From: Isoalcanivorax pacificus W11-5 | Lineage (GTDB): Bacteria; Pseudomonadota; Gammaproteobacteria; Pseudomonadales; Alcanivoracaceae | Length of the DNA stretch: 64,000 bases | Assembly (NCBI RefSeq): GCF_000299335.2 | Contig: NZ_CP004387.1 | Span: 1,860,001 to 1,924,000 of the forward strand | Reading direction: 5' to 3' | Shown here: positions 1-64,000 of the stretch, one piece after another | Layout of the letters: every line of letters starts with the position of its first letter | Numbering within the stretch: position 1 is the first letter of the stretch | Notes under the pieces: model-generated | What the model was told of the DNA's origin: nothing | Seen by the model: the letters and a program-made list of their open reading frames with translations, nothing else | Databases searched by the model: none | Position numbers and translations under genes: made by a program

Positions 1-180
1 CTCCCGTTCTGATTCTGACTCGTGTGCCGCTGCGGGTTCTGCCAACCCGCGCGGTGATGAGTAAAAAGGTTAAAAAACGTGAACACACTCGCCAGTGATC
101 CGGCGTCGCGGCTGGGGTATGGTGTCGTCCGGAAGGCCCGCGGTGCGGGCCGCAGGCAGATCAGATCGGGAATATCCGCT
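1..180. other. Left edge, possible 3' end of an upstream gene, plus a hairpin
   Basis: Two plus-strand frames are open from the window edge: one stops with TAA at 62-64 and another with TGA at 96-98, the latter ending in a Lys/Arg-rich tail. Either could be the last codons of a gene lying to the left; the sequence does not decide between them. A perfect 7-bp hairpin (GGCCCGC, loop GGT, GCGGGCC) lies at 135-151, just upstream of the thioesterase start. It has no T-tract. Confidence 0.3.
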
Positions 181-954
181 ATGACGTTTGATGAGATCCT
201 GGCGCAGGTAACGGACAGCGCTGCGCAGATTCCGGAAGGCTGGGGGCAGGGACGGGCGTGCTTTGGCGGGTTGGTGGCAGCGGTGCTGTATGCGCCGCTG
301 GGGCGGTTGATCAACGACCGGCCGGTGCGGTCGATCACGGTGTCGTTTGTCGGCCCGGTGGCACCGGGGCCGGTGACGCTGGAAACCGAGATCCTGCGCA
401 CCGGCAAGTCGGTGACCCAGGCACAGAGCCGTCTGCGCCAGAACGGGGAAACGCTGGCGGTGATGCTGGCCAGTTTCGGCAAGGCGCGCAGTTCGGAAAT
501 CAGTGTGCCGTCCGCTGCCGCGCCAAAGGCGAAACGCCCCGAGGAAGGGATGCCGATGCCGAGGGTGAAAGGGCTGGTGCCGGATTTCACCTTCCACTTT
601 GATTTCCGCTGGGTCGAGGGCGATGCGCCGTTCAGCCGCAGTGACCGTGGCCTGATCGGTGGCTGGGTGCGCTTTGCCGAGCCGACGCAGCACAACGGCG
701 TGGCGTCATTGCTGGCGCTGGTGGATGCCTGGCCGCCGGCCGTGCTGCCGATGTATTCGCGTCCGGCACCGGGCAGCAGCCTCACCTGGACCATCGAGTT
801 TCTGCAGGACGGGCCGTTTACCGGCGAGTGGTGGCAGTATCGGGCCGATACCGAGTACGCCAGCGAGGGCTATTGCCATGCGGCGGCCAACCTGTGGAAC
901 GACCGGGGCGAGATGGTGGCCATCAGCCGGCAGACAGTGACGGTGTTTATCTAG
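181..954 (+). CDS. Acyl-CoA thioesterase-like (double hotdog) protein
   Basis: A 257-residue protein that looks like the TesB/PaaI-like thioesterase family, which hydrolyses acyl-CoA to free acid and CoA in the cytoplasm. The N-terminal half carries the hotdog pattern, with GACFGG-like glycine-rich text (GRACFGGLVAA) and an S-I-T-V-S-F-V-G-P strand. The C-terminal half repeats it (LIGGWVRF, LTWTIEFLQ, YCHAAANLWN). I chose ATG 181 over the more upstream ATG 79, because homology-like sequence begins at MTFDEIL and the segment from 79 is low-complexity and Arg-rich. Only a weak ribosome site (TCGGGA) precedes it. It stands alone and converges with the MerR gene. Acyl chain specificity cannot be read from sequence. 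Confidence 0.7.
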   Translation: MTFDEILAQVTDSAAQIPEGWGQGRACFGGLVAAVLYAPLGRLINDRPVRSITVSFVGPVAPGPVTLETEILRTGKSVTQAQSRLRQNGETLAVMLASFGKARSSEISVPSAAAPKAKRPEEGMPMPRVKGLVPDFTFHFDFRWVEGDAPFSRSDRGLIGGWVRFAEPTQHNGVASLLALVDAWPPAVLPMYSRPAPGSSLTWTIEFLQDGPFTGEWWQYRADTEYASEGYCHAAANLWNDRGEMVAISRQTVTVFI

Positions 955-961
955 GGAAAGA

Positions 962-988
962 GGCAGGGCGGGTGGCACCCGCTCTGCC
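962..988. terminator. Hairpin between convergent genes
   Basis: GGCAGGGCGGGT, loop GGC, ACCCGCTCTGCC gives a 12-bp stem with one G-T wobble between the thioesterase stop (954) and the MerR stop (1004). There is no U-tract on either strand, so termination here is plausible but not typical. Confidence 0.4.
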
Positions 989-1003
989 CGGTAGAAGGCG
1001 TGT

Positions 1004-1861
1004 TCAGGCTTCGTTCTGTTCGCTGCGTTGCTGTTCCAGATGGGTCAGCACGTTGGCCAGCCGGTCCACCAGCACCTTGTTGATCGACTTGTCGAGGATG
1101 CGTGCCAGCTCGGCGGACACCACCATGTCGGCCAGCGGACGCACGCGCTGGATGAAGTGGGCCAGGTTCGGCACGTCCTCGCCGCGCGGCAGGTCGTTCT
1201 CGCCGTATTTTTTGTCGATCAGGTGCGTGGTCACCAGGCGCACGAAACCTTCGGCGATGCGGTCCACTTCATAGCGCACCTTGTTCACTTCATCCAGCAG
1301 GGCTTCCAGCGGGATGCCGGCGGCCACCAGCTCGCGCCCGGCGCTGAGCACACGTGGGCTGGGCACGCGCAGGCGGTCGCCTTCGGGGATGATGTAGCCG
1401 AGGTTGACGGCCTTGAGCAGCACGTCCTGGGTCAGGTGGTCGCCGAAATACTCCAGCAGCTCTTCATAGCTGATGTAGGAGGGCGCTTCGTCGCTCCAGG
1501 GGCTGGTGACGACCACTTCCAGGCCGAGGATATCGTTCAGGTCGCGGCCCTGTTCCCAGGCGGTCAGCAGGTCGCGGATATTGGCCAGGGTGAAGCCCCG
1601 GTTGAGCAATTGGCCGATGATACGCAGGCGTGCCAGGTGCACATCGCTGTAGATGCCGGTGCGGCCGCGTTTCTCCGGCGGCGGCAGCAGGCCACGATCC
1701 TGGTAGGCACGGACGTTGCGCACGGTGGTGTCTGCCGCGCGGGCCAGTTCATCGATGGTGAATTCTCGTCCTTCCTGACGTTCCACTGTTGCAGGCGACT
1801 GGCGCACATACTTGCGCAGGCTCTGGAAGATGGCAGTGGGGGTCATTTGAGTTGGTTTCAT
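1004..1861 (-). CDS. MerR-family transcriptional regulator
   Basis: 285 residues. The winged-helix MerR DNA-binding domain sits at about residues 33-105: FTIDELARAADTTVRNVRAY, then GLLPPPEKRGRTGIYSDVHL and a following helix pair. The N-terminal extension before it is about 30 residues. The long C-terminal part (about 110-285) is helical and lacks the paired cysteines of metal-sensing MerR proteins, so a small organic ligand or a protein signal is more likely than a metal. The gene is monocistronic, between the convergent thioesterase and the YgiQ gene, which is read in the same direction from further upstream. Its target is unknown. Confidence 0.8.
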   Translation of the reverse strand: MKPTQMTPTAIFQSLRKYVRQSPATVERQEGREFTIDELARAADTTVRNVRAYQDRGLLPPPEKRGRTGIYSDVHLARLRIIGQLLNRGFTLANIRDLLTAWEQGRDLNDILGLEVVVTSPWSDEAPSYISYEELLEYFGDHLTQDVLLKAVNLGYIIPEGDRLRVPSPRVLSAGRELVAAGIPLEALLDEVNKVRYEVDRIAEGFVRLVTTHLIDKKYGENDLPRGEDVPNLAHFIQRVRPLADMVVSAELARILDKSINKVLVDRLANVLTHLEQQRSEQNEA

Positions 1862-1971
1862 GGGCGCGATGATAGCGAGGATTTCCCTTTTTCACCACCG
1901 GCCACTGGGGACGAATTATCCGAAAGTCGAAGCCGGTGGCCGGAGCGCCACCGGGTGTGCACTGAATGACG

Positions 1972-4182
<2,211 letters not shown>

Positions 4183-4241
4183 CAGGCGTATACCAGGAAC
4201 AGCGGGGCGCCCAGTGTACCTGAAAGCCGCCGCCGCAATAA

Positions 4242-4263
4242 GCGCCCCGGCAGTCCGGGGCGC
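4242..4263 (-). terminator. GC-rich hairpin downstream of the alpha/beta hydrolase
   Basis: Perfect 9-bp stem GCGCCCCGG / CCGGGGCGC with a 4-nt loop, starting 7 bp past the stop of the leftward hydrolase gene. In that direction it is followed by TTATT, a weak U-tract. Confidence 0.5.
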
Positions 4264-4269
4264 GACAGG

Positions 4270-5265
4270 TCAGTGGCTGCGCTGCCGGCGCGCTTCGCGC
4301 CAGTGGCTGCGCAGGGCGCGGGCGGTCAGTGCCGGGGCTTCCAGCATCGGCAGGTGGCCCACATCCTTGAAGATGCAGGTGCGTGCATGCGGGATCAGTT
4401 GCTTGAAGGTGGCGGCACAGCTCACATCCAGCACCTCATCGCGGTCTCCCCACATGATCAGGGTGGGGCAGCGGATATCGGCGAACAGGTCATTGGGGTC
4501 TTCGTCGATTTCCAGCAGGTCGCGGAAGATACGGTGGTTGACCGGGTAGCGGTGCGCCATTTCGCGGTACAGCAGCGGCGTCAGCAACGCGGACAGGCTG
4601 TGGCGGTTACGGTGCGTGGTGATGCGGAACAGCCGCGCCACATCCAGCAGGGTGCGCGGGATCAGCGGGTTCTCGCCACGCAGCAGCGCGGTTTCGAAAT
4701 CGCTCATGTTGTGGCCGCGCATGCCGGCGGAGTTCATCAGCGTCAGGCTGAGGACATCGTCCTGGGCGCGTGCTGCGACGATACCGGCAATGGCGCCGCC
4801 CATGGAGTTGCCAACGATGTGCACCGGGCCGAGTTTGAGCAGGCCGAGCATGCGATGGATGCGTTCCGCCTGGGTGGCCAGGCGATAGTTGGAGCTGGCA
4901 ATGAAATGGCTTTCGCCAAAGCCGGCCAGGTCCGGAATGATCAGGTGGTAACGGCGCGCCAGCAGGCCGGCCATGAACAGCCAGTTTTCCTTGTTGGCAC
5001 CGAAGCCGTGCAGCAGTACCACGGTCTCGCCATCGGCACGACCGCCTTCCAGGAAGGTGATGCGGTGCTGGTCGAGCCAGACGTGGCGCCGTTTCAGGCC
5101 GGACACGGCGATCTGGCTGCGGCGCGCCATATTCCAGAGCGAGCGGGTCGGTTTCCAGCGTGCCAGTTCCGCAGCGTCCGGGGTATAGCGGCTGTTGGCC
5201 AGGAAAGGCTGGCCGATGGTCTCCACGAAAGAAGCGCTGACGGTGTTCGAGGCGGCGTTTTTCAT
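4270..5265 (-). CDS. Alpha/beta-fold hydrolase
   Basis: 331 residues with the alpha/beta hydrolase fold. The oxyanion-hole motif is HGFG; the nucleophile elbow is GNSMGG (Ser). The acid sits near MWGDRDEVLD and the catalytic His near KDVGHLPMLEAP. This arrangement is common in lipases/esterases and meta-cleavage-type hydrolases; the substrate is unknown. I placed the start at MKNAASN (ATG at 5265), because the open frame upstream of it is unlike coding sequence and contains a perfect inverted repeat. The next gene upstream on the same strand is a diiron-like metal-dependent hydrolase. The long gap with an operator-like repeat suggests independent transcription. Confidence 0.8.
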   Translation of the reverse strand: MKNAASNTVSASFVETIGQPFLANSRYTPDAAELARWKPTRSLWNMARRSQIAVSGLKRRHVWLDQHRITFLEGGRADGETVVLLHGFGANKENWLFMAGLLARRYHLIIPDLAGFGESHFIASSNYRLATQAERIHRMLGLLKLGPVHIVGNSMGGAIAGIVAARAQDDVLSLTLMNSAGMRGHNMSDFETALLRGENPLIPRTLLDVARLFRITTHRNRHSLSALLTPLLYREMAHRYPVNHRIFRDLLEIDEDPNDLFADIRCPTLIMWGDRDEVLDVSCAATFKQLIPHARTCIFKDVGHLPMLEAPALTARALRSHWREARRQRSH

Positions 5266-5329
5266 ATTCTGGTCTCGCGTCGTGTCTGCTGTGCGCAGGG
5301 TCAGGTTGCAGACGATACTCACCCAAACA

Positions 5330-5349
5330 GTGACATTGTTCGATGTCAC
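5330..5349. promoter_or_regulatory. Operator-like inverted repeat upstream of the alpha/beta hydrolase
   Basis: GTGACAT-N6-ATGTCAC is a perfect inverted repeat with 7-bp arms, 65-84 bp upstream of the hydrolase start codon. Its size and symmetry fit a dimeric HTH repressor or activator. The protein that binds is not identifiable from the window. Confidence 0.5.
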
Positions 5350-5427
5350 ATTGAGCCATAATACGGACGCGGTACGGGGAGAGCCGTGGGCAGCGCGACA
5401 GCCGCCCACGGCGCGAGGGTCAAGGCA

Positions 5428-6273
5428 TCAGGCGGCTTCGGCGGTCTCGGACAGCACGCCCCGCCAGCGCGCCACCAGGGCGCTGTTGTCTTCCTGCCAG
5501 GGATGGAAGCCCGGGCGCAGAAACTGCAGGAAGTCCGGCACGGTGCGGGTCAGCAGGCCGTTGAAGCCGAACAGGCGCCAGGCGCCACGGGCCAGCACCA
5601 GCGGGTTGCGGTGCAGGTTGTCCTGCTTCAGGAACGCCCAGGTGTATTTGGAGGTGTAGCTGGCCAGGGCCAGGCTGGCGGCCAGCAGGATGCGCACGCG
5701 CAGCCGGTAATCGCCGCAGACGTCCTGATACAGGTCGTAGGCGACGGCCTTGTGCTCGATTTCCTCGATGGCGTGCCACATCCACAGGTCGCGCACGGCC
5801 GGGTCCATGCTCTCCAGCAGGGCCGGGTCTTTCAGCAGGCGGTTGGCCAGGATCGCGGTGATGTGCTCCAGCGCGGCGGTGGCGGCCAGCTGCTTTTTCG
5901 CGGACAGGCGCTCGCGGCCCTGCTTGATCAGATAGCGCGCCAGCTTCTGGCCGCCCTCGGCCTGTTCGCGATAGCCCTGGGCAGCAAGCATCTTGTTGAA
6001 GGTGTCGTGTTCGAGCGAGTGCATCGCTTCCTGGCCAATAAAGCCGGAGATTTCCTTCTGCCGTTCCGGGTCCTTGACCGTGTCGCGGAAGGCGCGCACG
6101 GCATCGACGAAAAAGCGCTCGCCATCGGGGAAAGTGAGCGAGAGGGCATTCAGAAAGTGTGACAGCACCGGATCATTGTCGAACCAGTGCTTCGGTACCC
6201 CGGCGAAATCAAAATCCATCCGCTGCGGCGTGATGGTGAGGGTATTGGCCGGCTTTTTTTTCCGCGACCGCAT
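5428..6273 (-). CDS. Metal-dependent hydrolase-like protein (PF10118 type)
   Basis: 281 residues resembling the predicted metal-dependent hydrolase family with a ferritin-like arrangement of acidic residues and histidines. Visible metal-ligand candidates are the E-x-x-H motifs (GQEAMHSLEHDTFN and WHAIEEIEHKAVAYD). The start is ATG 6273, because a good ribosome site (GAGGAG, 6-nt spacer) precedes it; the frame stays open further upstream without coding character. It is divergent from the AraC-family regulator at 6415, a layout often seen when the regulator controls its neighbour. Members often sit near lipid or alkane metabolism genes; the reaction is unknown. Confidence 0.75.
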   Translation of the reverse strand: MRSRKKKPANTLTITPQRMDFDFAGVPKHWFDNDPVLSHFLNALSLTFPDGERFFVDAVRAFRDTVKDPERQKEISGFIGQEAMHSLEHDTFNKMLAAQGYREQAEGGQKLARYLIKQGRERLSAKKQLAATAALEHITAILANRLLKDPALLESMDPAVRDLWMWHAIEEIEHKAVAYDLYQDVCGDYRLRVRILLAASLALASYTSKYTWAFLKQDNLHRNPLVLARGAWRLFGFNGLLTRTVPDFLQFLRPGFHPWQEDNSALVARWRGVLSETAEAA

Positions 6274-6414
6274 ACGTTTCTCCTCGGTGCTAAAGGCACG
6301 ATGACTGACTGCATGGCACAGCCTTGAGGCGCACCGGGCCTTTACCCGGTGTCTGCACGGCATTATGTTGGCCACGCGGAAGTGGAAAGTCTGGTGTCGG
6401 GAGGCCATTTTCAG

Positions 6415-7461
6415 GTGAATTCAGGCCAGCAGAAGACATTGTTGCAGAACCGGCCCGGCGTGCCGGCGGTATATCTGCTGTTGTTGTGCGATGTGATACG
6501 TGGTCTCGGGCATGACGACGCGACGTTACTGGAAGGGCTCGGCGTCACCCGCAGCAGCCTGCTGCAACCGGATGCCCGGGCGCCCCTTGCCGTCTGCCAT
6601 ACGGCTTGCCAGCGCGCCGTGGCGCTGGCCGGGGAGCAGGGCCTGGGGCTGATCTACGCGCGCGCACTGAAAGTCAGCCTGCATGGCCCGCTGGGCATGA
6701 TGGCGCTGTCCAGCCCCTCCGTGGGCGCGGCCATCGATGCGGCGGCGCGTTACGTCACGCTGCGCGCGCCGTTTCTGGCGGTGCGGTATGAAACTGACGG
6801 CGATACCGCCGCCATCACGCTTGAGGCCCTGTGGGATCTTGGCGATCTGGAAATCTTCATTCTCGAAGTGATGCTGGTGAGCCTGGCGCACATGGCCGAG
6901 CAACTGATGGGGGAGCCGCTGACCGGGGCTGAAATCCATATGCGCGGCGCTGAGCCCGCATATCTGGCCCGCCAGGCTGCCCAGGTGCCGGCGCGCATGC
7001 GCTACGAGCAACCCGTGTGCCAGTTGCGTGTCCCGCAGTCGTATTTCATGGCCTCACCCCGCCTGGCTGATCCGGCTATCGCTGCGCTGGCGCGGGAACA
7101 GTGCGAACAGGAATTCCGCCAGTTGTTTGCCGCCGGAGAAAGCCAGGTCATGCACGTGGCGCAGCGCCTGCAACAGGTGCCGGAAGGTGAGCCGCTGCCC
7201 GGCCTGGAAGAGATGGCCGCTGTCCTGCATACCTCCAGCCGCACACTGAAGCGACGTTTGCAGGAGGAAGGTGCCAACTATCGGGATCTGGTCGATGCGG
7301 AATTGCAGCAGCGTGCCTGCCGCCTGCTCGGTGACACCCGGCTCGGCGTGAGCGAAGTGGCGTATCAGCTGGGCTATAACGATGTGTCGAATTTTTCCCG
7401 TGCGTTTCGTCGCTGGACAGGGCAGACGCCGCGCGAGTGGCGTGGGGCGCGAGAGCGGTAA
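6415..7461 (+). CDS. AraC-family transcriptional regulator
   Basis: About 348 residues. The N-terminal part matches the arabinose-binding-like domain found in OruR/ArgR-type AraC proteins. The C-terminal ~90 residues hold the two-helix-turn-helix AraC domain: MAAVLHTSSRTLKRRLQEEG, then VAYQLGYNDVSNFSRAFRRW and the closing TGQTPREWR. A GTG at 6349 also opens the frame, but GTG 6415 has GGGAGG 10 nt upstream and gives the usual family length. It is divergent from the metal-dependent hydrolase (6273), so it probably controls that gene and perhaps the hydrolase beyond it. Confidence 0.85.
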   Translation: MNSGQQKTLLQNRPGVPAVYLLLLCDVIRGLGHDDATLLEGLGVTRSSLLQPDARAPLAVCHTACQRAVALAGEQGLGLIYARALKVSLHGPLGMMALSSPSVGAAIDAAARYVTLRAPFLAVRYETDGDTAAITLEALWDLGDLEIFILEVMLVSLAHMAEQLMGEPLTGAEIHMRGAEPAYLARQAAQVPARMRYEQPVCQLRVPQSYFMASPRLADPAIAALAREQCEQEFRQLFAAGESQVMHVAQRLQQVPEGEPLPGLEEMAAVLHTSSRTLKRRLQEEGANYRDLVDAELQQRACRLLGDTRLGVSEVAYQLGYNDVSNFSRAFRRWTGQTPREWRGARER

Positions 7462-7515
7462 GGTGTGCGCTCTTTCCATTCCGCGGCACGACCTGACTGA
7501 CGGGTAGCGGCTAAA

Positions 7516-7543
7516 AAAAAGGGCGGAAAATTCCGCCCTTTTT
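7516..7543. terminator. Bidirectional rho-independent terminator
   Basis: A-tract, GGGCGGAA, loop AA, TTCCGCCC, T-tract. It lies between the convergent AraC gene and rne and can terminate both, having A/T runs on both sides. Confidence 0.9.
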
Positions 7544-7562
7544 CATTTTTGCTGCGTACGAA

Positions 7563-10478
7563 TCAGCTATCCGATCCGCTTTGCTCCGTTTCCCGGCGCG
7601 CTGCTTCCAGTTGCTGGCGACGCAGCACGCGTGGATCGTTGGAAGCGCGTCCGCCACTGGGCTGGGCGGCCGGAGCTGCGGCTTCTGCCTCTGCCGGTTG
7701 AGCGGCCGGTTGCGGCGCGGTGCCGGTTTCGGTCTTCACTTCCGTTTCAGTGACGACGTCAGCGATGGCTGCTGCGGGGGCTTCTTCAGCGGCCGGCGTC
7801 ACATCGGCCGGCACCTCGGCTTCGACCTCGGTGGCCGGTGTTTCGGCGACGGGGGCGTTAACGGTGTCGGTGGTCTGTTCTTCCGGTTGCGCCGGTGTTG
7901 CCTCGGCTTCAGCCTCAACGCCAACCACTTCTGGCGCGGCATTGTCGGCCTGGGCTACGGGTTCGGCCGGTGCCGTGTTGTCAGCCGGGGCCGTGTCTGC
8001 GGCAACCGGTGCTTGCTCGGTTTGAGCTGCTTCGTCGGCGCTGGCGGCTGTCCCGGTCCGGGGTGCTTCCGGAGTCGCTTCGGTGACGACAACGGTGCTG
8101 GCGGTGGCCGCTGCAATAATGGCGGCTTCTTCGGCTTCGTTGCTGTCATCGCGTTGACGGCGTGGACGCTGGCGCTGACGCAGCGGACGATCATCCTTCA
8201 CATGGGTACGGCGCTCGGCGCTGTCCTGTTCGCGGATGGTGTTGTGGTCGTCCTGGTTGTCGCTGTCGGCACTGTTGTCCTGCCGGGCGGCCGGCTGTTC
8301 CGTGTTGCTGTTGCCACCGCGGCCACGGTTGCGGCGACGGCGGCGGCCGGGACGTTCCTGGGCCTGGCCGTCGTCATTGCGCGGGGCATTGTTATCCGGG
8401 CGTGCAGCGGCTTTGTCCTGGTTGCCCTTGTTGTCGGCGTCCTGGTCATTCTGGCGCGGCTGGCGCTCCGGGCGTTCGGCACGTTCCGCTCGCTCCGGGC
8501 GGTTGTCGTTGCGCGCACCCTTGCCACCATCGCGATTGCCGTCACGCAGCTTGTCGCGGTTGCTGTCGTCACGGGCATTGCGCTGCGGCTTGTCGTTGTC
8601 GCTGCGCTTGTCGTCACGCTTGCTGTCGCGTTCGTTATCGCGCTTGTCGTCACGTTTGTCGTTGTCACGACGGTTGCCGCGCTGCTCGGTGCCGCCACGG
8701 CGGTTGCGGGCATTGCGGTTGTCGTTGCCGCGACGATTTGCCGGCTGGCTACGTTGTGTTTTCGGTTTGGTGCGCTTTTCCGGTTGTTCTTCGCTCTTGA
8801 AAATGCGTGCCAGGAACGCGAAGAAGCGTTCCCACAGGCCGGGTTCGGCGACCGGTTTCGGCGGCGGCGGGGCGGTGTCCGGAGCCACCAGCTTGACGGC
8901 CGCTTCCTGGCGCTTGATCTCGGTATCCTGCGCGGACACCAGGGTCGGGTCTTCTTCGCCTTCCAGCAGCGCCACTTCGTGGCTGACCAGATCCGACTGC
9001 ACCTGATCGTCGCGGATACGCTGCACTTCAAAGTGCGGCGTTTCCAGATTCTGGTTCGGGATGATCAGCACGCGTACTTTGTAGCGGCCCTCGATATCAC
9101 GCAGTGCCTGGCGCTTTTCGTTCAGCAGGTAGGTGGCCACCGCCACCGGCACCTGGGCCTGGATTTCGCCGGTCCGCTCTTTCATTACCTCTTCCTCGAC
9201 CAGACGCAGGATCGAGAGGGCGAGGGATTTCACGTCGCGGATATGGCCCTGGCCGTTACAGCGCGGGCAGACAATGCTGGAGGTTTCACCCAGTGACGGG
9301 CGCAGGCGCTGGCGCGACAGTTCCATCAGGCCAAAGCGGGAAATGCGGCCCACCTGGACGCGCGCACGGTCGGCTTCCAGCGCTTCGCGCATGCGGTTTT
9401 CCACATCGCGCTGGTTGCGGGCCGGGCCCATGTCGATAAAGTCGACCACGATCAGGCCGCCGATGTCGCGCAGGCGCAACTGGCGGGCGATCTCGTCGGC
9501 CGCTTCCAGGTTGGTCTGCAGTGCGGTTTCCTCGATGTCGGCGCCTTTGGTGGCGCGCGAGGAGTTGATGTCGATGGACACCAGCGCTTCGGTCGGGTCG
9601 ATCACGATGGAGCCGCCGGAAGGCAGTTTCACTTCACGGCGGAAGGCGGTCTCGATCTGCGATTCGATCTGGTAGCGGGAGAACAGCGGTGTCTCGTCCC
9701 GGTACAGCTTGATTTTGTGCGAGAAGTCGCTCATCACCTGGCTGACGAAGCCGTTGGCTTCGGCGAACGTCTCTTCGGAATCGATCAGGACTTCACCGAT
9801 GTCCTTGCGCAGGTAATCGCGGATGGCACGGATGATGACGTTGGATTCCTGGTACACCAGGAACGGCGCCGGGCGCTCGTTGGCGGCGGTGCTGATGGAA
9901 TCCCACAGTTTCAGCAGGTAGTTGAGGTCCCACTGCAGCTCTTCGGCGGAGCGGCCGAGGCCGGCGGTGCGCACGATCACACCCATGTCATTGGGGATGG
10001 TCAGGGCGTTCATGGCTTCTTTCAGTTCCTGACGCTCATCACCCTCGATACGGCGGGAAATACCACCGGCGCGCGGGTTGTTCGGCATCAGGACCAGATA
10101 ACGGCCAGCCAGGCTGATGAAGGTGGACAGGGCAGCGCCCTTGTTGCCCCGTTCTTCCTTGTCGACCTGGACGATCACTTCCTGGCCTTCGCGGATCACA
10201 TCCTTGATGTTGATGCGACCCTGGATGTCTTTCGGGTCCTTGCTGAAGTACTGGCGGGAAATTTCCTTCAGTGGCAGAAAGCCATGACGCTCGGCGCCGA
10301 AATCGACGAAGGCGGCTTCAAGGGAGGGTTCGACGCGGGTGATCTTGCCTTTGTAGATGTTGGCTTTTTTCTGTTCCCGGGTGCGGTGTTCGATGTCCAG
10401 ATCGTACAGACGCTGACCATCGACAAGCGCGACGCGAACCTCTTCCGGGTGCGTCGCATTGATAAGCATACGTTTCAT
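7563..10478 (-). CDS. rne: Ribonuclease E
   Basis: 971 residues. Essential endoribonuclease that starts mRNA decay, processes rRNA and tRNA, and scaffolds the degradosome at the inner membrane. The catalytic half is canonical and keeps E. coli numbering: S1 domain about 36-125, catalytic Asp303 (SIDIN) and Asp346 (VVDFIDM), Zn-link Cys404/Cys407 (CPRC). After about residue 545 a short amphipathic segment ([17 protein letters not shown]) looks like the membrane-targeting helix. It is followed by a long unstructured tail: first an Arg/Asn/Asp-rich RNA-binding-like tract with many RDDKRDN-type units, then an Ala/Glu/Thr/Pro-rich acidic tract. The start ATG 10478 (MKRMLINAT) is the family start. 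A leader of about 600 nt may serve autoregulation. Confidence 0.97.
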
Positions 10479-11085
10479 GTGTCTACCACATTCAGTGGCA
10501 GCCAGCGCAGAGCGCCCGTAGGGGGCGGCAGACCGGGGCAGGGCATGGGCAGCGGTGAAATAAGCGCCGGCGCGGGAACGGGATAGCCTTGTCAGGGAAC
10601 ATCCTTTCCTGCTGCTGGCACGAGCCGGTCTCGCCGGCAGGGTGCTGTCCGTACTGCTGATCCCCGTGTCGATTGCGGAGAGTCATACCAGGGACACGGG
10701 CGGGCCGAAGCGGTTCAGGCCGGGCCGCGGGCGTGTGCCCTTCAGTTTGCCGCGGGCCGCTCTCCCGAAGGGGCGTCCCGCGTGGCATCTCTTGTCGTCA
10801 GTGTCTGTCGCCCAGTGTGCTGGGCGTCTCTGCAGGCCACCAGGGTTGTTGAATCGCCATCCGCGCAATGGGCGTTATGATGGCGCCAGTCAATCAATCG
10901 GGTGTGTTGCCTGCGACGCTGTGCGTGTGGCACAGGCGTCATATCACAGTGTTCGCTATCTTTGCTGTCGGGCGGAGCCAGGCCACGCGGATGGCGAGCG
11001 CGCTTGAAGTAAACAAGGCGCAGGGTCCGCAGCTACCGGCGAATGTTCGCATCGCGTCGCCGGGGCCGGTCCAGGCCGACAGCCG
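10479..11085 (-). other. Long non-coding leader of rne
   Basis: About 600 bp with no credible gene; small open frames here have no ribosome site or family features. If the promoter at 11086-11115 is right, this is the rne 5' untranslated region. In E. coli a long structured rne leader mediates feedback cleavage by RNase E; whether that holds here is inference. Confidence 0.5.
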
Positions 11086-11115
11086 ACTATAGCAGCAAAA
11101 TGACAGCGACATCAA
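11086..11115 (-). promoter_or_regulatory. Candidate sigma-70 promoter of rne
   Basis: Read leftward: TTGATG, 18-bp spacer, TATAGT. It is divergent from the rluC promoter about 75 bp away. The predicted transcript start is near 11079. Confidence 0.5.
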
Positions 11116-11188
11116 TCAGATAGCGGTTTGTGGCAAGCGGGGCCGGCGCCATGCAACGTGCATGATGCATTGGCGGCGGACAGGCCCT

Positions 11189-11200
11189 AGAATCGCCGCC
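11189..11200 (+). promoter_or_regulatory. -10 element abutting the rluC start codon
   Basis: CCTAGAATCGCCGCC directly precedes ATG 11201. TAGAAT at 11189-11194 would place the transcript start at about the A of the ATG, giving a leaderless or nearly leaderless message. The -35 is weak (ATGCAT at 18 bp). The same CCTAGAAT core occurs at yceD and acpP. Confidence 0.5.
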
Positions 11201-12334
11201 ATGTCACAGACCCCCGAATCTCCGTCCGGTTCTCCCGGCGTCAGCCATGTGCGCATCAGTGATGATCGTGCCGGGCAGCGGCTGGATAACTTCCTCATGG
11301 CAACCCTGAAAGGGGTGCCGAAATCCCGTATCTACCGGATCATCCGCGATGGCCAGGTGCGCGTGAACGGCCGCCGTGCCAAGCAGACCCAGCGCCTGGA
11401 AGAAGGCGACGAGGTGCGCATCCCGCCGGTGCGGGTGGCCAGCGACAGCGGGCCACCGCCTGCCGTGGGGCAGGGGCTGTCCGAGCGCCTGTCGCGCAGC
11501 CTGATCCATGAAGACAACTGGTTGTACATCTATAACAAGCCCGCCGGGCTGGCCGTTCATGGCGGCAGTGGTATCAGCCTGGGGCTGATCGAGACGCTGC
11601 GGGCGTTGTACCCGGCCGAGGCGGCATCTCTGGAACTGGTGCACCGGCTGGACCGCGACACGTCCGGCGCCATCATGGTGGCACGTCACCGTGCCTTTTT
11701 GCGTCGCCTGCAACGGCTGATGCAGGGCGGCGGGGTGGAAAAGCGCTACTGGCTGCTGTGCCGGGGCTTCAAGGGCACCCAGAAAACCATCGAGGCGCCG
11801 CTGCTGAAGCAGACCCATGGCAATGAGCGGGTGGTCAGGGTGTCCCGCGAGGGCAAGGCGTCCCGCACGGATTTCCGCGTGCTGGAGCGTTTCGGCGACG
11901 TGGCACTGGTGGAAGCCGTGTTGGCCACCGGGCGCACGCACCAGATTCGCGTGCATGCCCAGTTCGGCGGTTTCCCGCTGCTCGGTGACGACAAATATGG
12001 CGATGCCGACGTCAACAGTGCGCTGGCGGAACAGGTCGGTTCCCGGCGCATGTTTCTGCATGCCCGTTTGCTGGCATTGCGGCATCCGGAAACTGGGCGC
12101 GAGCTGCGTGTCGAGGCGCCTCTGGACGAAGCGTTCGAGGAGGCCCTGGTGCGGCTGCGCGGCGGGCCGGCCGCGTTGCCGGCCAGCCCGCCAACGCCGA
12201 AGCCGGCCAGCGGGGAGATGCAGCGTCCGCGTGCGCAGGTGAAAAAGGCAGCACCCCCGGCCCGTGGAGGACGCAAGCCAGCCGGCAAACCGACCGGCAA
12301 GCCGCCCGGGCGGCGGAGCAGGTCGCGCGGATGA
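11201..12334 (+). CDS. rluC: 23S rRNA pseudouridine synthase RluC
   Basis: 377 residues. It isomerises uridines of 23S rRNA (positions 955, 2504 and 2580 in E. coli) to pseudouridine. The N-terminal S4-like RNA-binding domain (GQRLDNFL to VRVNGRRAKQ, about 20-80) precedes the RluA-type catalytic domain with the active-site HRLDRDTSG motif and GRTHQIRVHAQ. The C-terminus is extended by about 50 residues of Pro/Ala/Lys/Arg-rich disordered sequence absent from the E. coli enzyme. ATG 11201 was chosen because the protein then aligns with the E. coli start. The stop overlaps the HAD gene by 4 bp (ATGA). Confidence 0.93.
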   Translation: MSQTPESPSGSPGVSHVRISDDRAGQRLDNFLMATLKGVPKSRIYRIIRDGQVRVNGRRAKQTQRLEEGDEVRIPPVRVASDSGPPPAVGQGLSERLSRSLIHEDNWLYIYNKPAGLAVHGGSGISLGLIETLRALYPAEAASLELVHRLDRDTSGAIMVARHRAFLRRLQRLMQGGGVEKRYWLLCRGFKGTQKTIEAPLLKQTHGNERVVRVSREGKASRTDFRVLERFGDVALVEAVLATGRTHQIRVHAQFGGFPLLGDDKYGDADVNSALAEQVGSRRMFLHARLLALRHPETGRELRVEAPLDEAFEEALVRLRGGPAALPASPPTPKPASGEMQRPRAQVKKAAPPARGGRKPAGKPTGKPPGRRSRSRG

Positions 12335-13050
12335 GCTATTCACTGGTCATTTTCGACTGGGACGGCACCCTGATGGATTCCACCGGGCGTATCGTCAGTT
12401 GCCTGGCCGCCGCCGCTGCTGATGTGACCTTGCCGGCCCTGCCGCCGGAAAGGCTGTGCAGTATCATTGGCCTCGGGCTGTTCGAGGCGATTCGCGATCT
12501 CTATCCCGAGGCGGACGACGCACTGGTACATGCGATGCGGGAGCGTTACGCGGTGCATTTCATTGCCGCGGAGGTGCAGCCGAGTGCATTGTTTCCCGGT
12601 GCACTGGAAACCCTGGCCGCATTGCGTGGTCAGGGAATGCAGCTGGCCGTGGCGACGGGCACGAGCCGTCGCGGGCTGGACCGGGTGTGGGGCAGCACCG
12701 GGCTGGGCAAATGGTTTGACAGTTCCCGTTGCGCTGATGAGAGCCGTTCCAAGCCGCACCCGGATATGGTGCTGGAGTTGCTGGCTGAGCTGGGCCATGC
12801 CCCGGAGCAGGCGCTGGTGGTTGGCGACACCAGTTTCGACCTGGAAATGGCCGAGCGTGCCGGCGTGGATCGTGTCGGTGTGCTGTACGGCGCGCACCCG
12901 CGTGAGCGCCTGGCGGTGCATCGGCCGCTGGCATTGCTGGAACATATTGAGGGGCTGCTGCCGTTGATCGACGCACGGCGGCGGTCGATTGAGGCAGCAT
13001 CGGTTCAGACGGAAAGTGGAGTAAGAGTGGATGGATCAGTACAACGATAA
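12331..13050 (+). CDS. HAD-superfamily phosphatase (phosphoglycolate phosphatase-like)
   Basis: 239 residues. A subfamily IA haloacid dehalogenase-type phosphatase: motif I DWDGTLMDS with the two catalytic Asp, motif II ATGTSRRG, motif III Lys near SKPHPD, motif IV GDTSFDLEMA. Between motifs I and II lies a helical cap. The position between rluC and an S49 peptidase is conserved in Pseudomonas. It overlaps rluC by 4 bp and the peptidase gene by 20 bp, so it is clearly operonic. Substrate unknown. Confidence 0.85.
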   Translation: MSYSLVIFDWDGTLMDSTGRIVSCLAAAAADVTLPALPPERLCSIIGLGLFEAIRDLYPEADDALVHAMRERYAVHFIAAEVQPSALFPGALETLAALRGQGMQLAVATGTSRRGLDRVWGSTGLGKWFDSSRCADESRSKPHPDMVLELLAELGHAPEQALVVGDTSFDLEMAERAGVDRVGVLYGAHPRERLAVHRPLALLEHIEGLLPLIDARRRSIEAASVQTESGVRVDGSVQR

Positions 13051-14023
13051 TCGCGGTGCGCAGGTGTCGCCGCCGCAAAGCAATCGCGAATGGCAACTGA
13101 TCGAAAAACTGGTGCTGTCCATGCAGGACGAGCAGCGCAAGCAGCGCCGCTGGAGCATTTTTTTCCGCGCCGCAACGCTCGGTTATCTGGTGCTGGTGTT
13201 GCTGATGTTCCTGCCGTTGCGCGCGGGCTTCTCCGGCAGCATGGCGGCAGTGGAGCCGCACACGGCGCTGGTTGATGTCTCCGGCGTGATTGCCGATGGC
13301 GCAGAAGCCAATGCCGATGCCATCAGCCAGGGGCTGCGTCGCGCCTTCGAGGCGGAGCAGTCGAAGGCGGTGATGCTGCGCATCAACAGCCCGGGCGGTT
13401 CGCCAGTGCAGTCCGGTTATGTGTATAACGAAATCATGCGGCTGAAAGCCAAGTACCCGGAGAAAAAAGTCTACGCGGTGATCACCGATGTGGGCGCGTC
13501 CGGGGCCTACTATATTGCGGCAGCGGCGGATGAGATTTATGTGGACCCGGCCAGCATCGTCGGTTCCATCGGCGTGATCATGGCCGGCTTCGGCTTTACC
13601 GAGGCCATTGAAAAACTCGGTGTCGAGCGCCGCGTGCAGACTTCCGGTGAAAACAAGGCGCTGATGGACCCGTTCCAGCCACAAAAGCCTGAGCAGACCG
13701 CCCACTTCCAGGGCATGCTGGACCAGATTCACCAGCAGTTCATTGATGCAGTGAAAGCCGGGCGCGGTGATCGTCTTCAGGTGGCAGGTCATCCGGAACT
13801 GTTTTCCGGGCTCGTCTGGTCTGGCGAAGAAGCCGTGCGACTGGGGCTGGCAGATGGCACCGGCAGCCCCGGCCAGGTGGCGCGTGAGGTGGTGGGCGAG
13901 GAAGAGATCGTCGACTACTCCGTGCTGCCGCATCCGCTGGAGCGTCTGCTGGGTGGTTTCGGCGTCAGCATCGGCAAGGGCGTTGGCCAGATGCTCGGCG
14001 TGGATGGCTGGAGCCTGCGTTAA
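13031..14023 (+). CDS. Signal peptide peptidase SppA-like S49 protease
   Basis: 330 residues with one N-terminal membrane segment (about 52-66, LGYLVLVLLMFLPL) and a periplasmic S49 domain. This is the short SppA form that cleaves remnant signal peptides at the inner membrane. The serine nucleophile is in TDVGASGAYYIA and the general-base lysine in GENKALMDPF. The substrate-groove text INSPGGSP is typical of S49. The start overlaps the HAD gene by 20 bp; a hairpin with eight T follows the stop. Confidence 0.88.
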   Translation: MDQYNDNRGAQVSPPQSNREWQLIEKLVLSMQDEQRKQRRWSIFFRAATLGYLVLVLLMFLPLRAGFSGSMAAVEPHTALVDVSGVIADGAEANADAISQGLRRAFEAEQSKAVMLRINSPGGSPVQSGYVYNEIMRLKAKYPEKKVYAVITDVGASGAYYIAAAADEIYVDPASIVGSIGVIMAGFGFTEAIEKLGVERRVQTSGENKALMDPFQPQKPEQTAHFQGMLDQIHQQFIDAVKAGRGDRLQVAGHPELFSGLVWSGEEAVRLGLADGTGSPGQVAREVVGEEEIVDYSVLPHPLERLLGGFGVSIGKGVGQMLGVDGWSLR

Positions 14024-14031
14024 GTCATGAC

Positions 14032-14060
14032 CGCCACAGGTCGGTTGTGGCGTTTTTTTT
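14032..14060 (+). terminator. Rho-independent terminator after the rluC operon
   Basis: CGCCACA / TGTGGCG stem followed by TTTTTTTT, 8 bp past the peptidase stop. Confidence 0.85.
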
Positions 14061-14090
14061 GCGAACAGTCTGTGTCGGCCAGGGAGTGCC

Positions 14091-15014
14091 ATGTCGTCAG
14101 GACGGTGCGTCATTCTGCTGTGCATGGCGGCGTTGCTCGCCGCCTGCACCCACTGGCCCGAGCGCCGCGATGGCTATCGGGTGGATCACCAGTACCCGGC
14201 CACTGCCTACAGTTCCCGCATCTATCATCTGGTGCTGCATTACACCAGCAGCGAGGAGCCGCGCGCGCTGCGTTCGCTGACCGGGCCGGAAGTCAGCAGT
14301 CATTATCTGGTGCCGGTGCCGCCCCGGGGCGAAACCCGCCCGGTGATTTACCAGATGGTGCCGGAACATGAGCGGGCCTGGCATGCCGGCGTCAGTGCGT
14401 GGGGCAGCCGCAGCAATATCAATGACACCTCCATCGGCATCGAAATCATCAACACAGGCCCGCGTGCGGCAGAGGGTGGCGTGGCCTGGGCGCCGTATCC
14501 GCCGGAGCAGATCGATGCGGTGATTGCGCTGGTGCGTGATCTGGTGCGCCGCTATGACATTGATCCGATCAATATCGTCGGGCATTCGGATGTGGCGCCG
14601 TTGCGCAAGGTGGACCCCGGTCCGGCGTTTCCCTGGAAGGCATTGTATGACGCCGGCCTGGGCGTCTGGCCGGAGGAGCGGGTGGTGCAGCGTTATCGTG
14701 ACTGGTTCACACTGCTGCCGCCCACGTTAAGCGATGTGCAGGAGGCGCTGGCCACGTTCGGGTATCCGATTCGCCTGACCGGCGAGCCGGACCGGCAGAC
14801 CTGCTCCACGGTGCAGGCGTTCCAGATGCGCTTCCGTCCGGCGGACTACCGTGGTGTGCCGGATGCCGAGACGGTGGCGATCCTGTGGGCCTTGCTGGAG
14901 CGTTATCGGCCGGCGTTATTGCCGCCGCTGGCCGAGTGGGACACGGGCGGCCCGCCGAGCTGGGCGGGCTGGAACGTGACCTGCCCGGTAATGCGCGACA
15001 CCGGTCACGGCTGA
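14091..15014 (+). CDS. Lipoprotein N-acetylmuramoyl-L-alanine amidase (AmiD-like)
   Basis: 307 residues. A zinc amidase that cuts between N-acetylmuramic acid and L-alanine in murein fragments. The N-terminus is a lipoprotein signal with lipobox LLAAC (Cys about 19), so it is anchored in a membrane, probably the outer. The amidase_2 domain follows: zinc ligand His in LVLHYTSS, then HAGVSAWG and the HSDVAP...D segment. The C-terminal part (SDVQEALATFGYPI to FQMRFRP) is a peptidoglycan-binding repeat, the same layout as E. coli AmiD. It converges with maf. Confidence 0.85.
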   Translation: MSSGRCVILLCMAALLAACTHWPERRDGYRVDHQYPATAYSSRIYHLVLHYTSSEEPRALRSLTGPEVSSHYLVPVPPRGETRPVIYQMVPEHERAWHAGVSAWGSRSNINDTSIGIEIINTGPRAAEGGVAWAPYPPEQIDAVIALVRDLVRRYDIDPINIVGHSDVAPLRKVDPGPAFPWKALYDAGLGVWPEERVVQRYRDWFTLLPPTLSDVQEALATFGYPIRLTGEPDRQTCSTVQAFQMRFRPADYRGVPDAETVAILWALLERYRPALLPPLAEWDTGGPPSWAGWNVTCPVMRDTGHG

Positions 15015-15026
15015 GGCCACTGCTGA

Positions 15027-15629
15027 TCAGCGTTCCGGGGGCAGTGCCACGCCTTCGGTGGCAAGAAAGTCGGTCAGCATGATCAGCGGCAGGCCGATCA
15101 GCGCATTCGGGTCGCGGCCTTCCAGGGCCTTGAACAGCACAATGCCCAACCCTTCGGACTTGAAGCTGCCGGCGCAATTGAGCGGCTGCTCCTGGTCCAC
15201 GTAGCGCTCGATGGTCGCACGCGACAACCGGCGGAAATGCACGGTGAACGGCTCGCAGCCGCACTGGTCGCGCCCGGTGGCGCTGTTCAGCAGGCACAGG
15301 CCGGTCTGGAAGGTGACGGTGCTGTCGCTGCTGGCTTCGAGCTGGTGAATGGCCTTGTCGCGGCTGCCGGGCTTGCCGAGCACCTCGCCGTCTGCCGTCA
15401 CGGCAACCTGATCAGAGCCGATGATCAGGGCGCCCGGGTATTCCTGGGCCACTGCGCGTGCCTTTTCCCGCGCCAGGCGCAGCACCAGTTCCACCGGCGT
15501 CTCGCCGGGGCGGCGGGATTCGTCGATATCCGGGCTGTGGCAGCTGAACGTCAGCCCCAGGCGCTGCAGCAGGCTGCGCCGGAACGGGGAGGAAGAGGCC
15601 AGAACGAGGGGCGGTGCGGCGGTTGTCAT
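15027..15629 (-). CDS. Maf/YceF-type nucleotide pyrophosphatase
   Basis: 200 residues of the Maf family, which hydrolyses non-canonical NTPs; the YceF branch acts on 7-methyl-GTP. Visible are the N-terminal LASSSPFRRSLL substrate loop, the ESRRPGETPVELVLRLA motif, and GSDQVAVTADGEVLGKPG with the catalytic Asp. The start is ATG 15629 (MTTAAPP); the open frame upstream (to 15716) is not coding-like. It is inverted relative to its neighbours and divergent from yceD, which follows the Pseudomonas gene order. Confidence 0.9.
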   Translation of the reverse strand: MTTAAPPLVLASSSPFRRSLLQRLGLTFSCHSPDIDESRRPGETPVELVLRLAREKARAVAQEYPGALIIGSDQVAVTADGEVLGKPGSRDKAIHQLEASSDSTVTFQTGLCLLNSATGRDQCGCEPFTVHFRRLSRATIERYVDQEQPLNCAGSFKSEGLGIVLFKALEGRDPNALIGLPLIMLTDFLATEGVALPPER

Positions 15630-15739
15630 GGGGGCTCCGGTCGGGGTTTCACACCAGGTTTGTCGCAGTGTAACGCGACGGTTTTGACGCTGCACTGAAA
15701 AACCCTTTTTCATCAACGGCTTGGCTTTTAATTTACGCT

Positions 15740-15768
15740 TTGACAGGGGCGGGCTGCGGCCCTAGAAT
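15740..15768 (+). promoter_or_regulatory. Sigma-70 promoter of the yceD-rpmF transcript
   Basis: TTGACA (15740-15745), 17-bp spacer, TAGAAT (15763-15768): a perfect -35 and a 5/6 -10. The transcript should start near 15775, only about 3 nt before the yceD ATG. Confidence 0.85.
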
Positions 15769-15777
15769 TGCGCGCTT

Positions 15778-16317
15778 ATGTTTTCCGGGCAATTGCCGCA
15801 TTACGTTGAGCCGCGCAAGCTGGCCGATCAAGGCGGTTCCATTGGTGGCCAGACCACTGTCGCAGCGCTTCCCCGACTGAGCGAGTTCGAGCAAAGTCAG
15901 GGCGAGCCGGTAGATGTCGCGCTCACGTTTGCGCGCAGCGACGAGGATGGCGTGCGCAGTGTCGAAGGCACCATCAGCACCCACCTGGTGTTGACCTGCC
16001 AGCGCTGCCTCGAGCCGGTCCGCTGCGGAATCACTGCCAGAGTACGCCTGGCACTGGTCTGGAGCGAAGACGATATTGATACGGTGCCGGATCGTTTTGA
16101 TCCCTGGCTGGTGACGGACGACAAGATGCCGCTGGCGCCGCTGATGGAAGAAGAATTGCTGCTGGCGCTGCCGCTGGTCGCCATGCACGAGCAATGCCCG
16201 ACGCAGCTTCCCACCACCACCCAGGTGGAGGAGGAAGAAGAAGCCGCGTCACAGGAACAGGCGGATAACCCTTTTGCAATACTGGCCACTCTCAAGAAAC
16301 GGGACGGTCAGGAATAA
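15778..16317 (+). CDS. yceD: YceD (DUF177), 23S rRNA accumulation protein
   Basis: 179 residues of the DUF177 family, needed for normal 23S rRNA accumulation in E. coli and plants. The conserved Cys pair is present as LTCQRCLEPV (about 63-72). The C-terminal third is acidic (EEEEEAASQEQ) and ends in the family NPFAILATLKK motif. It lies directly upstream of rpmF, as in most bacteria. There is practically no leader between the promoter and the ATG, so translation may be leaderless. Confidence 0.93.
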   Translation: MFSGQLPHYVEPRKLADQGGSIGGQTTVAALPRLSEFEQSQGEPVDVALTFARSDEDGVRSVEGTISTHLVLTCQRCLEPVRCGITARVRLALVWSEDDIDTVPDRFDPWLVTDDKMPLAPLMEEELLLALPLVAMHEQCPTQLPTTTQVEEEEEAASQEQADNPFAILATLKKRDGQE

Positions 16318-16335
16318 GCCCCACAGGAGCGAACC

Positions 16336-16530
16336 ATGGCAGTTCAACAGAATCGGAAAACCCGTTCCAAGCGTGACATGCGTCGCTCGCACGACGCCCT
16401 GTCCGCGCCGGCGCTGACCGAAGACACCAACACCGGTGAAGTGCACCGTCGCCACCACATTTCCCCGGACGGCATGTATCGCGGCCGCCAGGTGATCAAA
16501 CAGGTGGAAGCGGACGACGACGAAGCGTAA
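16336..16530 (+). CDS. rpmF: 50S ribosomal protein L32
   Basis: 64 residues. Component of the large ribosomal subunit near the peptidyl transferase region. The basic N-terminus [20 protein letters not shown] is the family signature; it lacks the zinc-binding cysteines (C- type). It has an acidic tail (EADDDEA). The start has AGGAG upstream. It is followed by a strong terminator, so plsX is separately transcribed or reached by read-through. Confidence 0.97.
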
Positions 16531-16544
16531 CGCACACACCACGG

Positions 16545-16572
16545 AAAACGGGAGCCGAGGCTCCCGTTTTTC
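16545..16572 (+). terminator. Rho-independent terminator after rpmF
   Basis: AAACGGGAGCC / GGCTCCCGTTT-type stem ending in TTTTT. Confidence 0.88.
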
Positions 16573-16671
16573 GTTGCGCTGACATAACAGTTTCCGGATA
16601 TGTCCAGCCCGTTGCGGCGATGTGACAAATCGGTTTGTATGTCGGCTTTATAAAAGCGGATGAGGGATTTC

Positions 16672-17694
16672 ATGGCACAGGTCACGCTGGCTGTGGATGC
16701 CATGGGCGGGGATGCCGGTTTGCCGGTGACCGTGCCCGCAGTGGCGCAATTGCTGCAACAAGACGCCACCGTTGAAGTATTGATGGTGGGCCAGCCGGTA
16801 CCTTTGGCGGCTGCACTGCGCGATGCAGGCCTGGCGCAGCACGCGCGGGTACGTGTCGTGCCGGCCAGTGACATCGTGACCATGGACGATCCGGTTGCGG
16901 TGGCGCTGCGCAATAAAAAGGATTCCTCCATGCGCGTGGCGGTCAATCAGCTACGCGACGGGCAGGCCCAGGCCGTGGTCAGCGCCGGCAATACCGGCGC
17001 GCTGATGGCCGTGAGCCGGTTTGTCCTGAAGACCTTGCCGGGCATCGAGCGCCCGGCCATCTGCACGGCCATTCCCACCCGCACCGGCCACTGCCACATG
17101 CTCGATCTGGGCGCGAATGTGGATTCCGAAGCCGAACACCTGTTGCAGTTTGCGCTGATGGGCGCCGCCGTGGTGCGCGCGCTGGATCGCATCGAGGCGC
17201 CGCGCGTGGCGCTGCTGAATATCGGCGAGGAAGACATCAAGGGTAATGACCTGATCAAACAGGCTGCGAAACTGTTGCAGGAACACCCGGCGCTGAATTA
17301 CTGCGGCTTTATCGAAGGCAAGGGTATTTTCGACGGTGAGGCCGATGTGGTGGTCTGCGATGGCTTTGTCGGCAATGTGGCGCTGAAAACCATGGAAGGC
17401 ACTGCCACCATGATCGGCCATATGCTGCGCACCGAAATCAGCAGCTCGTGGCTGAAAAAAGTCTCCGGCCTGCTGGCGCTGCCGGTCCTGCGCGGCCTGA
17501 AAAAGCGCATGGACCCGGAGCGCTACAACGGCGCCAGCCTGCTTGGCCTGAACGGTATCGTGGTGAAGAGCCACGGCGGGGCCGGTGTCAGCGGCTTCCT
17601 GGCGGCCCTGGAAGTGGCGGTGCGCGAGGCGGATCGCAATGTGCCGGCGCTGATTGGCGCCACCCTGGTGAACAAGAGCGACGGCACCGCATAA
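16672..17694 (+). CDS. plsX: Phosphate acyltransferase PlsX
   Basis: 340 residues. Converts acyl-ACP and phosphate to acyl-phosphate for phospholipid synthesis by PlsY. Family text is clear: VDAMGGDAG near the N-terminus, NTGALMAVSRF, LDLGANVD, and GFVGNVALKTMEG. I prefer ATG 16672 (MAQVTLAVD), which has GAGG 7 nt upstream, to the ATG 12 bp earlier. It is followed directly by fabD; fabH, which sits here in E. coli, is absent. Confidence 0.95.
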   Translation: MAQVTLAVDAMGGDAGLPVTVPAVAQLLQQDATVEVLMVGQPVPLAAALRDAGLAQHARVRVVPASDIVTMDDPVAVALRNKKDSSMRVAVNQLRDGQAQAVVSAGNTGALMAVSRFVLKTLPGIERPAICTAIPTRTGHCHMLDLGANVDSEAEHLLQFALMGAAVVRALDRIEAPRVALLNIGEEDIKGNDLIKQAAKLLQEHPALNYCGFIEGKGIFDGEADVVVCDGFVGNVALKTMEGTATMIGHMLRTEISSSWLKKVSGLLALPVLRGLKKRMDPERYNGASLLGLNGIVVKSHGGAGVSGFLAALEVAVREADRNVPALIGATLVNKSDGTA

Positions 17695-17776
17695 GATTTT
17701 GTTGCAACGCCGGCGCGCATCCCGTGGCCAGGCTGCGCATAATGCCGCCGGCAAGAGCACCCAGAACGGAGCGCCT

Positions 17777-18706
17777 ATGAGCAAGACAGCTTTTCTGTTT
17801 CCCGGCCAGGGTTCCCAGGCCGTCGGCATGCTCGCCGACTATCGGGACGAGTCGGTACTGCAGCACACCTTCAATGAAGCCTCCGGCGCCCTGGGCTATG
17901 ACCTGTGGAAGCTGGTGCAGGAAGGCCCGGAGAGCGACCTCAACAGCACCGACAAGACCCAGCCGGCGCTGTTGACCGCCGGGGTGGCGCTGTGGCGTCT
18001 GTGGCAGCATCGTGGCGGTGCGCGCCCGGACATGCTGGCCGGCCACAGTCTGGGGGAATACACCGCGCTGTGCTGCGCGGGCGTGCTCACCCTGGGTGAT
18101 GCCGTGCGCCTGGTGGAGAAGCGGGGGCAACTGATGCAGAGTGCCGTGCCGGAAGGGCAGGGCAGCATGGCCGCCATTCTCGGCCTGGAAGACGAACAGG
18201 TGCGCGCCGCCTGCGCTGAAGCGGCCAACGGCGACGTGGTGGAAGCGGTCAATTTCAACGCACCGGGCCAGGTGGTGATTGCCGGCAGCGTGGCCGCCGT
18301 ACAACGGGCCGTGGAAGCCTGCAAGGCGGCCGGTGCCAAGCGTGCCATGCCGCTGCCGGTCAGCGTGCCGTCGCACTGCGCACTGATGCGCCCGGCAGCG
18401 GAGCAACTGGTCGGCGTGATCGGTGGCCTGCGCCTGCATGAGCCGGAGATCGCTGTCATCAATAACGTCGACGTCGCCGTGGAAACTGATGTGGGCCGCG
18501 TGACCGACGCGCTGGTCCGGCAGCTCTATTCGCCGGTGCGCTGGGCGGAAACAGTACAGAAACTGGCCGCCGACGGTGTGACGCTGGCCTACGAATGCGG
18601 CCCGGGCAAAGTGCTGGCCGGGCTGGTGAAACGGATTGATCGCAGCGTTGAAGTGGTGGCGCTGGAGAATGCCGCCGCGTTGCAGGCTGCAACGCCGGAT
18701 GCCTGA
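17777..18706 (+). CDS. fabD: Malonyl-CoA:ACP transacylase
   Basis: 309 residues. Loads malonyl from CoA onto ACP for fatty acid elongation. The GQGSQ motif is at residues 10-14, the catalytic Ser in GHSLGEYTAL, and the catalytic His in VPSHCALM. The start ATG 17777 (MSKTAFLFPGQGSQ) matches the family; an upstream in-frame ATG at 17699 adds unrelated sequence. A ribosome site (GGAG) lies 7 nt before it. fabG follows after 15 bp. Confidence 0.96.
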   Translation: MSKTAFLFPGQGSQAVGMLADYRDESVLQHTFNEASGALGYDLWKLVQEGPESDLNSTDKTQPALLTAGVALWRLWQHRGGARPDMLAGHSLGEYTALCCAGVLTLGDAVRLVEKRGQLMQSAVPEGQGSMAAILGLEDEQVRAACAEAANGDVVEAVNFNAPGQVVIAGSVAAVQRAVEACKAAGAKRAMPLPVSVPSHCALMRPAAEQLVGVIGGLRLHEPEIAVINNVDVAVETDVGRVTDALVRQLYSPVRWAETVQKLAADGVTLAYECGPGKVLAGLVKRIDRSVEVVALENAAALQAATPDA

Positions 18707-18721
18707 ATCACAGGAGCAGAA

Positions 18722-19468
18722 ATGAGCGAGACACAAGGCAGGATTGCACTGGTTACCGGCGCCAGCCGTGGCATTGGCAAGGCGATTGCCGCAATGCTGG
18801 CGGGGCAGGGTTTCATTGTGGTCGGCACCGCCACCACGGAAGCCGGTGCGGCCGGTATCACCGAGGCGCTGGCCGCGCAGGGTAACGCCGGCGGTGGTGT
18901 GGTGATGGATGTCAGCGACAGCGAATCCGTTACCCGCGCCATGGCTGAAGTCCAGGAGCGCTTTGGCGCACCGCTGGTGCTGGTGAACAATGCCGGTATC
19001 ACCCGTGACAACATCATGTTGCGCATGAAGGAAGATGAATGGGATGCGGTGATCAACACCAACCTGAATGCACTGTTCAGGGTCACCCGTGCCTGCCTGA
19101 AGGGCATGACCAAGGCACACAGGGGACGCATCATCACCATCAGTTCAGTCGTTGGCGTGATGGGCAATGCCGGCCAGGCCAACTATGCTGCCGCCAAGGG
19201 TGGTGCTGAAGGTTTCAGCCGCGCGCTGGCGCGTGAGCTGGGCTCGCGGGCGATCACGGTGAACACGGTTGCACCGGGTTTTATCCAGACGGACATGACC
19301 GATGCGCTGGCCGAAGGGCAGCGTGATGGCCTGTTGGCACAGATCCCGCTAGGCCGTCTCGGGCAGGCGGATGAAGTCGCCAGCGCGGTGTCGTGGCTGG
19401 CATCAGAAGGGGCCGGTTATGTCACTGGCACGACCATTCATGTCAATGGTGGCATGTTCACTGGTTGA
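18722..19468 (+). CDS. fabG: 3-oxoacyl-ACP reductase
   Basis: 248 residues, NADPH-dependent short-chain dehydrogenase reducing 3-ketoacyl-ACP. The Rossmann motif TGASRGIG is near the N-terminus; NNAG follows. Catalytic Ser lies in ISSVVGVMGN and the Tyr-Lys pair in NYAAAKGG. The C-terminal end GYVTGTTIHVNGGMFTG is the FabG signature. A ribosome site (AGGAG) precedes ATG 18722. Confidence 0.96.
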   Translation: MSETQGRIALVTGASRGIGKAIAAMLAGQGFIVVGTATTEAGAAGITEALAAQGNAGGGVVMDVSDSESVTRAMAEVQERFGAPLVLVNNAGITRDNIMLRMKEDEWDAVINTNLNALFRVTRACLKGMTKAHRGRIITISSVVGVMGNAGQANYAAAKGGAEGFSRALARELGSRAITVNTVAPGFIQTDMTDALAEGQRDGLLAQIPLGRLGQADEVASAVSWLASEGAGYVTGTTIHVNGGMFTG

Positions 19469-19554
19469 TTGGCGTTGAAGATTGCTTTACAGGTTGTTGA
19501 TATTTATAGCGAATAATTCGCAACATACGCGCAGCGGGTGGTCGGGATCGCGGC

Positions 19555-19584
19555 TTGCATGGGCAAACAGCGTTCACCTAGAAT
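19555..19584 (+). promoter_or_regulatory. Candidate acpP promoter
   Basis: TTGCAT, 18-bp spacer, TAGAAT within CCTAGAATAGCCGCC. This is a dedicated promoter for the highly expressed ACP gene, giving a leader of about 40 nt. Confidence 0.65.
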
Positions 19585-19630
19585 AGCCGCCTGAGGTGCA
19601 TGGACACCACAACAGGAGAGAGTCAGGATC

Positions 19631-19864
19631 ATGAGCAGCATTGAAGAAAGGGTCGCCAAGATCATCATCGAGCAGCTGGGTGTCAAACCGGAAGACGTGA
19701 AGCCGGAAGCATCCTTCGTGGAAGACCTGGGCGCCGACTCGCTGGATACGGTTGAGCTGGTGATGGCCCTCGAAGAGGAATTCGAAACCGAGATTCCCGA
19801 CGAGGAAGCCGAAAAGATCAGCACCGTTCAGGCTGCCATCGACTACGTCAAGCAACACGCCTGA
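19631..19864 (+). CDS. acpP: Acyl carrier protein
   Basis: 77 residues, strongly acidic four-helix protein that carries acyl chains on a 4'-phosphopantetheine arm. The attachment serine is in [18 protein letters not shown]. The family N-terminus ([16 protein letters not shown]) is intact. It has a GGAGAG ribosome site, its own promoter upstream and a strong terminator downstream. Confidence 0.98.
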
Positions 19865-19885
19865 TCCGGCTCTGGCCTGATCAAA

Positions 19886-19927
19886 TAAAAAAACCGCAGG
19901 TTCACGGTGTGAACTTGCGGTTTTTTT
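19886..19927 (+). terminator. Rho-independent terminator after acpP
   Basis: A-tract, CCGCAGGTTCAC, loop GGT, GTGAACTTGCGG, T-tract: a 12-bp stem with one G-T wobble. Confidence 0.93.
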
Positions 19928-20069
19928 ATGCGTGTTGCGTTGCGCGCGACGCCGCTCGTCGCGTGTCCTCGCGAAGGCAGCGCCGCATTGACTAATTGAC
20001 ACAACTTTCCGGCATGCTGCGCAGCGGTTTTTCGTATACTGCGCGCAACGTGTGGATGGAGGAATGGCA

Positions 20070-21308
20070 GTGACAAGACGTCGAGTAGTCGTCACCGGCA
20101 TGGGCATGCTCAGTCCGATGGGTACTGATGTGGCATCGGGGTGGGAGAACATCCTGGCCGGCAAAAGCGGTATTCGCCCGATAACGCATTTTGATCCGGA
20201 AGGCATGTCCACCCGCATTGTCGGTACCGTGCCGGAATTCGATATCGAGCAATACCTGCCAGCCAAGGATGCACGCAAGATGGATATCTTCGTGCAGTAT
20301 GGCCTGGCGGCCGCCGTACAGGCGATTCGTGACGCCGGCCTGACCGACCAGGAAGCAGATGCCGACCGTATCGGCATTGCCATCGGCTCCGGTATCGGTG
20401 GCCTCACCGGCATCGAGGAAAACCACAAGAAAATGCTCGACGGTGGCCCGCGCAAGGTGTCGCCGTTTTTTGTGCCAGGCAGCATCATCAACATGATCGC
20501 CGGCAACCTCTCGATCATGTACGGCTACCGTGGCCCGAACTTCGCTACCGTCACTGCCTGCACCACCGGCACCCACAGCATCGGGCTGGCGGCGCAGCAG
20601 GTAATGCACGGTGTGGCCGACGTGATGATTGCCGGCGGCTCGGAAAAAGCCTCCTGCGCGCTGGGCATGGCCGGCTTCGCCGCTGCCCGCGCCATGTCGA
20701 CCCGCAACGACGAACCGGAAAAAGCCAGCCGGCCATGGGACCGTGACCGTGACGGTTTTGTCCTGTCCGACGGCGCCGGCATCATGGTGCTGGAAGAGTA
20801 CGAACACGCCAAAGCCCGTGGCGCGAAAATCTACGCCGAACTGATCGGCTTCGGCATGAGCGGCGACGCCTACCACATGACCTCGCCGCCGGAAGACGGC
20901 GCCGGTGCCGCGCTGTCCATGCAGTGTGCGCTGCGGGATGCCGGTATCGCCCCGGAGCAGGTCGGCTATATCAACGCCCACGCCACCTCCACCAAGGCCG
21001 GCGATATCGCCGAGGTGCGCGCCATCCGTTCCGTGTTCGGGGCGCATGCCGAACAGCTCGCGGTCAGCTCCACCAAATCCATGACCGGGCATCTGCTGGG
21101 CGCAGCCGGTGCAGTGGAGGCGATCATCTGCATGCTGGCCCTGCGCGACGGCATGCTGCCGCCGACCATCAACCTGGATAACCCGGATGATGGCTGCGAC
21201 CTGAACCTGATCCCTCACACCGCGCTCAAGCGCGAGGTGGAGGTGGCGTTGTCCAACTCGTTCGGCTTTGGTGGCACCAACGCATCGCTGCTGTTTCGCC
21301 GCGTGTAA
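20070..21308 (+). CDS. fabF: Beta-ketoacyl-ACP synthase II
   Basis: 412 residues. Condensing enzyme of fatty acid elongation. The catalytic Cys is in TACTTGTHS; the two histidines are in [11 protein letters not shown] and [13 protein letters not shown]. The start is judged to be GTG 20070 ([14 protein letters not shown]), which aligns with the E. coli start and stands 7 nt after GGAGG; ATG 20064 is only 1 nt from the end of that site. The terminator upstream separates it from acpP, so it needs its own promoter. pabC follows after 3 bp. Confidence 0.95.
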
Positions 21309-21311
21309 CCG

Positions 21312-22127
21312 ATGGCGCCCCTGAAAGGACTCTGGGAGCCCTCCCTGGCCGCAGATGATCGCGGCCTGGCCTACGGCGACGGCTGCTTTGAAACCCTGCG
21401 CCTGAGCCCCGCCGGTGCCCCCCTGTGGCCCTGGCACCGGCGACGCCTGCTCGCCGGTGCGGCGGCCCTGGCCATTCCCCTCACAGAGGACACGCTGGAC
21501 GAGGCCCTGCGGCAGGCGCTGACGTGCTGCGAGGGGGCGGCCGTACTGAAGCTGATCCTCACCCGCGGCAGTGGCGGGCGTGGCTACGCCGCGCCCGAGC
21601 CGTGCGAGCCACGTCTGCTGGCCAGCCTGCACCCGCTGCCGGCGCGTCCCGCTGCCCACTACCGTGACGGGCTGGCCACTGGCCTGTGCCAGTTGCGCCT
21701 GGCGCAACAGCCAGCGCTGGCGGGCCTGAAACATCTCAATCGCCTGGAACAGGTGCTGGCACGTCGAGAAGTGCAGCAGGCGGGCTGGGATGAAGGGCTG
21801 CTGCTGGACAGCGCGGGGGCGCCGGTGGAATTCACCAGCATGAATCTGTTCGCCCGGTTCGGTGACACCCTGTGGACACCACCGCTGACCCAATGCGGCG
21901 TGGCCGGTGTGGCACGGGCGCTGATTCTTGAGCAGCTGGCCGCCGGCGCGGGCCTGGCAACCACCGTGCAGATGCGTTCACTGTCACAGCTGGAAGCGGC
22001 CGATGAGGTTTTTGCCTGCAACAGTGTTGCCGGAATCCTGCCGGTCCGTACACTGGCAGACTGGCAGTGGCCCGTGGGGAGGGCTACCTTGGCGCTACAG
22101 TCCGGGTGGGCACAGATATTCCAATGA
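21312..22127 (+). CDS. pabC: Aminodeoxychorismate lyase
   Basis: 271 residues, fold type IV PLP enzyme that releases 4-aminobenzoate and pyruvate from aminodeoxychorismate for folate. The PLP lysine is in GLKHLNRLEQVLARREV; DEGLLLDSAGAPVEFTSMNLF is the cofactor phosphate region. N-terminal text DRGLAYGDGCFETLRL is characteristic. It is 3 bp after fabF and overlaps mltG by 4 bp (ATGA), the standard fabF-pabC-mltG order. Confidence 0.93.
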   Translation: MAPLKGLWEPSLAADDRGLAYGDGCFETLRLSPAGAPLWPWHRRRLLAGAAALAIPLTEDTLDEALRQALTCCEGAAVLKLILTRGSGGRGYAAPEPCEPRLLASLHPLPARPAAHYRDGLATGLCQLRLAQQPALAGLKHLNRLEQVLARREVQQAGWDEGLLLDSAGAPVEFTSMNLFARFGDTLWTPPLTQCGVAGVARALILEQLAAGAGLATTVQMRSLSQLEAADEVFACNSVAGILPVRTLADWQWPVGRATLALQSGWAQIFQ

Positions 22128-23206
22128 AAGAACGCCATATCAAGTATTTCGTACTGCTGAGCTTCATGCTGTTGATCACCGTGCCCATGGGCTTTGCCTG
22201 GCTGGCCGGCCACCTGCATGAACCGTTGGAGACCGAGCAGGAATATCTGCTCGATGTGCCGCGAGGCAGCAGCCTGTTTTCAGTGATACGCCGGCTGTCC
22301 GCCGATGGCCTGCTGGGCGAACCGTCGGAGGCGCGCCTGCGTCGCATGGCGGTGCGTGTCTACGCCTTCACCAATGAAGATGCGCGGCATATCCATGCCG
22401 GCGAGTATCGCATCCGCCCCGGCGAAAACCTGTCCATGCTGCTCGACAAGCTGGAAAACGGTGATGTGATCCAGCGTGCCTTCACCATCGTCGAGGGCAG
22501 CACCTTTCGCGATATCCGTCGCCAGTTTGCCAGCGCGGCGGGCCTGACGCTGGTCACCGAGAACCTCAGTGACCGGCAGATCATGTCCGAGCTGGGGCGG
22601 CCTGACCGGCACCCGGAAGGCTGGTTTTCACCGGACACCTATTTCTACACCCGCGGCGAGACCGATCTGGCCCTGCTGGGCCGGGCGCTGGCGCGGCAGG
22701 AAACGATTCTGGAAAAAGCCTGGGCACAACGTGCTGAAGGCCTGCCGTACAGTGATCCGTACGACGCACTGATCATGGCCTCGATCGTGGAGCGCGAAAC
22801 CGGCGTGCCGGAAGAGCGCGACCAGATTGCCGGCGTGTTCGTCAGCCGTCTGGAGAAGGGCATGCGCCTGCAGACTGACCCGACCGTGATCTACGGCATG
22901 GGCGAGCGCTACCAGGGCCGCATCCGCAGCGCAGACCTGCGCGAAGCGACACCGTACAACACCTACGTGATCGCTGGCATGCCGCCCACCCCCATTGCCA
23001 TGCCGGGGGCGGCCGCCATCCAGGCAGCGGTGAACCCGAAGCGCACGGCGGCGCTGTTCTTCGTCGCCCGGGGCGACGGCTCGCACGTGTTCTCGGAGAC
23101 TCTGCGCGAGCACCAGGAAGCCGTGCGGCGCTACCAGCTCAACCGCCGGGAGGATTACCGCTCCTCACCGGCACCGTTACCGGTGCCTGACGTGGAGCAG
23201 CCATGA
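22124..23206 (+). CDS. mltG: Endolytic murein transglycosylase MltG
   Basis: 360 residues. Inner-membrane lytic transglycosylase that cuts nascent glycan strands and sets their length. One N-terminal membrane helix (about 9-28, [20 protein letters not shown]), then a LysM-like subdomain and the YceG catalytic domain. The catalytic Glu is in ASIVERETG, followed by QTDPTVIYG and the TPYNTY motif. The start ATG 22124 overlaps pabC; an upstream in-frame ATG is inside pabC. Confidence 0.94.
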
Positions 23207-23856
23207 CCTCCGCGCGTGGTTGTTTTATTACCTTCGAGGGTGTCGAGGGCGCCGGCAAATCCAGCAATCTGGCCTGGACGGCAGAGTTGCTGCGCGCCAA
23301 CCAGATTGAAGTGCTGATCACCCGCGAGCCGGGTGGCACACCTTTCGCCGAGGCGATCCGGGACCTGCTGCTGCGCGACCAGCCAGAGCCGGTCGCCCCG
23401 GCCACTGAACTGCTGCTGATCTTCGCCGCCCGGGCACAGCATATTGCCCAGGTGATCGAGCCGGCGCTGGCCGCCGGCAAGTGGGTGCTGTGTGATCGGT
23501 TCACCGATGCCACCTATGCCTACCAGGGCGGCGGGCGCGGCTTGCCGCAGGCGCATATCGCCACCCTGGAGCAACTGGTGCAGGGCGCCTTGCGTCCCGA
23601 CCGTACCCTGCTGTTTGACCTGCCGGTGGCGGAAGGGCTGCGCCGGGCCGGCAAGCGGGGTGCTCTGGACCGCTTCGAGCGCGAAGAGCAGGCCTTCTTC
23701 GAACGCATCCGCGAACACTATCTGGCCCGGCAACAGGCCGAGCCGGCACGCTTTTCCCTGATCGATGCTGCCGCGCCCCTGGACGAGGTCCGCGAGCGCG
23801 TGCAGCAGGTGATTGATGACATCGTACGTGGCTACGCCACTGGAGCTGCATCGTGA
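23203..23856 (+). CDS. tmk: Thymidylate kinase
   Basis: 217 residues. Phosphorylates dTMP to dTDP. P-loop [14 protein letters not shown] motif [17 protein letters not shown], and the LID region [11 protein letters not shown] are all visible. The start overlaps mltG (ATGA) and the stop overlaps holB (GTGA), so it is translationally coupled on both sides. Confidence 0.96.
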
Positions 23857-24863
23857 GCGAGACGGCCGCCGTCCAGGCGCCTTGCCCCTGGCACCGCGAT
23901 ACCCTGAACCAGTTGGTGGCCCGTCGCGACGACGGCAGGCTGCCTCATGCCCTGTTGCTGGCCGGGCCGGCCGGCATCGGCAAGGCGCGCCTGGCGCTGG
24001 CGCTGGTGCAGCTGCTGTTGTGCGAGTCGCCCCGTGGCGGCCTGGCCTGTGGCCGCTGCCACGCGTGCCACATGAGCACGGCCGGCACGCACCCGGACCT
24101 GTGGCTGGTGGAACCGGCCGAGACCGGCAAGATGATCCGCATCGACCAGATCCGGGAACTGGTGGATTTCGCTGGCCGCACCCCGCAATACGGTGGTTAT
24201 CGCGTGGCGCTGATCATGCCGGCCCAGTCGATGAACCGCGCCGCGCAGAATGCCTTGCTGAAAACCCTGGAAGAACCGGGCGCAAACACCTTGCTGCTGC
24301 TGGTCTGCGATCAGGTCAGCCAGTTGCTGCCCACCGTGCGCAGCCGTTGCCAGCAGCAGTTGCTGCCCGTGCCGCCGCAGGCGCAGGCAGAACCGTGGCT
24401 GGCACAGCAACTGGCCGTGCCGGAGCGCGCCGCACCGTTGCTGGCTGCGGCCGGGGGGGCGCCACTGAAAGCGCTGGCGCTGGAGCAGGCCGACTGGTTC
24501 GCCGAACGTGGCGCACTGGTGCAGGTACTGGCCCGGGTAGGCACCGGGCAGGCGAGTGTGGCCGTGGTGGCCCGGCAACTGGCGACGCACGACACCGGCG
24601 ACCTGCTGGAAGCCTGCTACGGCTGGGTGCGGCAGGCGCTGCGCCTGGCGGGTGGGGCGCCACTGGTCAGCGATCCGGAACTGAACCAGCCGCTGAAGCA
24701 TCTGGCGGCGGTCGGCCCGGCCCGGCTGCTGGATTTCGCCGGGGCCGTGTCGCGCGCCCGGCGGCTGGCGCGCTCCGGCGCCAACCCGAATCGTGATCTG
24801 CTGCTGGAACAGATGCTGCTGGTGCTGGCGGGCAGCCAGTCGCTTGACGCGCTGCAGGCTTGA
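23853..24863 (+). CDS. holB: DNA polymerase III delta' subunit
   Basis: 336 residues. Clamp-loader subunit. AAA+ fold with a P-loop-like [12 protein letters not shown], a four-cysteine zinc module ([17 protein letters not shown]), and the sensor region [14 protein letters not shown] start at 23853 overlaps the tmk stop. The C-terminal collar domain (about 210-336) is less conserved but of normal length. The 190-bp gap that follows shows no feature. Confidence 0.92.
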
Positions 24864-25053
24864 CGGGCTGCGTCATGGCACGGAAGCTGCACTGCTCCGC
24901 TACAAAGACCCCGGTCAACGGGGCGGATGAGAAGGGCACAGGCTCGCCTGTCGCGGGGCCGGGTGCTATGGTGCTGCGGGACGGCCCGGCCGGCGTGAAG
25001 GAACCTGCGCCGGCGGCGGATGTCTCGATTGATATCCTGAATTGGGGTTGCTT

Positions 25054-25401
25054 ATGAAAATGCCTGGCGGTCGCAGCGGCATCCTGTCGCTGACCATCAA
25101 GGACAAGGCAGTGCTGTACTCGGCCTACATGCCGTTCATCAAACACGGTGGCCTGTTCATTCCCACCACCAAGGACTACAAGCTGGGCGAGGAAATTTTC
25201 CTGCTGCTGAGCCTGATGGAAGAGTCCGAAAAGATCCCGGTAGCCGGCAAGGTGGTCTGGATCACCCCGCGCGGCGCCCAGGGCAACCGCACTGCCGGTA
25301 TCGGCGTGCAGTTCTCCGACCAGGATGACATTGCCCGCCGGACCATCGAGAATTACCTGGCTGGCTCGCTGGAGTCAGACCGACCCACCCACACCATGTA
25401 A
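25054..25401 (+). CDS. pilZ: PilZ type IV pilus protein
   Basis: 115 residues, close in length and text to P. aeruginosa PilZ (GILSLTIKDKAVLYSAYMPF, KIPVAGKVVWITP). It acts in type IV pilus biogenesis with the PilB/FimX machinery. It lacks the RxxxR and D/NxSxxG motifs that bind cyclic di-GMP, as the founding PilZ does, so it probably does not bind that nucleotide. ATG 25054 is preceded by GGGG at 7 nt. The holB-pilZ-tatD order matches Pseudomonas. Confidence 0.92.
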   Translation: MKMPGGRSGILSLTIKDKAVLYSAYMPFIKHGGLFIPTTKDYKLGEEIFLLLSLMEESEKIPVAGKVVWITPRGAQGNRTAGIGVQFSDQDDIARRTIENYLAGSLESDRPTHTM

Positions 25402-25414
25402 CACGGACGCGCCC

Positions 25415-26227
25415 ATGAATGCTTCCGTACACCCGGCCGTGGCAGGCCTGGTGGATTCCCATTGTCATCTGGACCGCCTGGACCTGACGGCCCACGACGG
25501 CGACTTCGATGCGATGATGCGCGCGGCGGCCGAAGCCGGTGTATCGCACATGCTGTGTATCGGCGTCGACCTGGAAAGTTTTCCGCAGGTGCTGGCGGTG
25601 GCGGAAACCTGGCCGCAGGTGTATGCCACGGTCGGTGTGCATCCGCTGTACCGCAAGTCCCGCGCCGCCACCACCGAAGAACTGGTGCGCCATGCACAGC
25701 ATCCGAAAGTGGTCGCCATCGGTGAAACCGGGCTGGATTATTTCTACGCGGGCGATGACCCGAGCTGGCAACACGAGCGCTTTGTGGCGCACATCCTGGC
25801 TGCACGCCAGACCGGCCTGCCGCTGGTGATCCACACCCGCGACGCGCGTGCCGATACGTTGGCCATGCTGCGCGAGCACGGCGGTGGCGAGGTGCGCGGT
25901 GTGCTGCACTGTTTCACCGAAGACCTGGCGATGGCCGAAGCCGCTATCGCGATGGGCTTCATGATTTCCATTTCCGGCATCGTCACCTTCCGCAATGCCG
26001 AACCGCTGCGCGACGTAGTGCGCGCACTGCCCCTGGAACACCTGCTGATTGAAACCGACTCGCCCTGGCTGGCGCCGGTGCCCCATCGCGGCAAACAGAA
26101 TGAACCGCGTTTCGTCGCCGATGTGGCGCGCTGCGTGGCCGGGCTCAAAGGTGTGCCGGTAGAGCATGTCGCCGCCTGTACGCGTGACAATTTCTTTCGC
26201 CTGTTCAACAAGGCCCGCCCGGTATGA
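25415..26227 (+). CDS. tatD: TatD-family metal-dependent DNase
   Basis: 270 residues, TIM-barrel metallohydrolase with 3'-5' DNase activity in homologues. Metal ligands: DSHCHLD (two His), GETGLDYF (Glu), a His in LVIHTRDA, LHCFTE, and a terminal Asp in ETDSPWL. I chose ATG 25415; the open frame extends into pilZ upstream with no homology. The stop overlaps rmuC (ATGA). Confidence 0.93.
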   Translation: MNASVHPAVAGLVDSHCHLDRLDLTAHDGDFDAMMRAAAEAGVSHMLCIGVDLESFPQVLAVAETWPQVYATVGVHPLYRKSRAATTEELVRHAQHPKVVAIGETGLDYFYAGDDPSWQHERFVAHILAARQTGLPLVIHTRDARADTLAMLREHGGGEVRGVLHCFTEDLAMAEAAIAMGFMISISGIVTFRNAEPLRDVVRALPLEHLLIETDSPWLAPVPHRGKQNEPRFVADVARCVAGLKGVPVEHVAACTRDNFFRLFNKARPV

Positions 26228-27567
26228 CCGACAGCACGTTATTGATTGGCGCCCTCGCGGCCTTGCTGGGGCTGTTGCTCGGCGTTGCGCTGATGTTCTG
26301 GCGTTCACGCGGCGCCACGTCGCAGGTGCAGTCGCTGCAACAGGCCCTGGCCGCCGCCCAGGCGCAACAACAGGCCGGCGAGCAACGTGTGGCCGAACAG
26401 GCCACGCAAACCAGTGCCGCGCAGCAGGCGTTGCAGCAGGCGCAGGGCAGGGTGGCGGAATTGCAGGCGCAACTGGCCCGGCTGGAAGAGAGGCAACAGT
26501 CGCAACAGGAAAAAATCGCCTGGGTGGAACAGAGCCGCGAGCAGTTGCGACAGGAATTCGAGCAGCTTTCCGCGCGGATATTTGAAACCCGCAGCCAGCA
26601 GTTGCAGGAACAGAACCGCACCGGGCTGGATGACCTGCTGAAACCGTTCCGCGAGCAGATTGCGGATTTCCGCCGCCGTGTCGACATGATCCACGGTGAG
26701 GATGCCCGCCAGCAGGCGACGCTGACCGAACAGATTCGCGGCCTGCATGCCCTGCATCAACAGATGCATGAGGACGCGCGCAACCTGACCAATGCACTGA
26801 AAGGCCAGACCAAGACCCAGGGCAACTGGGGCGAGATGATTCTGGAGCGCATCCTGGAAGAATCCGGTCTGGTGCGTGGGCGCGAATACGATACGCAGGT
26901 ATCCTTGACCGGCGATGAAGGCGAGCGGCGCCAGCCGGATGTGATCGTACACCTGCCGGACGACAAGGACGTGATCATCGACAGCAAGGTGTCGCTGCTG
27001 GCCTATGAACGCTTCTGCAGCGAAGAAAACGATGATGTGCGGCGTCTGGCACTGGACGAACACATCCAGTCCCTGCGCAACCATATCCGCGGGCTGAACC
27101 GGAAAAACTACGAGGGCCTCAGCGGCGTGCGCACGCTGGATTTCGTGCTGCTGTTCATCCCCATCGAGGCGGCGTTCCTGATTGCCATGGAACACGAGCC
27201 GACGCTGTACAACGACGCCTACAACCGCAACATCGTGCTGGTCAGCCCGACCACGCTGCTGGTCACCCTGCGCACCATCAACAACATCTGGCGCTACGAA
27301 TACCAGAACCGCAACGCGATCACGATTGCCGACCGCGCCGGCCGCATCTGCGACCAGATTTCGCTGCTGGAAGAATCCCTGCGCGAGGTGGGCGACCGCA
27401 TCAGCAAGGCCCACGATGCCTGGGAAACCAGCTACAAGCGGCTGTCCGACGGCCGTGGCAACCTGCTGCGCCAGGCGCATCAATTGCGAGACCTGGGGGC
27501 GAAAGCGCGACGGACACTGCCAGCACCCCAAGACAACGATGAAGACGACGAGCCAGAAACTGACTGA
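26224..27567 (+). CDS. rmuC: DNA recombination protein RmuC
   Basis: 447 residues. RmuC limits inversions between short repeats; the C-terminal domain is nuclease-like. One N-terminal membrane segment (about 7-24, LIGALAALLGLLLGVALMF) is followed by a long Gln/Glu/Ala coiled coil (about 30-130) and the RmuC domain (about 150-420), with GNWGEMILERILEESGL and the PDVIVHLPDDKDVIIDSKVS nuclease core. The tail is acidic. It is coupled to tatD by ATGA. Confidence 0.92.
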   Translation: MTDSTLLIGALAALLGLLLGVALMFWRSRGATSQVQSLQQALAAAQAQQQAGEQRVAEQATQTSAAQQALQQAQGRVAELQAQLARLEERQQSQQEKIAWVEQSREQLRQEFEQLSARIFETRSQQLQEQNRTGLDDLLKPFREQIADFRRRVDMIHGEDARQQATLTEQIRGLHALHQQMHEDARNLTNALKGQTKTQGNWGEMILERILEESGLVRGREYDTQVSLTGDEGERRQPDVIVHLPDDKDVIIDSKVSLLAYERFCSEENDDVRRLALDEHIQSLRNHIRGLNRKNYEGLSGVRTLDFVLLFIPIEAAFLIAMEHEPTLYNDAYNRNIVLVSPTTLLVTLRTINNIWRYEYQNRNAITIADRAGRICDQISLLEESLREVGDRISKAHDAWETSYKRLSDGRGNLLRQAHQLRDLGAKARRTLPAPQDNDEDDEPETD

Positions 27568-27756
27568 CACCTGAGCGGGCAGGCGGTGTGCTGTGAAGCA
27601 GGCCGGCTGTTCCCTGAGACCTCTTTCGCAAGTTTTTTTCCCTGGCCGCGTGAAAGCGAGCCACCCATCACAGAACAGCCTTTTCGGCCTGTACGCCCCT
27701 CAAGTTCTCCGCCAGATTACCGATTACAAAAATCATAAATCTAGGAATAAAGTGCT

Positions 27757-29397
27757 ATGTTTCGCTTGCTGGGCTTTGGCCTGGTCATGGCTTTGTGCCT
27801 GACCAGCCAGGGGGTGGCGGGGGGCGAGGTCGAAGCACGGGTCATCGGCGGAACGGAAATCGAGCAAGGCAACAAGTGGCCCTGGATGGCCGCGGTGAAC
27901 TATGTGCCCGGTCCTGAAAGCACCCGCAAGTCCCTGATCTGTGGGGGTACGCTGATCGCACCGCGCTGGGTGCTGACAGCGGCGCACTGTGTCATCAACA
28001 GCCAGGGGCAGCGTACGCTGCCAGACAACCTGCTGGTGGTTGTGGGCAGTGCCCACCGCGACGGCAGTGGCGGGGAGCATCTGCGCGTCGCCGCCGTACG
28101 AACCCATCCGAATTACAACCGCGACGGTCTGCATAACGACATTGCGCTGCTGCAACTGGCCAGCCCGGCCACAGTGGCGCCGGTGAACGTGGCGGGTGCC
28201 GCGCAACTCGATTACCTCGGTGCGGTGGGTCGCAACGCGCTGTTCACGGCACTGGGCTGGGGGCGCACCCGCGCCAACGACCCGGCCAGCGGCGCGCGGC
28301 TGCTGCATGAAGTCTCGCTGGGCTATGTGCCGGGCAAACAGTGCCGCAGCACCTGGCGCAGCGTGACCGGCAGCCAGATCTGTGCCGGCGGTGCGGGGGC
28401 AGTGGATACCTGCACCGGCGACAGTGGCGGCCCGCTGGTGCTCGAGCATGACGGCACCCAGTGGCTGGTGGGCATCACCAGCTATGGCGCCCAGGAGTGT
28501 GGCAGCCCCGGTGTGCCGGGCGTCTACACTTCGGCAGCGTCCTTCTCCGGGTGGATGGAACAGACCGCGACCGGGCAACTGGTAGACCTGGCATCCAGCA
28601 GCCGTTCTGACAACACCTCCGGCAGCCGTTTCACGACACGCGTGGTCACCAGTGCGATCAGCAATGAGAGTGCACTGACACAGGCCTCGGCGGTGGGCTG
28701 GCGTCTGCGTTCGGATGCCCCGGTGTCGGTACGCAGCCTGGACGGCCTGACCTGCACCCAGCGAGGCGGCATCACTGACTGCCGTTCGCAGACCGTGCTG
28801 TCGGTGGGGCAGCAGGCAAACCCGCGCCGCTTCGAGATCAGCTATAGCGGCCAGACGGATGCCGATGTCGAGCTAGAAGTGACGCCGATTGCCAGCCAGC
28901 ACAATTATCGCCAGCGCGCCAATGATGTGATTGGCCTGCGTTTCTCTGAAAAACCGGACCTGAGCCTGCACCTGCTGCGCGAAGTGCTCGCCGATCGTCG
29001 TGCCCGCGTGACAGTGCAACTGGCCAACGACGCGCCGCATGTGGCGGCCGAGGGTACGCAGTTGCGAGTGTTCCTGCCAGGCGGCACGCGCATTGCGAAC
29101 CTGGAGGCCGCAGGCTGTGTGAACGGGGTGCCGGTGGTCTGCGATCTCGGCACGCTGCGTCCGGAAGAAGCACGCGATCTGCCGCTGGATATTGAAGTGG
29201 GCAGTGGCGAGGGCGAGTTGCGTTTTGAACTGGCGGCACGCAATGGCAGCTACCCGCTCAGTGACGCAGAGCGCTCGATGCCTGCGTCTGGCCTGCTGGC
29301 ATCTGCCCGCAGTGGCGGCGGCGGTGGTGGCAGCCTGGGATGGCTGGCGTTGCCGGCGCTGGCACTGTTGCGATTACTGCGTCAGCGCCGGCATTGA
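27757..29397 (+). CDS. Secreted trypsin-like serine protease with GlyGly-CTERM anchor
   Basis: 546 residues. Signal peptide (about 1-22) then a short propeptide ending R-VIGG, the trypsin activation site. S1 domain (about 29-270): catalytic His in LTAAHCV, Asp in HNDIALLQL, Ser in CTGDSGGPLV. After it comes a DUF11-like beta domain (about 290-510) with a cysteine pair around EAAGCVNGVPVVCDLG. The C-terminus is Gly-rich (SGGGGGGS), a short hydrophobic helix and a basic end: the tripartite GlyGly-CTERM signal processed by rhombosortase after type II secretion. Neither is in this window. A tight 8-bp convergent gap follows. Confidence 0.88.
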   Translation: MFRLLGFGLVMALCLTSQGVAGGEVEARVIGGTEIEQGNKWPWMAAVNYVPGPESTRKSLICGGTLIAPRWVLTAAHCVINSQGQRTLPDNLLVVVGSAHRDGSGGEHLRVAAVRTHPNYNRDGLHNDIALLQLASPATVAPVNVAGAAQLDYLGAVGRNALFTALGWGRTRANDPASGARLLHEVSLGYVPGKQCRSTWRSVTGSQICAGGAGAVDTCTGDSGGPLVLEHDGTQWLVGITSYGAQECGSPGVPGVYTSAASFSGWMEQTATGQLVDLASSSRSDNTSGSRFTTRVVTSAISNESALTQASAVGWRLRSDAPVSVRSLDGLTCTQRGGITDCRSQTVLSVGQQANPRRFEISYSGQTDADVELEVTPIASQHNYRQRANDVIGLRFSEKPDLSLHLLREVLADRRARVTVQLANDAPHVAAEGTQLRVFLPGGTRIANLEAAGCVNGVPVVCDLGTLRPEEARDLPLDIEVGSGEGELRFELAARNGSYPLSDAERSMPASGLLASARSGGGGGGSLGWLALPALALLRLLRQRRH

Positions 29398-29405
29398 TTG
29401 AGGTG

Positions 29406-30266
29406 TCAGGCTTCCCGATCGGCCCGGGCTTCCCGGGCCGTTTCGTTCTGGCGCGGGGCGGCTTCGTCGAGCGCACCGAGGCTGCCTTTCCAGGGCAGCA
29501 GCCGGATGCGGCGGTCGTCGTTATGGTCCACGAACGGGTATTTGACGATATCGAAGTAGGGTGAGTGATCGAAATCCGCCGGATAGAAAATACGCGGATG
29601 GCGGCGGTACAGCCGGCTGATATCGGTCTCGGTCCGCTTGACCAGCGGCAGTACCGGAAACTGGATGAACGAGAAGGCCTCGCCAACAGCGCTGCCGGTG
29701 AGCATGCGCAGCGTGCGGCCTGCCAGCCGCGCGAACAGCCCGGTACGCCAGCGGCGCGGCACCAGCCCCCAGGGCAGCAGCAGGCGCAAGCCTTCCCTGA
29801 GTGTCAGCGGCGGCACGACGCCAAGGCGGCTGATGGCGTAGCGGATCACGGTCTGTGCATCGTCGCCGCGCATGCCGCGCGGGCGGCAGATGCGCAGGTG
29901 TTCTTCCTGCAATTCCGACAGCGCATCCAGACACAGCCCGCGTGACGGTATGGCGCGCAGGATCAGCTGCGTGTCCGGTTCACAGGCGAAATATTCGGTG
30001 ATGGTGGCGCGCAGCGCCGCGTCACGGATTTCATGCAGACGTCCTAGATAGAGCACCGCCTGCGACCAGCGGCTGGTGGTGATACCACGAACGCGCTCAT
30101 CCAGCCGTGTGCGGCCGTCCACCAGCAACACATCGCAGGGGCGCAGCAATTGCCGCACCCGCTCGAAATCGGACAGGCGAGGGGTGGCGCCGGGCTGCTC
30201 GGATTCCAGCCAGCCCGCCAGGGTCGGCCAGTCTGCGGTATCAGAAAAATCGGGGTCTGCACTCAT
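29406..30266 (-). CDS. YiiX/YebB-like permuted papain-fold protein, active site apparently lost
   Basis: 286 residues. The layout follows the NlpC/P60-like permuted papain family sometimes called lipo-like proteins: DVLLVDGRTR, then the strand that normally holds the catalytic His, then a helix that normally starts with Cys-Ser. Here the first motif reads SRWSQAVLYLG (Gln69 where His is usual) and the second LTGSAVGEAF (Gly191-Ser192 where Cys-Ser is usual). Both catalytic residues therefore seem to be missing. There is no signal peptide. The C-terminal text (RHPRIFYPADFDHSPYFDIV) is family-typical. Function unknown; it may bind rather than cut. Confidence 0.65.
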   Translation of the reverse strand: MSADPDFSDTADWPTLAGWLESEQPGATPRLSDFERVRQLLRPCDVLLVDGRTRLDERVRGITTSRWSQAVLYLGRLHEIRDAALRATITEYFACEPDTQLILRAIPSRGLCLDALSELQEEHLRICRPRGMRGDDAQTVIRYAISRLGVVPPLTLREGLRLLLPWGLVPRRWRTGLFARLAGRTLRMLTGSAVGEAFSFIQFPVLPLVKRTETDISRLYRRHPRIFYPADFDHSPYFDIVKYPFVDHNDDRRIRLLPWKGSLGALDEAAPRQNETAREARADREA

Positions 30267-30272
30267 GGCCGG

Positions 30273-31439
30273 CTATGCTAGCAGCAATCCCAGGGCATGG
30301 TCGATGACTGATTGGTCAGTGTAGAAGTGCGGTGACAGCCGAATGCCGCCGCCGCGCCTGGCGCAGACTACGCCCGCGGCCCGCAGACGCTCGAAGCAGG
30401 CCTCCAGTGGCTCATCCGGGCGCCAGGTGACAATGCCGGCGCGGCGGCCGGCGTCGGCCGGGCTGAGCACGGTGCCACGGCCGCTGGCGCGCAGTTGCCG
30501 GTCGATATAGTCGGTCCGCGCCAGCAGTGCCTCGCTGACCTGTTCCATGCCCACTTCCAGCAACAGCGACAGGCTGGCCGACAGCGCGTGGGTGGCGAGC
30601 ATGTTCGGGCTGCCGCATTCAAAGCGCCGGGCGCTCTGTGCCGGTGTCCAGTCGTCGCGGTCGTAGTTGCCGGCGTCTTCGATCATGTGCCAGCCATACT
30701 GTGTCAGCGCGAGCTGTTCGCGCACGCTGTCGCGGCAGTAGAACAGTGCCAGCCCCTCGGGCCCGAGCATCCATTTGTGGCCATCGGCGACAACGAAATC
30801 CGCGCAGCAGGCCTGCACGTCAAACGGCAGGGCGCCCAGGCTCTGGATGGCGTCGACGCAGAACAGCGTGCCGTTGGCCCGGCAGGCGTCGCCCAGCCGG
30901 GCCAGGTCCATGCGCAGGCCGGTGCCGTACTGCACCGAGCTGATCGACAGCAGACGGGTGCGGGGCGTCAGTGCCGCGATCAGGGCACCTTCCGGATCGT
31001 CCCCGCTGATGTCCACGCACAGGGTGTCGACACCGCGCGGGCGTAATGCCTGCCAGGGAATGCGGTTGGAGGGAAATTCCTGATCACTGGTCACGATCCT
31101 GTCCCCGGCCTGCCAGGGCAGGCCGGCGGCGATCAGCGACAGCCCCTCGGAGGTGTTCTTCAGCAGCGCAATGTCGTCTGTGGAGGGCGCGTTGATCAGG
31201 GTGCACAGTTGCGCACGCAAACGCGCTTCCATGGCATGCCAGCGTGGATAATCCGCAGCGCCACGGGTGACGTTTTCCTGCGCGAAGGCGGTGATGGCCT
31301 CCAGCGTGCGTCCGGGCCACGGTGCCACGGCGGCATGGTTGAGATAGCAGAGGTCCGCTGCCAGCGGAAATTCTGCGGCGATCTCCGCAGCCGGTGCCGG
31401 CAGGACCTGGGACAAGGGGAGGGAGGAACGGGATGCCAT
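30273..31439 (-). CDS. Class V PLP-dependent aminotransferase-like protein
   Basis: 388 residues, fold type I PLP enzyme of the class V group (cysteine desulfurase, kynureninase, isopenicillin N epimerase relatives). The Schiff-base lysine is in VADGHKWMLGPEG; DAIQSLGALPFDV holds the pyridine-N Asp; NHAAVAPWP is the N-terminal motif. No active-site loop Cys typical of NifS/SufS is obvious. The start is ATG 31439, 5 nt after GAGG; two further in-frame ATGs lie upstream. It is 6 bp from the YiiX-like gene, probably one transcript. Substrate unknown. Confidence 0.8.
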   Translation of the reverse strand: MASRSSLPLSQVLPAPAAEIAAEFPLAADLCYLNHAAVAPWPGRTLEAITAFAQENVTRGAADYPRWHAMEARLRAQLCTLINAPSTDDIALLKNTSEGLSLIAAGLPWQAGDRIVTSDQEFPSNRIPWQALRPRGVDTLCVDISGDDPEGALIAALTPRTRLLSISSVQYGTGLRMDLARLGDACRANGTLFCVDAIQSLGALPFDVQACCADFVVADGHKWMLGPEGLALFYCRDSVREQLALTQYGWHMIEDAGNYDRDDWTPAQSARRFECGSPNMLATHALSASLSLLLEVGMEQVSEALLARTDYIDRQLRASGRGTVLSPADAGRRAGIVTWRPDEPLEACFERLRAAGVVCARRGGGIRLSPHFYTDQSVIDHALGLLLA

Positions 31440-31748
31440 GCTGTGCCTCGTTGCCATTCGGGACGGTTGGCGTATCATCGCGCCGGGCCTGTTCTGATCG
31501 GTAGCCTTGGTCAGTGTCCCGTCATGGTAGTGCTTTTGCCCGGTGGCGGGCAGTGGGCTAGACTTCCGTGGCTTGTCGCAGGCTCTTTGCGCGCTCTTTT
31601 TGCGCGCCGGGCCAGCATCGCAGTCTGCCCCGTGGCGCTTGTCGGTGTCCGCTGCCTGCCGTTAATGTTGGAGCAGCATGCCTGGCCAGTGCCACGCCCG
31701 CAGTGGGGCTTCAGTCGGGCGGTGTGTCAATTCAGGAGAGCAGTGCAG

Positions 31749-32381
31749 ATGGGTGACCTGGAGAAAGCAGCACGCAAGGCGCAGGAATTCCGTCAACGTG
31801 AACGGGAAATCCTGGATGCCGCGCTGGCGTTGTTCCTCGAACAGGGGGAAGACCGCGTGACGGTGGAAATGATCGCCGACCGCGTGGGCATCGGCAAAGG
31901 CACTATCTACAAACACTTCGAAACCAAGAACGAAATCTACCTGCTGCTGATGATCCGTTACGAGGAAGATCTCGCCGAGATGTTCCGGCAGATCACCAGC
32001 TCCGGCGACAAGGAGAGCCTGCCGCGCGAGTATTTCCGCTTCCGCATCAGCGACCCGCGCCGTTATCAATTGTTCGACCGGCTGGAGAACAAGGTCATCA
32101 AGGATCATGCCGTGCCCGAGCTGGTCGAAAAGCTGCACGCCATCCGCTCTGCCAACCTGGACAATCTCGTGCGCACCATCGAAGCGCGCATGGACGACGG
32201 CACACTGGAGAATGTGCCGGCTTCCTACCACATTGCCGCGGCCTGGGCGCTGGTGCACGGCGGAGTGGCGCTGATGGAATCGCCGTTCTACCAGAAGTTC
32301 ATCGACGACAAGAGCGACTTCCTGGATTTCCTCGTCAGCATCGGTATCCGCATGGGCAACAAGGGCCAGCGCGGCAAGTGA
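31749..32381 (+). CDS. TetR-family transcriptional regulator
   Basis: 210 residues. N-terminal TetR helix-turn-helix (about 17-63): ILDAALALFLEQGEDRVTVE, then IADRVGIGKGTIYKHFETK. The rest is the helical ligand-binding and dimer domain. The frame is open far upstream, but ATG 31749 has AGGAG at 10 nt and begins the homologous region. The stop overlaps the DUF1285 gene (GTGA). Divergent from the aminotransferase gene about 310 bp away; that gap has no gene and no clear operator. Likely autoregulatory; ligand unknown. Confidence 0.88.
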   Translation: MGDLEKAARKAQEFRQREREILDAALALFLEQGEDRVTVEMIADRVGIGKGTIYKHFETKNEIYLLLMIRYEEDLAEMFRQITSSGDKESLPREYFRFRISDPRRYQLFDRLENKVIKDHAVPELVEKLHAIRSANLDNLVRTIEARMDDGTLENVPASYHIAAAWALVHGGVALMESPFYQKFIDDKSDFLDFLVSIGIRMGNKGQRGK

Positions 32382-32944
32382 CGACGCGCAAGCCGGACGA
32401 CATCCTGGCGCTCCTGCAGAAAGCCGAAAAGGACGAGCAGGGGCTGCCGCCGGTGCACCGCTGGCAGCCGGATTATCAGGCCGACATCGACATGCGCATC
32501 GCCCGCGACGGGCGCTGGTACTACCTGGGTACACCTATCAACCGTGCCGCCATGGTGCGCCTCTTCTCTACCATCATCCGCCGCGAGGGGGATGACTATT
32601 TCCTTGTCACACCAGTGGAAAAACTGCGTATCCAGGTGGATGACGCCCCCTTTGTGGCCGTCAGCCTGGAAGTGGTGCAGGACGAGGGCCGGCAGAAACT
32701 GGTGTTCACCACGCAGGTCGGCAGCACCGTGGTCGCCGGGCCGCGCCATCCCCTGCGCGTTGAAACCGACCCGCAGACCGGGGAGCCGGCGCCCTACCTG
32801 CGGGTGCGTGACAACCTGGAAGCCTTGCTCAGCCGCAACGTGTTTTATCAACTGGTGGAACAGGCGGCGCCGGTGCACCATGAGGGAGAATCCTGGCTGG
32901 CCACCGAAAGCGACGGCGAGCGTTTTCTGATCGGCCGGCTGTAA
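32378..32944 (+). CDS. DUF1285 protein
   Basis: 188 residues of the DUF1285 family (function unknown, two-domain all-beta type). Typical text: GRWYYLGTPINRAAMVRLFS, DDYFLVTPVEKLRIQVDDAPF. GTG start at 32378 overlaps the TetR stop, so it is co-translated with the regulator. Confidence 0.85.
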   Translation: MTTRKPDDILALLQKAEKDEQGLPPVHRWQPDYQADIDMRIARDGRWYYLGTPINRAAMVRLFSTIIRREGDDYFLVTPVEKLRIQVDDAPFVAVSLEVVQDEGRQKLVFTTQVGSTVVAGPRHPLRVETDPQTGEPAPYLRVRDNLEALLSRNVFYQLVEQAAPVHHEGESWLATESDGERFLIGRL

Positions 32945-32980
32945 TCACGTCACGCTTCATCTTCGCCAGGAATGGGCAGG

Positions 32981-33985
32981 ATGCATAACAATAATGATTC
33001 ACTGCGCCCCGCGATCAGCTGGCAGGGGCGCCTGGCCAACCGTCTCATGCGGCACCTGGTGAAACCGGTGATTGCCCGCGTGCCGCTGACACCGCGTGTA
33101 ATGCGCTTTTCCCAGCTTGGTTTCGATACCGTCACGCTCGCGTTGCCGGTGCACCCGGATGTGCATATTGCACCGGCGCAACCCGGCGGCGTGCCCGGCG
33201 AATGGCTGATGACCGGGCGTGAACTGGTGTCCGGCAGGGTGCTGCTGTACCTGCATGGCGGGGCGTATTTCTTCGGCTCACCACGTTCGCACCGGGCGCT
33301 GACCTGGCGCCTGAGCCGGGCCTGCCGGGCGCGGGTGCTGGCACTGGACTACCGGCAGCCGCCCAAGTGGCCCTATCCGGCCCCGCTGGAAGATACCGTG
33401 CGCGCATACCAGGGTTTGCTTGCACAGGGGTACCGGCCGGAGAATCTGGTCATCGCGGGGGATTCTGCCGGTGGCAATCTGGCACTGGTGGCAATGATCC
33501 GGTTGCGTGAAATGGGCGTGCCGTTGCCGGCGGCAGCCGTGCTGATCAGCCCGTGGACGGACCTCACCGTGAGCGGGCAGAGCGTGCGGGACAACGCCAG
33601 CGCCGATCCCCTGATTCCCGAGCGCACGCTGCGCTTTGCGGCGGCGGCCTATAGCCGTGGCAGCGACCCGGCCTCACCGCTGATCTCGCCGGCCTGGGCA
33701 GACCTGACCGGCCTGCCGCCGCTGCTGGTCCAGGCGGGCAGTACCGAAGTGCTGCGCAGTGACGCAGAGCGTATCGTGCAACAGGCACGCGAATGCCGTG
33801 TGGTGTGCGAATATCAGGTCTGGGAAAACATGCCGCATGTGTTCCAGGCGCTGGCCGGCTGGGTACCGGAAGCGTCGCTGGCGGTGCGGGAGATCGGTGC
33901 TTTCGTCCGCGAGCGTGTAGCCGCGGCGGGTGGGGAAGTGCATTGGCGCGCCAGTGCACAAGTGATCCGCGGTCGCCAGCGCTGA
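32981..33985 (+). CDS. Alpha/beta hydrolase, hormone-sensitive-lipase-type esterase
   Basis: About 334 residues. The HGGAYFFGS oxyanion motif and the GDSAGGNLA nucleophile elbow define the HSL (family IV) esterases; the acid and His are near QAGSTEVLRSDAE and MPHVFQ. These enzymes cleave short-to-medium acyl esters in the cytoplasm. ATG 32981 has AGGA 9 nt upstream; ATG 32972 is too close to that site. The protein begins with about 40 residues of a cap-like N-terminal helix region. Confidence 0.85.
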   Translation: MHNNNDSLRPAISWQGRLANRLMRHLVKPVIARVPLTPRVMRFSQLGFDTVTLALPVHPDVHIAPAQPGGVPGEWLMTGRELVSGRVLLYLHGGAYFFGSPRSHRALTWRLSRACRARVLALDYRQPPKWPYPAPLEDTVRAYQGLLAQGYRPENLVIAGDSAGGNLALVAMIRLREMGVPLPAAAVLISPWTDLTVSGQSVRDNASADPLIPERTLRFAAAAYSRGSDPASPLISPAWADLTGLPPLLVQAGSTEVLRSDAERIVQQARECRVVCEYQVWENMPHVFQALAGWVPEASLAVREIGAFVRERVAAAGGEVHWRASAQVIRGRQR

Positions 33986-34040
33986 GGCGACCACGTAAAC
34001 GGGGAACAGATGGCCGGCGGCCTGATGGCTGGCTGTTTGG

Positions 34041-34070
34041 TGGCTGATTGTTGAATGGCTGATTGTTAAA
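34041..34070. repeat. Tandem 15-bp direct repeat
   Basis: TGGCTGATTGTTGAA followed directly by TGGCTGATTGTTAAA, one mismatch. It lies between the esterase and the membrane redoxin, with related TGGCTG and TGGTGG words just upstream. Confidence 0.6.
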
Positions 34071-34089
34071 GGGGAGTACCGAACAGACG

Positions 34090-34962
34090 ATGGAGCGTCT
34101 CAAAGCTGTTTTTGTCTCGTTATATCTGCTGCTGACCAGCGTACTGGCGATCTGGGTGCTGTGGCAGTGCCTGGCGCACTGGCCGATGCTGCGCTGGAGC
34201 TGGCTCGGTGCCGCGCTGGCCTGCGCCGCATTGCCGTTGTGGCTGCTGGGCCTGTACTGGCGGCGCCCGCCGAGGGTGGCCGCGCATCTGCCCGGCGTGA
34301 CACTGGTGGTGTGGCTGGGCACCGGACTGGCGGTATTCGGCACCCTGGTGGACGACAACCCGGACTGGCGCCCGCTGGCCAGCGCGGCCGCCGGGCTGGC
34401 CGGGTTCCTGTTCTACCTGCTCTGGTACAGCCACCGCCCACCCCCGGAGGCGAATATCCAGCGTGGCATGCGGTTGCCGGCGGGTACGCTGCGTGTCGCA
34501 GACTGTGTCGACGGCCTTGATGCCCAGGCGATAGCGGCCCCGACGCTCTGGCTCTTTTTCCGGGGCAACTGGTCGCCGTTGTGCTGCGGCCAGGTGCGCG
34601 AACTGCTGGCGTTGGCGCCGCAGCTGGCCGGGCGGGGCATGCAACTGGTGCTGGTCAGCCCGCAACCGCTGCCACGTACCGAGGCATTGTGTCGTGGTGC
34701 CGCGTTGCAGAGTGTGCGGCTGTGTCAGGACCCCGGCCTGGCCTTTGCACGCAGTCTTGGCCTGGTACGGGAGGGCGGTATGCCGTGGTTACTGCGCGGG
34801 TTGTGGGGCCGTGATGTGCTGCACCCGACGCTGATGGTGACCGATGCAGACGGCGATCTGATCCTGCTGGCGCAGTGTGACAACGAGCGCAGCCGCCCGG
34901 ATACCGGGCCGGCACTGAAGGCGCTGGAGCGCGGGGCGTTGCGGGATGCCGAAGGGGAATGA
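34090..34962 (+). CDS. Membrane protein with a C-terminal redoxin-like domain
   Basis: 290 residues. Four membrane helices (about 8-27, 38-56, 69-87, 97-113) precede a peroxiredoxin-like (AhpC/TSA) domain. The family motif FRGxWCPxC appears as FRGNWSPLCCGQ (157-168): Ser162 stands where the first Cys is usual, while Cys165 and an additional Cys166 remain. Orientation predicted from the basic loop (YWRRPPR, 57-62) is uncertain. ATG 34090 is 13 nt after GGGGAG. It may be an unusual membrane-tethered thiol protein; a conventional peroxidase is unlikely. Confidence 0.65.
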   Translation: MERLKAVFVSLYLLLTSVLAIWVLWQCLAHWPMLRWSWLGAALACAALPLWLLGLYWRRPPRVAAHLPGVTLVVWLGTGLAVFGTLVDDNPDWRPLASAAAGLAGFLFYLLWYSHRPPPEANIQRGMRLPAGTLRVADCVDGLDAQAIAAPTLWLFFRGNWSPLCCGQVRELLALAPQLAGRGMQLVLVSPQPLPRTEALCRGAALQSVRLCQDPGLAFARSLGLVREGGMPWLLRGLWGRDVLHPTLMVTDADGDLILLAQCDNERSRPDTGPALKALERGALRDAEGE

Positions 34963-34967
34963 ACGAC

Positions 34968-34991
34968 GGGGCAGGGTGCACACCCTGCCCC
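34968..34991. terminator. Perfect GC hairpin between convergent genes
   Basis: GGGGCAGGGTG, 2-nt CA centre, CACCCTGCCCC: an 11-bp stem. No U-tract on either side, so its role as terminator is uncertain. Confidence 0.45.
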
Positions 34992-34998
34992 GGTGTGA

Positions 34999-36072
34999 TC
35001 AGGCCTTGCGGCCGGGCAGTACGTCGCGCAGTTTTGCCGCCATGTGACGGATGGCGTTTTCGGTATCGTCCCAGCCGATGCAGCCGTCAGTCACGGAGAC
35101 GCCGTATTCGAGCTGGCTCAGGTCCGCCGGAATCGACTGGTTGCCGTGCTTGAGGTTGGATTCCACCATCAGCCCGACAATCGACTGGTTGCCTTCCAGG
35201 ATCTGGTTGGTGATGTTTTCCATCACCAGTGTCTGCAAGGCCGGGTCCTTGTTGGAGTTGGCGTGGCTGCAGTCGACCATGATGTTGGTGGAGACATTGG
35301 CCTTGCCCAGCGCTTTCTCAGCCAGCGCCACGGACACGGAATCATAGTTCGGCTTGCCGCCGCCGCCACGCAGCACAACGTGTGCGTACGGGTTGCCTCG
35401 GGTCACGGTGACCGCAACCTTGCCGTCCGAGTCGATCCCCAGAAAACGGTGCGGGTGACGCACGCTGAGCATGGCATTGATGGCCACGTCCAGGCCGCCG
35501 TCGGTGCCGTTCTTGAAGCCCACCGGGCTGGACAGGCCGGAGGACATTTCCCGGTGGGTCTGCGATTCGGTGGTGCGCGCGCCGATGGCCGACCAGGTGA
35601 TCAGGTCCTGCATGTACTGCGGAGTGATCGGGTCCAGGGCTTCCGTGGCGGTGGGCAGGCCCATTTCGGCCATATCCAGCAGCAGCTTGCGGGCAATGTG
35701 CAGGCCGTCTTCGATCTTGAAGGTGTCGTTCATGTACGGGTCGTTGATCAACCCCTTCCAGCCGACGGTGGTGCGTGGCTTTTCGAAGTACACGCGCTGT
35801 ACCAGCAGCAGGGTGTCCTGGACTTCGTCCGCCAGTTTCTTCAGACGCGCGGCGTAGTCATGGGCGGCGTCCACATCATGGATAGAGCAGGGGCCGATCA
35901 CGATAAACAGACGCGGGTCCTTGCGGTCCAGAATGTCACGCACGGCCTGGCGGCCGGCGGCGACCGTCTCGCGTGCGCTGTCGGAAAGCGGCAGTTTCGC
36001 TTTCAGTTCGCGCGGCGTGGTCAGCAGCGTCTGTGATTCGATATTGAGATCGTCAACCTGTGTTTGCGCCAT
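34999..36072 (-). CDS. aroG: 3-deoxy-7-phosphoheptulonate (DAHP) synthase, class I
   Basis: 357 residues. First step of the shikimate pathway: phosphoenolpyruvate plus erythrose 4-phosphate gives DAHP. AroFGH-type text: IVIGPCSIHD with the metal Cys, ARKLLLDMAEMGLPTATEALD, GARTTESQTHREM, MVDCSHANSNKD. Which isozyme (Phe-, Tyr- or Trp-sensitive) cannot be told from the sequence alone; the symbol marks the family. Confidence 0.92.
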   Translation of the reverse strand: MAQTQVDDLNIESQTLLTTPRELKAKLPLSDSARETVAAGRQAVRDILDRKDPRLFIVIGPCSIHDVDAAHDYAARLKKLADEVQDTLLLVQRVYFEKPRTTVGWKGLINDPYMNDTFKIEDGLHIARKLLLDMAEMGLPTATEALDPITPQYMQDLITWSAIGARTTESQTHREMSSGLSSPVGFKNGTDGGLDVAINAMLSVRHPHRFLGIDSDGKVAVTVTRGNPYAHVVLRGGGGKPNYDSVSVALAEKALGKANVSTNIMVDCSHANSNKDPALQTLVMENITNQILEGNQSIVGLMVESNLKHGNQSIPADLSQLEYGVSVTDGCIGWDDTENAIRHMAAKLRDVLPGRKA

Positions 36073-36156
36073 GATGCCGGTGGTCCTGTTGCATGTCGTT
36101 CAGGGACAGGCAGTCTAGCGGAATCCCGGCAGTGAAGAAACACGGTGCAAATGCCA

Positions 36157-36879
36157 TCACCGGCCGTCCAGCAGGCTGTCCACCCAGGCGGGCACCAGTA
36201 CCGACGCAAGGCCTTCACGATGCTCCCGGAAGGCGGTACGCACCCGCGACGCCTCCAGATTCAGCTCCAGCGTATGGGCTCCCGCGTCGTTCGCCACGTC
36301 GACAAATCCCGCCGCCGGATAGACGTTGCCGGAAGTGCCGATACTGACAAACAGCGTGCAGCGCGACAGCGCCTCATGGATGTCATCCATCTGCAATGGC
36401 ATCTCACCAAACCAGACCACATGCGGACGCAGGCAACCGGTGCTGCGGCAGGCGGGGCAGGGCGTGTCGCCATCAATGTCGCCGCTCACATCGGCGACCG
36501 CCTGGCACAGCCGGCAGCGTCCCTTGAGCAGTTCGCCGTGCATGTGAATCAGGGCCTGGCTGCCCGCACGCTCGTGCAGGTTGTCGATGTTCTGGGTGAC
36601 CACCAGTACCTGGCCGGGCAGGGCCTGTTCCAGCCGCGCCAGGGCATGGTGTGCCGGGTTGGGCGCAAGTGTCGGTGCATGCAGTTGCCGGCGGCGTTCA
36701 TTATAGAAACGCTGCACCAGCCCCGGCTGGCGCAGGAACGCCTCCGGCGTGGCCACGTCCTCCAGCCGGTGGTTCTCCCACAGGCCATCATCACCGCGAA
36801 AGGTCCGGATGCCGGACTCGGCAGAAATGCCTGCCCCGGTCAGAATCACAATGTTCAATGCATCGCGGCTTTCGCGCAC
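36157..36879 (-). CDS. cobB: NAD-dependent protein deacylase (sirtuin, SIRT5/CobB type)
   Basis: 240 residues. NAD motif [10 protein letters not shown] (15-24), TQNID (95-99), catalytic His114 in IHMHGEL, zinc ligands Cys122, Cys125, Cys141, Cys144. Tyr59 and Arg62 (FYNERR) match the pair that gives class III sirtuins preference for succinyl and malonyl lysine, so desuccinylase activity is expected. GTG start 36879 is 5 nt after AGGAGG. It is divergent from the next gene with only 29 bp between. Confidence 0.9.
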
Positions 36880-36908
36880 AGTGGCCTCCTGACGTTATAC
36901 TGCCGCCC

Positions 36909-37283
36909 ATGACCGATACCATCATCCAGTCTCATGAACGGTGCGCCCTCGCAGAACGCGGGGACGTGAACCTGCTGTATTTTCACCATCATATGGTGCT
37001 GATGATCAGCGCTGAAGCGGTGGGCCTCTACCGCGACCGCCAGGCCGTGACCGACCCGCTTGGCAACGGCGTGCTCGGCTTCGAACTGATCCCGCCGCCG
37101 ATGCGCCCGGACTGGCACGAGGAACAGGGCTTCGTGCGGGAACAGATTGCCGGTTTTGTCGGCCTGACGTCCGGCGCGGTACTGTTTATCCGTCCCGATG
37201 GCGTGGCATTGTACCCGGACGGGCCGTCCGCACTGCGCAACCAGGCCATGCAGTGGCTGATCCCCTTCACCCCGCGACAGTAA
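36909..37283 (+). CDS. Conserved hypothetical protein
   Basis: 124 residues, not recognised. It has no signal peptide or membrane segment. It begins MTDTIIQSHERC and contains a HHH run at 26-28 and the text FELIPPPMRPDW. Only 29 bp separate it from divergent cobB and 15 bp from the downstream GNAT-nitrilase gene, so it is likely the first gene of that operon. Confidence 0.6.
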   Translation: MTDTIIQSHERCALAERGDVNLLYFHHHMVLMISAEAVGLYRDRQAVTDPLGNGVLGFELIPPPMRPDWHEEQGFVREQIAGFVGLTSGAVLFIRPDGVALYPDGPSALRNQAMQWLIPFTPRQ

Positions 37284-37298
37284 CCTTCGAGGGCTCCT

Positions 37299-38843
37299 AT
37301 GGGCGAGGAAAGTACCAAACTCCGGTTGCGTGCGTTGTCCGAGGACGACTATCCGCAACTGGCGGAACTGATGAACATGGTCTACGCGGATATCGGTGGC
37401 GCCTGGCCGGAAGATACCGTGCGCGCCCTGATGCGGCTGTTCCCCGAGGGCCAGCTCTGCATCGTCGACAACGACGAACTGGTGGCCGCTGCACTGACCA
37501 TCAAGGTGAAATACGACCGTTTCTCCAACCCGCACCGCTACGAAGACCTGATCACCGAAAACCAGGTTCATTCGCATGATGACGAGGGCGACGCGCTGTA
37601 CGGCCTGGATGTGTTCGTACACCCGGAATTCCGGGGCTACCGCCTGGGCCGGCGGCTGTACGAGGCGCGCAAGGAACTCTGCCGCGAAGAAAACCTGCGC
37701 GCCATCCTGGCAGGCGGGCGTCTGCCGGGCTACGCCGCGCATGCCGACACGCTGTCGGTCACCGACTATATCGAACAGGTCGAGCGGCAAAAGCTGTACG
37801 ACCCGATCCTGTCGTTCCAGTTGTCCAACGGCTTTGACGTCAAGCGCCTGCTCAAGCGCTACCTGCCGGAAGACGAAGACTCACGTGGTTACGCCACACT
37901 GCTGGAATGGGACAACATCCTCTACATGCCGGAGCCGGAAGATGAGTCCGGCTACGTCAGCAAGACCATTGTGCGGCTGGGCGTGGTACAGCGCCGCATG
38001 CGCGCGGCACGTTCCGTGGAAGACCTGCTCAGCCAGGTGGAATTCTTCGTCGATGCGCTGTCGGATTACCGCGCGGATTTTGCCGTGCTGCCCGAATTTT
38101 TCAGCGCGCCGTTGATGGGGCTGGAGGCAGAGTTGCCGTCCATCGATGCGATCCGTTTCCTGGCCGGTTTCACCGAAGAAATCCGCGATGCCGTGTCCGA
38201 CCTGGCCGTGAGCTACAACATCAATATCGTGGCCGGCTCCATGCCGTTAGTGGACAACGGCAACGTTTACAACGTGGCCTACCTCTGCCGGCGTGACGGC
38301 ACCGTGGAAGAACAGCGCAAGGTGCACATCACACCGGGCGAACGTCGTGACTGGGGCATCGAGGGCGGCGACCATATCCAGGTATTCGAAACCGACGCCG
38401 GGCGTATCGGCATCCTGATCTGCTACGACGTGGAATTCCCCGAGCTGGGCCGCATCCTCGCCGAGCAGGGCATGGAAATCCTGATCGTGCCGTTCTGGAC
38501 CGATACCAAGAACGGTTACCTGCGCGTGCGTCACTGCGCCCAGGCACGCGCTATCGAAAACGAATGCTACGTGGCCATTTCCGGCTCGGTCGGCAACCTG
38601 CCACGGGTGGACAACGTCGATATCCAGTACGCGCAATCGGCCGTTTTCACCCCCAGCGATTTCTACTTCCCGCACGACGGCATCATCAGCGAGGCGGTGC
38701 CGAACACCGAGATGCTGCTGTTCGCCGACGTGGACCTGGAAAAACTGAAACTGCTGCACAAGGAAGGCTCGGTGACCAATCTCAAGGACCGCCGTCACGA
38801 CATGTACCGCCTCAAATGGCGCAGCCAGGTGGGGGCGGAGTAG
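37299..38843 (+). CDS. GNAT acetyltransferase-nitrilase (carbon-nitrogen hydrolase) fusion
   Basis: 514 residues. Residues about 8-200 form a GNAT domain with acetyl-CoA loop RGYRLGRRLYEAR. Residues about 225-505 form a nitrilase-superfamily amidohydrolase with the Glu-Lys-Cys triad: Glu in VLPEFF, Lys in QRKVHITPGER, Cys in ILICYDVEFPE. The fusion occurs as one gene in many bacteria. The coupled reaction is not known; it may acylate and hydrolyse a common amide metabolite. Confidence 0.9.
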   Translation: MGEESTKLRLRALSEDDYPQLAELMNMVYADIGGAWPEDTVRALMRLFPEGQLCIVDNDELVAAALTIKVKYDRFSNPHRYEDLITENQVHSHDDEGDALYGLDVFVHPEFRGYRLGRRLYEARKELCREENLRAILAGGRLPGYAAHADTLSVTDYIEQVERQKLYDPILSFQLSNGFDVKRLLKRYLPEDEDSRGYATLLEWDNILYMPEPEDESGYVSKTIVRLGVVQRRMRAARSVEDLLSQVEFFVDALSDYRADFAVLPEFFSAPLMGLEAELPSIDAIRFLAGFTEEIRDAVSDLAVSYNINIVAGSMPLVDNGNVYNVAYLCRRDGTVEEQRKVHITPGERRDWGIEGGDHIQVFETDAGRIGILICYDVEFPELGRILAEQGMEILIVPFWTDTKNGYLRVRHCAQARAIENECYVAISGSVGNLPRVDNVDIQYAQSAVFTPSDFYFPHDGIISEAVPNTEMLLFADVDLEKLKLLHKEGSVTNLKDRRHDMYRLKWRSQVGAE

Positions 38844-38890
38844 CCGCCCCTGGCAGGGTGTTGAAAAAGCCTCTTCGATGCGTTTTCAAG

Positions 38891-38921
38891 CCACCTTTGC
38901 GGCGCAGGTCCGCAAAGGTGG
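38891..38921. repeat. Perfect 12-bp inverted repeat
   Basis: CCACCTTTGCGG, 7-nt spacer, CCGCAAAGGTGG, about 50 bp after the GNAT-nitrilase stop. No U-tract. It may be a REP-like element or processing hairpin. Confidence 0.6.
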
Positions 38922-39009
38922 ACACGGAAAATCAATCGCTTATCGCGTTTTGACGGCCTACAGCCTGCCAGGCAGCAAAAAGACTACGGCAACAGACCGC
39001 AAAGGCTGA

Positions 39010-39031
39010 CAGCCATCCGGGTGGATGGCTG
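39010..39031. repeat. Perfect 9-bp inverted repeat
   Basis: CAGCCATCC, loop GGGT, GGATGGCTG, in the roughly 300-bp non-coding stretch before higB. The remainder of that stretch shows nothing further apart from the hig operators. Confidence 0.55.
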
Positions 39032-39102
39032 ACGTCGTTTCCCGCCCGGGCTTGCTACCGTCCTGCTGACATTCACGCAGGGGGTCGTCATGTTCTCGAT
39101 AT

Positions 39103-39137
39103 TAACGTTTGACGTTATTAACGCATCGCGTTATTGT
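39103..39137 (+). promoter_or_regulatory. higBA promoter with two overlapping operators
   Basis: Two inverted repeats with identical arms: TAACG-N5-CGTTA at 39103-39117 and at 39119-39133, centres 16 bp apart. They cover a sigma-70-like promoter, TTGACG (39109-39114), 17 bp, TATTGT (39132-39137). HigA-type antitoxins bind TTAACG-containing palindromes in Pseudomonas, so this is the likely autoregulatory site. The predicted transcript start falls on the higB ATG. Confidence 0.75.
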
Positions 39138-39142
39138 TCGCC

Positions 39143-39421
39143 ATGATCGTGTCATTCCGATGCCGGGATACGCAACGGCTGGCAGCGGGGCAGTGCGTCC
39201 CGCGTTTCAGTGCGGTGGCCAGGGTGGTACTGCGCAAGCTGCGGCAGTTACAGATTGCCAGCGAGCTCAGTGACCTGCGCGTCCCGCCCGGCAACCGGCT
39301 TGAGTCTCTCTTTGGTGACCGCGCCGGTTACTACAGCATCCGGGTGAACGATCAGTTCCGTCTCTGCTTCCGCTGGACGCCGCTTGGCCCGGCCGAGGTG
39401 GAGATCGTCGATTACCACTGA
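39143..39421 (+). CDS. higB: HigB-type (RelE-superfamily) toxin
   Basis: 92 residues, the usual size for HigB/GraT ribosome-dependent mRNA endonucleases. Typical text: RKLRQLQIASELSDLRVPPGNRLESL, GYYSIRVNDQFRLCFRW and the closing VEIVDYH. It precedes its antitoxin, the inverted order characteristic of hig loci. ATG 39143 was preferred to ATG 39134, which would lie on the predicted -10 element. Confidence 0.88.
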   Translation: MIVSFRCRDTQRLAAGQCVPRFSAVARVVLRKLRQLQIASELSDLRVPPGNRLESLFGDRAGYYSIRVNDQFRLCFRWTPLGPAEVEIVDYH

Positions 39422-39435
39422 CCGGGAGGTGCACC

Positions 39436-39732
39436 ATGACCCGTCTTGATCCCGTCACCCCGGGCGAACTGCTGGACGAAGAATTCCTCAAGCCGCTGGG
39501 CATCACCAAATACCGCCTCGCCAAGGAAATCGGCGTGCCGGCCCAGCGCATTGGCGATATCGTCGCCGGCAAACGAGCCGTGACCGCCGACACCGACCTG
39601 CGCCTGTGCCGCTTCTTCGGCCTGTCCCGTGGCTACTGGCTGCGCGCGCAGATGGAACACGATTCCGAATTGGCGGAACGGGCGCTAAGCGAGGAATTGA
39701 GCAGGATCGTGCCCTGGGCGCAGAAGGGATAA
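39436..39732 (+). CDS. higA: HigA-type antitoxin, XRE-family HTH
   Basis: 98 residues. Helix-turn-helix (about 18-60): EFLKPLGITKYRLAKEIGVP, then QRIGDIVAGKRAVTADTDLR. Binds and neutralises HigB and represses the operon. It begins with GELLDEEFLKPLG, the HigA/VapI signature, 14 bp after higB, with an AGGTG ribosome site. Confidence 0.9.
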   Translation: MTRLDPVTPGELLDEEFLKPLGITKYRLAKEIGVPAQRIGDIVAGKRAVTADTDLRLCRFFGLSRGYWLRAQMEHDSELAERALSEELSRIVPWAQKG

Positions 39733-39870
39733 GGCAATAGTTGTTTTTGGATCGTATGGAAGCAGGAGGGAAGGATGCCCTGTTTTTCAGCTGCCGAGGA
39801 CGCTTGCAGGAAGCTTGTGGCGCAGAGACCTTCTGGCGAGAGGAAGTAAGCCCGCTGTCTATACAGGTAA

Positions 39871-39903
39871 ACGAAAAAACCCCGCATTGCGGGGTTTTTT
39901 CGT
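39871..39903. terminator. Bidirectional rho-independent terminator
   Basis: ACGAAAAAACCCCGC, loop ATT, GCGGGGTTTTTTCGT: 15-bp perfect stem with A/T runs, serving both higBA and the convergent ETF-QO gene. The 140 bp between the higA stop and this hairpin hold no feature. Confidence 0.93.
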
Positions 39904-39917
39904 GAAGCTGAATCACC

Positions 39918-41570
39918 TTACATGTTCGGGTAATTCGGCCCGCCCGTGCCCTCCGGCGCCACCCAATTGATGTTCTGGGTCGGGTCCTTGATGTCACAGG
40001 TCTTGCAGTGCACGCAGTTCTGCGCATTGATCTGGAAGCGCTTGGAACCGTCGTCGTTGGTCACCACTTCATACACGCCCGCCGGGCAGTAACGCTGTGC
40101 CGGCTCGTCCCACTTCGGCAGGTTCACGTCGATGGGAACGGACGGGTCCTTCAACTGCAGGTGGCAGGGCTGGTCTTCTTCGTGGTTGGTGTTCGACAGG
40201 AACACCGAATCCAGCTTGTTGAAGGTCAGCTTGCCGTCCGGTTTCGGGTAATCGATCTTTTTGCACTCTGACGCCAGTTTCATGGTGGCGTGGTCCGGCG
40301 TTTCGTCACGCAGGGTGAACGGCATCTTGCCGCCGAGGAAGTTCAGGTCGAGCACCGCCAGGCCGGAGCCGATGAAGTTGCCAAATTTGTGCTGGTACGG
40401 GCCGAAGTTGCGTTGCGTGTGCAGCTCTTCATGAATCCAGCTGCTATCAAATGCGGCCTTGTACTCGGTCAGCTCGTCATTGCCACGGCCCGCCTTCAGC
40501 GCCTCGGCAATCACTTCGGCAGCGATCATGCCCGACTTCATCGCCGTATGGCTGCCCTTGATCTTGGCGAAGTTCAGCGTGCCGGCATCACAGCCGACCA
40601 GCAGCGCGCCCGGCATGGTCATCTTCGGCAGCGATTGCAGGCCACCCTTGGCGATGGCGCGGGCGCCGTAGGACACGCGCTTGCCGCCTTCCAGGTATTT
40701 CTTCACTTCCGGGTTCAGCTTCCAGCGCTGCATTTCGTCAAACGGGCTGACATGCGGGTTGCTGTAGCACAGGTCGGTGATCAGGCCGAGCGCCACCTGG
40801 TTGTTCTCCAGGTGATACAGGAAGCCGCCACCCAGCGAGCCGGATTCGGTCAGCGGCCAGCCGGCGGAGTGCATCACCAGGCCTTCGCGGTGCTTGGCCG
40901 GGTCGATGTCCCACAGCTCCTTGATGCCGATGCCGTAGTGTTGCGGGTCCACGCCTTCGCGCAGGTTGTACTTCTCCATCAACTGCTTGCCCAGGTGGCC
41001 ACGGCAGCCTTCGGAGAAGATGGTGTACTTGGCATGCAGTTCCATGCCCGGCGCATAGCTGGCCTTGTGCTCGCCATTGTGGCCAATGCCGAAATCGCCC
41101 GTGGCGATACCGCGCACGGCGCCGTTTTCGTCATACAGAATTTCGGTGGCGGCGAAACCCGGGAACACTTCGATGCCGAGGCCCTCGGCCTGTTCGGCCA
41201 GCCAGCGGCAGACATTGCCCAGCGAGACAATATAGTTGCCTTCGTTGTGCATGGTTTTCGGGACGAACAGGCCGGGGACTTTGATCGCCTTGTCGGCGCC
41301 GGTCATGTAGAAGATCTCGTCTTCCTTCACCGGCACGTTCAATGGCGCGCCCAGGTCTTTCCAGTTCGGGAACAGTTCGTTGAGCGCGCGCGGCTCCACG
41401 ACGGCACCGGAGAGAATGTGGGCGCCGACCTCGGAGCCTTTCTCGACCACGACGACGCTGATTTCCTGGCCGGTTTCCTGTGCGATCTGGCCCAGACGGC
41501 AAGCAGTTGCCAGCCCGGAAGGGCCTGCGCCGACGATGACGACGTCGACTTCCATTGCTTCGCGTTCCAC
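39918..41570 (-). CDS. Electron transfer flavoprotein-ubiquinone oxidoreductase
   Basis: 550 residues. Inner-membrane iron-sulfur flavoprotein that passes electrons from reduced ETF to ubiquinone. N-terminal FAD motif VDVVIVGAGPSGLATACRLG; a membrane-facing helical segment and ubiquinone-binding region in the middle; the C-terminal 4Fe-4S ligand set includes CVHCKTCDIKDP. The start is GTG 41570, 7 nt after AAGGAG. It is divergent from etfBA across a 430-bp gap, together forming the complete ETF pathway for beta-oxidation and amino acid catabolism. Confidence 0.95.
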   Translation of the reverse strand: MEREAMEVDVVIVGAGPSGLATACRLGQIAQETGQEISVVVVEKGSEVGAHILSGAVVEPRALNELFPNWKDLGAPLNVPVKEDEIFYMTGADKAIKVPGLFVPKTMHNEGNYIVSLGNVCRWLAEQAEGLGIEVFPGFAATEILYDENGAVRGIATGDFGIGHNGEHKASYAPGMELHAKYTIFSEGCRGHLGKQLMEKYNLREGVDPQHYGIGIKELWDIDPAKHREGLVMHSAGWPLTESGSLGGGFLYHLENNQVALGLITDLCYSNPHVSPFDEMQRWKLNPEVKKYLEGGKRVSYGARAIAKGGLQSLPKMTMPGALLVGCDAGTLNFAKIKGSHTAMKSGMIAAEVIAEALKAGRGNDELTEYKAAFDSSWIHEELHTQRNFGPYQHKFGNFIGSGLAVLDLNFLGGKMPFTLRDETPDHATMKLASECKKIDYPKPDGKLTFNKLDSVFLSNTNHEEDQPCHLQLKDPSVPIDVNLPKWDEPAQRYCPAGVYEVVTNDDGSKRFQINAQNCVHCKTCDIKDPTQNINWVAPEGTGGPNYPNM

Positions 41571-41729
41571 AGCCTGTCTCCTTTGTCACAAGGTTAGAGA
41601 GCATGTGCCCGTCGGGCGGGCAGTATCGGGGTGGCGCGCAGTATATAGAGCAGGGACAGCCCCTGCCACACCGTTGGGGCCGGCATGTCACGCCATGCCT
41701 GACCCTCGCGCCGCGTACCGACGTCAATT

Positions 41730-41743
41730 CAAACAACCGTTTT
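41730..41743. promoter_or_regulatory. PsrA-like box between ETF-QO and etfBA
   Basis: CAAAC-AACC-GTTTT fits the PsrA consensus (C/G)AAAC-N2-4-GTTT(G/C) apart from the last base. PsrA is a TetR-type fatty-acid-responsive repressor reported to control etf genes in Pseudomonas. No PsrA gene is in this window. Confidence 0.45.
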
Positions 41744-41999
41744 AATTATCCGCTTTGAACTGCTTGATTTACAAGGAAAAGGCAATGGCTAAATGTGACT
41801 GGTGCGTCGGTTTTCTGATACGAACTGCAAGGCTATTTGCAGGAAAATCAAAAGGTTCGGGGCGCTTGGGCAAGCCCCTGGCTATTGACGTCCAAGGTGT
41901 CTGCCGTCAACATACCGCACTCATCGCGCGGGGGTGGCCGCGGCCGGCGCTGGCGCGCCTCCTTTCCAGTCATCACTAACGGAATATTCCGAGGATCCT
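41744..41999. other. etfBA leader region without a credible gene
   Basis: About 250 bp before etfB. A short open frame from ATG 41785 lacks family features and has a poor ribosome site. It is treated as non-coding leader with the promoter. Confidence 0.4.
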
Positions 42000-42749
42000 A
42001 TGAAGGTTCTTGTACCGATCAAGCGGGTCGTGGATTACAACGTGAAGGTACGCGTCAAGGCGGACCAGTCCGGTGTCGATCTCGCCAACGTCAAAATGGC
42101 CATGAACCCGTTCTGCGAAATCGCAGTGGAAGAGGCCGTGCGCCTGAAAGAAAAAGGTGTTGTCACCGAAATCGTGGTGGTCACCGTGGGCAGCAAGACC
42201 GCCCAGGAACAACTGCGCACCGCCATGGCACTGGGTGCTGACCGTGCCATCCTGGTCGAAACCGAAGAGAACACCCAGCCGCTGGGCGTTGCCAAGGCAC
42301 TCAAGGCGCTGGTGGAAAAGGAAAGCCCGGATCTGGTCATCCTCGGCAAACAGGCCATCGACGACGACAACAACCAGACCGGCCAGATGCTGGCCGCGCT
42401 GACCGGCATGCCGCAGGGCACCTTCGCTTCCGAAGTGAACGTCGCCGACGGCAAAGTGAGCGTCACCCGTGAAATCGACGGTGGTCTGCAAACCGTTGAG
42501 CTGAGCCTGCCGGCGGTGGTCACCACCGACCTGCGCCTCAACGAGCCGCGCTACGCCTCCCTGCCGAACATCATGAAAGCCAAGAAAAAGCCGCTGGACA
42601 CCGTTTCCCCGGCCGATCTGGGCGTGGATCTGACGCCGCGCGTCAAGACCCTCAAGGTTGAGCCGCCGGCCGAGCGCCAGGCAGGTATCAAGGTGGCTTC
42701 CGTCGAGGAGCTGGTTGATAAACTGAAGAACGAAGCGAAGGTGATCTGA
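42000..42749 (+). CDS. etfB: Electron transfer flavoprotein beta subunit
   Basis: 249 residues. Binds AMP and, with EtfA, the FAD that accepts electrons from acyl-CoA dehydrogenases. Typical text: [60 protein letters not shown] 42000 follows GAGGATCCT. The stop overlaps the etfA start (TGATG). Confidence 0.96.
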
Positions 42750-43678
42750 TGAGTGTTTTAGTCTACGCAGAACATGACAATGCCGCTCTGAAAGGGGTCA
42801 CCCTGAACGTCGTTGCTGCCGCCAAGGCCATCGGCGGCGACATCACCGTGCTGGTTGCCGGTGAAGGCTGTGCCGCTGTCGCTGACGAAGCTGCCAAGGT
42901 AGAAGGCGTGAGCAAGGTCCTGCTGGCCGACAACGCCGCCTACGGCCACCAACTGGCCGAAAACGTGGCCGACCTGGTCGCAGAAGTGGGCAAGGACTAC
43001 AGCCACATCCTGGCCGCCGCCACCACCACCGGCAAAAACTTCGCCCCGCGCGTAGCCGCACTGCTGGACGTGGGCATGATCTCCGAAATCAGCGGTGTTG
43101 AATCCTCCGATACCTTCAAGCGCCCGATCTACGCCGGCAACGCCATCGCCACCGTACAAAGCGGGGACAGCATCAAGGTCATCACCGTGCGTGGCACCGG
43201 CTTCGACGCCGTGTCCGCCGAAGGCGGCTCCGCCAGCGTTGAAAGCATCGACGTCGTGAAAGACGCCGGCGTGTCCAAGTTCGTCAGCGAAGAACTGGCC
43301 AAGTCCGACCGTCCGGAACTAACTGCAGCCAAGATCGTCATCTCCGGCGGCCGTGGCATGCAGAACGGCGACAACTTCGAAATGCTGTACAAAGTGGCCG
43401 ACAAACTCGGCGCTGCCGTGGGTGCATCCCGCGCGGCCGTCGATGCCGGCTTCGTCCCGAACGATATGCAGGTCGGCCAGACCGGCAAGATCGTTGCACC
43501 GGATCTGTATGTGGCCGTGGGTATCTCCGGCGCCATTCAGCATCTGGCGGGTATGAAAGACTCAAAAGTGATTGTGGCCATCAACAAAGACGAAGAAGCG
43601 CCGATCTTCCAGGTGGCGGATTATGGCCTGGTGGCGGATCTGTTTGAGGCGGTGCCGGAGTTGGATTCCAAGCTCTGA
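42749..43678 (+). CDS. etfA: Electron transfer flavoprotein alpha subunit
   Basis: 309 residues. The FAD-binding C-terminal domain is clear: [72 protein letters not shown]. It is translated with etfB and followed by a terminator, after which base composition drops sharply. Confidence 0.96.
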
Positions 43679-43771
43679 TTGGTATTGCTTTAGATGGTTG
43701 TAAAGAAAAGAGGCCCGGTGGGGCGTGATGCTGGTTAGGTAGGTGTTGCGGTCTGGGTTGGGGTCTTGGAG

Positions 43772-43808
43772 GATCCGGCTTTCCTGAGAGGGGAGGCCGG
43801 ATTTTTTT
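43772..43808 (+). terminator. Rho-independent terminator after etfBA
   Basis: ATCCGGC...GCCGGAT with extra pairing of CTTTCC with GGGGAG, then T7. It lies 94 bp past the etfA stop and marks the left border of the accessory island. Confidence 0.8.
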
Positions 43809-44315
43809 GTTTTGGGGTAATGGGTTTTGTTTGGTAGTTAAAGGAAATTCCTCGTTTAGATGCCTGCCTTTCCCTCCTGAGGAACCATAGGGGCTGATCT
43901 TACTGCCTATTGTGTGGTCAGACTCCGAATGCAGAGCTTTGTGGTGATGCGCGGCTCACTGTTTTTTGTGCTTGATATCACATTTTGGCGAAGGCACTAT
44001 CGGGTGAAGGTTGCTGGTGTAGGCGGTAGGCGCTCGGGAGAAAGGGCCGCTGTGTTTAATGTCATTGAATATCGATATTTCGTGTTTTGATTGTGTGCCT
44101 GTTGATGACTGGATAATGGGGCAGGGCTGTTATTTTCAGGAAGTATCGATAATATCGATATGAGTGTTTTTAGTGGATTGGGATGCGGATGTTAAGCGAA
44201 TAGGGCGTGATGCTTCTGCTTTAATCTTTAAGCTTATTTTGTGAATATATAAATTATTGAATGGAGATGGGTCGTGTGCGTCGTTATTCAATATACGAAC
44301 CGTAGTTCTAATTTC
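43809..44315. other. AT-rich non-coding stretch before the reverse transcriptase
   Basis: About 500 bp with no open frame worth calling. It contains three TATCGATA octamers, at 44070-44077 (inside the 12-bp palindrome AATATCGATATT), 44144-44151 and 44153-44160. Several defence reverse transcriptases use an adjacent non-coding RNA; this is where one would lie, but I see no specific structure proving it. Confidence 0.5.
44068..44160. repeat. Three TATCGATA palindromes
   Basis: Perfect octamer palindrome TATCGATA three times within about 90 bp; the last two are one base apart. Candidate operator set for control of the downstream reverse transcriptase. Confidence 0.6.
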
Positions 44316-44324
44316 TGTTATACT
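44316..44324 (+). promoter_or_regulatory. Extended -10 promoter for the reverse transcriptase
   Basis: TGTTATACT: a TGn motif directly before TATACT. No -35 match at the right distance, as usual for extended -10 promoters. The predicted transcript start (~44331) is only about 9 nt before the TTG start codon. Confidence 0.5.
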
Positions 44325-44339
44325 TCATAGGCGCATATT

Positions 44340-45923
44340 TTGAACATCGACAAGGCAATTGAATTAGCGCTCAAAAATGTCCGGAAAGAGGGATTGACTG
44401 ACATCTTCCCTGTGCCTTTCGAAGTGTCGTTATTGAAGAGTGAGCACTTCCGTTCGTATCTCGCCGATCAAATTAAGGCAAGGATTAAATCAAACTCCTT
44501 ATCTGGCTTAAAGGTGTATCCGATAAGCCACGTTCTTTTCCCGAAAAAGGATGCATACGATTTTCGTAGAGCCGCACTTATTCAGCCAGTCGATACCATT
44601 GTCTATTTAGTGCTTGCGCTCCTATACGCAGATATAATTGAAAAGCATCGTATTCAAAAGCGTCACAAGGTGGTCTTTTCCTATAGGTTCAAGCCCAAAG
44701 GCGGGTACCTGTTTGATCCAAAGTTCAATTACACATCCTTTCAAGCGCATGTCACAGAGAGGCAGAAAAGCCGAAGAGTTAAGGTTCTAGTTAAGTGCGA
44801 TATTTCGAACTTCTATGACCGCTTGAATCTACATCGCCTTGAATCAACGCTCCTCAGTCTTCCTATTGAAGCCAAGCTAGTTAAACTAACCAATGAATTA
44901 TTACTATTTTGGGCTAATAGAGATTCGTATAGCCTTCCAATTGGCGGTAACGCAAGCAGGATCTTGGCGGAGGCATCTTTAATATCTGTAGATGACTATT
45001 TGCGGTCTCTAAAGGTTCAGTTCTGTAGATTCGTGGATGATTATCGGCTTTTTGCACCGGATGCAAAAACAGCCCATGCGTGGTTAACCATCTTGGTGGA
45101 AAGGCTCTATCTGGAAGGCTTAACCGTAAATCCGCTGAAAACTGTAATAGAAGATGTGTCGAAAAAATCGAAATCCTCCACCACAATATCTGAGGAAGCT
45201 AGGCAGGTTGCCAATGAACTGCGGCAAGGCCGAATCATTGTCGGCTACTCTGGAACCATACCAACCAAGTTCCGAGAGTTGTCAGAACGAGAAATTGCTG
45301 AACTTAAAGAGGCCGCAACTGAGGAGTTGGAGGAGCGTATTAGGAATAATCAAATTCTTCAGCCAGATGATGTCCGAAGGTTTTTGCGTATCGTTGTTGC
45401 TAGTGAGGATTACAGCAAGCTGTCACTATATCAATCGTTGATTGAAAAGTTTCCTCAATTTACGCCTTTGTTTATCGATCTTCTCATTAAAAAAGAATCT
45501 CTTATCCCAGTTACACTAAAAGAATCGATAAAGGCATATTTTTCTAACGTGTTGTCTGAGGGTGCGAAATATCCCGAGTACGTGCTGATTTCGATCGTGA
45601 GGCTCTTGGGGGTAAATGGGTTCTCTAATACTGCGGCTTTAATGGAGCTGTTTCGCAGCCTAAAGAGAAATTCCGGGGCATATATTGGCCGTGCAGTTTT
45701 GGATGCCTTGTCTGGAAACACATCGAGAACCGATGTGCTGGAAATTCGGCAGTATTATCCAAGAGCAGATCTTTGGGAGAAAAGGGCAATTATTAGAATT
45801 GTGGATTCCACGCTTTCCGAGGAAGAGAAGCGGCCTTGGCTCAGGAATGTGAAAGTGCATTCATCGGAAGATTACTTTGCAATCGAGTCATTTTATCCGA
45901 AGAAGACTAAAAATGAAATATGA
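44340..45923 (+). CDS. Reverse transcriptase of the UG/Abi (defence-associated) type
   Basis: 527 residues. RT palm motifs: motif A VKCDISNFYD (Asp154), motif B SLPIGGNASRILAE (198-211), motif C CRFVDDYRLF (Asp233-Asp234), then LEGLTVNPLKT. The SRILAE and (F/Y)VDD text is that of the unknown-group/abortive-infection RTs. There is no maturase or endonuclease domain, so not a group II intron, and no retron-type C-terminal text. Residues about 340-527 are a helical repeat-like region, as in AbiK/AbiA-type proteins. The start is TTG 44340 with a weak AGG site. AT-rich and codon usage unlike the neighbouring core genes, indicating transfer. Which UG group it belongs to is not decided. Confidence 0.88.
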   Translation: MNIDKAIELALKNVRKEGLTDIFPVPFEVSLLKSEHFRSYLADQIKARIKSNSLSGLKVYPISHVLFPKKDAYDFRRAALIQPVDTIVYLVLALLYADIIEKHRIQKRHKVVFSYRFKPKGGYLFDPKFNYTSFQAHVTERQKSRRVKVLVKCDISNFYDRLNLHRLESTLLSLPIEAKLVKLTNELLLFWANRDSYSLPIGGNASRILAEASLISVDDYLRSLKVQFCRFVDDYRLFAPDAKTAHAWLTILVERLYLEGLTVNPLKTVIEDVSKKSKSSTTISEEARQVANELRQGRIIVGYSGTIPTKFRELSEREIAELKEAATEELEERIRNNQILQPDDVRRFLRIVVASEDYSKLSLYQSLIEKFPQFTPLFIDLLIKKESLIPVTLKESIKAYFSNVLSEGAKYPEYVLISIVRLLGVNGFSNTAALMELFRSLKRNSGAYIGRAVLDALSGNTSRTDVLEIRQYYPRADLWEKRAIIRIVDSTLSEEEKRPWLRNVKVHSSEDYFAIESFYPKKTKNEI

Positions 45924-46001
45924 CAATGCCATCTGCTCGGGCGCATTTTTCGTTCGCTGCGCCTACTACAGTTGCGCCGGTTACGGTTGGTGTTAGGGGT
46001 C

Positions 46002-46577
46002 ATGCCAGACAAATACGCAAGCTTCGCAGAACTATCCGCCGCGGAGGTGGATGGCGCGTATCGAATTGAGCTGCAGGAGACGGGCTCCTCGGTTGCGCTC
46101 ATTGCTCCGCACGCCGGAAAAATTGAACCTGGAACATCCCAGATATGCAAGATCATTGCAGGGAGCAATCTAACCTACTATTTGTTTGAGGGTTGCAAGG
46201 CGAGCAACAACAGAGACCTCCACATCACAAGCTCACGGTTTGACGAGCCGAGAGGCCTAAAAACTGCCCAGTCGGCCAGAATCGTCGTCACATTTCATGG
46301 GCAAGCCGGAGAAGACTTATTCGTCAACGTTGGGGGCTTGGCGGGCGGTCTTAGGACCTTAATGATTGCAAAGCTAAAGTCGGTCGGCTTCGTTGCAAGG
46401 TTGCAGTCCAATCCAATGCTGCGAGGGCTAGATCCAAACAATATTTGCAATCGTGGATCAGAGAAAAAAGGACTGCAATTGGAAATATCCCGTGGGCTTA
46501 GAGATTTACTAATCACTGAAAAGCAGCAGATGGATCGCTTCTCTTCCACGGTTAGGTCCGTGCTTCATGGGTGCTAA
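46002..46577 (+). CDS. Poly-gamma-glutamate hydrolase-like zinc protein
   Basis: 191 residues resembling the PF05908 zinc amidohydrolases known from phages and Bacillus, which cut gamma-glutamyl chains. Candidate zinc and catalytic residues: His37 and Glu42 (APHAGKIEPGT), His74 (DLHITSSRFDEP), His99 (TFHG), and Glu161 in LQLEISRGLRDLL. ATG 46002 follows GGGG; it lies 78 bp after the reverse transcriptase stop on the same strand, so the two are probably co-transcribed. No signal peptide, so it acts inside the cell; its real substrate in this context is unknown. Confidence 0.78.
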   Translation: MPDKYASFAELSAAEVDGAYRIELQETGSSVALIAPHAGKIEPGTSQICKIIAGSNLTYYLFEGCKASNNRDLHITSSRFDEPRGLKTAQSARIVVTFHGQAGEDLFVNVGGLAGGLRTLMIAKLKSVGFVARLQSNPMLRGLDPNNICNRGSEKKGLQLEISRGLRDLLITEKQQMDRFSSTVRSVLHGC

Positions 46578-46614
46578 AAAAAGTACGGGGCACGCAGAGC
46601 GCCGGGCAAGCATA

Positions 46615-46698
46615 GGACACGCACGAATTAGCGATTTATGTGGATATTAAGATGATGTCATGTTGGTGAAGATCGGCATCATGAGTTCATGCCTGTCC
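46615..46698. repeat. Palindrome-ended repeat, copy A
   Basis: 84 bp starting GGACACGCACGAATT and ending TGCCTGTCC. Ends are inverted (GGACACGCA / TGCcTGTCC, one mismatch). It shares its interior (GCGATTT, GTGGAT, TGATGTCAT, ATCATGA) with copies at 47038 and 52090. Confidence 0.7.
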
Positions 46699-46706
46699 CC
46701 GATTGA

Positions 46707-46928
46707 ATTGCGGAGCCTACATGGCTCACTGTCTCCATCCTAGCGCGAGAAAGGCTAGAAGCCCTAAGTATAAGTATTACATATACTGATGATTGTGATG
46801 TTCCACCACTAGTAGGCGCTGCGCTTGGAGTCAATGATAGAGCTGCAAAGAGAAGGCTGAATCGAGTTGTAGCCAAGAAAATTATTAAACAAAGACTTAA
46901 TGAAAGGGATCCGAGTGGTGAAATTCTA
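46707..46928 (+). pseudogene. Gene remnant between repeats
   Basis: A frame of 73 sense codons with protein-like composition and a TAG stop at 46926. It contains DDCDVPPLVGAALGVNDRAA and a basic helix KRRLNRVVAKKIIKQRL. No ATG, GTG or TTG start with a ribosome site is available, and an in-frame TGA stands at 46704-46706. It begins 9 bp after repeat copy A, so it looks like the 3' end of a gene whose front was lost. Family not recognised. Confidence 0.4.
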
Positions 46929-47037
46929 GGGTAGTTTAACGAAGTATTGCAGAGATACAGCTAGGGTTAACAAGACGCTTCTGTCTGACAAGTTTTCCAC
47001 TGCGCTGCAAATTTGTGTAATGACCAAGAAAAATAAG

Positions 47038-47120
47038 GGAAACGCACAAATTGGCGATTTGGTGGATGTCGATACAATGTCATTCCAGTAGGAGTTGAAG
47101 TCGTGGTCTCATGCATGTTC
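47038..47120. repeat. Palindrome-ended repeat, copy C (degenerate)
   Basis: 83 bp from GGAAACGCACAAATT to TGCATGTTC. The interior aligns with copies A and B (TTGGCGATTTGGTGGATGTCG, AATGTCATTCC, TCATGC) but the ends carry two mismatches. The IS66 element lies 38 bp further on. Confidence 0.6.
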
Positions 47121-47150
47121 TAAATTTTTATTTTGATCGACGTTTTTTAG

Positions 47151-47158
47151 TTTCATGC
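47151..47158. repeat. Left 8-bp target duplication of the IS66 element
   Basis: TTTCATGC, identical to 49602-49609. IS66-family elements generate 8-bp duplications. Confidence 0.95.
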
Positions 47159-47183
47159 GTAAGCGTCCGGCTATCACGCCTTG

Positions 47184-48770
47184 CTAAACGGCATCCGGCT
47201 TCCAGTGATGCGGCAATAGCTCATCAATGGCATTGTTCTTCTGCGTCGGCAGTCGCTGCAGCACATCTCTCAGATACGCGTACGGGTCATGCCCATTCAG
47301 TTTAGCTGACTGGATCAGACTCATGATGGCAGCAGCACGCTGGCCACTGCGCAGGCTGCCGGCGAACAACCAGTTGGAACGCCCCAGCGCCCAGGGCCGG
47401 ATCTGGTTTTCTACCTGGTTGTTATCCATGGGCACGGCCCCATCCTCACAGTAGCGTATCAACGCCTGCCACCGCTTGAGGCTGTAGTCGATTGCCCTGG
47501 CCGTGGCGGAGCCGTTCGGCACTTTCTGCCGGTGTGTCATCAGCCATTGGTGCAAGCTGTTCAGGATGGGTTTTGATCGGTGTTGCCGGAGACGCTGTCG
47601 CTCATCGGCGCACAAGGCATTGGCCTCGCGCTCGATCTCGTAGAGCTGCTGGATCAGTCTCAGCGCCTGTTCGGCGATCTGGCTTTTGTTCGCCGTATGC
47701 AGGTCGTAGAACTTCCGGCGTGCATGGGCCATGCAGCCGATCTCGGTGATGCCGGTCTGGAAGCCCGCCTTGTAGCCGCTGTAGTCGTCGCAGACGAGTT
47801 TGCCCTGCCAGCCTTCGAGGAAGGTGCGGGCGTTGGCGCCGGCCCGGTTCTCGGCGAAGTCGTACACCACGGCATGCAGGGCGGCAGTGGTCGGGCTGCA
47901 GTAGGCCCAGATGTAGGCCCGGTGGGCTTTCTTCTTGCCGGGCGACAGCATGGGCACAGGCGTCTCGTCAGCATGCAGGACCGGCTGCGTAAGCAGTGTT
48001 TCACGCAAGGCATCTGCCAGCGGTTGCAGGGCCACGCCGCAGCGGCCCACCCAGTCAGCCAGCGTCGAGCGGGCGATGCCCAGCCCGGCGCGGGCAAAGA
48101 TCCTTTCCTGCCGGTACAGCGGCAAGTGATCGGCGTATTTGGCGATCAGCAGGTCGGCCAGTAAACCGCTGGTGGGCAGGCCCTTGTCGATGATCTGCGC
48201 CGGGACCGGGACCTGGGTGAGGCGTTCACAGTGTTTGCAGACCCACTTGCCGCGCACATGGCGCTCGACAGTAAAGGTGCCGGGGGTGTAATCGAGCTTT
48301 TCACTGATGTCTTCGCCGATGCGCTGGAGCTGGCAACCACAACGGCATTCAGTGTGGTCCGGCTCGTGCGCGATGATCGTGCGCGGCAGGGTCGGCGGTA
48401 ACGGCACACGCTTGGGCTGGCGCTTCTCCGGTGCCGAGGTGGCCCCCACTGATGCGACGGGCTCGGACAGTGTCACCTCAATCGCCGCGATATCCGCGTC
48501 CACCAGTTCATCCAGCAGGCTGGCCTGGTGGCTATCCAGGCCTTCACTGCTCTTGCCGAAGCGATGGCGCTTCAGGATAGCCAGCTCATGCGTGAGCTTG
48601 TCGTTCAGCAGCTGGTGACGCTTGAGCTGATGACCCTGCTGCGCAATGGTCTGACCTTGCTGAGCGATGGTGTGCTCTTTTTCCGCCGCATCGGCCAACA
48701 GTTGCGCCGCCAGTTGGCGTAGCTGTTCGGCAGTGAGCTGGTCGAGATGCGGCGGTGTCGTCATGGCCAT
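47184..48770 (-). CDS. tnpC: IS66 transposase TnpC
   Basis: 528 residues. DDE transposase of IS66. N-terminal leucine-rich coiled coil (QLTAEQLRQLAAQLLADAAE), zinc-finger-like CRCGCQ...CKHC segment, catalytic region with HADETPVPM (first Asp), CDDYSGYKAG (second Asp) and DNNQVENQIRPWALGRSNW (Glu). Start taken as ATG 48770; ATG 48764 is equally possible. No frame damage. Confidence 0.95.
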   Translation of the reverse strand: MAMTTPPHLDQLTAEQLRQLAAQLLADAAEKEHTIAQQGQTIAQQGHQLKRHQLLNDKLTHELAILKRHRFGKSSEGLDSHQASLLDELVDADIAAIEVTLSEPVASVGATSAPEKRQPKRVPLPPTLPRTIIAHEPDHTECRCGCQLQRIGEDISEKLDYTPGTFTVERHVRGKWVCKHCERLTQVPVPAQIIDKGLPTSGLLADLLIAKYADHLPLYRQERIFARAGLGIARSTLADWVGRCGVALQPLADALRETLLTQPVLHADETPVPMLSPGKKKAHRAYIWAYCSPTTAALHAVVYDFAENRAGANARTFLEGWQGKLVCDDYSGYKAGFQTGITEIGCMAHARRKFYDLHTANKSQIAEQALRLIQQLYEIEREANALCADERQRLRQHRSKPILNSLHQWLMTHRQKVPNGSATARAIDYSLKRWQALIRYCEDGAVPMDNNQVENQIRPWALGRSNWLFAGSLRSGQRAAAIMSLIQSAKLNGHDPYAYLRDVLQRLPTQKNNAIDELLPHHWKPDAV

Positions 48771-48847
48771 TATCTTGCCAGACGACACCGCCGGGAGTGA
48801 TACCAGAGAGGGCGCGCTGACCGGCGCACAGGCCAGCGCCAAGCGGC

Positions 48848-49183
48848 TTAAAGTATGGCAATGGCCTTGTCACGGCCAACCCGGTGCCAGGGCAAACCGA
48901 CCACCAGCGCCTGAAGCTGTTCGGATGTCAGGGCGATACGCTCGCCCTGACTCAGTCTGCCCCAGACAAAGCCGCCCTGATGCAAACGCCGCGCGGCCAG
49001 CCACAGGCCAAAGCCATCGTGCACCAGCACCTTCATGCGGTTGCCTCGCTTGTTGGCAAACAGGTAGGCGCAGTGGGGACGTGCTTCGCCGAATACCTGG
49101 ACCACACGGGCCAGGGCCGTATCCGGGCCGGCGCGCATATCCAGCGGCTCCGTGGCCATCCAGATGGCGTCGATCCGGATCAC
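48848..49183 (-). CDS. tnpB: IS66 accessory protein TnpB
   Basis: 111 residues, the IS66 Orf2 family: RAGPDTALARVVQVFG, CAYLFANKRGNRMKVLVHD, FGLWLAARRLHQGGF. Required for transposition in IS66 relatives; exact role unknown. GTG start overlaps the tnpA stop by GTGA, so it is translationally coupled. Confidence 0.95.
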   Translation of the reverse strand: MIRIDAIWMATEPLDMRAGPDTALARVVQVFGEARPHCAYLFANKRGNRMKVLVHDGFGLWLAARRLHQGGFVWGRLSQGERIALTSEQLQALVVGLPWHRVGRDKAIAIL

Positions 49184-49518
49184 GACGTAAACGTCCGCAG
49201 CCAGGGAAGGGCGCGCTCGATCTGTGCCAGAGGCCAGCGTACCGTTACGCCAGGCAGCTCGAACACTACCTCCGCCGCGCCGGACACAGAGGGCGTCGGC
49301 ATCGGCACAGGGACAAACTCACGCTGAACCGACGGCTTGGAACTGCCTTCGGCAGCACGGCGCCATTTATGAATAAGATTCGTGTTAAGACCGTAGCGCA
49401 GCGCCACATTGGCGACGGAAGCATCCGGGGCCTGGCACTCCTGGAGAATATTGGCTTTGAACTCCGGGGAATAGCGGCGGCGCTTGGCTGGTGTCTTGGC
49501 TGGAAGCATCTCACTCAT
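49180..49518 (-). CDS. tnpA: IS66 protein TnpA (HTH)
   Basis: 112 residues. N-terminal helix-turn-helix similar to IS3-type OrfA: RRRYSPEFKANILQECQAPD, then VALRYGLNTNLIHKWRR. Likely binds the element ends. First gene of the tnpABC operon. Confidence 0.93.
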   Translation of the reverse strand: MSEMLPAKTPAKRRRYSPEFKANILQECQAPDASVANVALRYGLNTNLIHKWRRAAEGSSKPSVQREFVPVPMPTPSVSGAAEVVFELPGVTVRWPLAQIERALPWLRTFTS

Positions 49519-49519
49519 A

Positions 49520-49553
49520 TTAGGTGTCCACTTAGAAATAGGTGGACACCTAA
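49520..49553. promoter_or_regulatory. Perfect 12-bp inverted repeat upstream of tnpA
   Basis: TTAGGTGTCCAC, 10-nt spacer, GTGGACACCTAA, one base before the tnpA start codon and inside the IS. It would hide or regulate the tnpA ribosome site, or bind TnpA. Confidence 0.6.
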
Positions 49554-49601
49554 GTTACTGGCGGAAATGGCGTCGGGTAGATGAGTTCGCCGGACGGTTA
49601 C

Positions 49602-49609
49602 TTTCATGC
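49602..49609. repeat. Right 8-bp target duplication of the IS66 element
   Basis: TTTCATGC, identical to 47151-47158. Confidence 0.95.
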
Positions 49610-49649
49610 GTACTTTTTATTGTTATTATTCTAAAAACTATGGGGTCGA

Positions 49650-52034
49650 ATGCATATGTACAAAGTGATTCAAACTAGAGGGCTAAATAAGTGCTTTCGG
49701 GTTCTCTCCAAAAGTGGAAAGAAGGGTAAAGATGCCATTACAAAGGTGCGAGCCGCTCTCGCTGAAGCCGGAACAGAGGGCTCTATTTTCTCTCTGAAGA
49801 GAACGAATCATGGAGAATCCAGGCTAAAAAATATAGAAAAATACGATTTAGGGGGTGGCTATAGGCTTGTTGTTCAGTTGGTCGATGGGAAGGAAAATGT
49901 CCGAGCGTTCCTCTTTGCTGGCGATCACGATGATTGTGAGCAATGGTTGGAGTCGCATAAGGATTATGAGTGGGTAAAGAGCAGCAAAGATCAAACTTTA
50001 GATTTTGTTCAGGTGTCCGAGAAAGAGCCTCGCAGCGTTCGTGTTGTGAATCCTGATATCGATTCTGCTGAAGAACTGAGGGCACTTCCGTTGCTTCGGC
50101 ATTTGGAATCAGTGGATATGGAATCTCTACAGCTACACGACAATCTTGTGGATTATGTTATGGGTGTTACTCCGGAAGATTGGGAGTGTGATTCCAGCGG
50201 GATACTAAGTCACATTGAGAGCATTGGTGGCATAGAGCGGGCTATTTTTTTTGATGATTTATTCTCACACTCTCACAAAGGCGAACTAAGTGAGTTGAAA
50301 AAGCGAGTCACACTTGAGTTGGGTGAGGCAGTCATAAGTGATGGCGCTGATCTTGCCAAAAGTATCGTTGAGCCACAGAATAGCGAGATATTTGTCACAT
50401 GGGAGGAGGTTGCTACTTTACCCGATGATTCGTCATGGGCGGACTGGCTGCTGTTCTTACATCCTGAACAAAAAGCGTTATCGCTCAAAGAATTCCGTGG
50501 CGCATCTAGGCTGAGAGGTGTATCAGGTAGTGGAAAAACATGCGTCATGCTTCATAGGGCGCGGCATTTGGCTAAGAAATATAGAGCGCCTATACTGCTG
50601 GTTACTCTGACCGAAAGCATGCGTAAACTTCTGGATTCTCTGATTAAGGAGTTGTGTGGAGTAGAGTCTTCATTTATACAGACGTCAACTATTAACGGTC
50701 TTGCCAAATACATACTTAAAGAGTTGCATCCAAAGGGAGAGGCTGCTTACCGTGTGGCAGATGGCGCGCTGGCAGATGGCATCTCTCGTGATCTTGTGAA
50801 GTTTGTGAAGAATCACGATAATTTCATGCAAACAAAGCTTTCGATATTAGATTATGCAGACCTGCGAAGGTTCTGTGATGAAGAGGTTTTTCATATTAGA
50901 AGTAGGTTAAAGTTTTCGGAATTTGATTCATACCTGGATACTCAGTCTTTTAAGCGCCATGGTCGGGTGGTGGGGCTTCCCGCTGAGGGGCGTAAGGTGT
51001 TTCTTGATGCTGCTCGGTACAAGGTCGATGCTCTGAAGAAATTGTTTGTGTTGGACTACGAAGGTGTGGTGTCAGCAGCAATTTCGTTGTTAGTCAAAGA
51101 TATGGATTCTCTGGAGTCATTTGGATGGGCTGCTGTCGATGCAGATGCTCTTGAAGGTGCTCTTTCGAGTTTTTTCCCATACCGCTGTGTTTTGGTGGAT
51201 GAGGTGCAAGATTTGTCGCAATTGGAAGTTGCGATGATCGGTGCTCTTCCTGTTGCTTCGGGAAACAGGATTGCAAATTCAGAGAATGGTTTGTTCCTTG
51301 TCGGAGACGGGGCGCAGACGATATATAATAAGGGTTTTGCACTAAAGAATTGTGGAATAAGTGTAAATAATCGAAGCTACGTACTGAAAAAGAATTACAG
51401 GAACTCGAAGGAAATAATGTCTGCGGCATATTCGTTAATAAAAAAATACAAGTTTGCTGATGTGGATGAGGACAATATAGATACTCCCACTAAGCCAGAC
51501 TTTGCGACAAAGGTGGGGGAGCGCCCATATGTTGTGAAGTGCAGAAGTGAGGAGGATGAGGTGGCACTCGTCTCTGCGATGATTAGGGGGCTGATAGATG
51601 AGCATCAAAGTCGTGAAGAAACAGAAGATTATCCTGAACTATGTGTTATCGGGCTGAACCCGGCAATTAGAAGGAAGATTTCGGGCCGCTTAAATGAACT
51701 ATCAATCAAGGCAGCCGAGTTAAAGCAAGCTGCTGGAGTGGAGTCATTCAATAGTGTTGCAATAAGCACAATTGAGTCTGCAAAAGGTCACGAATTTAGA
51801 CACGTATTCATAGTTGGTGTGGTTGATGGGGCTATGCCTAGTAAGTATGCGGGCGCTGACGAAATGGCGAGAGAGGCGTCTCGACTATACGTGGCGATGA
51901 CGCGGGCAAGAGAGAGGCTTATTATTTCTTATAATGTCGATAGACAAAATCAACCGAGTAGATTTCTAATTGATATTCAGGATTGCTGCGATGAGTATGA
52001 GTGGAGTTCTGGGCAGATAAAGGTTATGGAGTAA
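49650..52034 (+). CDS. RelE-like domain fused to a UvrD-type superfamily 1 helicase
   Basis: 794 residues. Residues about 3-105 resemble a RelE/HigB-type toxin fold: short helices, then GGGYRLVVQLVDGKENVRAFLF and GDHDDCEQWL, much like the beta-sheet of mRNA interferases. Residues about 265-775 are an SF1 helicase: Walker A GVSGSGKT (290-297), Walker B VDEVQD (516-521), motif III GDGAQTIYN, KKNYRNS, motif V ESAKGHEFRHVFIVG, motif VI LYVAMTRARERL. All ATPase motifs look intact. ATG 49656 is an alternative start (GGGG at 10 nt). AT-rich. Its upstream region was interrupted by IS66, 48 bp away. Function unknown; defence is likely. Confidence 0.82.
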   Translation: MHMYKVIQTRGLNKCFRVLSKSGKKGKDAITKVRAALAEAGTEGSIFSLKRTNHGESRLKNIEKYDLGGGYRLVVQLVDGKENVRAFLFAGDHDDCEQWLESHKDYEWVKSSKDQTLDFVQVSEKEPRSVRVVNPDIDSAEELRALPLLRHLESVDMESLQLHDNLVDYVMGVTPEDWECDSSGILSHIESIGGIERAIFFDDLFSHSHKGELSELKKRVTLELGEAVISDGADLAKSIVEPQNSEIFVTWEEVATLPDDSSWADWLLFLHPEQKALSLKEFRGASRLRGVSGSGKTCVMLHRARHLAKKYRAPILLVTLTESMRKLLDSLIKELCGVESSFIQTSTINGLAKYILKELHPKGEAAYRVADGALADGISRDLVKFVKNHDNFMQTKLSILDYADLRRFCDEEVFHIRSRLKFSEFDSYLDTQSFKRHGRVVGLPAEGRKVFLDAARYKVDALKKLFVLDYEGVVSAAISLLVKDMDSLESFGWAAVDADALEGALSSFFPYRCVLVDEVQDLSQLEVAMIGALPVASGNRIANSENGLFLVGDGAQTIYNKGFALKNCGISVNNRSYVLKKNYRNSKEIMSAAYSLIKKYKFADVDEDNIDTPTKPDFATKVGERPYVVKCRSEEDEVALVSAMIRGLIDEHQSREETEDYPELCVIGLNPAIRRKISGRLNELSIKAAELKQAAGVESFNSVAISTIESAKGHEFRHVFIVGVVDGAMPSKYAGADEMAREASRLYVAMTRARERLIISYNVDRQNQPSRFLIDIQDCCDEYEWSSGQIKVME

Positions 52035-52089
52035 TGGCGTGCATAACGATTGCATTTGCCGGACGGTAGGCTAGGCCGCCAACAATAAA

Positions 52090-52176
52090 GGACACGCACG
52101 GATTGTGGCGGTTTCGGTGGATGTCCGATCTGATGCCATCCCGACGATGGTTGATATCATGAATCCATGCGTGTCC
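52090..52176. repeat. Palindrome-ended repeat, copy B (best preserved)
   Basis: 87 bp with perfect 9-bp inverted ends GGACACGCA / TGCGTGTCC. The interior is shared with copies A and C. It lies 55 bp past the helicase stop and 47 bp before the small orphan gene. Confidence 0.72.
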
Positions 52177-52223
52177 CTAATTGAATTCGTTGACTGATTT
52201 CTGGGGGCTAACTTCAGGGAAAA

Positions 52224-52595
52224 ATGGATCACGACAAAGATGTAAAAATTATTAACGGTTTTGTCGGTAGACTCTGCGAAAGAACACTGGCATGTAACTC
52301 AATAAAACTTCGCTTCGCTGGCAAGAAAGAGTACATCTGGATTGACCCACCCTGGACGCTTCACGGTCTGTCAGGCTGTGTGGCTGATTCAAGTGAATAT
52401 CCGGGAGTTACTCCAGAGTTTGAAGTATGGTGCGCCTGCCTGAATCCGCTTGATCGAGTGCGCCTGACGTCGGTTGAGTATAGCAAGGGGTGTTTGGTGC
52501 TGGGTTTCTCAAACGACTATCAGCTAATAGTGCCGCCTTCGCTAGGCGAAGTGGCCGAAGATGATTTTTATCATCATTGGTATGCGAGCGAGTGA
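52224..52595 (+). CDS. Small orphan protein of the accessory island
   Basis: 123 residues, no signal peptide or membrane helix. Beta-rich text (KIINGFVGRLCERTLACNSI, KGCLVLGFSNDYQLIVPP) ending in DDFYHHWYASE. The general look (small, beta-strand rich, Trp near the end) recalls immunity-type proteins such as DUF6188, but I cannot assign it. The ribosome site AGGGA is 5 nt before ATG. It is separated from the helicase by repeat B. Confidence 0.6.
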   Translation: MDHDKDVKIINGFVGRLCERTLACNSIKLRFAGKKEYIWIDPPWTLHGLSGCVADSSEYPGVTPEFEVWCACLNPLDRVRLTSVEYSKGCLVLGFSNDYQLIVPPSLGEVAEDDFYHHWYASE

Positions 52596-52849
52596 GAGAT
52601 TTGGCAAGCGCTGGCATCGGGGGCTCTTTATTCCTGCTACCGGCCCGCCGTACCGCAGGTTGGGGGAGAGGCCGAATATCGTTCACTGAAACATCGCCTC
52701 TGGTCTGAGGCCTAGGGAAGCATATCGCCTATCCACCGCAGGCTGGGCTGCTTGCCCCATAGCGTTGTGGCCTCGACTCCCCCCCGCGCATTAACCCCCT
52801 CATCCTGCTATATTCACTCCCCGTCATATCCCCAACACGGAACCCCGCC
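52596..52849. other. Right border of the accessory island and nfeD promoter
   Basis: 254 bp without a gene. Composition returns to GC-rich. TGCTATATT at 52806-52814 is an extended -10 element about 36 bp before nfeD. Confidence 0.5.
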
Positions 52850-53308
52850 ATGCTTGCTGAACTATTCACCGATTACGCCCTGTGGCTGATCCTCGGTTTC
52901 CTCCTGATTATCTCCGAGCTGTTCGTCACCGGCGTGATCGCCGTGTTTTTCGGCATTGGCGCAATCATCGTCGGCCTGCTGACGCTGTTCGGCATCACCG
53001 AAAGCCTGACCAGCCAGCTGTGGCTGTTTGCGGTGATCAGCCTGGTGGCGCTGTTTGGCGCCCGCCGTCACTTCAAGGGCTGGCTGACCGGCAATGTGGG
53101 GGATGCGCCGTCCTCTGATGCGGGGCTGGGTGATGCCGTGGGCAGCCGGGTGACAGTGCTGACGGACTTTGTCCACGGCAGCGGCCATGTGCAGATGCAC
53201 GGTGCCAAGTGGGATGCGGAGTCCAGTGATGACCTGAAAGCCGGTGATGTGGCCTGGGTATCAGGCAACCGCGGTATCGTGCTGAAAGTATCGGCCAGCC
53301 AGCGCTGA
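52850..53308 (+). CDS. NfeD-family membrane protein
   Basis: 152 residues. Two or three N-terminal membrane helices (about 8-30, 31-50, 56-72) then a soluble OB-fold domain (about 90-150) ending WVSGNRGIVLKVSA. Partner of SPFH proteins in membrane microdomains; the next gene is an SPFH protein, the standard pairing. Confidence 0.88.
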   Translation: MLAELFTDYALWLILGFLLIISELFVTGVIAVFFGIGAIIVGLLTLFGITESLTSQLWLFAVISLVALFGARRHFKGWLTGNVGDAPSSDAGLGDAVGSRVTVLTDFVHGSGHVQMHGAKWDAESSDDLKAGDVAWVSGNRGIVLKVSASQR

Positions 53309-53383
53309 GCTCCCCTGGGGCGGCGCGGCGTGGGCCACGATTTCTATACCTTGGACTCGATTTTCACATCATGGAGTAGTGCA

Positions 53384-54304
53384 ATGTCGATAGCGACGAT
53401 TCTCGCCGGTCTGGCGGCGGTGTTTGTAGTAGTGGCGGTGATCAAGACGGCGCGGATTGTGCCGCAACGGTCCGCCTTTGTAGTGGAACGGCTGGGTAAG
53501 TACGCGAAGACGCTGGAAGCGGGTTTTCACCTGCTGATCCCGTTTGTGGACAAGGTGGCCTACCGCCACACCCTGAAAGAAGAAGCCATTGATGTGCCGC
53601 AGCAATCCTGTGTGACCAAGGACAACATCCAGGTGGTGGTGAACGGCGTCATCTATCTGCAGGTGATTGATCCGAAGCAGGCCAGCTATGGCATTAATGA
53701 CTACCGTTACGCGGCCATGCAGTTAGCGCAGACCACGCTGCGGTCGGTGGTGGGCAAGATCGACCTGGACAAGACCTTCGAAGAACGTGAGAGCATCAAC
53801 AATCAGGTGGTGATTACCCTGGATGATGCGGCCAAGCCCTGGGGCGTGAAGGTGCTGCGTTACGAGATTGCCGACATCGAGCTGCCGGCGACCATTCTCG
53901 ATGCGCTGGAAAAGCAGATGCGTGCCGAGCGGGAACGTCGCGCGGTGGTGGCGCAGTCTGAAGGTGAGCGGCAGTCGAAGATCAACGTCTCTGAAGGTCT
54001 CAAGCAGGAGATGATCAACGTCTCGGAAGCCGAGAAGATGCGCCAGATCAACGAGGCGGAAGGTAAGGCCCGCGAGATCGAGCTGATTGCCGAGGCGACC
54101 GCACGGGGTCTGGAGCGTGTGGCGGCGGCCATCAGCACTGCCGGTGGCAAGGACGCGGTGGCCTTGCGTGTGGCCGAGCAGTATGTGCACGAGTTCGGCA
54201 AGCTGGCGAAGACCAATAACACCATGATCCTGCCCGCTGAGCTGAGCAATATCGGCAGTGCGGTGGCGGCGATCACCAAGACGCTGGAAACCGCGCGCAG
54301 CTGA
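53384..54304 (+). CDS. SPFH/Band 7 (stomatin-like) membrane protein
   Basis: 306 residues. One N-terminal membrane helix (about 2-22) and the Band 7 domain with RIVPQRSAFVVERLGKYAKT, DIELPATILDAL and the Ala/Glu-rich coiled coil QMRAERERRAVVAQSEGERQ. This is the QmcA/paraslipin type. ATG 53384 follows GGAG by 7 nt; the upstream in-frame start at 53330 lacks a site. Functions with NfeD in membrane organisation or quality control. Confidence 0.9.
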   Translation: MSIATILAGLAAVFVVVAVIKTARIVPQRSAFVVERLGKYAKTLEAGFHLLIPFVDKVAYRHTLKEEAIDVPQQSCVTKDNIQVVVNGVIYLQVIDPKQASYGINDYRYAAMQLAQTTLRSVVGKIDLDKTFEERESINNQVVITLDDAAKPWGVKVLRYEIADIELPATILDALEKQMRAERERRAVVAQSEGERQSKINVSEGLKQEMINVSEAEKMRQINEAEGKAREIELIAEATARGLERVAAAISTAGGKDAVALRVAEQYVHEFGKLAKTNNTMILPAELSNIGSAVAAITKTLETARS

Positions 54305-54431
54305 TCGCCCCGGTTTTACGTCCTTTCAACGCCCGGCCATGCCGGGCGTTGTGGTATGGAGTGTCATATACGGTCAAGCCATCCTGTCAGGTAGACAGCT
54401 TGTTTCACCCTGCGGCCTTGGTTACTGTGCA

Positions 54432-54443
54432 GAAACGCGTTTC
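54432..54443. promoter_or_regulatory. PsrA-like palindrome upstream of the first GMC pair
   Basis: GAAAC-GC-GTTTC is a perfect 12-bp palindrome and a full match to the PsrA consensus (C/G)AAAC-N2-4-GTTT(G/C). It lies 74 bp upstream of the ATG at 54517. Confidence 0.5.
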
Positions 54444-54516
54444 AGCGCATTGAAGCCTGGCTATTCATCCCCGCGCACTGCCCGTGGATGTACTGCCCTG
54501 ACCCGGCGAGGCCGCC

Positions 54517-55167
54517 ATGACCAGAACAACAACACCCACTCCAGGGGCTGCCCGCCATGCGGCGGCGCCCGTCGCGTCGCTGAGCCGGCGGCGTTTTCTG
54601 CGAACCACCCTGATTGCCGGTGCTGGCGTGGCCGCCCTGGCGGGCGCCGGTTTTGCCTGGTTGCGCCGTTCGTCGGTGGACGGGCTGCCGGTGGGCGAGG
54701 GTATCCGGCATCTCACTGCTGCGGAATACCATCTGTTTCAGCGCGCCACGGCAGTTCTGCTGCCGGTGCAGGGCACGCCGTTGACGCCGCTGTCGCAGGT
54801 GCCGGTGGTGCAGCACATTGATCATATGATCGGCCTGTTGCCGGGCCACCTGCGCAAGCAGGTCGGCATGGGGCTGACGCTGTTTGATAACGCCGCTGTG
54901 GTTTCCGGTTGGCACGGTCGCCGGTTTGTCGATCTGAAAACGGCGGTCGCGGTGCAGTATTTCGATGACTGGTCGCACGGCAATACGATCCAGAAAGCAC
55001 TCGCGACGCTGGTGAAGCGTTTCGTCTATGTCGCCTACTGGCGGGATCCGGCCACCTGGGGACCGGTGGAATTCGATGGCCCGGTCTCGGAGAAGTGGGG
55101 CCTGGCCTATCTGGGCAATGCGCCGTTGCCGGACCAGCAACCGGTTTCGCGGGAGGCAGTGCAATGA
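54517..55167 (+). CDS. Tat-exported gluconate 2-dehydrogenase subunit 3-like protein (pair 1)
   Basis: 216 residues. Twin-arginine signal SRRRFLRTT then a hydrophobic stretch (about 33-49), so it is exported folded. The body resembles the PF13618 small subunit that accompanies GMC-type dehydrogenases (LTAAEYHLFQRATAVLLPVQ, VVQHIDHMIGLLPGH, YVAYWRDPATW). GAGG lies before ATG 54517. The stop overlaps the GMC gene by ATGA. Confidence 0.82.
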   Translation: MTRTTTPTPGAARHAAAPVASLSRRRFLRTTLIAGAGVAALAGAGFAWLRRSSVDGLPVGEGIRHLTAAEYHLFQRATAVLLPVQGTPLTPLSQVPVVQHIDHMIGLLPGHLRKQVGMGLTLFDNAAVVSGWHGRRFVDLKTAVAVQYFDDWSHGNTIQKALATLVKRFVYVAYWRDPATWGPVEFDGPVSEKWGLAYLGNAPLPDQQPVSREAVQ

Positions 55168-56702
55168 GCGTGCAAGCCATAGCCCGGGGCCTGCCGGTGG
55201 TGCAGGCCAGTGATGTGACCAGCGCGCAGCTTACGCTGAAGGCGGATGTGGTGATTGTCGGCTCGGGGGCCGGCGGGGCCGTGACGGCCTATGAACTGGC
55301 CCGGCAGGGGCTGGAGGTGCTGGTGCTGGAGGCAGGGCCGTATGTGCCGTCCACGGCCTTCACCGAGGATTTTGCCGACAGCCTGGAAACCCTGTACGAA
55401 GACCACGGCAGCCAGTCCAACAAGGACGGCGACCTGCTGATCCTGCAAGGGCGCTGTGTGGGCGGGTCCACGGTGGTGAACGGCTGCGTGGCGTTCCGGA
55501 CACCGGATTTTATTCTGGAGGAGTGGCGGCGGGATTTCGGGCTGGCCGAGATGACGCCGGAAACGCTCAACCCCTATTTCGAGCGGGTGGAAAAGCACCT
55601 TTCCATCAGCACCAACGGCCCGCATGAAATCGCCCGCCACAGCCAGTTGATGATGGCCGGCGCGCAGAAACTCGGCTGGTCGATGAAACCCTTCCAGCGC
55701 AACGTGCGCGAATGCGCCCTGACCGGGCATTGCCTGTCCGGCTGCAAGACCGACCGCAAGCAGTCGATGCTGGTGACTTATCTGCCGTGGGCGGCGGCGC
55801 ATGGCGCGCGCATCCACAGCGATACGCGCGTCAATCGCGTGCTCAGCGACAACGGCCGCGTGACCGGGGTGGAAGGGGAGGTGATCGACCGCACCGGCCA
55901 CAAGGTGGCGGACGTGCGTGTCGAGGCGCCCCGGGTAATCCTGGCGGCCGGTGCGGTGCAGACGCCGGTGATCCTGCAACGCAGTGAGCTGGGCAATAAG
56001 CATGTTGGCCGCCATTTCGCCTGCCACCCGTCCATGTATGTGGGGGCGCGTTACCCCGAGCCGGTCTATCCCTGGCGCGGAGCGCTGTTGGGCACTTATG
56101 TGGATGAATTCATGCACCCGAAAGACGGCGGCTTCGTGCTCGAAGTCGGCGGCCTCGGCGTGGCCGAAATGTGCCTGATCACCGAGCCGGGCACCGGCAA
56201 GCCGTATATCGACTATATGCAGCACGCCCGTTTCAATGCCGGCATCGTGACGCTGATTCATGACCACAATGTGGGCGAGATCAGCTGGAACGGTGAGTAC
56301 AAGACCATCGACTACCGCCTCAGCGACCAGGACTTTCCGTCCATGATGGCGGCGCTGACCGCCGCCATCCGTCTGCACCTGGCGGCGGGGGCGGAAGAGG
56401 TGTTCCTGCCGGCCACCGAGCGGTTGGCGGTGCGGCAGGAAAGCGAGATTGAGGCCATTGTCGGGCAGTTGCGCAACCGCCCGCAGGCGCTGCGCATGGT
56501 GTCCTACCACCCGCAGGGCAGTTGCCGCATGGGCGCCGACCCGGCCAACAGCGCGGTGGACCCGCACGGTCGCCTGCACGGGGTAGTGGGTCTGTACGTG
56601 GCGGATGCCAGCCTGTTGCCCACCTCGCTGATCGTGAATCCGCAGGTCACGGTGTACGCCCTGGCGAACTATGTGGCCGACCGGCTGCTGGCGTCGGCCT
56701 GA
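55164..56702 (+). CDS. GMC-family oxidoreductase (pair 1), probable alcohol dehydrogenase
   Basis: 512 residues. FAD motif DVVIVGSGAGGAVTAYELAR, then GRCVGGSTVVNG, and the C-terminal GMC motif SYHPQGSCRMGADP (active-site His) with YVADASLLPTSLIVNPQVT. A cysteine-rich CALTGHCLSGC segment resembles that in long-chain alcohol oxidases. No signal of its own, so it probably travels with the Tat subunit by piggy-back. ATG 55164 overlaps the subunit stop. Likely oxidises a lipid-derived alcohol; unproven. Confidence 0.85.
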   Translation: MSVQAIARGLPVVQASDVTSAQLTLKADVVIVGSGAGGAVTAYELARQGLEVLVLEAGPYVPSTAFTEDFADSLETLYEDHGSQSNKDGDLLILQGRCVGGSTVVNGCVAFRTPDFILEEWRRDFGLAEMTPETLNPYFERVEKHLSISTNGPHEIARHSQLMMAGAQKLGWSMKPFQRNVRECALTGHCLSGCKTDRKQSMLVTYLPWAAAHGARIHSDTRVNRVLSDNGRVTGVEGEVIDRTGHKVADVRVEAPRVILAAGAVQTPVILQRSELGNKHVGRHFACHPSMYVGARYPEPVYPWRGALLGTYVDEFMHPKDGGFVLEVGGLGVAEMCLITEPGTGKPYIDYMQHARFNAGIVTLIHDHNVGEISWNGEYKTIDYRLSDQDFPSMMAALTAAIRLHLAAGAEEVFLPATERLAVRQESEIEAIVGQLRNRPQALRMVSYHPQGSCRMGADPANSAVDPHGRLHGVVGLYVADASLLPTSLIVNPQVTVYALANYVADRLLASA

Positions 56703-56818
56703 GCGCCGCCGCCGGGCGGCGCACGGGGCGTTTTCAGTCAGTGAATATTTGTACTAGACTTCCGCAGTAACAAAAAAACAACAAGGTCCCCCGAGGGCCG
56801 TCCTGCGGAGACAGGTCA

Positions 56819-57418
56819 ATGCATAATAATAACGCCCGTCCAGATGAGCCGGGCTGGATGTCGGGCCTTGCGCCTTTATCTCGCCGGGGATTTCTGCGTA
56901 CCGCAGTGATCAGCGCCGCTGCCTTGAGCAGTGGCTGTGCCACCCTGCTGGGCCGTGGCGGTGACCACAGTGACCGTCGTTACCAGCACCTCACCGAAGA
57001 CGAATCCATCGTGCTCAAGCGGCTCACGCAGGTGTTGCTGCCGGCCGAGCAGTTCGGACTGCCGTCCAGCCTGTCGGAAGTGCCCACCGTGCAGAACATC
57101 GACGGCATGGTCGGGCAGATGTCCGGCCAGACCCGTGAACTGCTGGGGCTGGGGCTGTGGGTGTTCGAGCACCGCTCGATGGCCAGCTTCCGCTTCAGCC
57201 GTTTCAGCCGGCTGGATGACGATGAGGCGTTGCGTTACGTCAACGCGATGCAGGCAGGCACTTTTTTTGAACGTGGTCTGATGACAACCCTGAAAACCCT
57301 CGTCTGCGTGAACTACTGGCGCGATGCCCGTACCTGGCCGGGGCTGGATTACCACGGCCCGGTCACCGAAATATGGGGCGTGCGCCGTCTGGGCAACGCA
57401 CCGCTGCCGCAGGTCTGA
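56819..57418 (+). CDS. Tat-exported gluconate 2-dehydrogenase subunit 3-like protein (pair 2)
   Basis: 199 residues, paralogue of the 54517 gene. Tat motif LSRRGFLRTA followed by AAALSSGCA, where Cys40 could be a lipobox. The family body is conserved: LLPAEQFGLPSSLSEVPTVQ, CVNYWRDARTWPG, and both paralogues end GNAPLP plus a few residues. Separated by 14 bp from its GMC partner. A 116-bp gap precedes it, so it may have its own promoter. Confidence 0.82.
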   Translation: MHNNNARPDEPGWMSGLAPLSRRGFLRTAVISAAALSSGCATLLGRGGDHSDRRYQHLTEDESIVLKRLTQVLLPAEQFGLPSSLSEVPTVQNIDGMVGQMSGQTRELLGLGLWVFEHRSMASFRFSRFSRLDDDEALRYVNAMQAGTFFERGLMTTLKTLVCVNYWRDARTWPGLDYHGPVTEIWGVRRLGNAPLPQV

Positions 57419-57432
57419 GGAGAGCCGCACCC

Positions 57433-59040
57433 ATGCGCATGATAACTGTACCCCGTGACGGCGTGCCGGTGACGACTGCGGCGGATATCGCCCGCGATCC
57501 GTCCATGGGCCGTCGCTTCAGCGTGAAAACCGAAGTGGTGGTGGTCGGCTCCGGGGCCGGTGGCGCGACCGTGGCCTATGAACTGGCCAAGGCGGGTCGC
57601 AAGGTCGTCGTGCTGGAATCCGGCCGCTACTTCCCCAGCGCAAACTTTACCGAACACCTGGGCGACACCATGACCGAGGTGTATCGCGAGCAGGGCAGCC
57701 AGTTCAATTCCACGGCAGATGTGCTGTTTGTGGAAGGCGAATGCGTCGGCGGCTCGACCGTGATCGGCGCCTGCGTGATGCAGCGCCCGCCGGATTCATT
57801 GCTCCGGCGCTGGTCGACGGAACTGGGCCTGGGCAACCTGGCGCCGGACACCATCGGCCCGCTGTTTGATGAGGTGGGCACGGAGCAGTACGTGCATCTC
57901 AACGAGGCGCACGAAATCAACGCCACCGCCCACAAGGTGATCCAGGGCTGTGAAAAGATGGGCTTCAGCTGGAAGCCGGTAGCGCGCAACGTACGCCAGT
58001 GCGCGCTGACCGGCCACTGCCTGGCCGGCTGCCCGTCGGACCGGAAAATGTCCTCGCTGGTGACGCATCTGCCCTGGGCCACGGCCTATGGCGCGCGGCT
58101 GTTTGCCGATACGCAAGTCCAGCGTGTGTTGATGCGCGCAGGCCGTGCGACCGGAGTGGAAGCGATTGTGCGTGATCCGCTGACCGGTGCGCAGATTGCC
58201 GAGATGCGCGTCGATGCCGAAGTGGTGGTCGTCGCTGGCGGCGCCATCCAGACGCCGGTGCTGCTGCAACGCAGCCAGGTGCCGGACATCAGCGGCCAGA
58301 TTGGCCGCAACATGGCGGTGCAGCCGTTTGTGCAGGTGCTGGCGCAGTACGACGAAGAGCTGTTCGGTTTTCGTGGTGCGCTGGTCGGCGTCGAGATTGA
58401 TGAATTCCTCGAAAGCGACGGCCATATGTTTTTCTCGGCGCTGGCGGAACCCGAGCAATTGATGATTCAGGGCGAGCAGGGCGCCGGGCCGGACCATATC
58501 CGCTTTATGAAACAGTACAAGCACCTGGCCGGCCTGAACGCGTTTGCCATTGATGAAGGGCGCGGACAGGTGAGCTGGGAAGGCGACGTGGCCACCGGGC
58601 GCAAGGTGATCAGCTGGAACCCGAGCCGCGCCGAGTTTGAAAAACTCAAGCGTGGCGCGTCACTGGCGGCACGGATTTTCTTCGCGGCGGGTGCCAGGCG
58701 GGTGTATATCCCGAGCTTCCAGCAATTGCAGGCGGACTCGGTGTTTGAGCTGGACGCGACCATGGATCAGGTGAGCTATGGCCTCAAGGGCATGTACTCC
58801 CTGCGGATCAACTCCTTCAGCCCGCACGGCACCTGCCGCATGGGCAACGACCGCTTCCAGAGCGTGGCCAATGCGCGCGGTGAAGTGCACGATGTGAAGG
58901 GGCTGTTCCTGGCGGATGCCAGCCTGATTCCGGAGCCGATGCCGTCCGCGCCACATTGGACGGTGCAGGCGCTGGCCAAGCAGGTGGCGCGCAATATTCT
59001 CGACAGCGCCAGCGGACTGTTTCTGAACGGCAAGGCATGA
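57433..59040 (+). CDS. GMC-family oxidoreductase (pair 2)
   Basis: 535 residues, paralogue of the 55164 gene: FAD motif EVVVVGSGAGGATVAYELAK, GECVGGSTVIGA, CALTGHCLAGC cysteine segment, active-site SFSPHGTCRMGND and LADASLIPEPMPSAPHWTV. The C-terminal NP motif is replaced by PSAP. ATG 57433 is near GAGGAG. Divergent enough from pair 1 to expect a different substrate. Confidence 0.85.
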   Translation: MRMITVPRDGVPVTTAADIARDPSMGRRFSVKTEVVVVGSGAGGATVAYELAKAGRKVVVLESGRYFPSANFTEHLGDTMTEVYREQGSQFNSTADVLFVEGECVGGSTVIGACVMQRPPDSLLRRWSTELGLGNLAPDTIGPLFDEVGTEQYVHLNEAHEINATAHKVIQGCEKMGFSWKPVARNVRQCALTGHCLAGCPSDRKMSSLVTHLPWATAYGARLFADTQVQRVLMRAGRATGVEAIVRDPLTGAQIAEMRVDAEVVVVAGGAIQTPVLLQRSQVPDISGQIGRNMAVQPFVQVLAQYDEELFGFRGALVGVEIDEFLESDGHMFFSALAEPEQLMIQGEQGAGPDHIRFMKQYKHLAGLNAFAIDEGRGQVSWEGDVATGRKVISWNPSRAEFEKLKRGASLAARIFFAAGARRVYIPSFQQLQADSVFELDATMDQVSYGLKGMYSLRINSFSPHGTCRMGNDRFQSVANARGEVHDVKGLFLADASLIPEPMPSAPHWTVQALAKQVARNILDSASGLFLNGKA

Positions 59041-59051
59041 CGCGAACGGCT

Positions 59052-59073
59052 CAGAGCGGCATTCGCCGCTCTG
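59052..59073. terminator. Hairpin between convergent genes
   Basis: CAGAGCGGC, loop ATTC, GCCGCTCTG: a 9-bp perfect stem without a U-tract. Confidence 0.45.
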
Positions 59074-59076
59074 GGT

Positions 59077-60363
59077 TCAGGGAAGCGGGCGATAAGTGGC
59101 GCTGTTTTCCGACAGCGCACGACGCGCATAGTCTTCCGCCGACAAGCCCTGGCTGTCACCGCTGAACAGCAACCGCGCGACAAAGTAGAACTCCTGCCCG
59201 AACGGAATATCCTGCAACGCAAAGCCCACATTCGGTCCCTGGCCGGGGAAGCGCTCGGGCGGGTTGGCCAGGGTGCGGTCATCTTCATAGACCAGCTTCA
59301 CCGGCGTATCAAAGCCGTCACGGAAATCCAGCTCGGCGAGCAGGTCAAACTGCCGGCCGGTGCTGAACCACAGCCAGTTGCGGCCACTCATGGGCGTGTC
59401 CAGCATGCGCTGCTCCGTGTCCGAGATGGCGCCGTCCACCCGCGCTTCCAGTTCGCCGGTCCAGCTGGTGCGCAGGCGGGCGCCGAGCAACTGGTTGCCG
59501 TCCAGCGACATCGACACCGACGGGCTGTTGAGCACGGTATTGGCAATGCCGGGCAGGGTGAAGCGGGAATGAATATCCGTCTGCTGCGGCATGATCAGGA
59601 AATAATTGTCGATGTTGAGCACCGGCACGCGGGCGAAACGCACCGAGGTGGTGGCGTAGACGGCGGTGACCAGGGGGCCTTCGATGACTTCCTCGATACG
59701 CGGGCTGAGGTTGCTGTTGTCCAGGGTGATGCGGGAACGGTCGCCGAGCACGCCGGCGCTCAGGCGGATCTTCAGCGTGTCGAGAATGCTTTGCGGGCGG
59801 CCCCCGGGGCTCTCATAGCCCCGGAAAAAGAAATCGTTCCACACCAGCAGATTGTCCGGCGCCATATTGAGCTGATAGTGGGTGCTCTTGATCTGCATGC
59901 GCTCGCGGTCAAACCGCACGTAGCGTTGCGTGGCCTGCTGATAGGCATTGCGGACCACATAGAAATAGCCTTCGCCATCGTCGTACCGGACGCGCAATTC
60001 GCCGACCACGTTTTCTGTGGAGTGTGACAGCGCGGCGGCGTCCAGCGCCTCGCCGGCGTCCTGGGCATCCAGAAACAGGCGGTCACCGGCGTTGATGCGG
60101 CCGGGCTGGCCGGCCCAGCGTGTGCTGCGGTCACTGCGAAACGCCGGCAGGCCATCTTCCGACCAGGGCAGCCACTGGTGTGGCACCGGACGAAGCTGGC
60201 CCTCGCTGGCGCTGAACACGGAAAACTGCGCGGTGGGCTGGCCGACCAGCGGGCCGAGGTCGCGGCCGCTGAGTTGCAGCAGGTGCGCCTGGGCGGCGAG
60301 CGGTAGCAGGCTGCTCAGGAGGAAGGCTGAACAGAACAGGCGAAGCAAAAGGGTGATGGTCAT
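59077..60363 (-). CDS. Secreted protein of unknown function
   Basis: 428 residues. Sec signal peptide (about 1-26: LFCSAFLLSSLLPLAAQAHL, cleavage after AQA). The body is beta-rich without recognised motifs: NVVGELRVRYDDGEGYFYVV, LDNSNLSPRIEEV, NIDNYFLIMPQQTD. No cysteines remain after the signal. Convergent with the second GMC gene; a possible periplasmic partner of the GMC systems, but that is only position-based. A palindrome TTCTTATAAGAA lies at 60366-60377 just before the start codon. Confidence 0.6.
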   Translation of the reverse strand: MTITLLLRLFCSAFLLSSLLPLAAQAHLLQLSGRDLGPLVGQPTAQFSVFSASEGQLRPVPHQWLPWSEDGLPAFRSDRSTRWAGQPGRINAGDRLFLDAQDAGEALDAAALSHSTENVVGELRVRYDDGEGYFYVVRNAYQQATQRYVRFDRERMQIKSTHYQLNMAPDNLLVWNDFFFRGYESPGGRPQSILDTLKIRLSAGVLGDRSRITLDNSNLSPRIEEVIEGPLVTAVYATTSVRFARVPVLNIDNYFLIMPQQTDIHSRFTLPGIANTVLNSPSVSMSLDGNQLLGARLRTSWTGELEARVDGAISDTEQRMLDTPMSGRNWLWFSTGRQFDLLAELDFRDGFDTPVKLVYEDDRTLANPPERFPGQGPNVGFALQDIPFGQEFYFVARLLFSGDSQGLSAEDYARRALSENSATYRPLP

Positions 60364-60365
60364 TT

Positions 60366-60377
60366 TTCTTATAAGAA
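60366..60377. promoter_or_regulatory. 12-bp palindrome at the translation start of the secreted protein gene
   Basis: TTCTTATAAGAA, perfect, ending 2 bp before the leftward ATG (60363). TATAAG within it could be a -10 element, implying a very short leader. Confidence 0.4.
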
Positions 60378-60502
60378 TAATGGCTGGGGCTGAAGCGCCA
60401 TCATTGGTATTTCCGGGCTGCAGGTCAATGCCAGTCAGCCCGAAAAGTGCGCCTTGCTGTCAATGACCTCCATCACAGAGGACGTGCGTGCCGACAGGCG
60501 GT

Positions 60503-62445
<1,943 letters not shown>

Positions 62446-62449
<4 letters not shown>

Positions 62450-64000
62450 CCTGCGTTCTCCGTGTCGTCAGCGTCGAACACAGCCAGCAGGGCGCCTTCG
62501 CTGACGGTATCGCCTGCGGCGAAGGGCAGCTCGCGCACCACGCCGGCCACCGGCGCCCGCAGCGTGTGTTCCATTTTCATGGCTTCCATGGTGATCACCG
62601 CTGCGCCCGCGTCAACCCGGCTGCCGGCGCTGACGTGGCAGGCCACTACTGTGCCGTTCATCGGGGCGGCAAAGGCGGCGCCACGGGCGGCGTCGTCGGC
62701 GTTGCCGAGGTTCGGGTTCAGCAGCAGGCTGTCGGTGTGGCCGTTGCTGAAGAGGTGCAGGTGCTCGCCGTCGAGGCGGGCGCTGGCCGTCAGGCTGTGG
62801 TGTGAATCGGTGTCGGCAAGGCGGCCGGTGCCGCTCTGCCAGTGCAATGACAGGCGTTGATCGTCGCACCGTGCATGCAGGGCGTCGTCCTGGCCTTCCA
62901 GTATCACGGTATGCAGGCGGTCATCCAGCTGGAAGGTGGCGACAAAGCGAGCGGGTGCGAGATGCTGCCAGCCGCCTAGTTGCGACCAGGGATCGTCATC
63001 GGCGCGGGCACGCAACTGATCACGCCAGCACAACGCGGCGGCACACAGACGCAGCGGCAGGCTCTCGTCCTCCACGCCGGTGGCGGGCTGGTGCTGTGCC
63101 AGGAAACGGGTGGACAGCTCGGCCTGCGCAAACGCGGGATGCTGGAGCACGCTGATCAGGAACGGAATGTTGTGCCGGATGCCGGCAATGCGCGTGTGCG
63201 CGAGTGCCCGGGCCAGGCGCCGCCGGGCCTGATCACGGTCGTCGCCAAAGCAGATGATTTTCGCCAGCATCGGGTCGTAATGGTCGCTGACGCGATCGCC
63301 TTCGCCAAAGCCGGTGTCCACGCGCAGGCCGGGTTGCTGTGGCCATTCGCACACGGCCAGCAGGCCGGAGGAGGGCATGAACTGGCGCGCCGGGTCTTCG
63401 GCATACAGCCGCACTTCCATGGCGTGGCCCTGGATGCGCAATTCGGATTGTTGCTTTGGCAGTGCGCCGCCGGCGGCCACGCTCAACTGCCAGGCCACCA
63501 GGTCTTCGCCGGTGATCAGTTCAGTGACCGGGTGCTCCACCTGCAGGCGGGTGTTCATTTCCATGAAATAAAACTGGCCGTCCGGGGCGAGCAGGAATTC
63601 CACCGTGCCGGCGCCGCGATAATCGATCGCCAGGGCGGCCCGCACGGCAGCATCGCCCAGTTGCTGGCGCAGGGCGTCGCTGACACCGGGTGCCGGGGCT
63701 TCTTCGATAATTTTCTGGTGACGGCGCTGCACAGAACAGTCGCGCTCGAACAGATGCACGGCGTTGCCGTGACTGTCGGCGAACACCTGCACTTCCACGT
63801 GGCGGGCCTGTTCCAGATACCGCTCCAGCAGCACGCGATCATCACCGAAGGCGCCACGGGCTTCGCGGCGCGCGGCGGCCAGGGCATCGGCAAAGTCTTC
63901 TGCACGCTCAACCACGCGCATGCCTTTGCCGCCACCGCCGGCCACGGCCTTGATCAGCAGCGGAAAGCCGATCTCGCCGGTGGCGGCGAGCAGTTCGTCA
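62446..64000 (-). CDS. Acyl-CoA carboxylase biotin-carboxylase/biotin-carrier subunit, probably methylcrotonyl-CoA carboxylase alpha; 5' end outside the window
   Basis: The visible 518 residues lack the N-terminus; the gene continues beyond the right edge. Biotin carboxylase text: the ATP-binding GGGGKGMRVV, RHVEVQVFADSHGNAVHLFE, EMNTRLQVEHPVTE. The C-terminus holds the biotinyl domain with EAMKMEHTL (Lys biotinylated). The coupling to acetoacetyl-CoA synthetase and the domain order favour methylcrotonyl-CoA carboxylase (liu/mcc pathway) over propionyl-CoA carboxylase. Reads leftward as part of an operon. Confidence 0.88.

Follow-up and report, generated by a model that had tools for sequence, protein, structure and literature searches.

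Genes at the locus

The window, by which we mean the whole 64 kb stretch of DNA analysed, carries a reverse transcriptase (RT) gene and, on the same strand, a gene for a protein of the poly-gamma-glutamate hydrolase family, with an attC-like spacer between them. The features discussed below are listed by position in the window; comparison loci and genomes are referred to by L and G numbers.

44317..52105, no strand: variable insert behind an electron-transfer-flavoprotein alpha (etfA-like) gene, named by eye
44317..44323, + strand: 5' cassette boundary GTTATAC, with the cut expected between G and TT
44318..45992, + strand: RT gene cassette, consisting of a 22-nt leader, one ORF and an attC
44340..45923, + strand: UG7/DRT8-type reverse transcriptase, 527 aa, TTG start, with an N-terminal RT domain and an all-helical C-terminal half
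45918..45998, + strand: degenerate attC, with TATGAC where relatives have TATAAC and an R' box GTTAGGG at 45992-45998
46002..46577, + strand: PF05908 poly-gamma-glutamate-hydrolase-family protein, 191 aa, ATG start, following the attC

Profile searches with PADLOC assigned the RT to Drt8 (439.5 bits, E 6e-132, residues 4-513), the 493 positions of this profile being matched end to end, while the runner-up family, RT_UG21, scored 136 bits; the Pfam domain RVT_1 was found at E 3e-11. In an alignment of the window RT with 36 relatives (A5), every one of the 37 rows reaches E 1e-30 or lower against Drt8, a value that gives the Drt8 score and not its rank among families. Across a 32-row alignment that includes the window (A6), the motif A residue D154, D233 and D234 of FVDD, and P200, G202, S206, R207, I208 and E211 of the LPIG...SRILAE stretch are invariant (32/32). 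The C-terminal half is all-helical in an AlphaFold2 model (mean pLDDT 88). A preliminary description of this DNA had reported a UG/Abi-type RT with motifs A, B and C and a helical C-terminal region, all of which hold, and the class can now be given as UG7/DRT8. It had named membership of a well-described single-gene class as grounds against its proposal, and the RT is indeed a Drt8 protein with no recurring partner gene.

Like DRT8/UG7 systems, the window RT is a single RT gene that matches the Drt8 profile over nearly its full length, but it differs from them in travelling as an integron cassette. PMC12596737 attributes a PD-(D/E)XK domain to DRT8, and that description does not fit this copy, for which Pfam gives no match to such a domain and the predicted C-terminal half is all-helical. 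No nuclease gene recurs beside the RT among 44 loci, and the RT was not found in viral contigs or phage records. A promoter scan returned two promoter-like sites, both on the - strand. PMC13314766 lists DRT8 among the DRTs whose mechanism it calls unresolved. We infer that the RT is a self-contained antiphage UG7/DRT8 enzyme, the antiphage function of this particular copy being presumed.

The second protein matches PF05908 at 175.4 bits (Pfam; gathering cut-off 22, E 1e-51) in a near-complete profile match covering positions 1-176 of 191. Solved enzymes of this type match it at E 2.5e-31 to 5.6e-26 and share His37, Glu42 and His99 in the alignment, residues that we take to be the zinc ligands. 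This agrees with the PF05908-like assignment and the conserved His/Glu residues noted earlier for a 191-residue protein starting 78 bp after the RT stop codon, and both ORFs are present; the hydrolase frame is open from a TTG at 45972. The two genes are confirmed as real and not chance matches. The retained residues suggest that the protein may hydrolyse gamma-PGA. It has the His/Glu/His pattern in common with the gamma-PGA hydrolases PghP and YndL, but differs from them in being encoded on a Pseudomonadota-type chromosome and in adjoining an integron site. It was not found in viral contigs.

The attC-like spacer and the reverse transcriptase cassette

An attC motif scanner proved too strict, so a covariance model was used instead, trained on 14 attC sites from RT loci other than the window. 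Positions 45918-45998 gave the top match in the whole 64 kb (17.7 bits, E 0.032, filters off), followed by a match of 12.7 bits, and E was 0.0061 when 12 kb were searched. Over the window plus 43 RT loci (0.53 Mb), the same site was the weakest of 43 matches at E up to 1 (E 0.27). These matches are confined to the window and L035, L040, L044-L047, L051, L054 and L056; 14 of the 43 are training sites, expected by construction, and independent further sites occur in L035, L040, L044, L045, L051 and L056. An attC can fold through complementary R and L boxes, which the window site does not: its bottom strand folds no better than shuffled sequences (z -0.36), compared with z -5.5, -2.8, -2.7 and -2.3 for the four attC of L044 and L046 and z -2.0 and -0.8 for the two of L045. 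We read the spacer as a probable worn attC, placed exactly at the expected border. A worn attC between the genes means that the RT and the hydrolase are most likely separately acquired mobile genes.

The borders of the RT cassette were delimited by comparison with integron-borne relatives. DNA homology between the window and L044 and L045 spans 44317-45927 and no further, so that it takes in just 23 nt before the RT ORF and 4 nt after it. At the GTTATAC boundary, homology to the congeneric genome G500 ends and homology to the integron-borne RT cassettes starts. The cassettes of L044, L045 and L046 begin with GTTATAT and end with TATAACAA, a palindrome and a GTT core; in these three loci and in L035, attC sites stand on both sides of the RT. 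The covariance model places an attC directly 3' of the RT in 9 of 43 relatives, although eight of these nine sites, chosen by eye, had trained the model, the exception being L051 (22.6 bits). R'' lies close to the stop codon in these nine relatives, at most 5 nt ahead of its end and at most 22 nt past it. Their 5' border is complementary to R'' at 6 or 7 of 7 positions in every case (9/9), a level of at least 6/7 that random pairs reach in 264 of 20000 draws, in a control that ignores the choice of the best among several upstream GTT; the window has 5 of 7. With 16-40 nt of leader before the start codon, these nine loci each hold one ORF, a short leader and an attC, which identifies the RT ORF alone as the mobile unit. 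Clusters of attC that have no integrase, and integron cassettes in general, likewise consist of an ORF bounded by a GTT core and an attC, but the window differs from them in its worn attC and in a genome with no intact integrase.

When the presence of an attC was mapped onto the RT tree (37 rows, 10 labelled), at least six changes were required, by a quick method and with long branches flagged, which indicates that cassette capture or loss happened repeatedly. As few changes as observed were needed in 43 of 500 shuffles; the label is not clearly clustered. One further UG7 RT, in L048 (3520-5109), is preceded by GTTAGAT and followed by ATCTAA with no attC match, and lies between genes that by eye resemble an aminotransferase and a PEP carboxylase; it may be a cassette that became fixed at a secondary site.

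The insertion point was compared with congeners. In G500, a genome of the same genus whose etfA-like gene is 97% identical, about 5.1 kb of other sequence replaces the insert. Homology with the window breaks off at 44317-44320 and picks up again at 52106, and G500 carries CTGTTAGAG where the window has CTGTTATAC at the break point. Two attC sites lie at this same point in G500 (31 and 29 bits, E 2e-6 and 6e-6), followed by a GmrSD_N/NsnA-like protein and a HEPN protein, both of defence types. The insert is missing from two more distant congeners, G1101 and G717. The GTT at which the RT cassette sits lies 3' of the etfA-like gene, and the same point is occupied by other cassettes in a congener. 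A search of the window's own genome gave no match over the cut-off for an intact integron integrase. A remnant does persist: 67 aa of a truncated integrase, 57% identical to the intact G500 enzyme, share a locus with an attC of 34.6 bits (L099, 1369-1881 and 2634-2693, beside an acetolactate-synthase-like operon). This locus is the remains of a chromosomal integron.

GC content is 43% in the RT cassette, 51% in the hydrolase and 62% in the window, and 62-63% in the transposase part of the insert (47184-49584), where 47184-49518 holds transposase genes that look IS66-like by eye. Behind them, a low-GC gene at 49650-52034 encodes a 794-aa UvrD-type helicase (Pfam UvrD) resembling the GajB and RTasHel profiles; by eye, its N-terminal 120 aa or so have the look of a RelE/ParE-type toxin. 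Repeats at 46608-46705, 47030-47126 and 52079-52183 were considered as a second recombination site and rejected, being REP-like palindromes by eye. Such palindromes (GGGACACGCACGAATT ... ATTCATGCGTGTCCC) flank pieces of the insert, recur in G500 and are also present in L109 (type judged by eye). At 46700-47025, an ORF remnant ending near 46936 is followed by GGTTAACAAG and could be another broken cassette end, for which the attC model gives no support. The flanking repeats of the Vogesella locus L043 were likewise rejected as attC and look REP-type instead.

Conservation of the pair and contexts of PF05908

Conservation of the gene pair was assessed in 43 RT relatives, 36 from a scan of genome contigs (31-83% identity) and seven from other searches. 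The window hydrolase served as phmmer query (E up to 1e-3) against the ORFs of 60 aa or more in these RT loci, and the window alone was positive: PF05908 stands beside the RT in none of the 43. Three loci (L071, L072 and L077) end inside the RT and four (L043, L046, L055 and L074) less than 600 bp behind it; the other 36 continue for 700 bp or more past the RT, and none of these flanks contains the hydrolase. The four closest relatives (83, 79, 78 and 75% identity) have different neighbours or none. Within 3.5 kb of the RT, the 44 loci together contain 297 ORFs; 14 families among these recur in more than one locus and none is PF05908. The commonest, present in six loci, is taken for an AAA-type ATPase from its Walker motif; two families occur in three near-identical loci (L057, L058 and L060), and eleven in two loci each. 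Of the 390 genomes searched within the order, four have RT relatives (E up to 1e-20) and three have PF05908, the window's genome being counted in both, and only that genome has the two together. PF05908 is rare in a wider sample of the phylum as well (7 of 398 genomes, the window's included).

The covariance model detects no attC 3' of the hydrolase in 12 kb of the window, so its reading as a cassette derives from its start position alone. This start, 3 nt past the R' box GTTAGGG (45992-45998), indicates that the hydrolase is the next cassette or a gene behind the insertion point and that it would work independently; it may be a full cassette, a truncated cassette or a gene standing at the insertion point. 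We therefore read the pair as two neighbours in an integron-derived insert and not as one system, with a single-gene RT cassette and an independent hydrolase, and put the probability of this reading at about 0.85. The family of the RT, its boundaries, the attC-like site and the lack of both a conserved partner and conserved flanking DNA are established here.

Surroundings of PF05908 elsewhere were inspected at 15 further loci, a selection and not a survey, of which seven are on plasmids (hand-picked from 45 records) and eight are genomic, L090-L095 with 1.5 kb of flank per side. Clear defence-type partners are present at three (L081, L083 and L087), and L085 has a QueC-like neighbour, which may be part of a Qat-type locus; the remaining 11 have housekeeping, phage-like or unclear surroundings. 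In Roseibium, PF05908 lies beside a PDC-S06 ATPase. None of the 15 has a convincing attC, the one match scoring 14 bits (E 0.51). A Rhizobium rhizogenes plasmid encodes a 1310-aa protein (L081, 668-4600) with RelA/SpoT towards its N-terminal end and PF05908 at its C-terminus, near a SIR2 gene. On a Delftia plasmid (L083, 3017-8555), genes for an Mrr-type nuclease, PF05908 and qatABC run in one direction, where PF05908 may be an accessory of the Qat locus. At L089 (2424-10417), PF05908 is clustered with genes that by eye resemble NUDIX, gamma-glutamylcyclotransferase, ADP-ribosylglycohydrolase and calcineurin-type phosphatase genes.

These contexts bear on two other accounts of the pair. The preliminary description had proposed a single defence unit with the hydrolase as effector or regulator, a pairing that would be expected to recur. 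The shared strand, the 78 bp spacing and the defence-like surroundings of PF05908 in Delftia, Roseibium and Rhizobium would suit such a unit, but the adjacency is seen in 0 of 43 RT relatives, both genes co-occur in only one of 390 genomes of the order (the window's own), and an attC-type boundary separates them. We consider the two-gene unit highly improbable, while a functional link may have arisen in this genome alone. Alternatively, the RT acts as proposed below and PF05908 is an independent defence or stress gene acquired at the same place, a cytoplasmic gamma-glutamyl hydrolase directed against phages or other elements. This would fit the three loci with clear defence partners, the possible fourth (L085), and the description of integrons as defence-gene stores (Darracq et al. 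2025, as cited in PMC13064858), but 11 of the 15 loci have other or unclear surroundings, the seven plasmid loci were hand-picked, and PF05908 occurs in just seven of 398 genomes of the phylum. We regard this version as unlikely, although a defence role of its own is possible for the window hydrolase. Taken together with the window, the qatABC, PDC-S06 and RelA/SpoT contexts lead to a broader idea, that Gram-negative PF05908 proteins are portable intracellular gamma-glutamyl hydrolases of anti-phage loci. We consider this quite unlikely; if true, it would set their function apart from the capsule removal supposed for the phage enzymes.

As cassette neighbours, the pair itself is ordinary. Its interest lies in the fact that integron cassettes delimit the smallest moving unit: single-ORF cassettes in 9 of 43 loci argue that DRT8 needs neither a partner gene nor a separate ncRNA, and the window RT cassette offers DRT8 in a naturally minimal form, which would be simple to test biochemically. 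A short gap between same-strand genes of a defence island may, by the same token, be an attC site and not an operon spacer. That integrons store defence genes is already known (Darracq et al. 2025, cited in PMC13064858); we found no published link between DRT8 and integrons in a search that covered subscription journals thinly.

Possible action of the reverse transcriptase

Structure comparison placed DRT4, DRT6, UG15, Abi-P2, AbiK and AbiA nearest to the RT model, with query-normalised TM-scores of 0.39-0.54 for the first twelve structures. Abi-P2, AbiK, AbiA, DRT4 (UG15) and DRT6 combine an RT domain with an all-helical C-terminal domain, as the window RT does, although identity to them is 13-16%. 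Template-free, tyrosine-primed DNA synthesis is described for AbiK and Abi-P2 in PMC9508834. Since the fold is nearest to DRT4, DRT6, Abi-P2 and AbiK, the likeliest action of the RT would be protein-primed, template-free DNA synthesis. Upon phage infection, the enzyme would make DNA with neither a template nor an ncRNA, using a residue of its own as primer, and the infected cell would be arrested in consequence, a mode of action reported for Abi-P2, AbiK and DRT4. We hold this course of events to be moderately likely. For this copy, DNA synthesis, priming and antiphage function are all presumed properties, and the template-free mode is suggested by the modelled fold together with the lack of conserved flanking DNA.

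Alternatively, the RT could depend on a template RNA whose coding sequence lies within or close to the RT gene, in the manner of DRT2, DRT9 and DRT10. Several DRTs use ncRNA templates, and such an RNA may lie inside the ORF or the attC. The cassettes, however, have leaders of only 16-40 nt, homology to L044 and L045 extends just 23 nt ahead of the ORF and 4 nt past it, and no Rfam match near the RT locus comes close to a gathering score. The cassette has no room for a separate ncRNA gene outside the ORF and attC, which favours template-free synthesis; we consider an RNA template unlikely.

Two conserved tyrosines stand out with respect to protein priming. Tyr159, in motif A, is invariant in both alignments (32/32 in A6, 37/37 in A5), and Tyr303 is invariant in A6 (32/32) and present in 36 of 37 rows of A5, within a low-confidence stretch of the model (279-304) that forms the linker between the RT domain and the helical domain. 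As a guess, Tyr303 or Tyr159 is a candidate primer residue.
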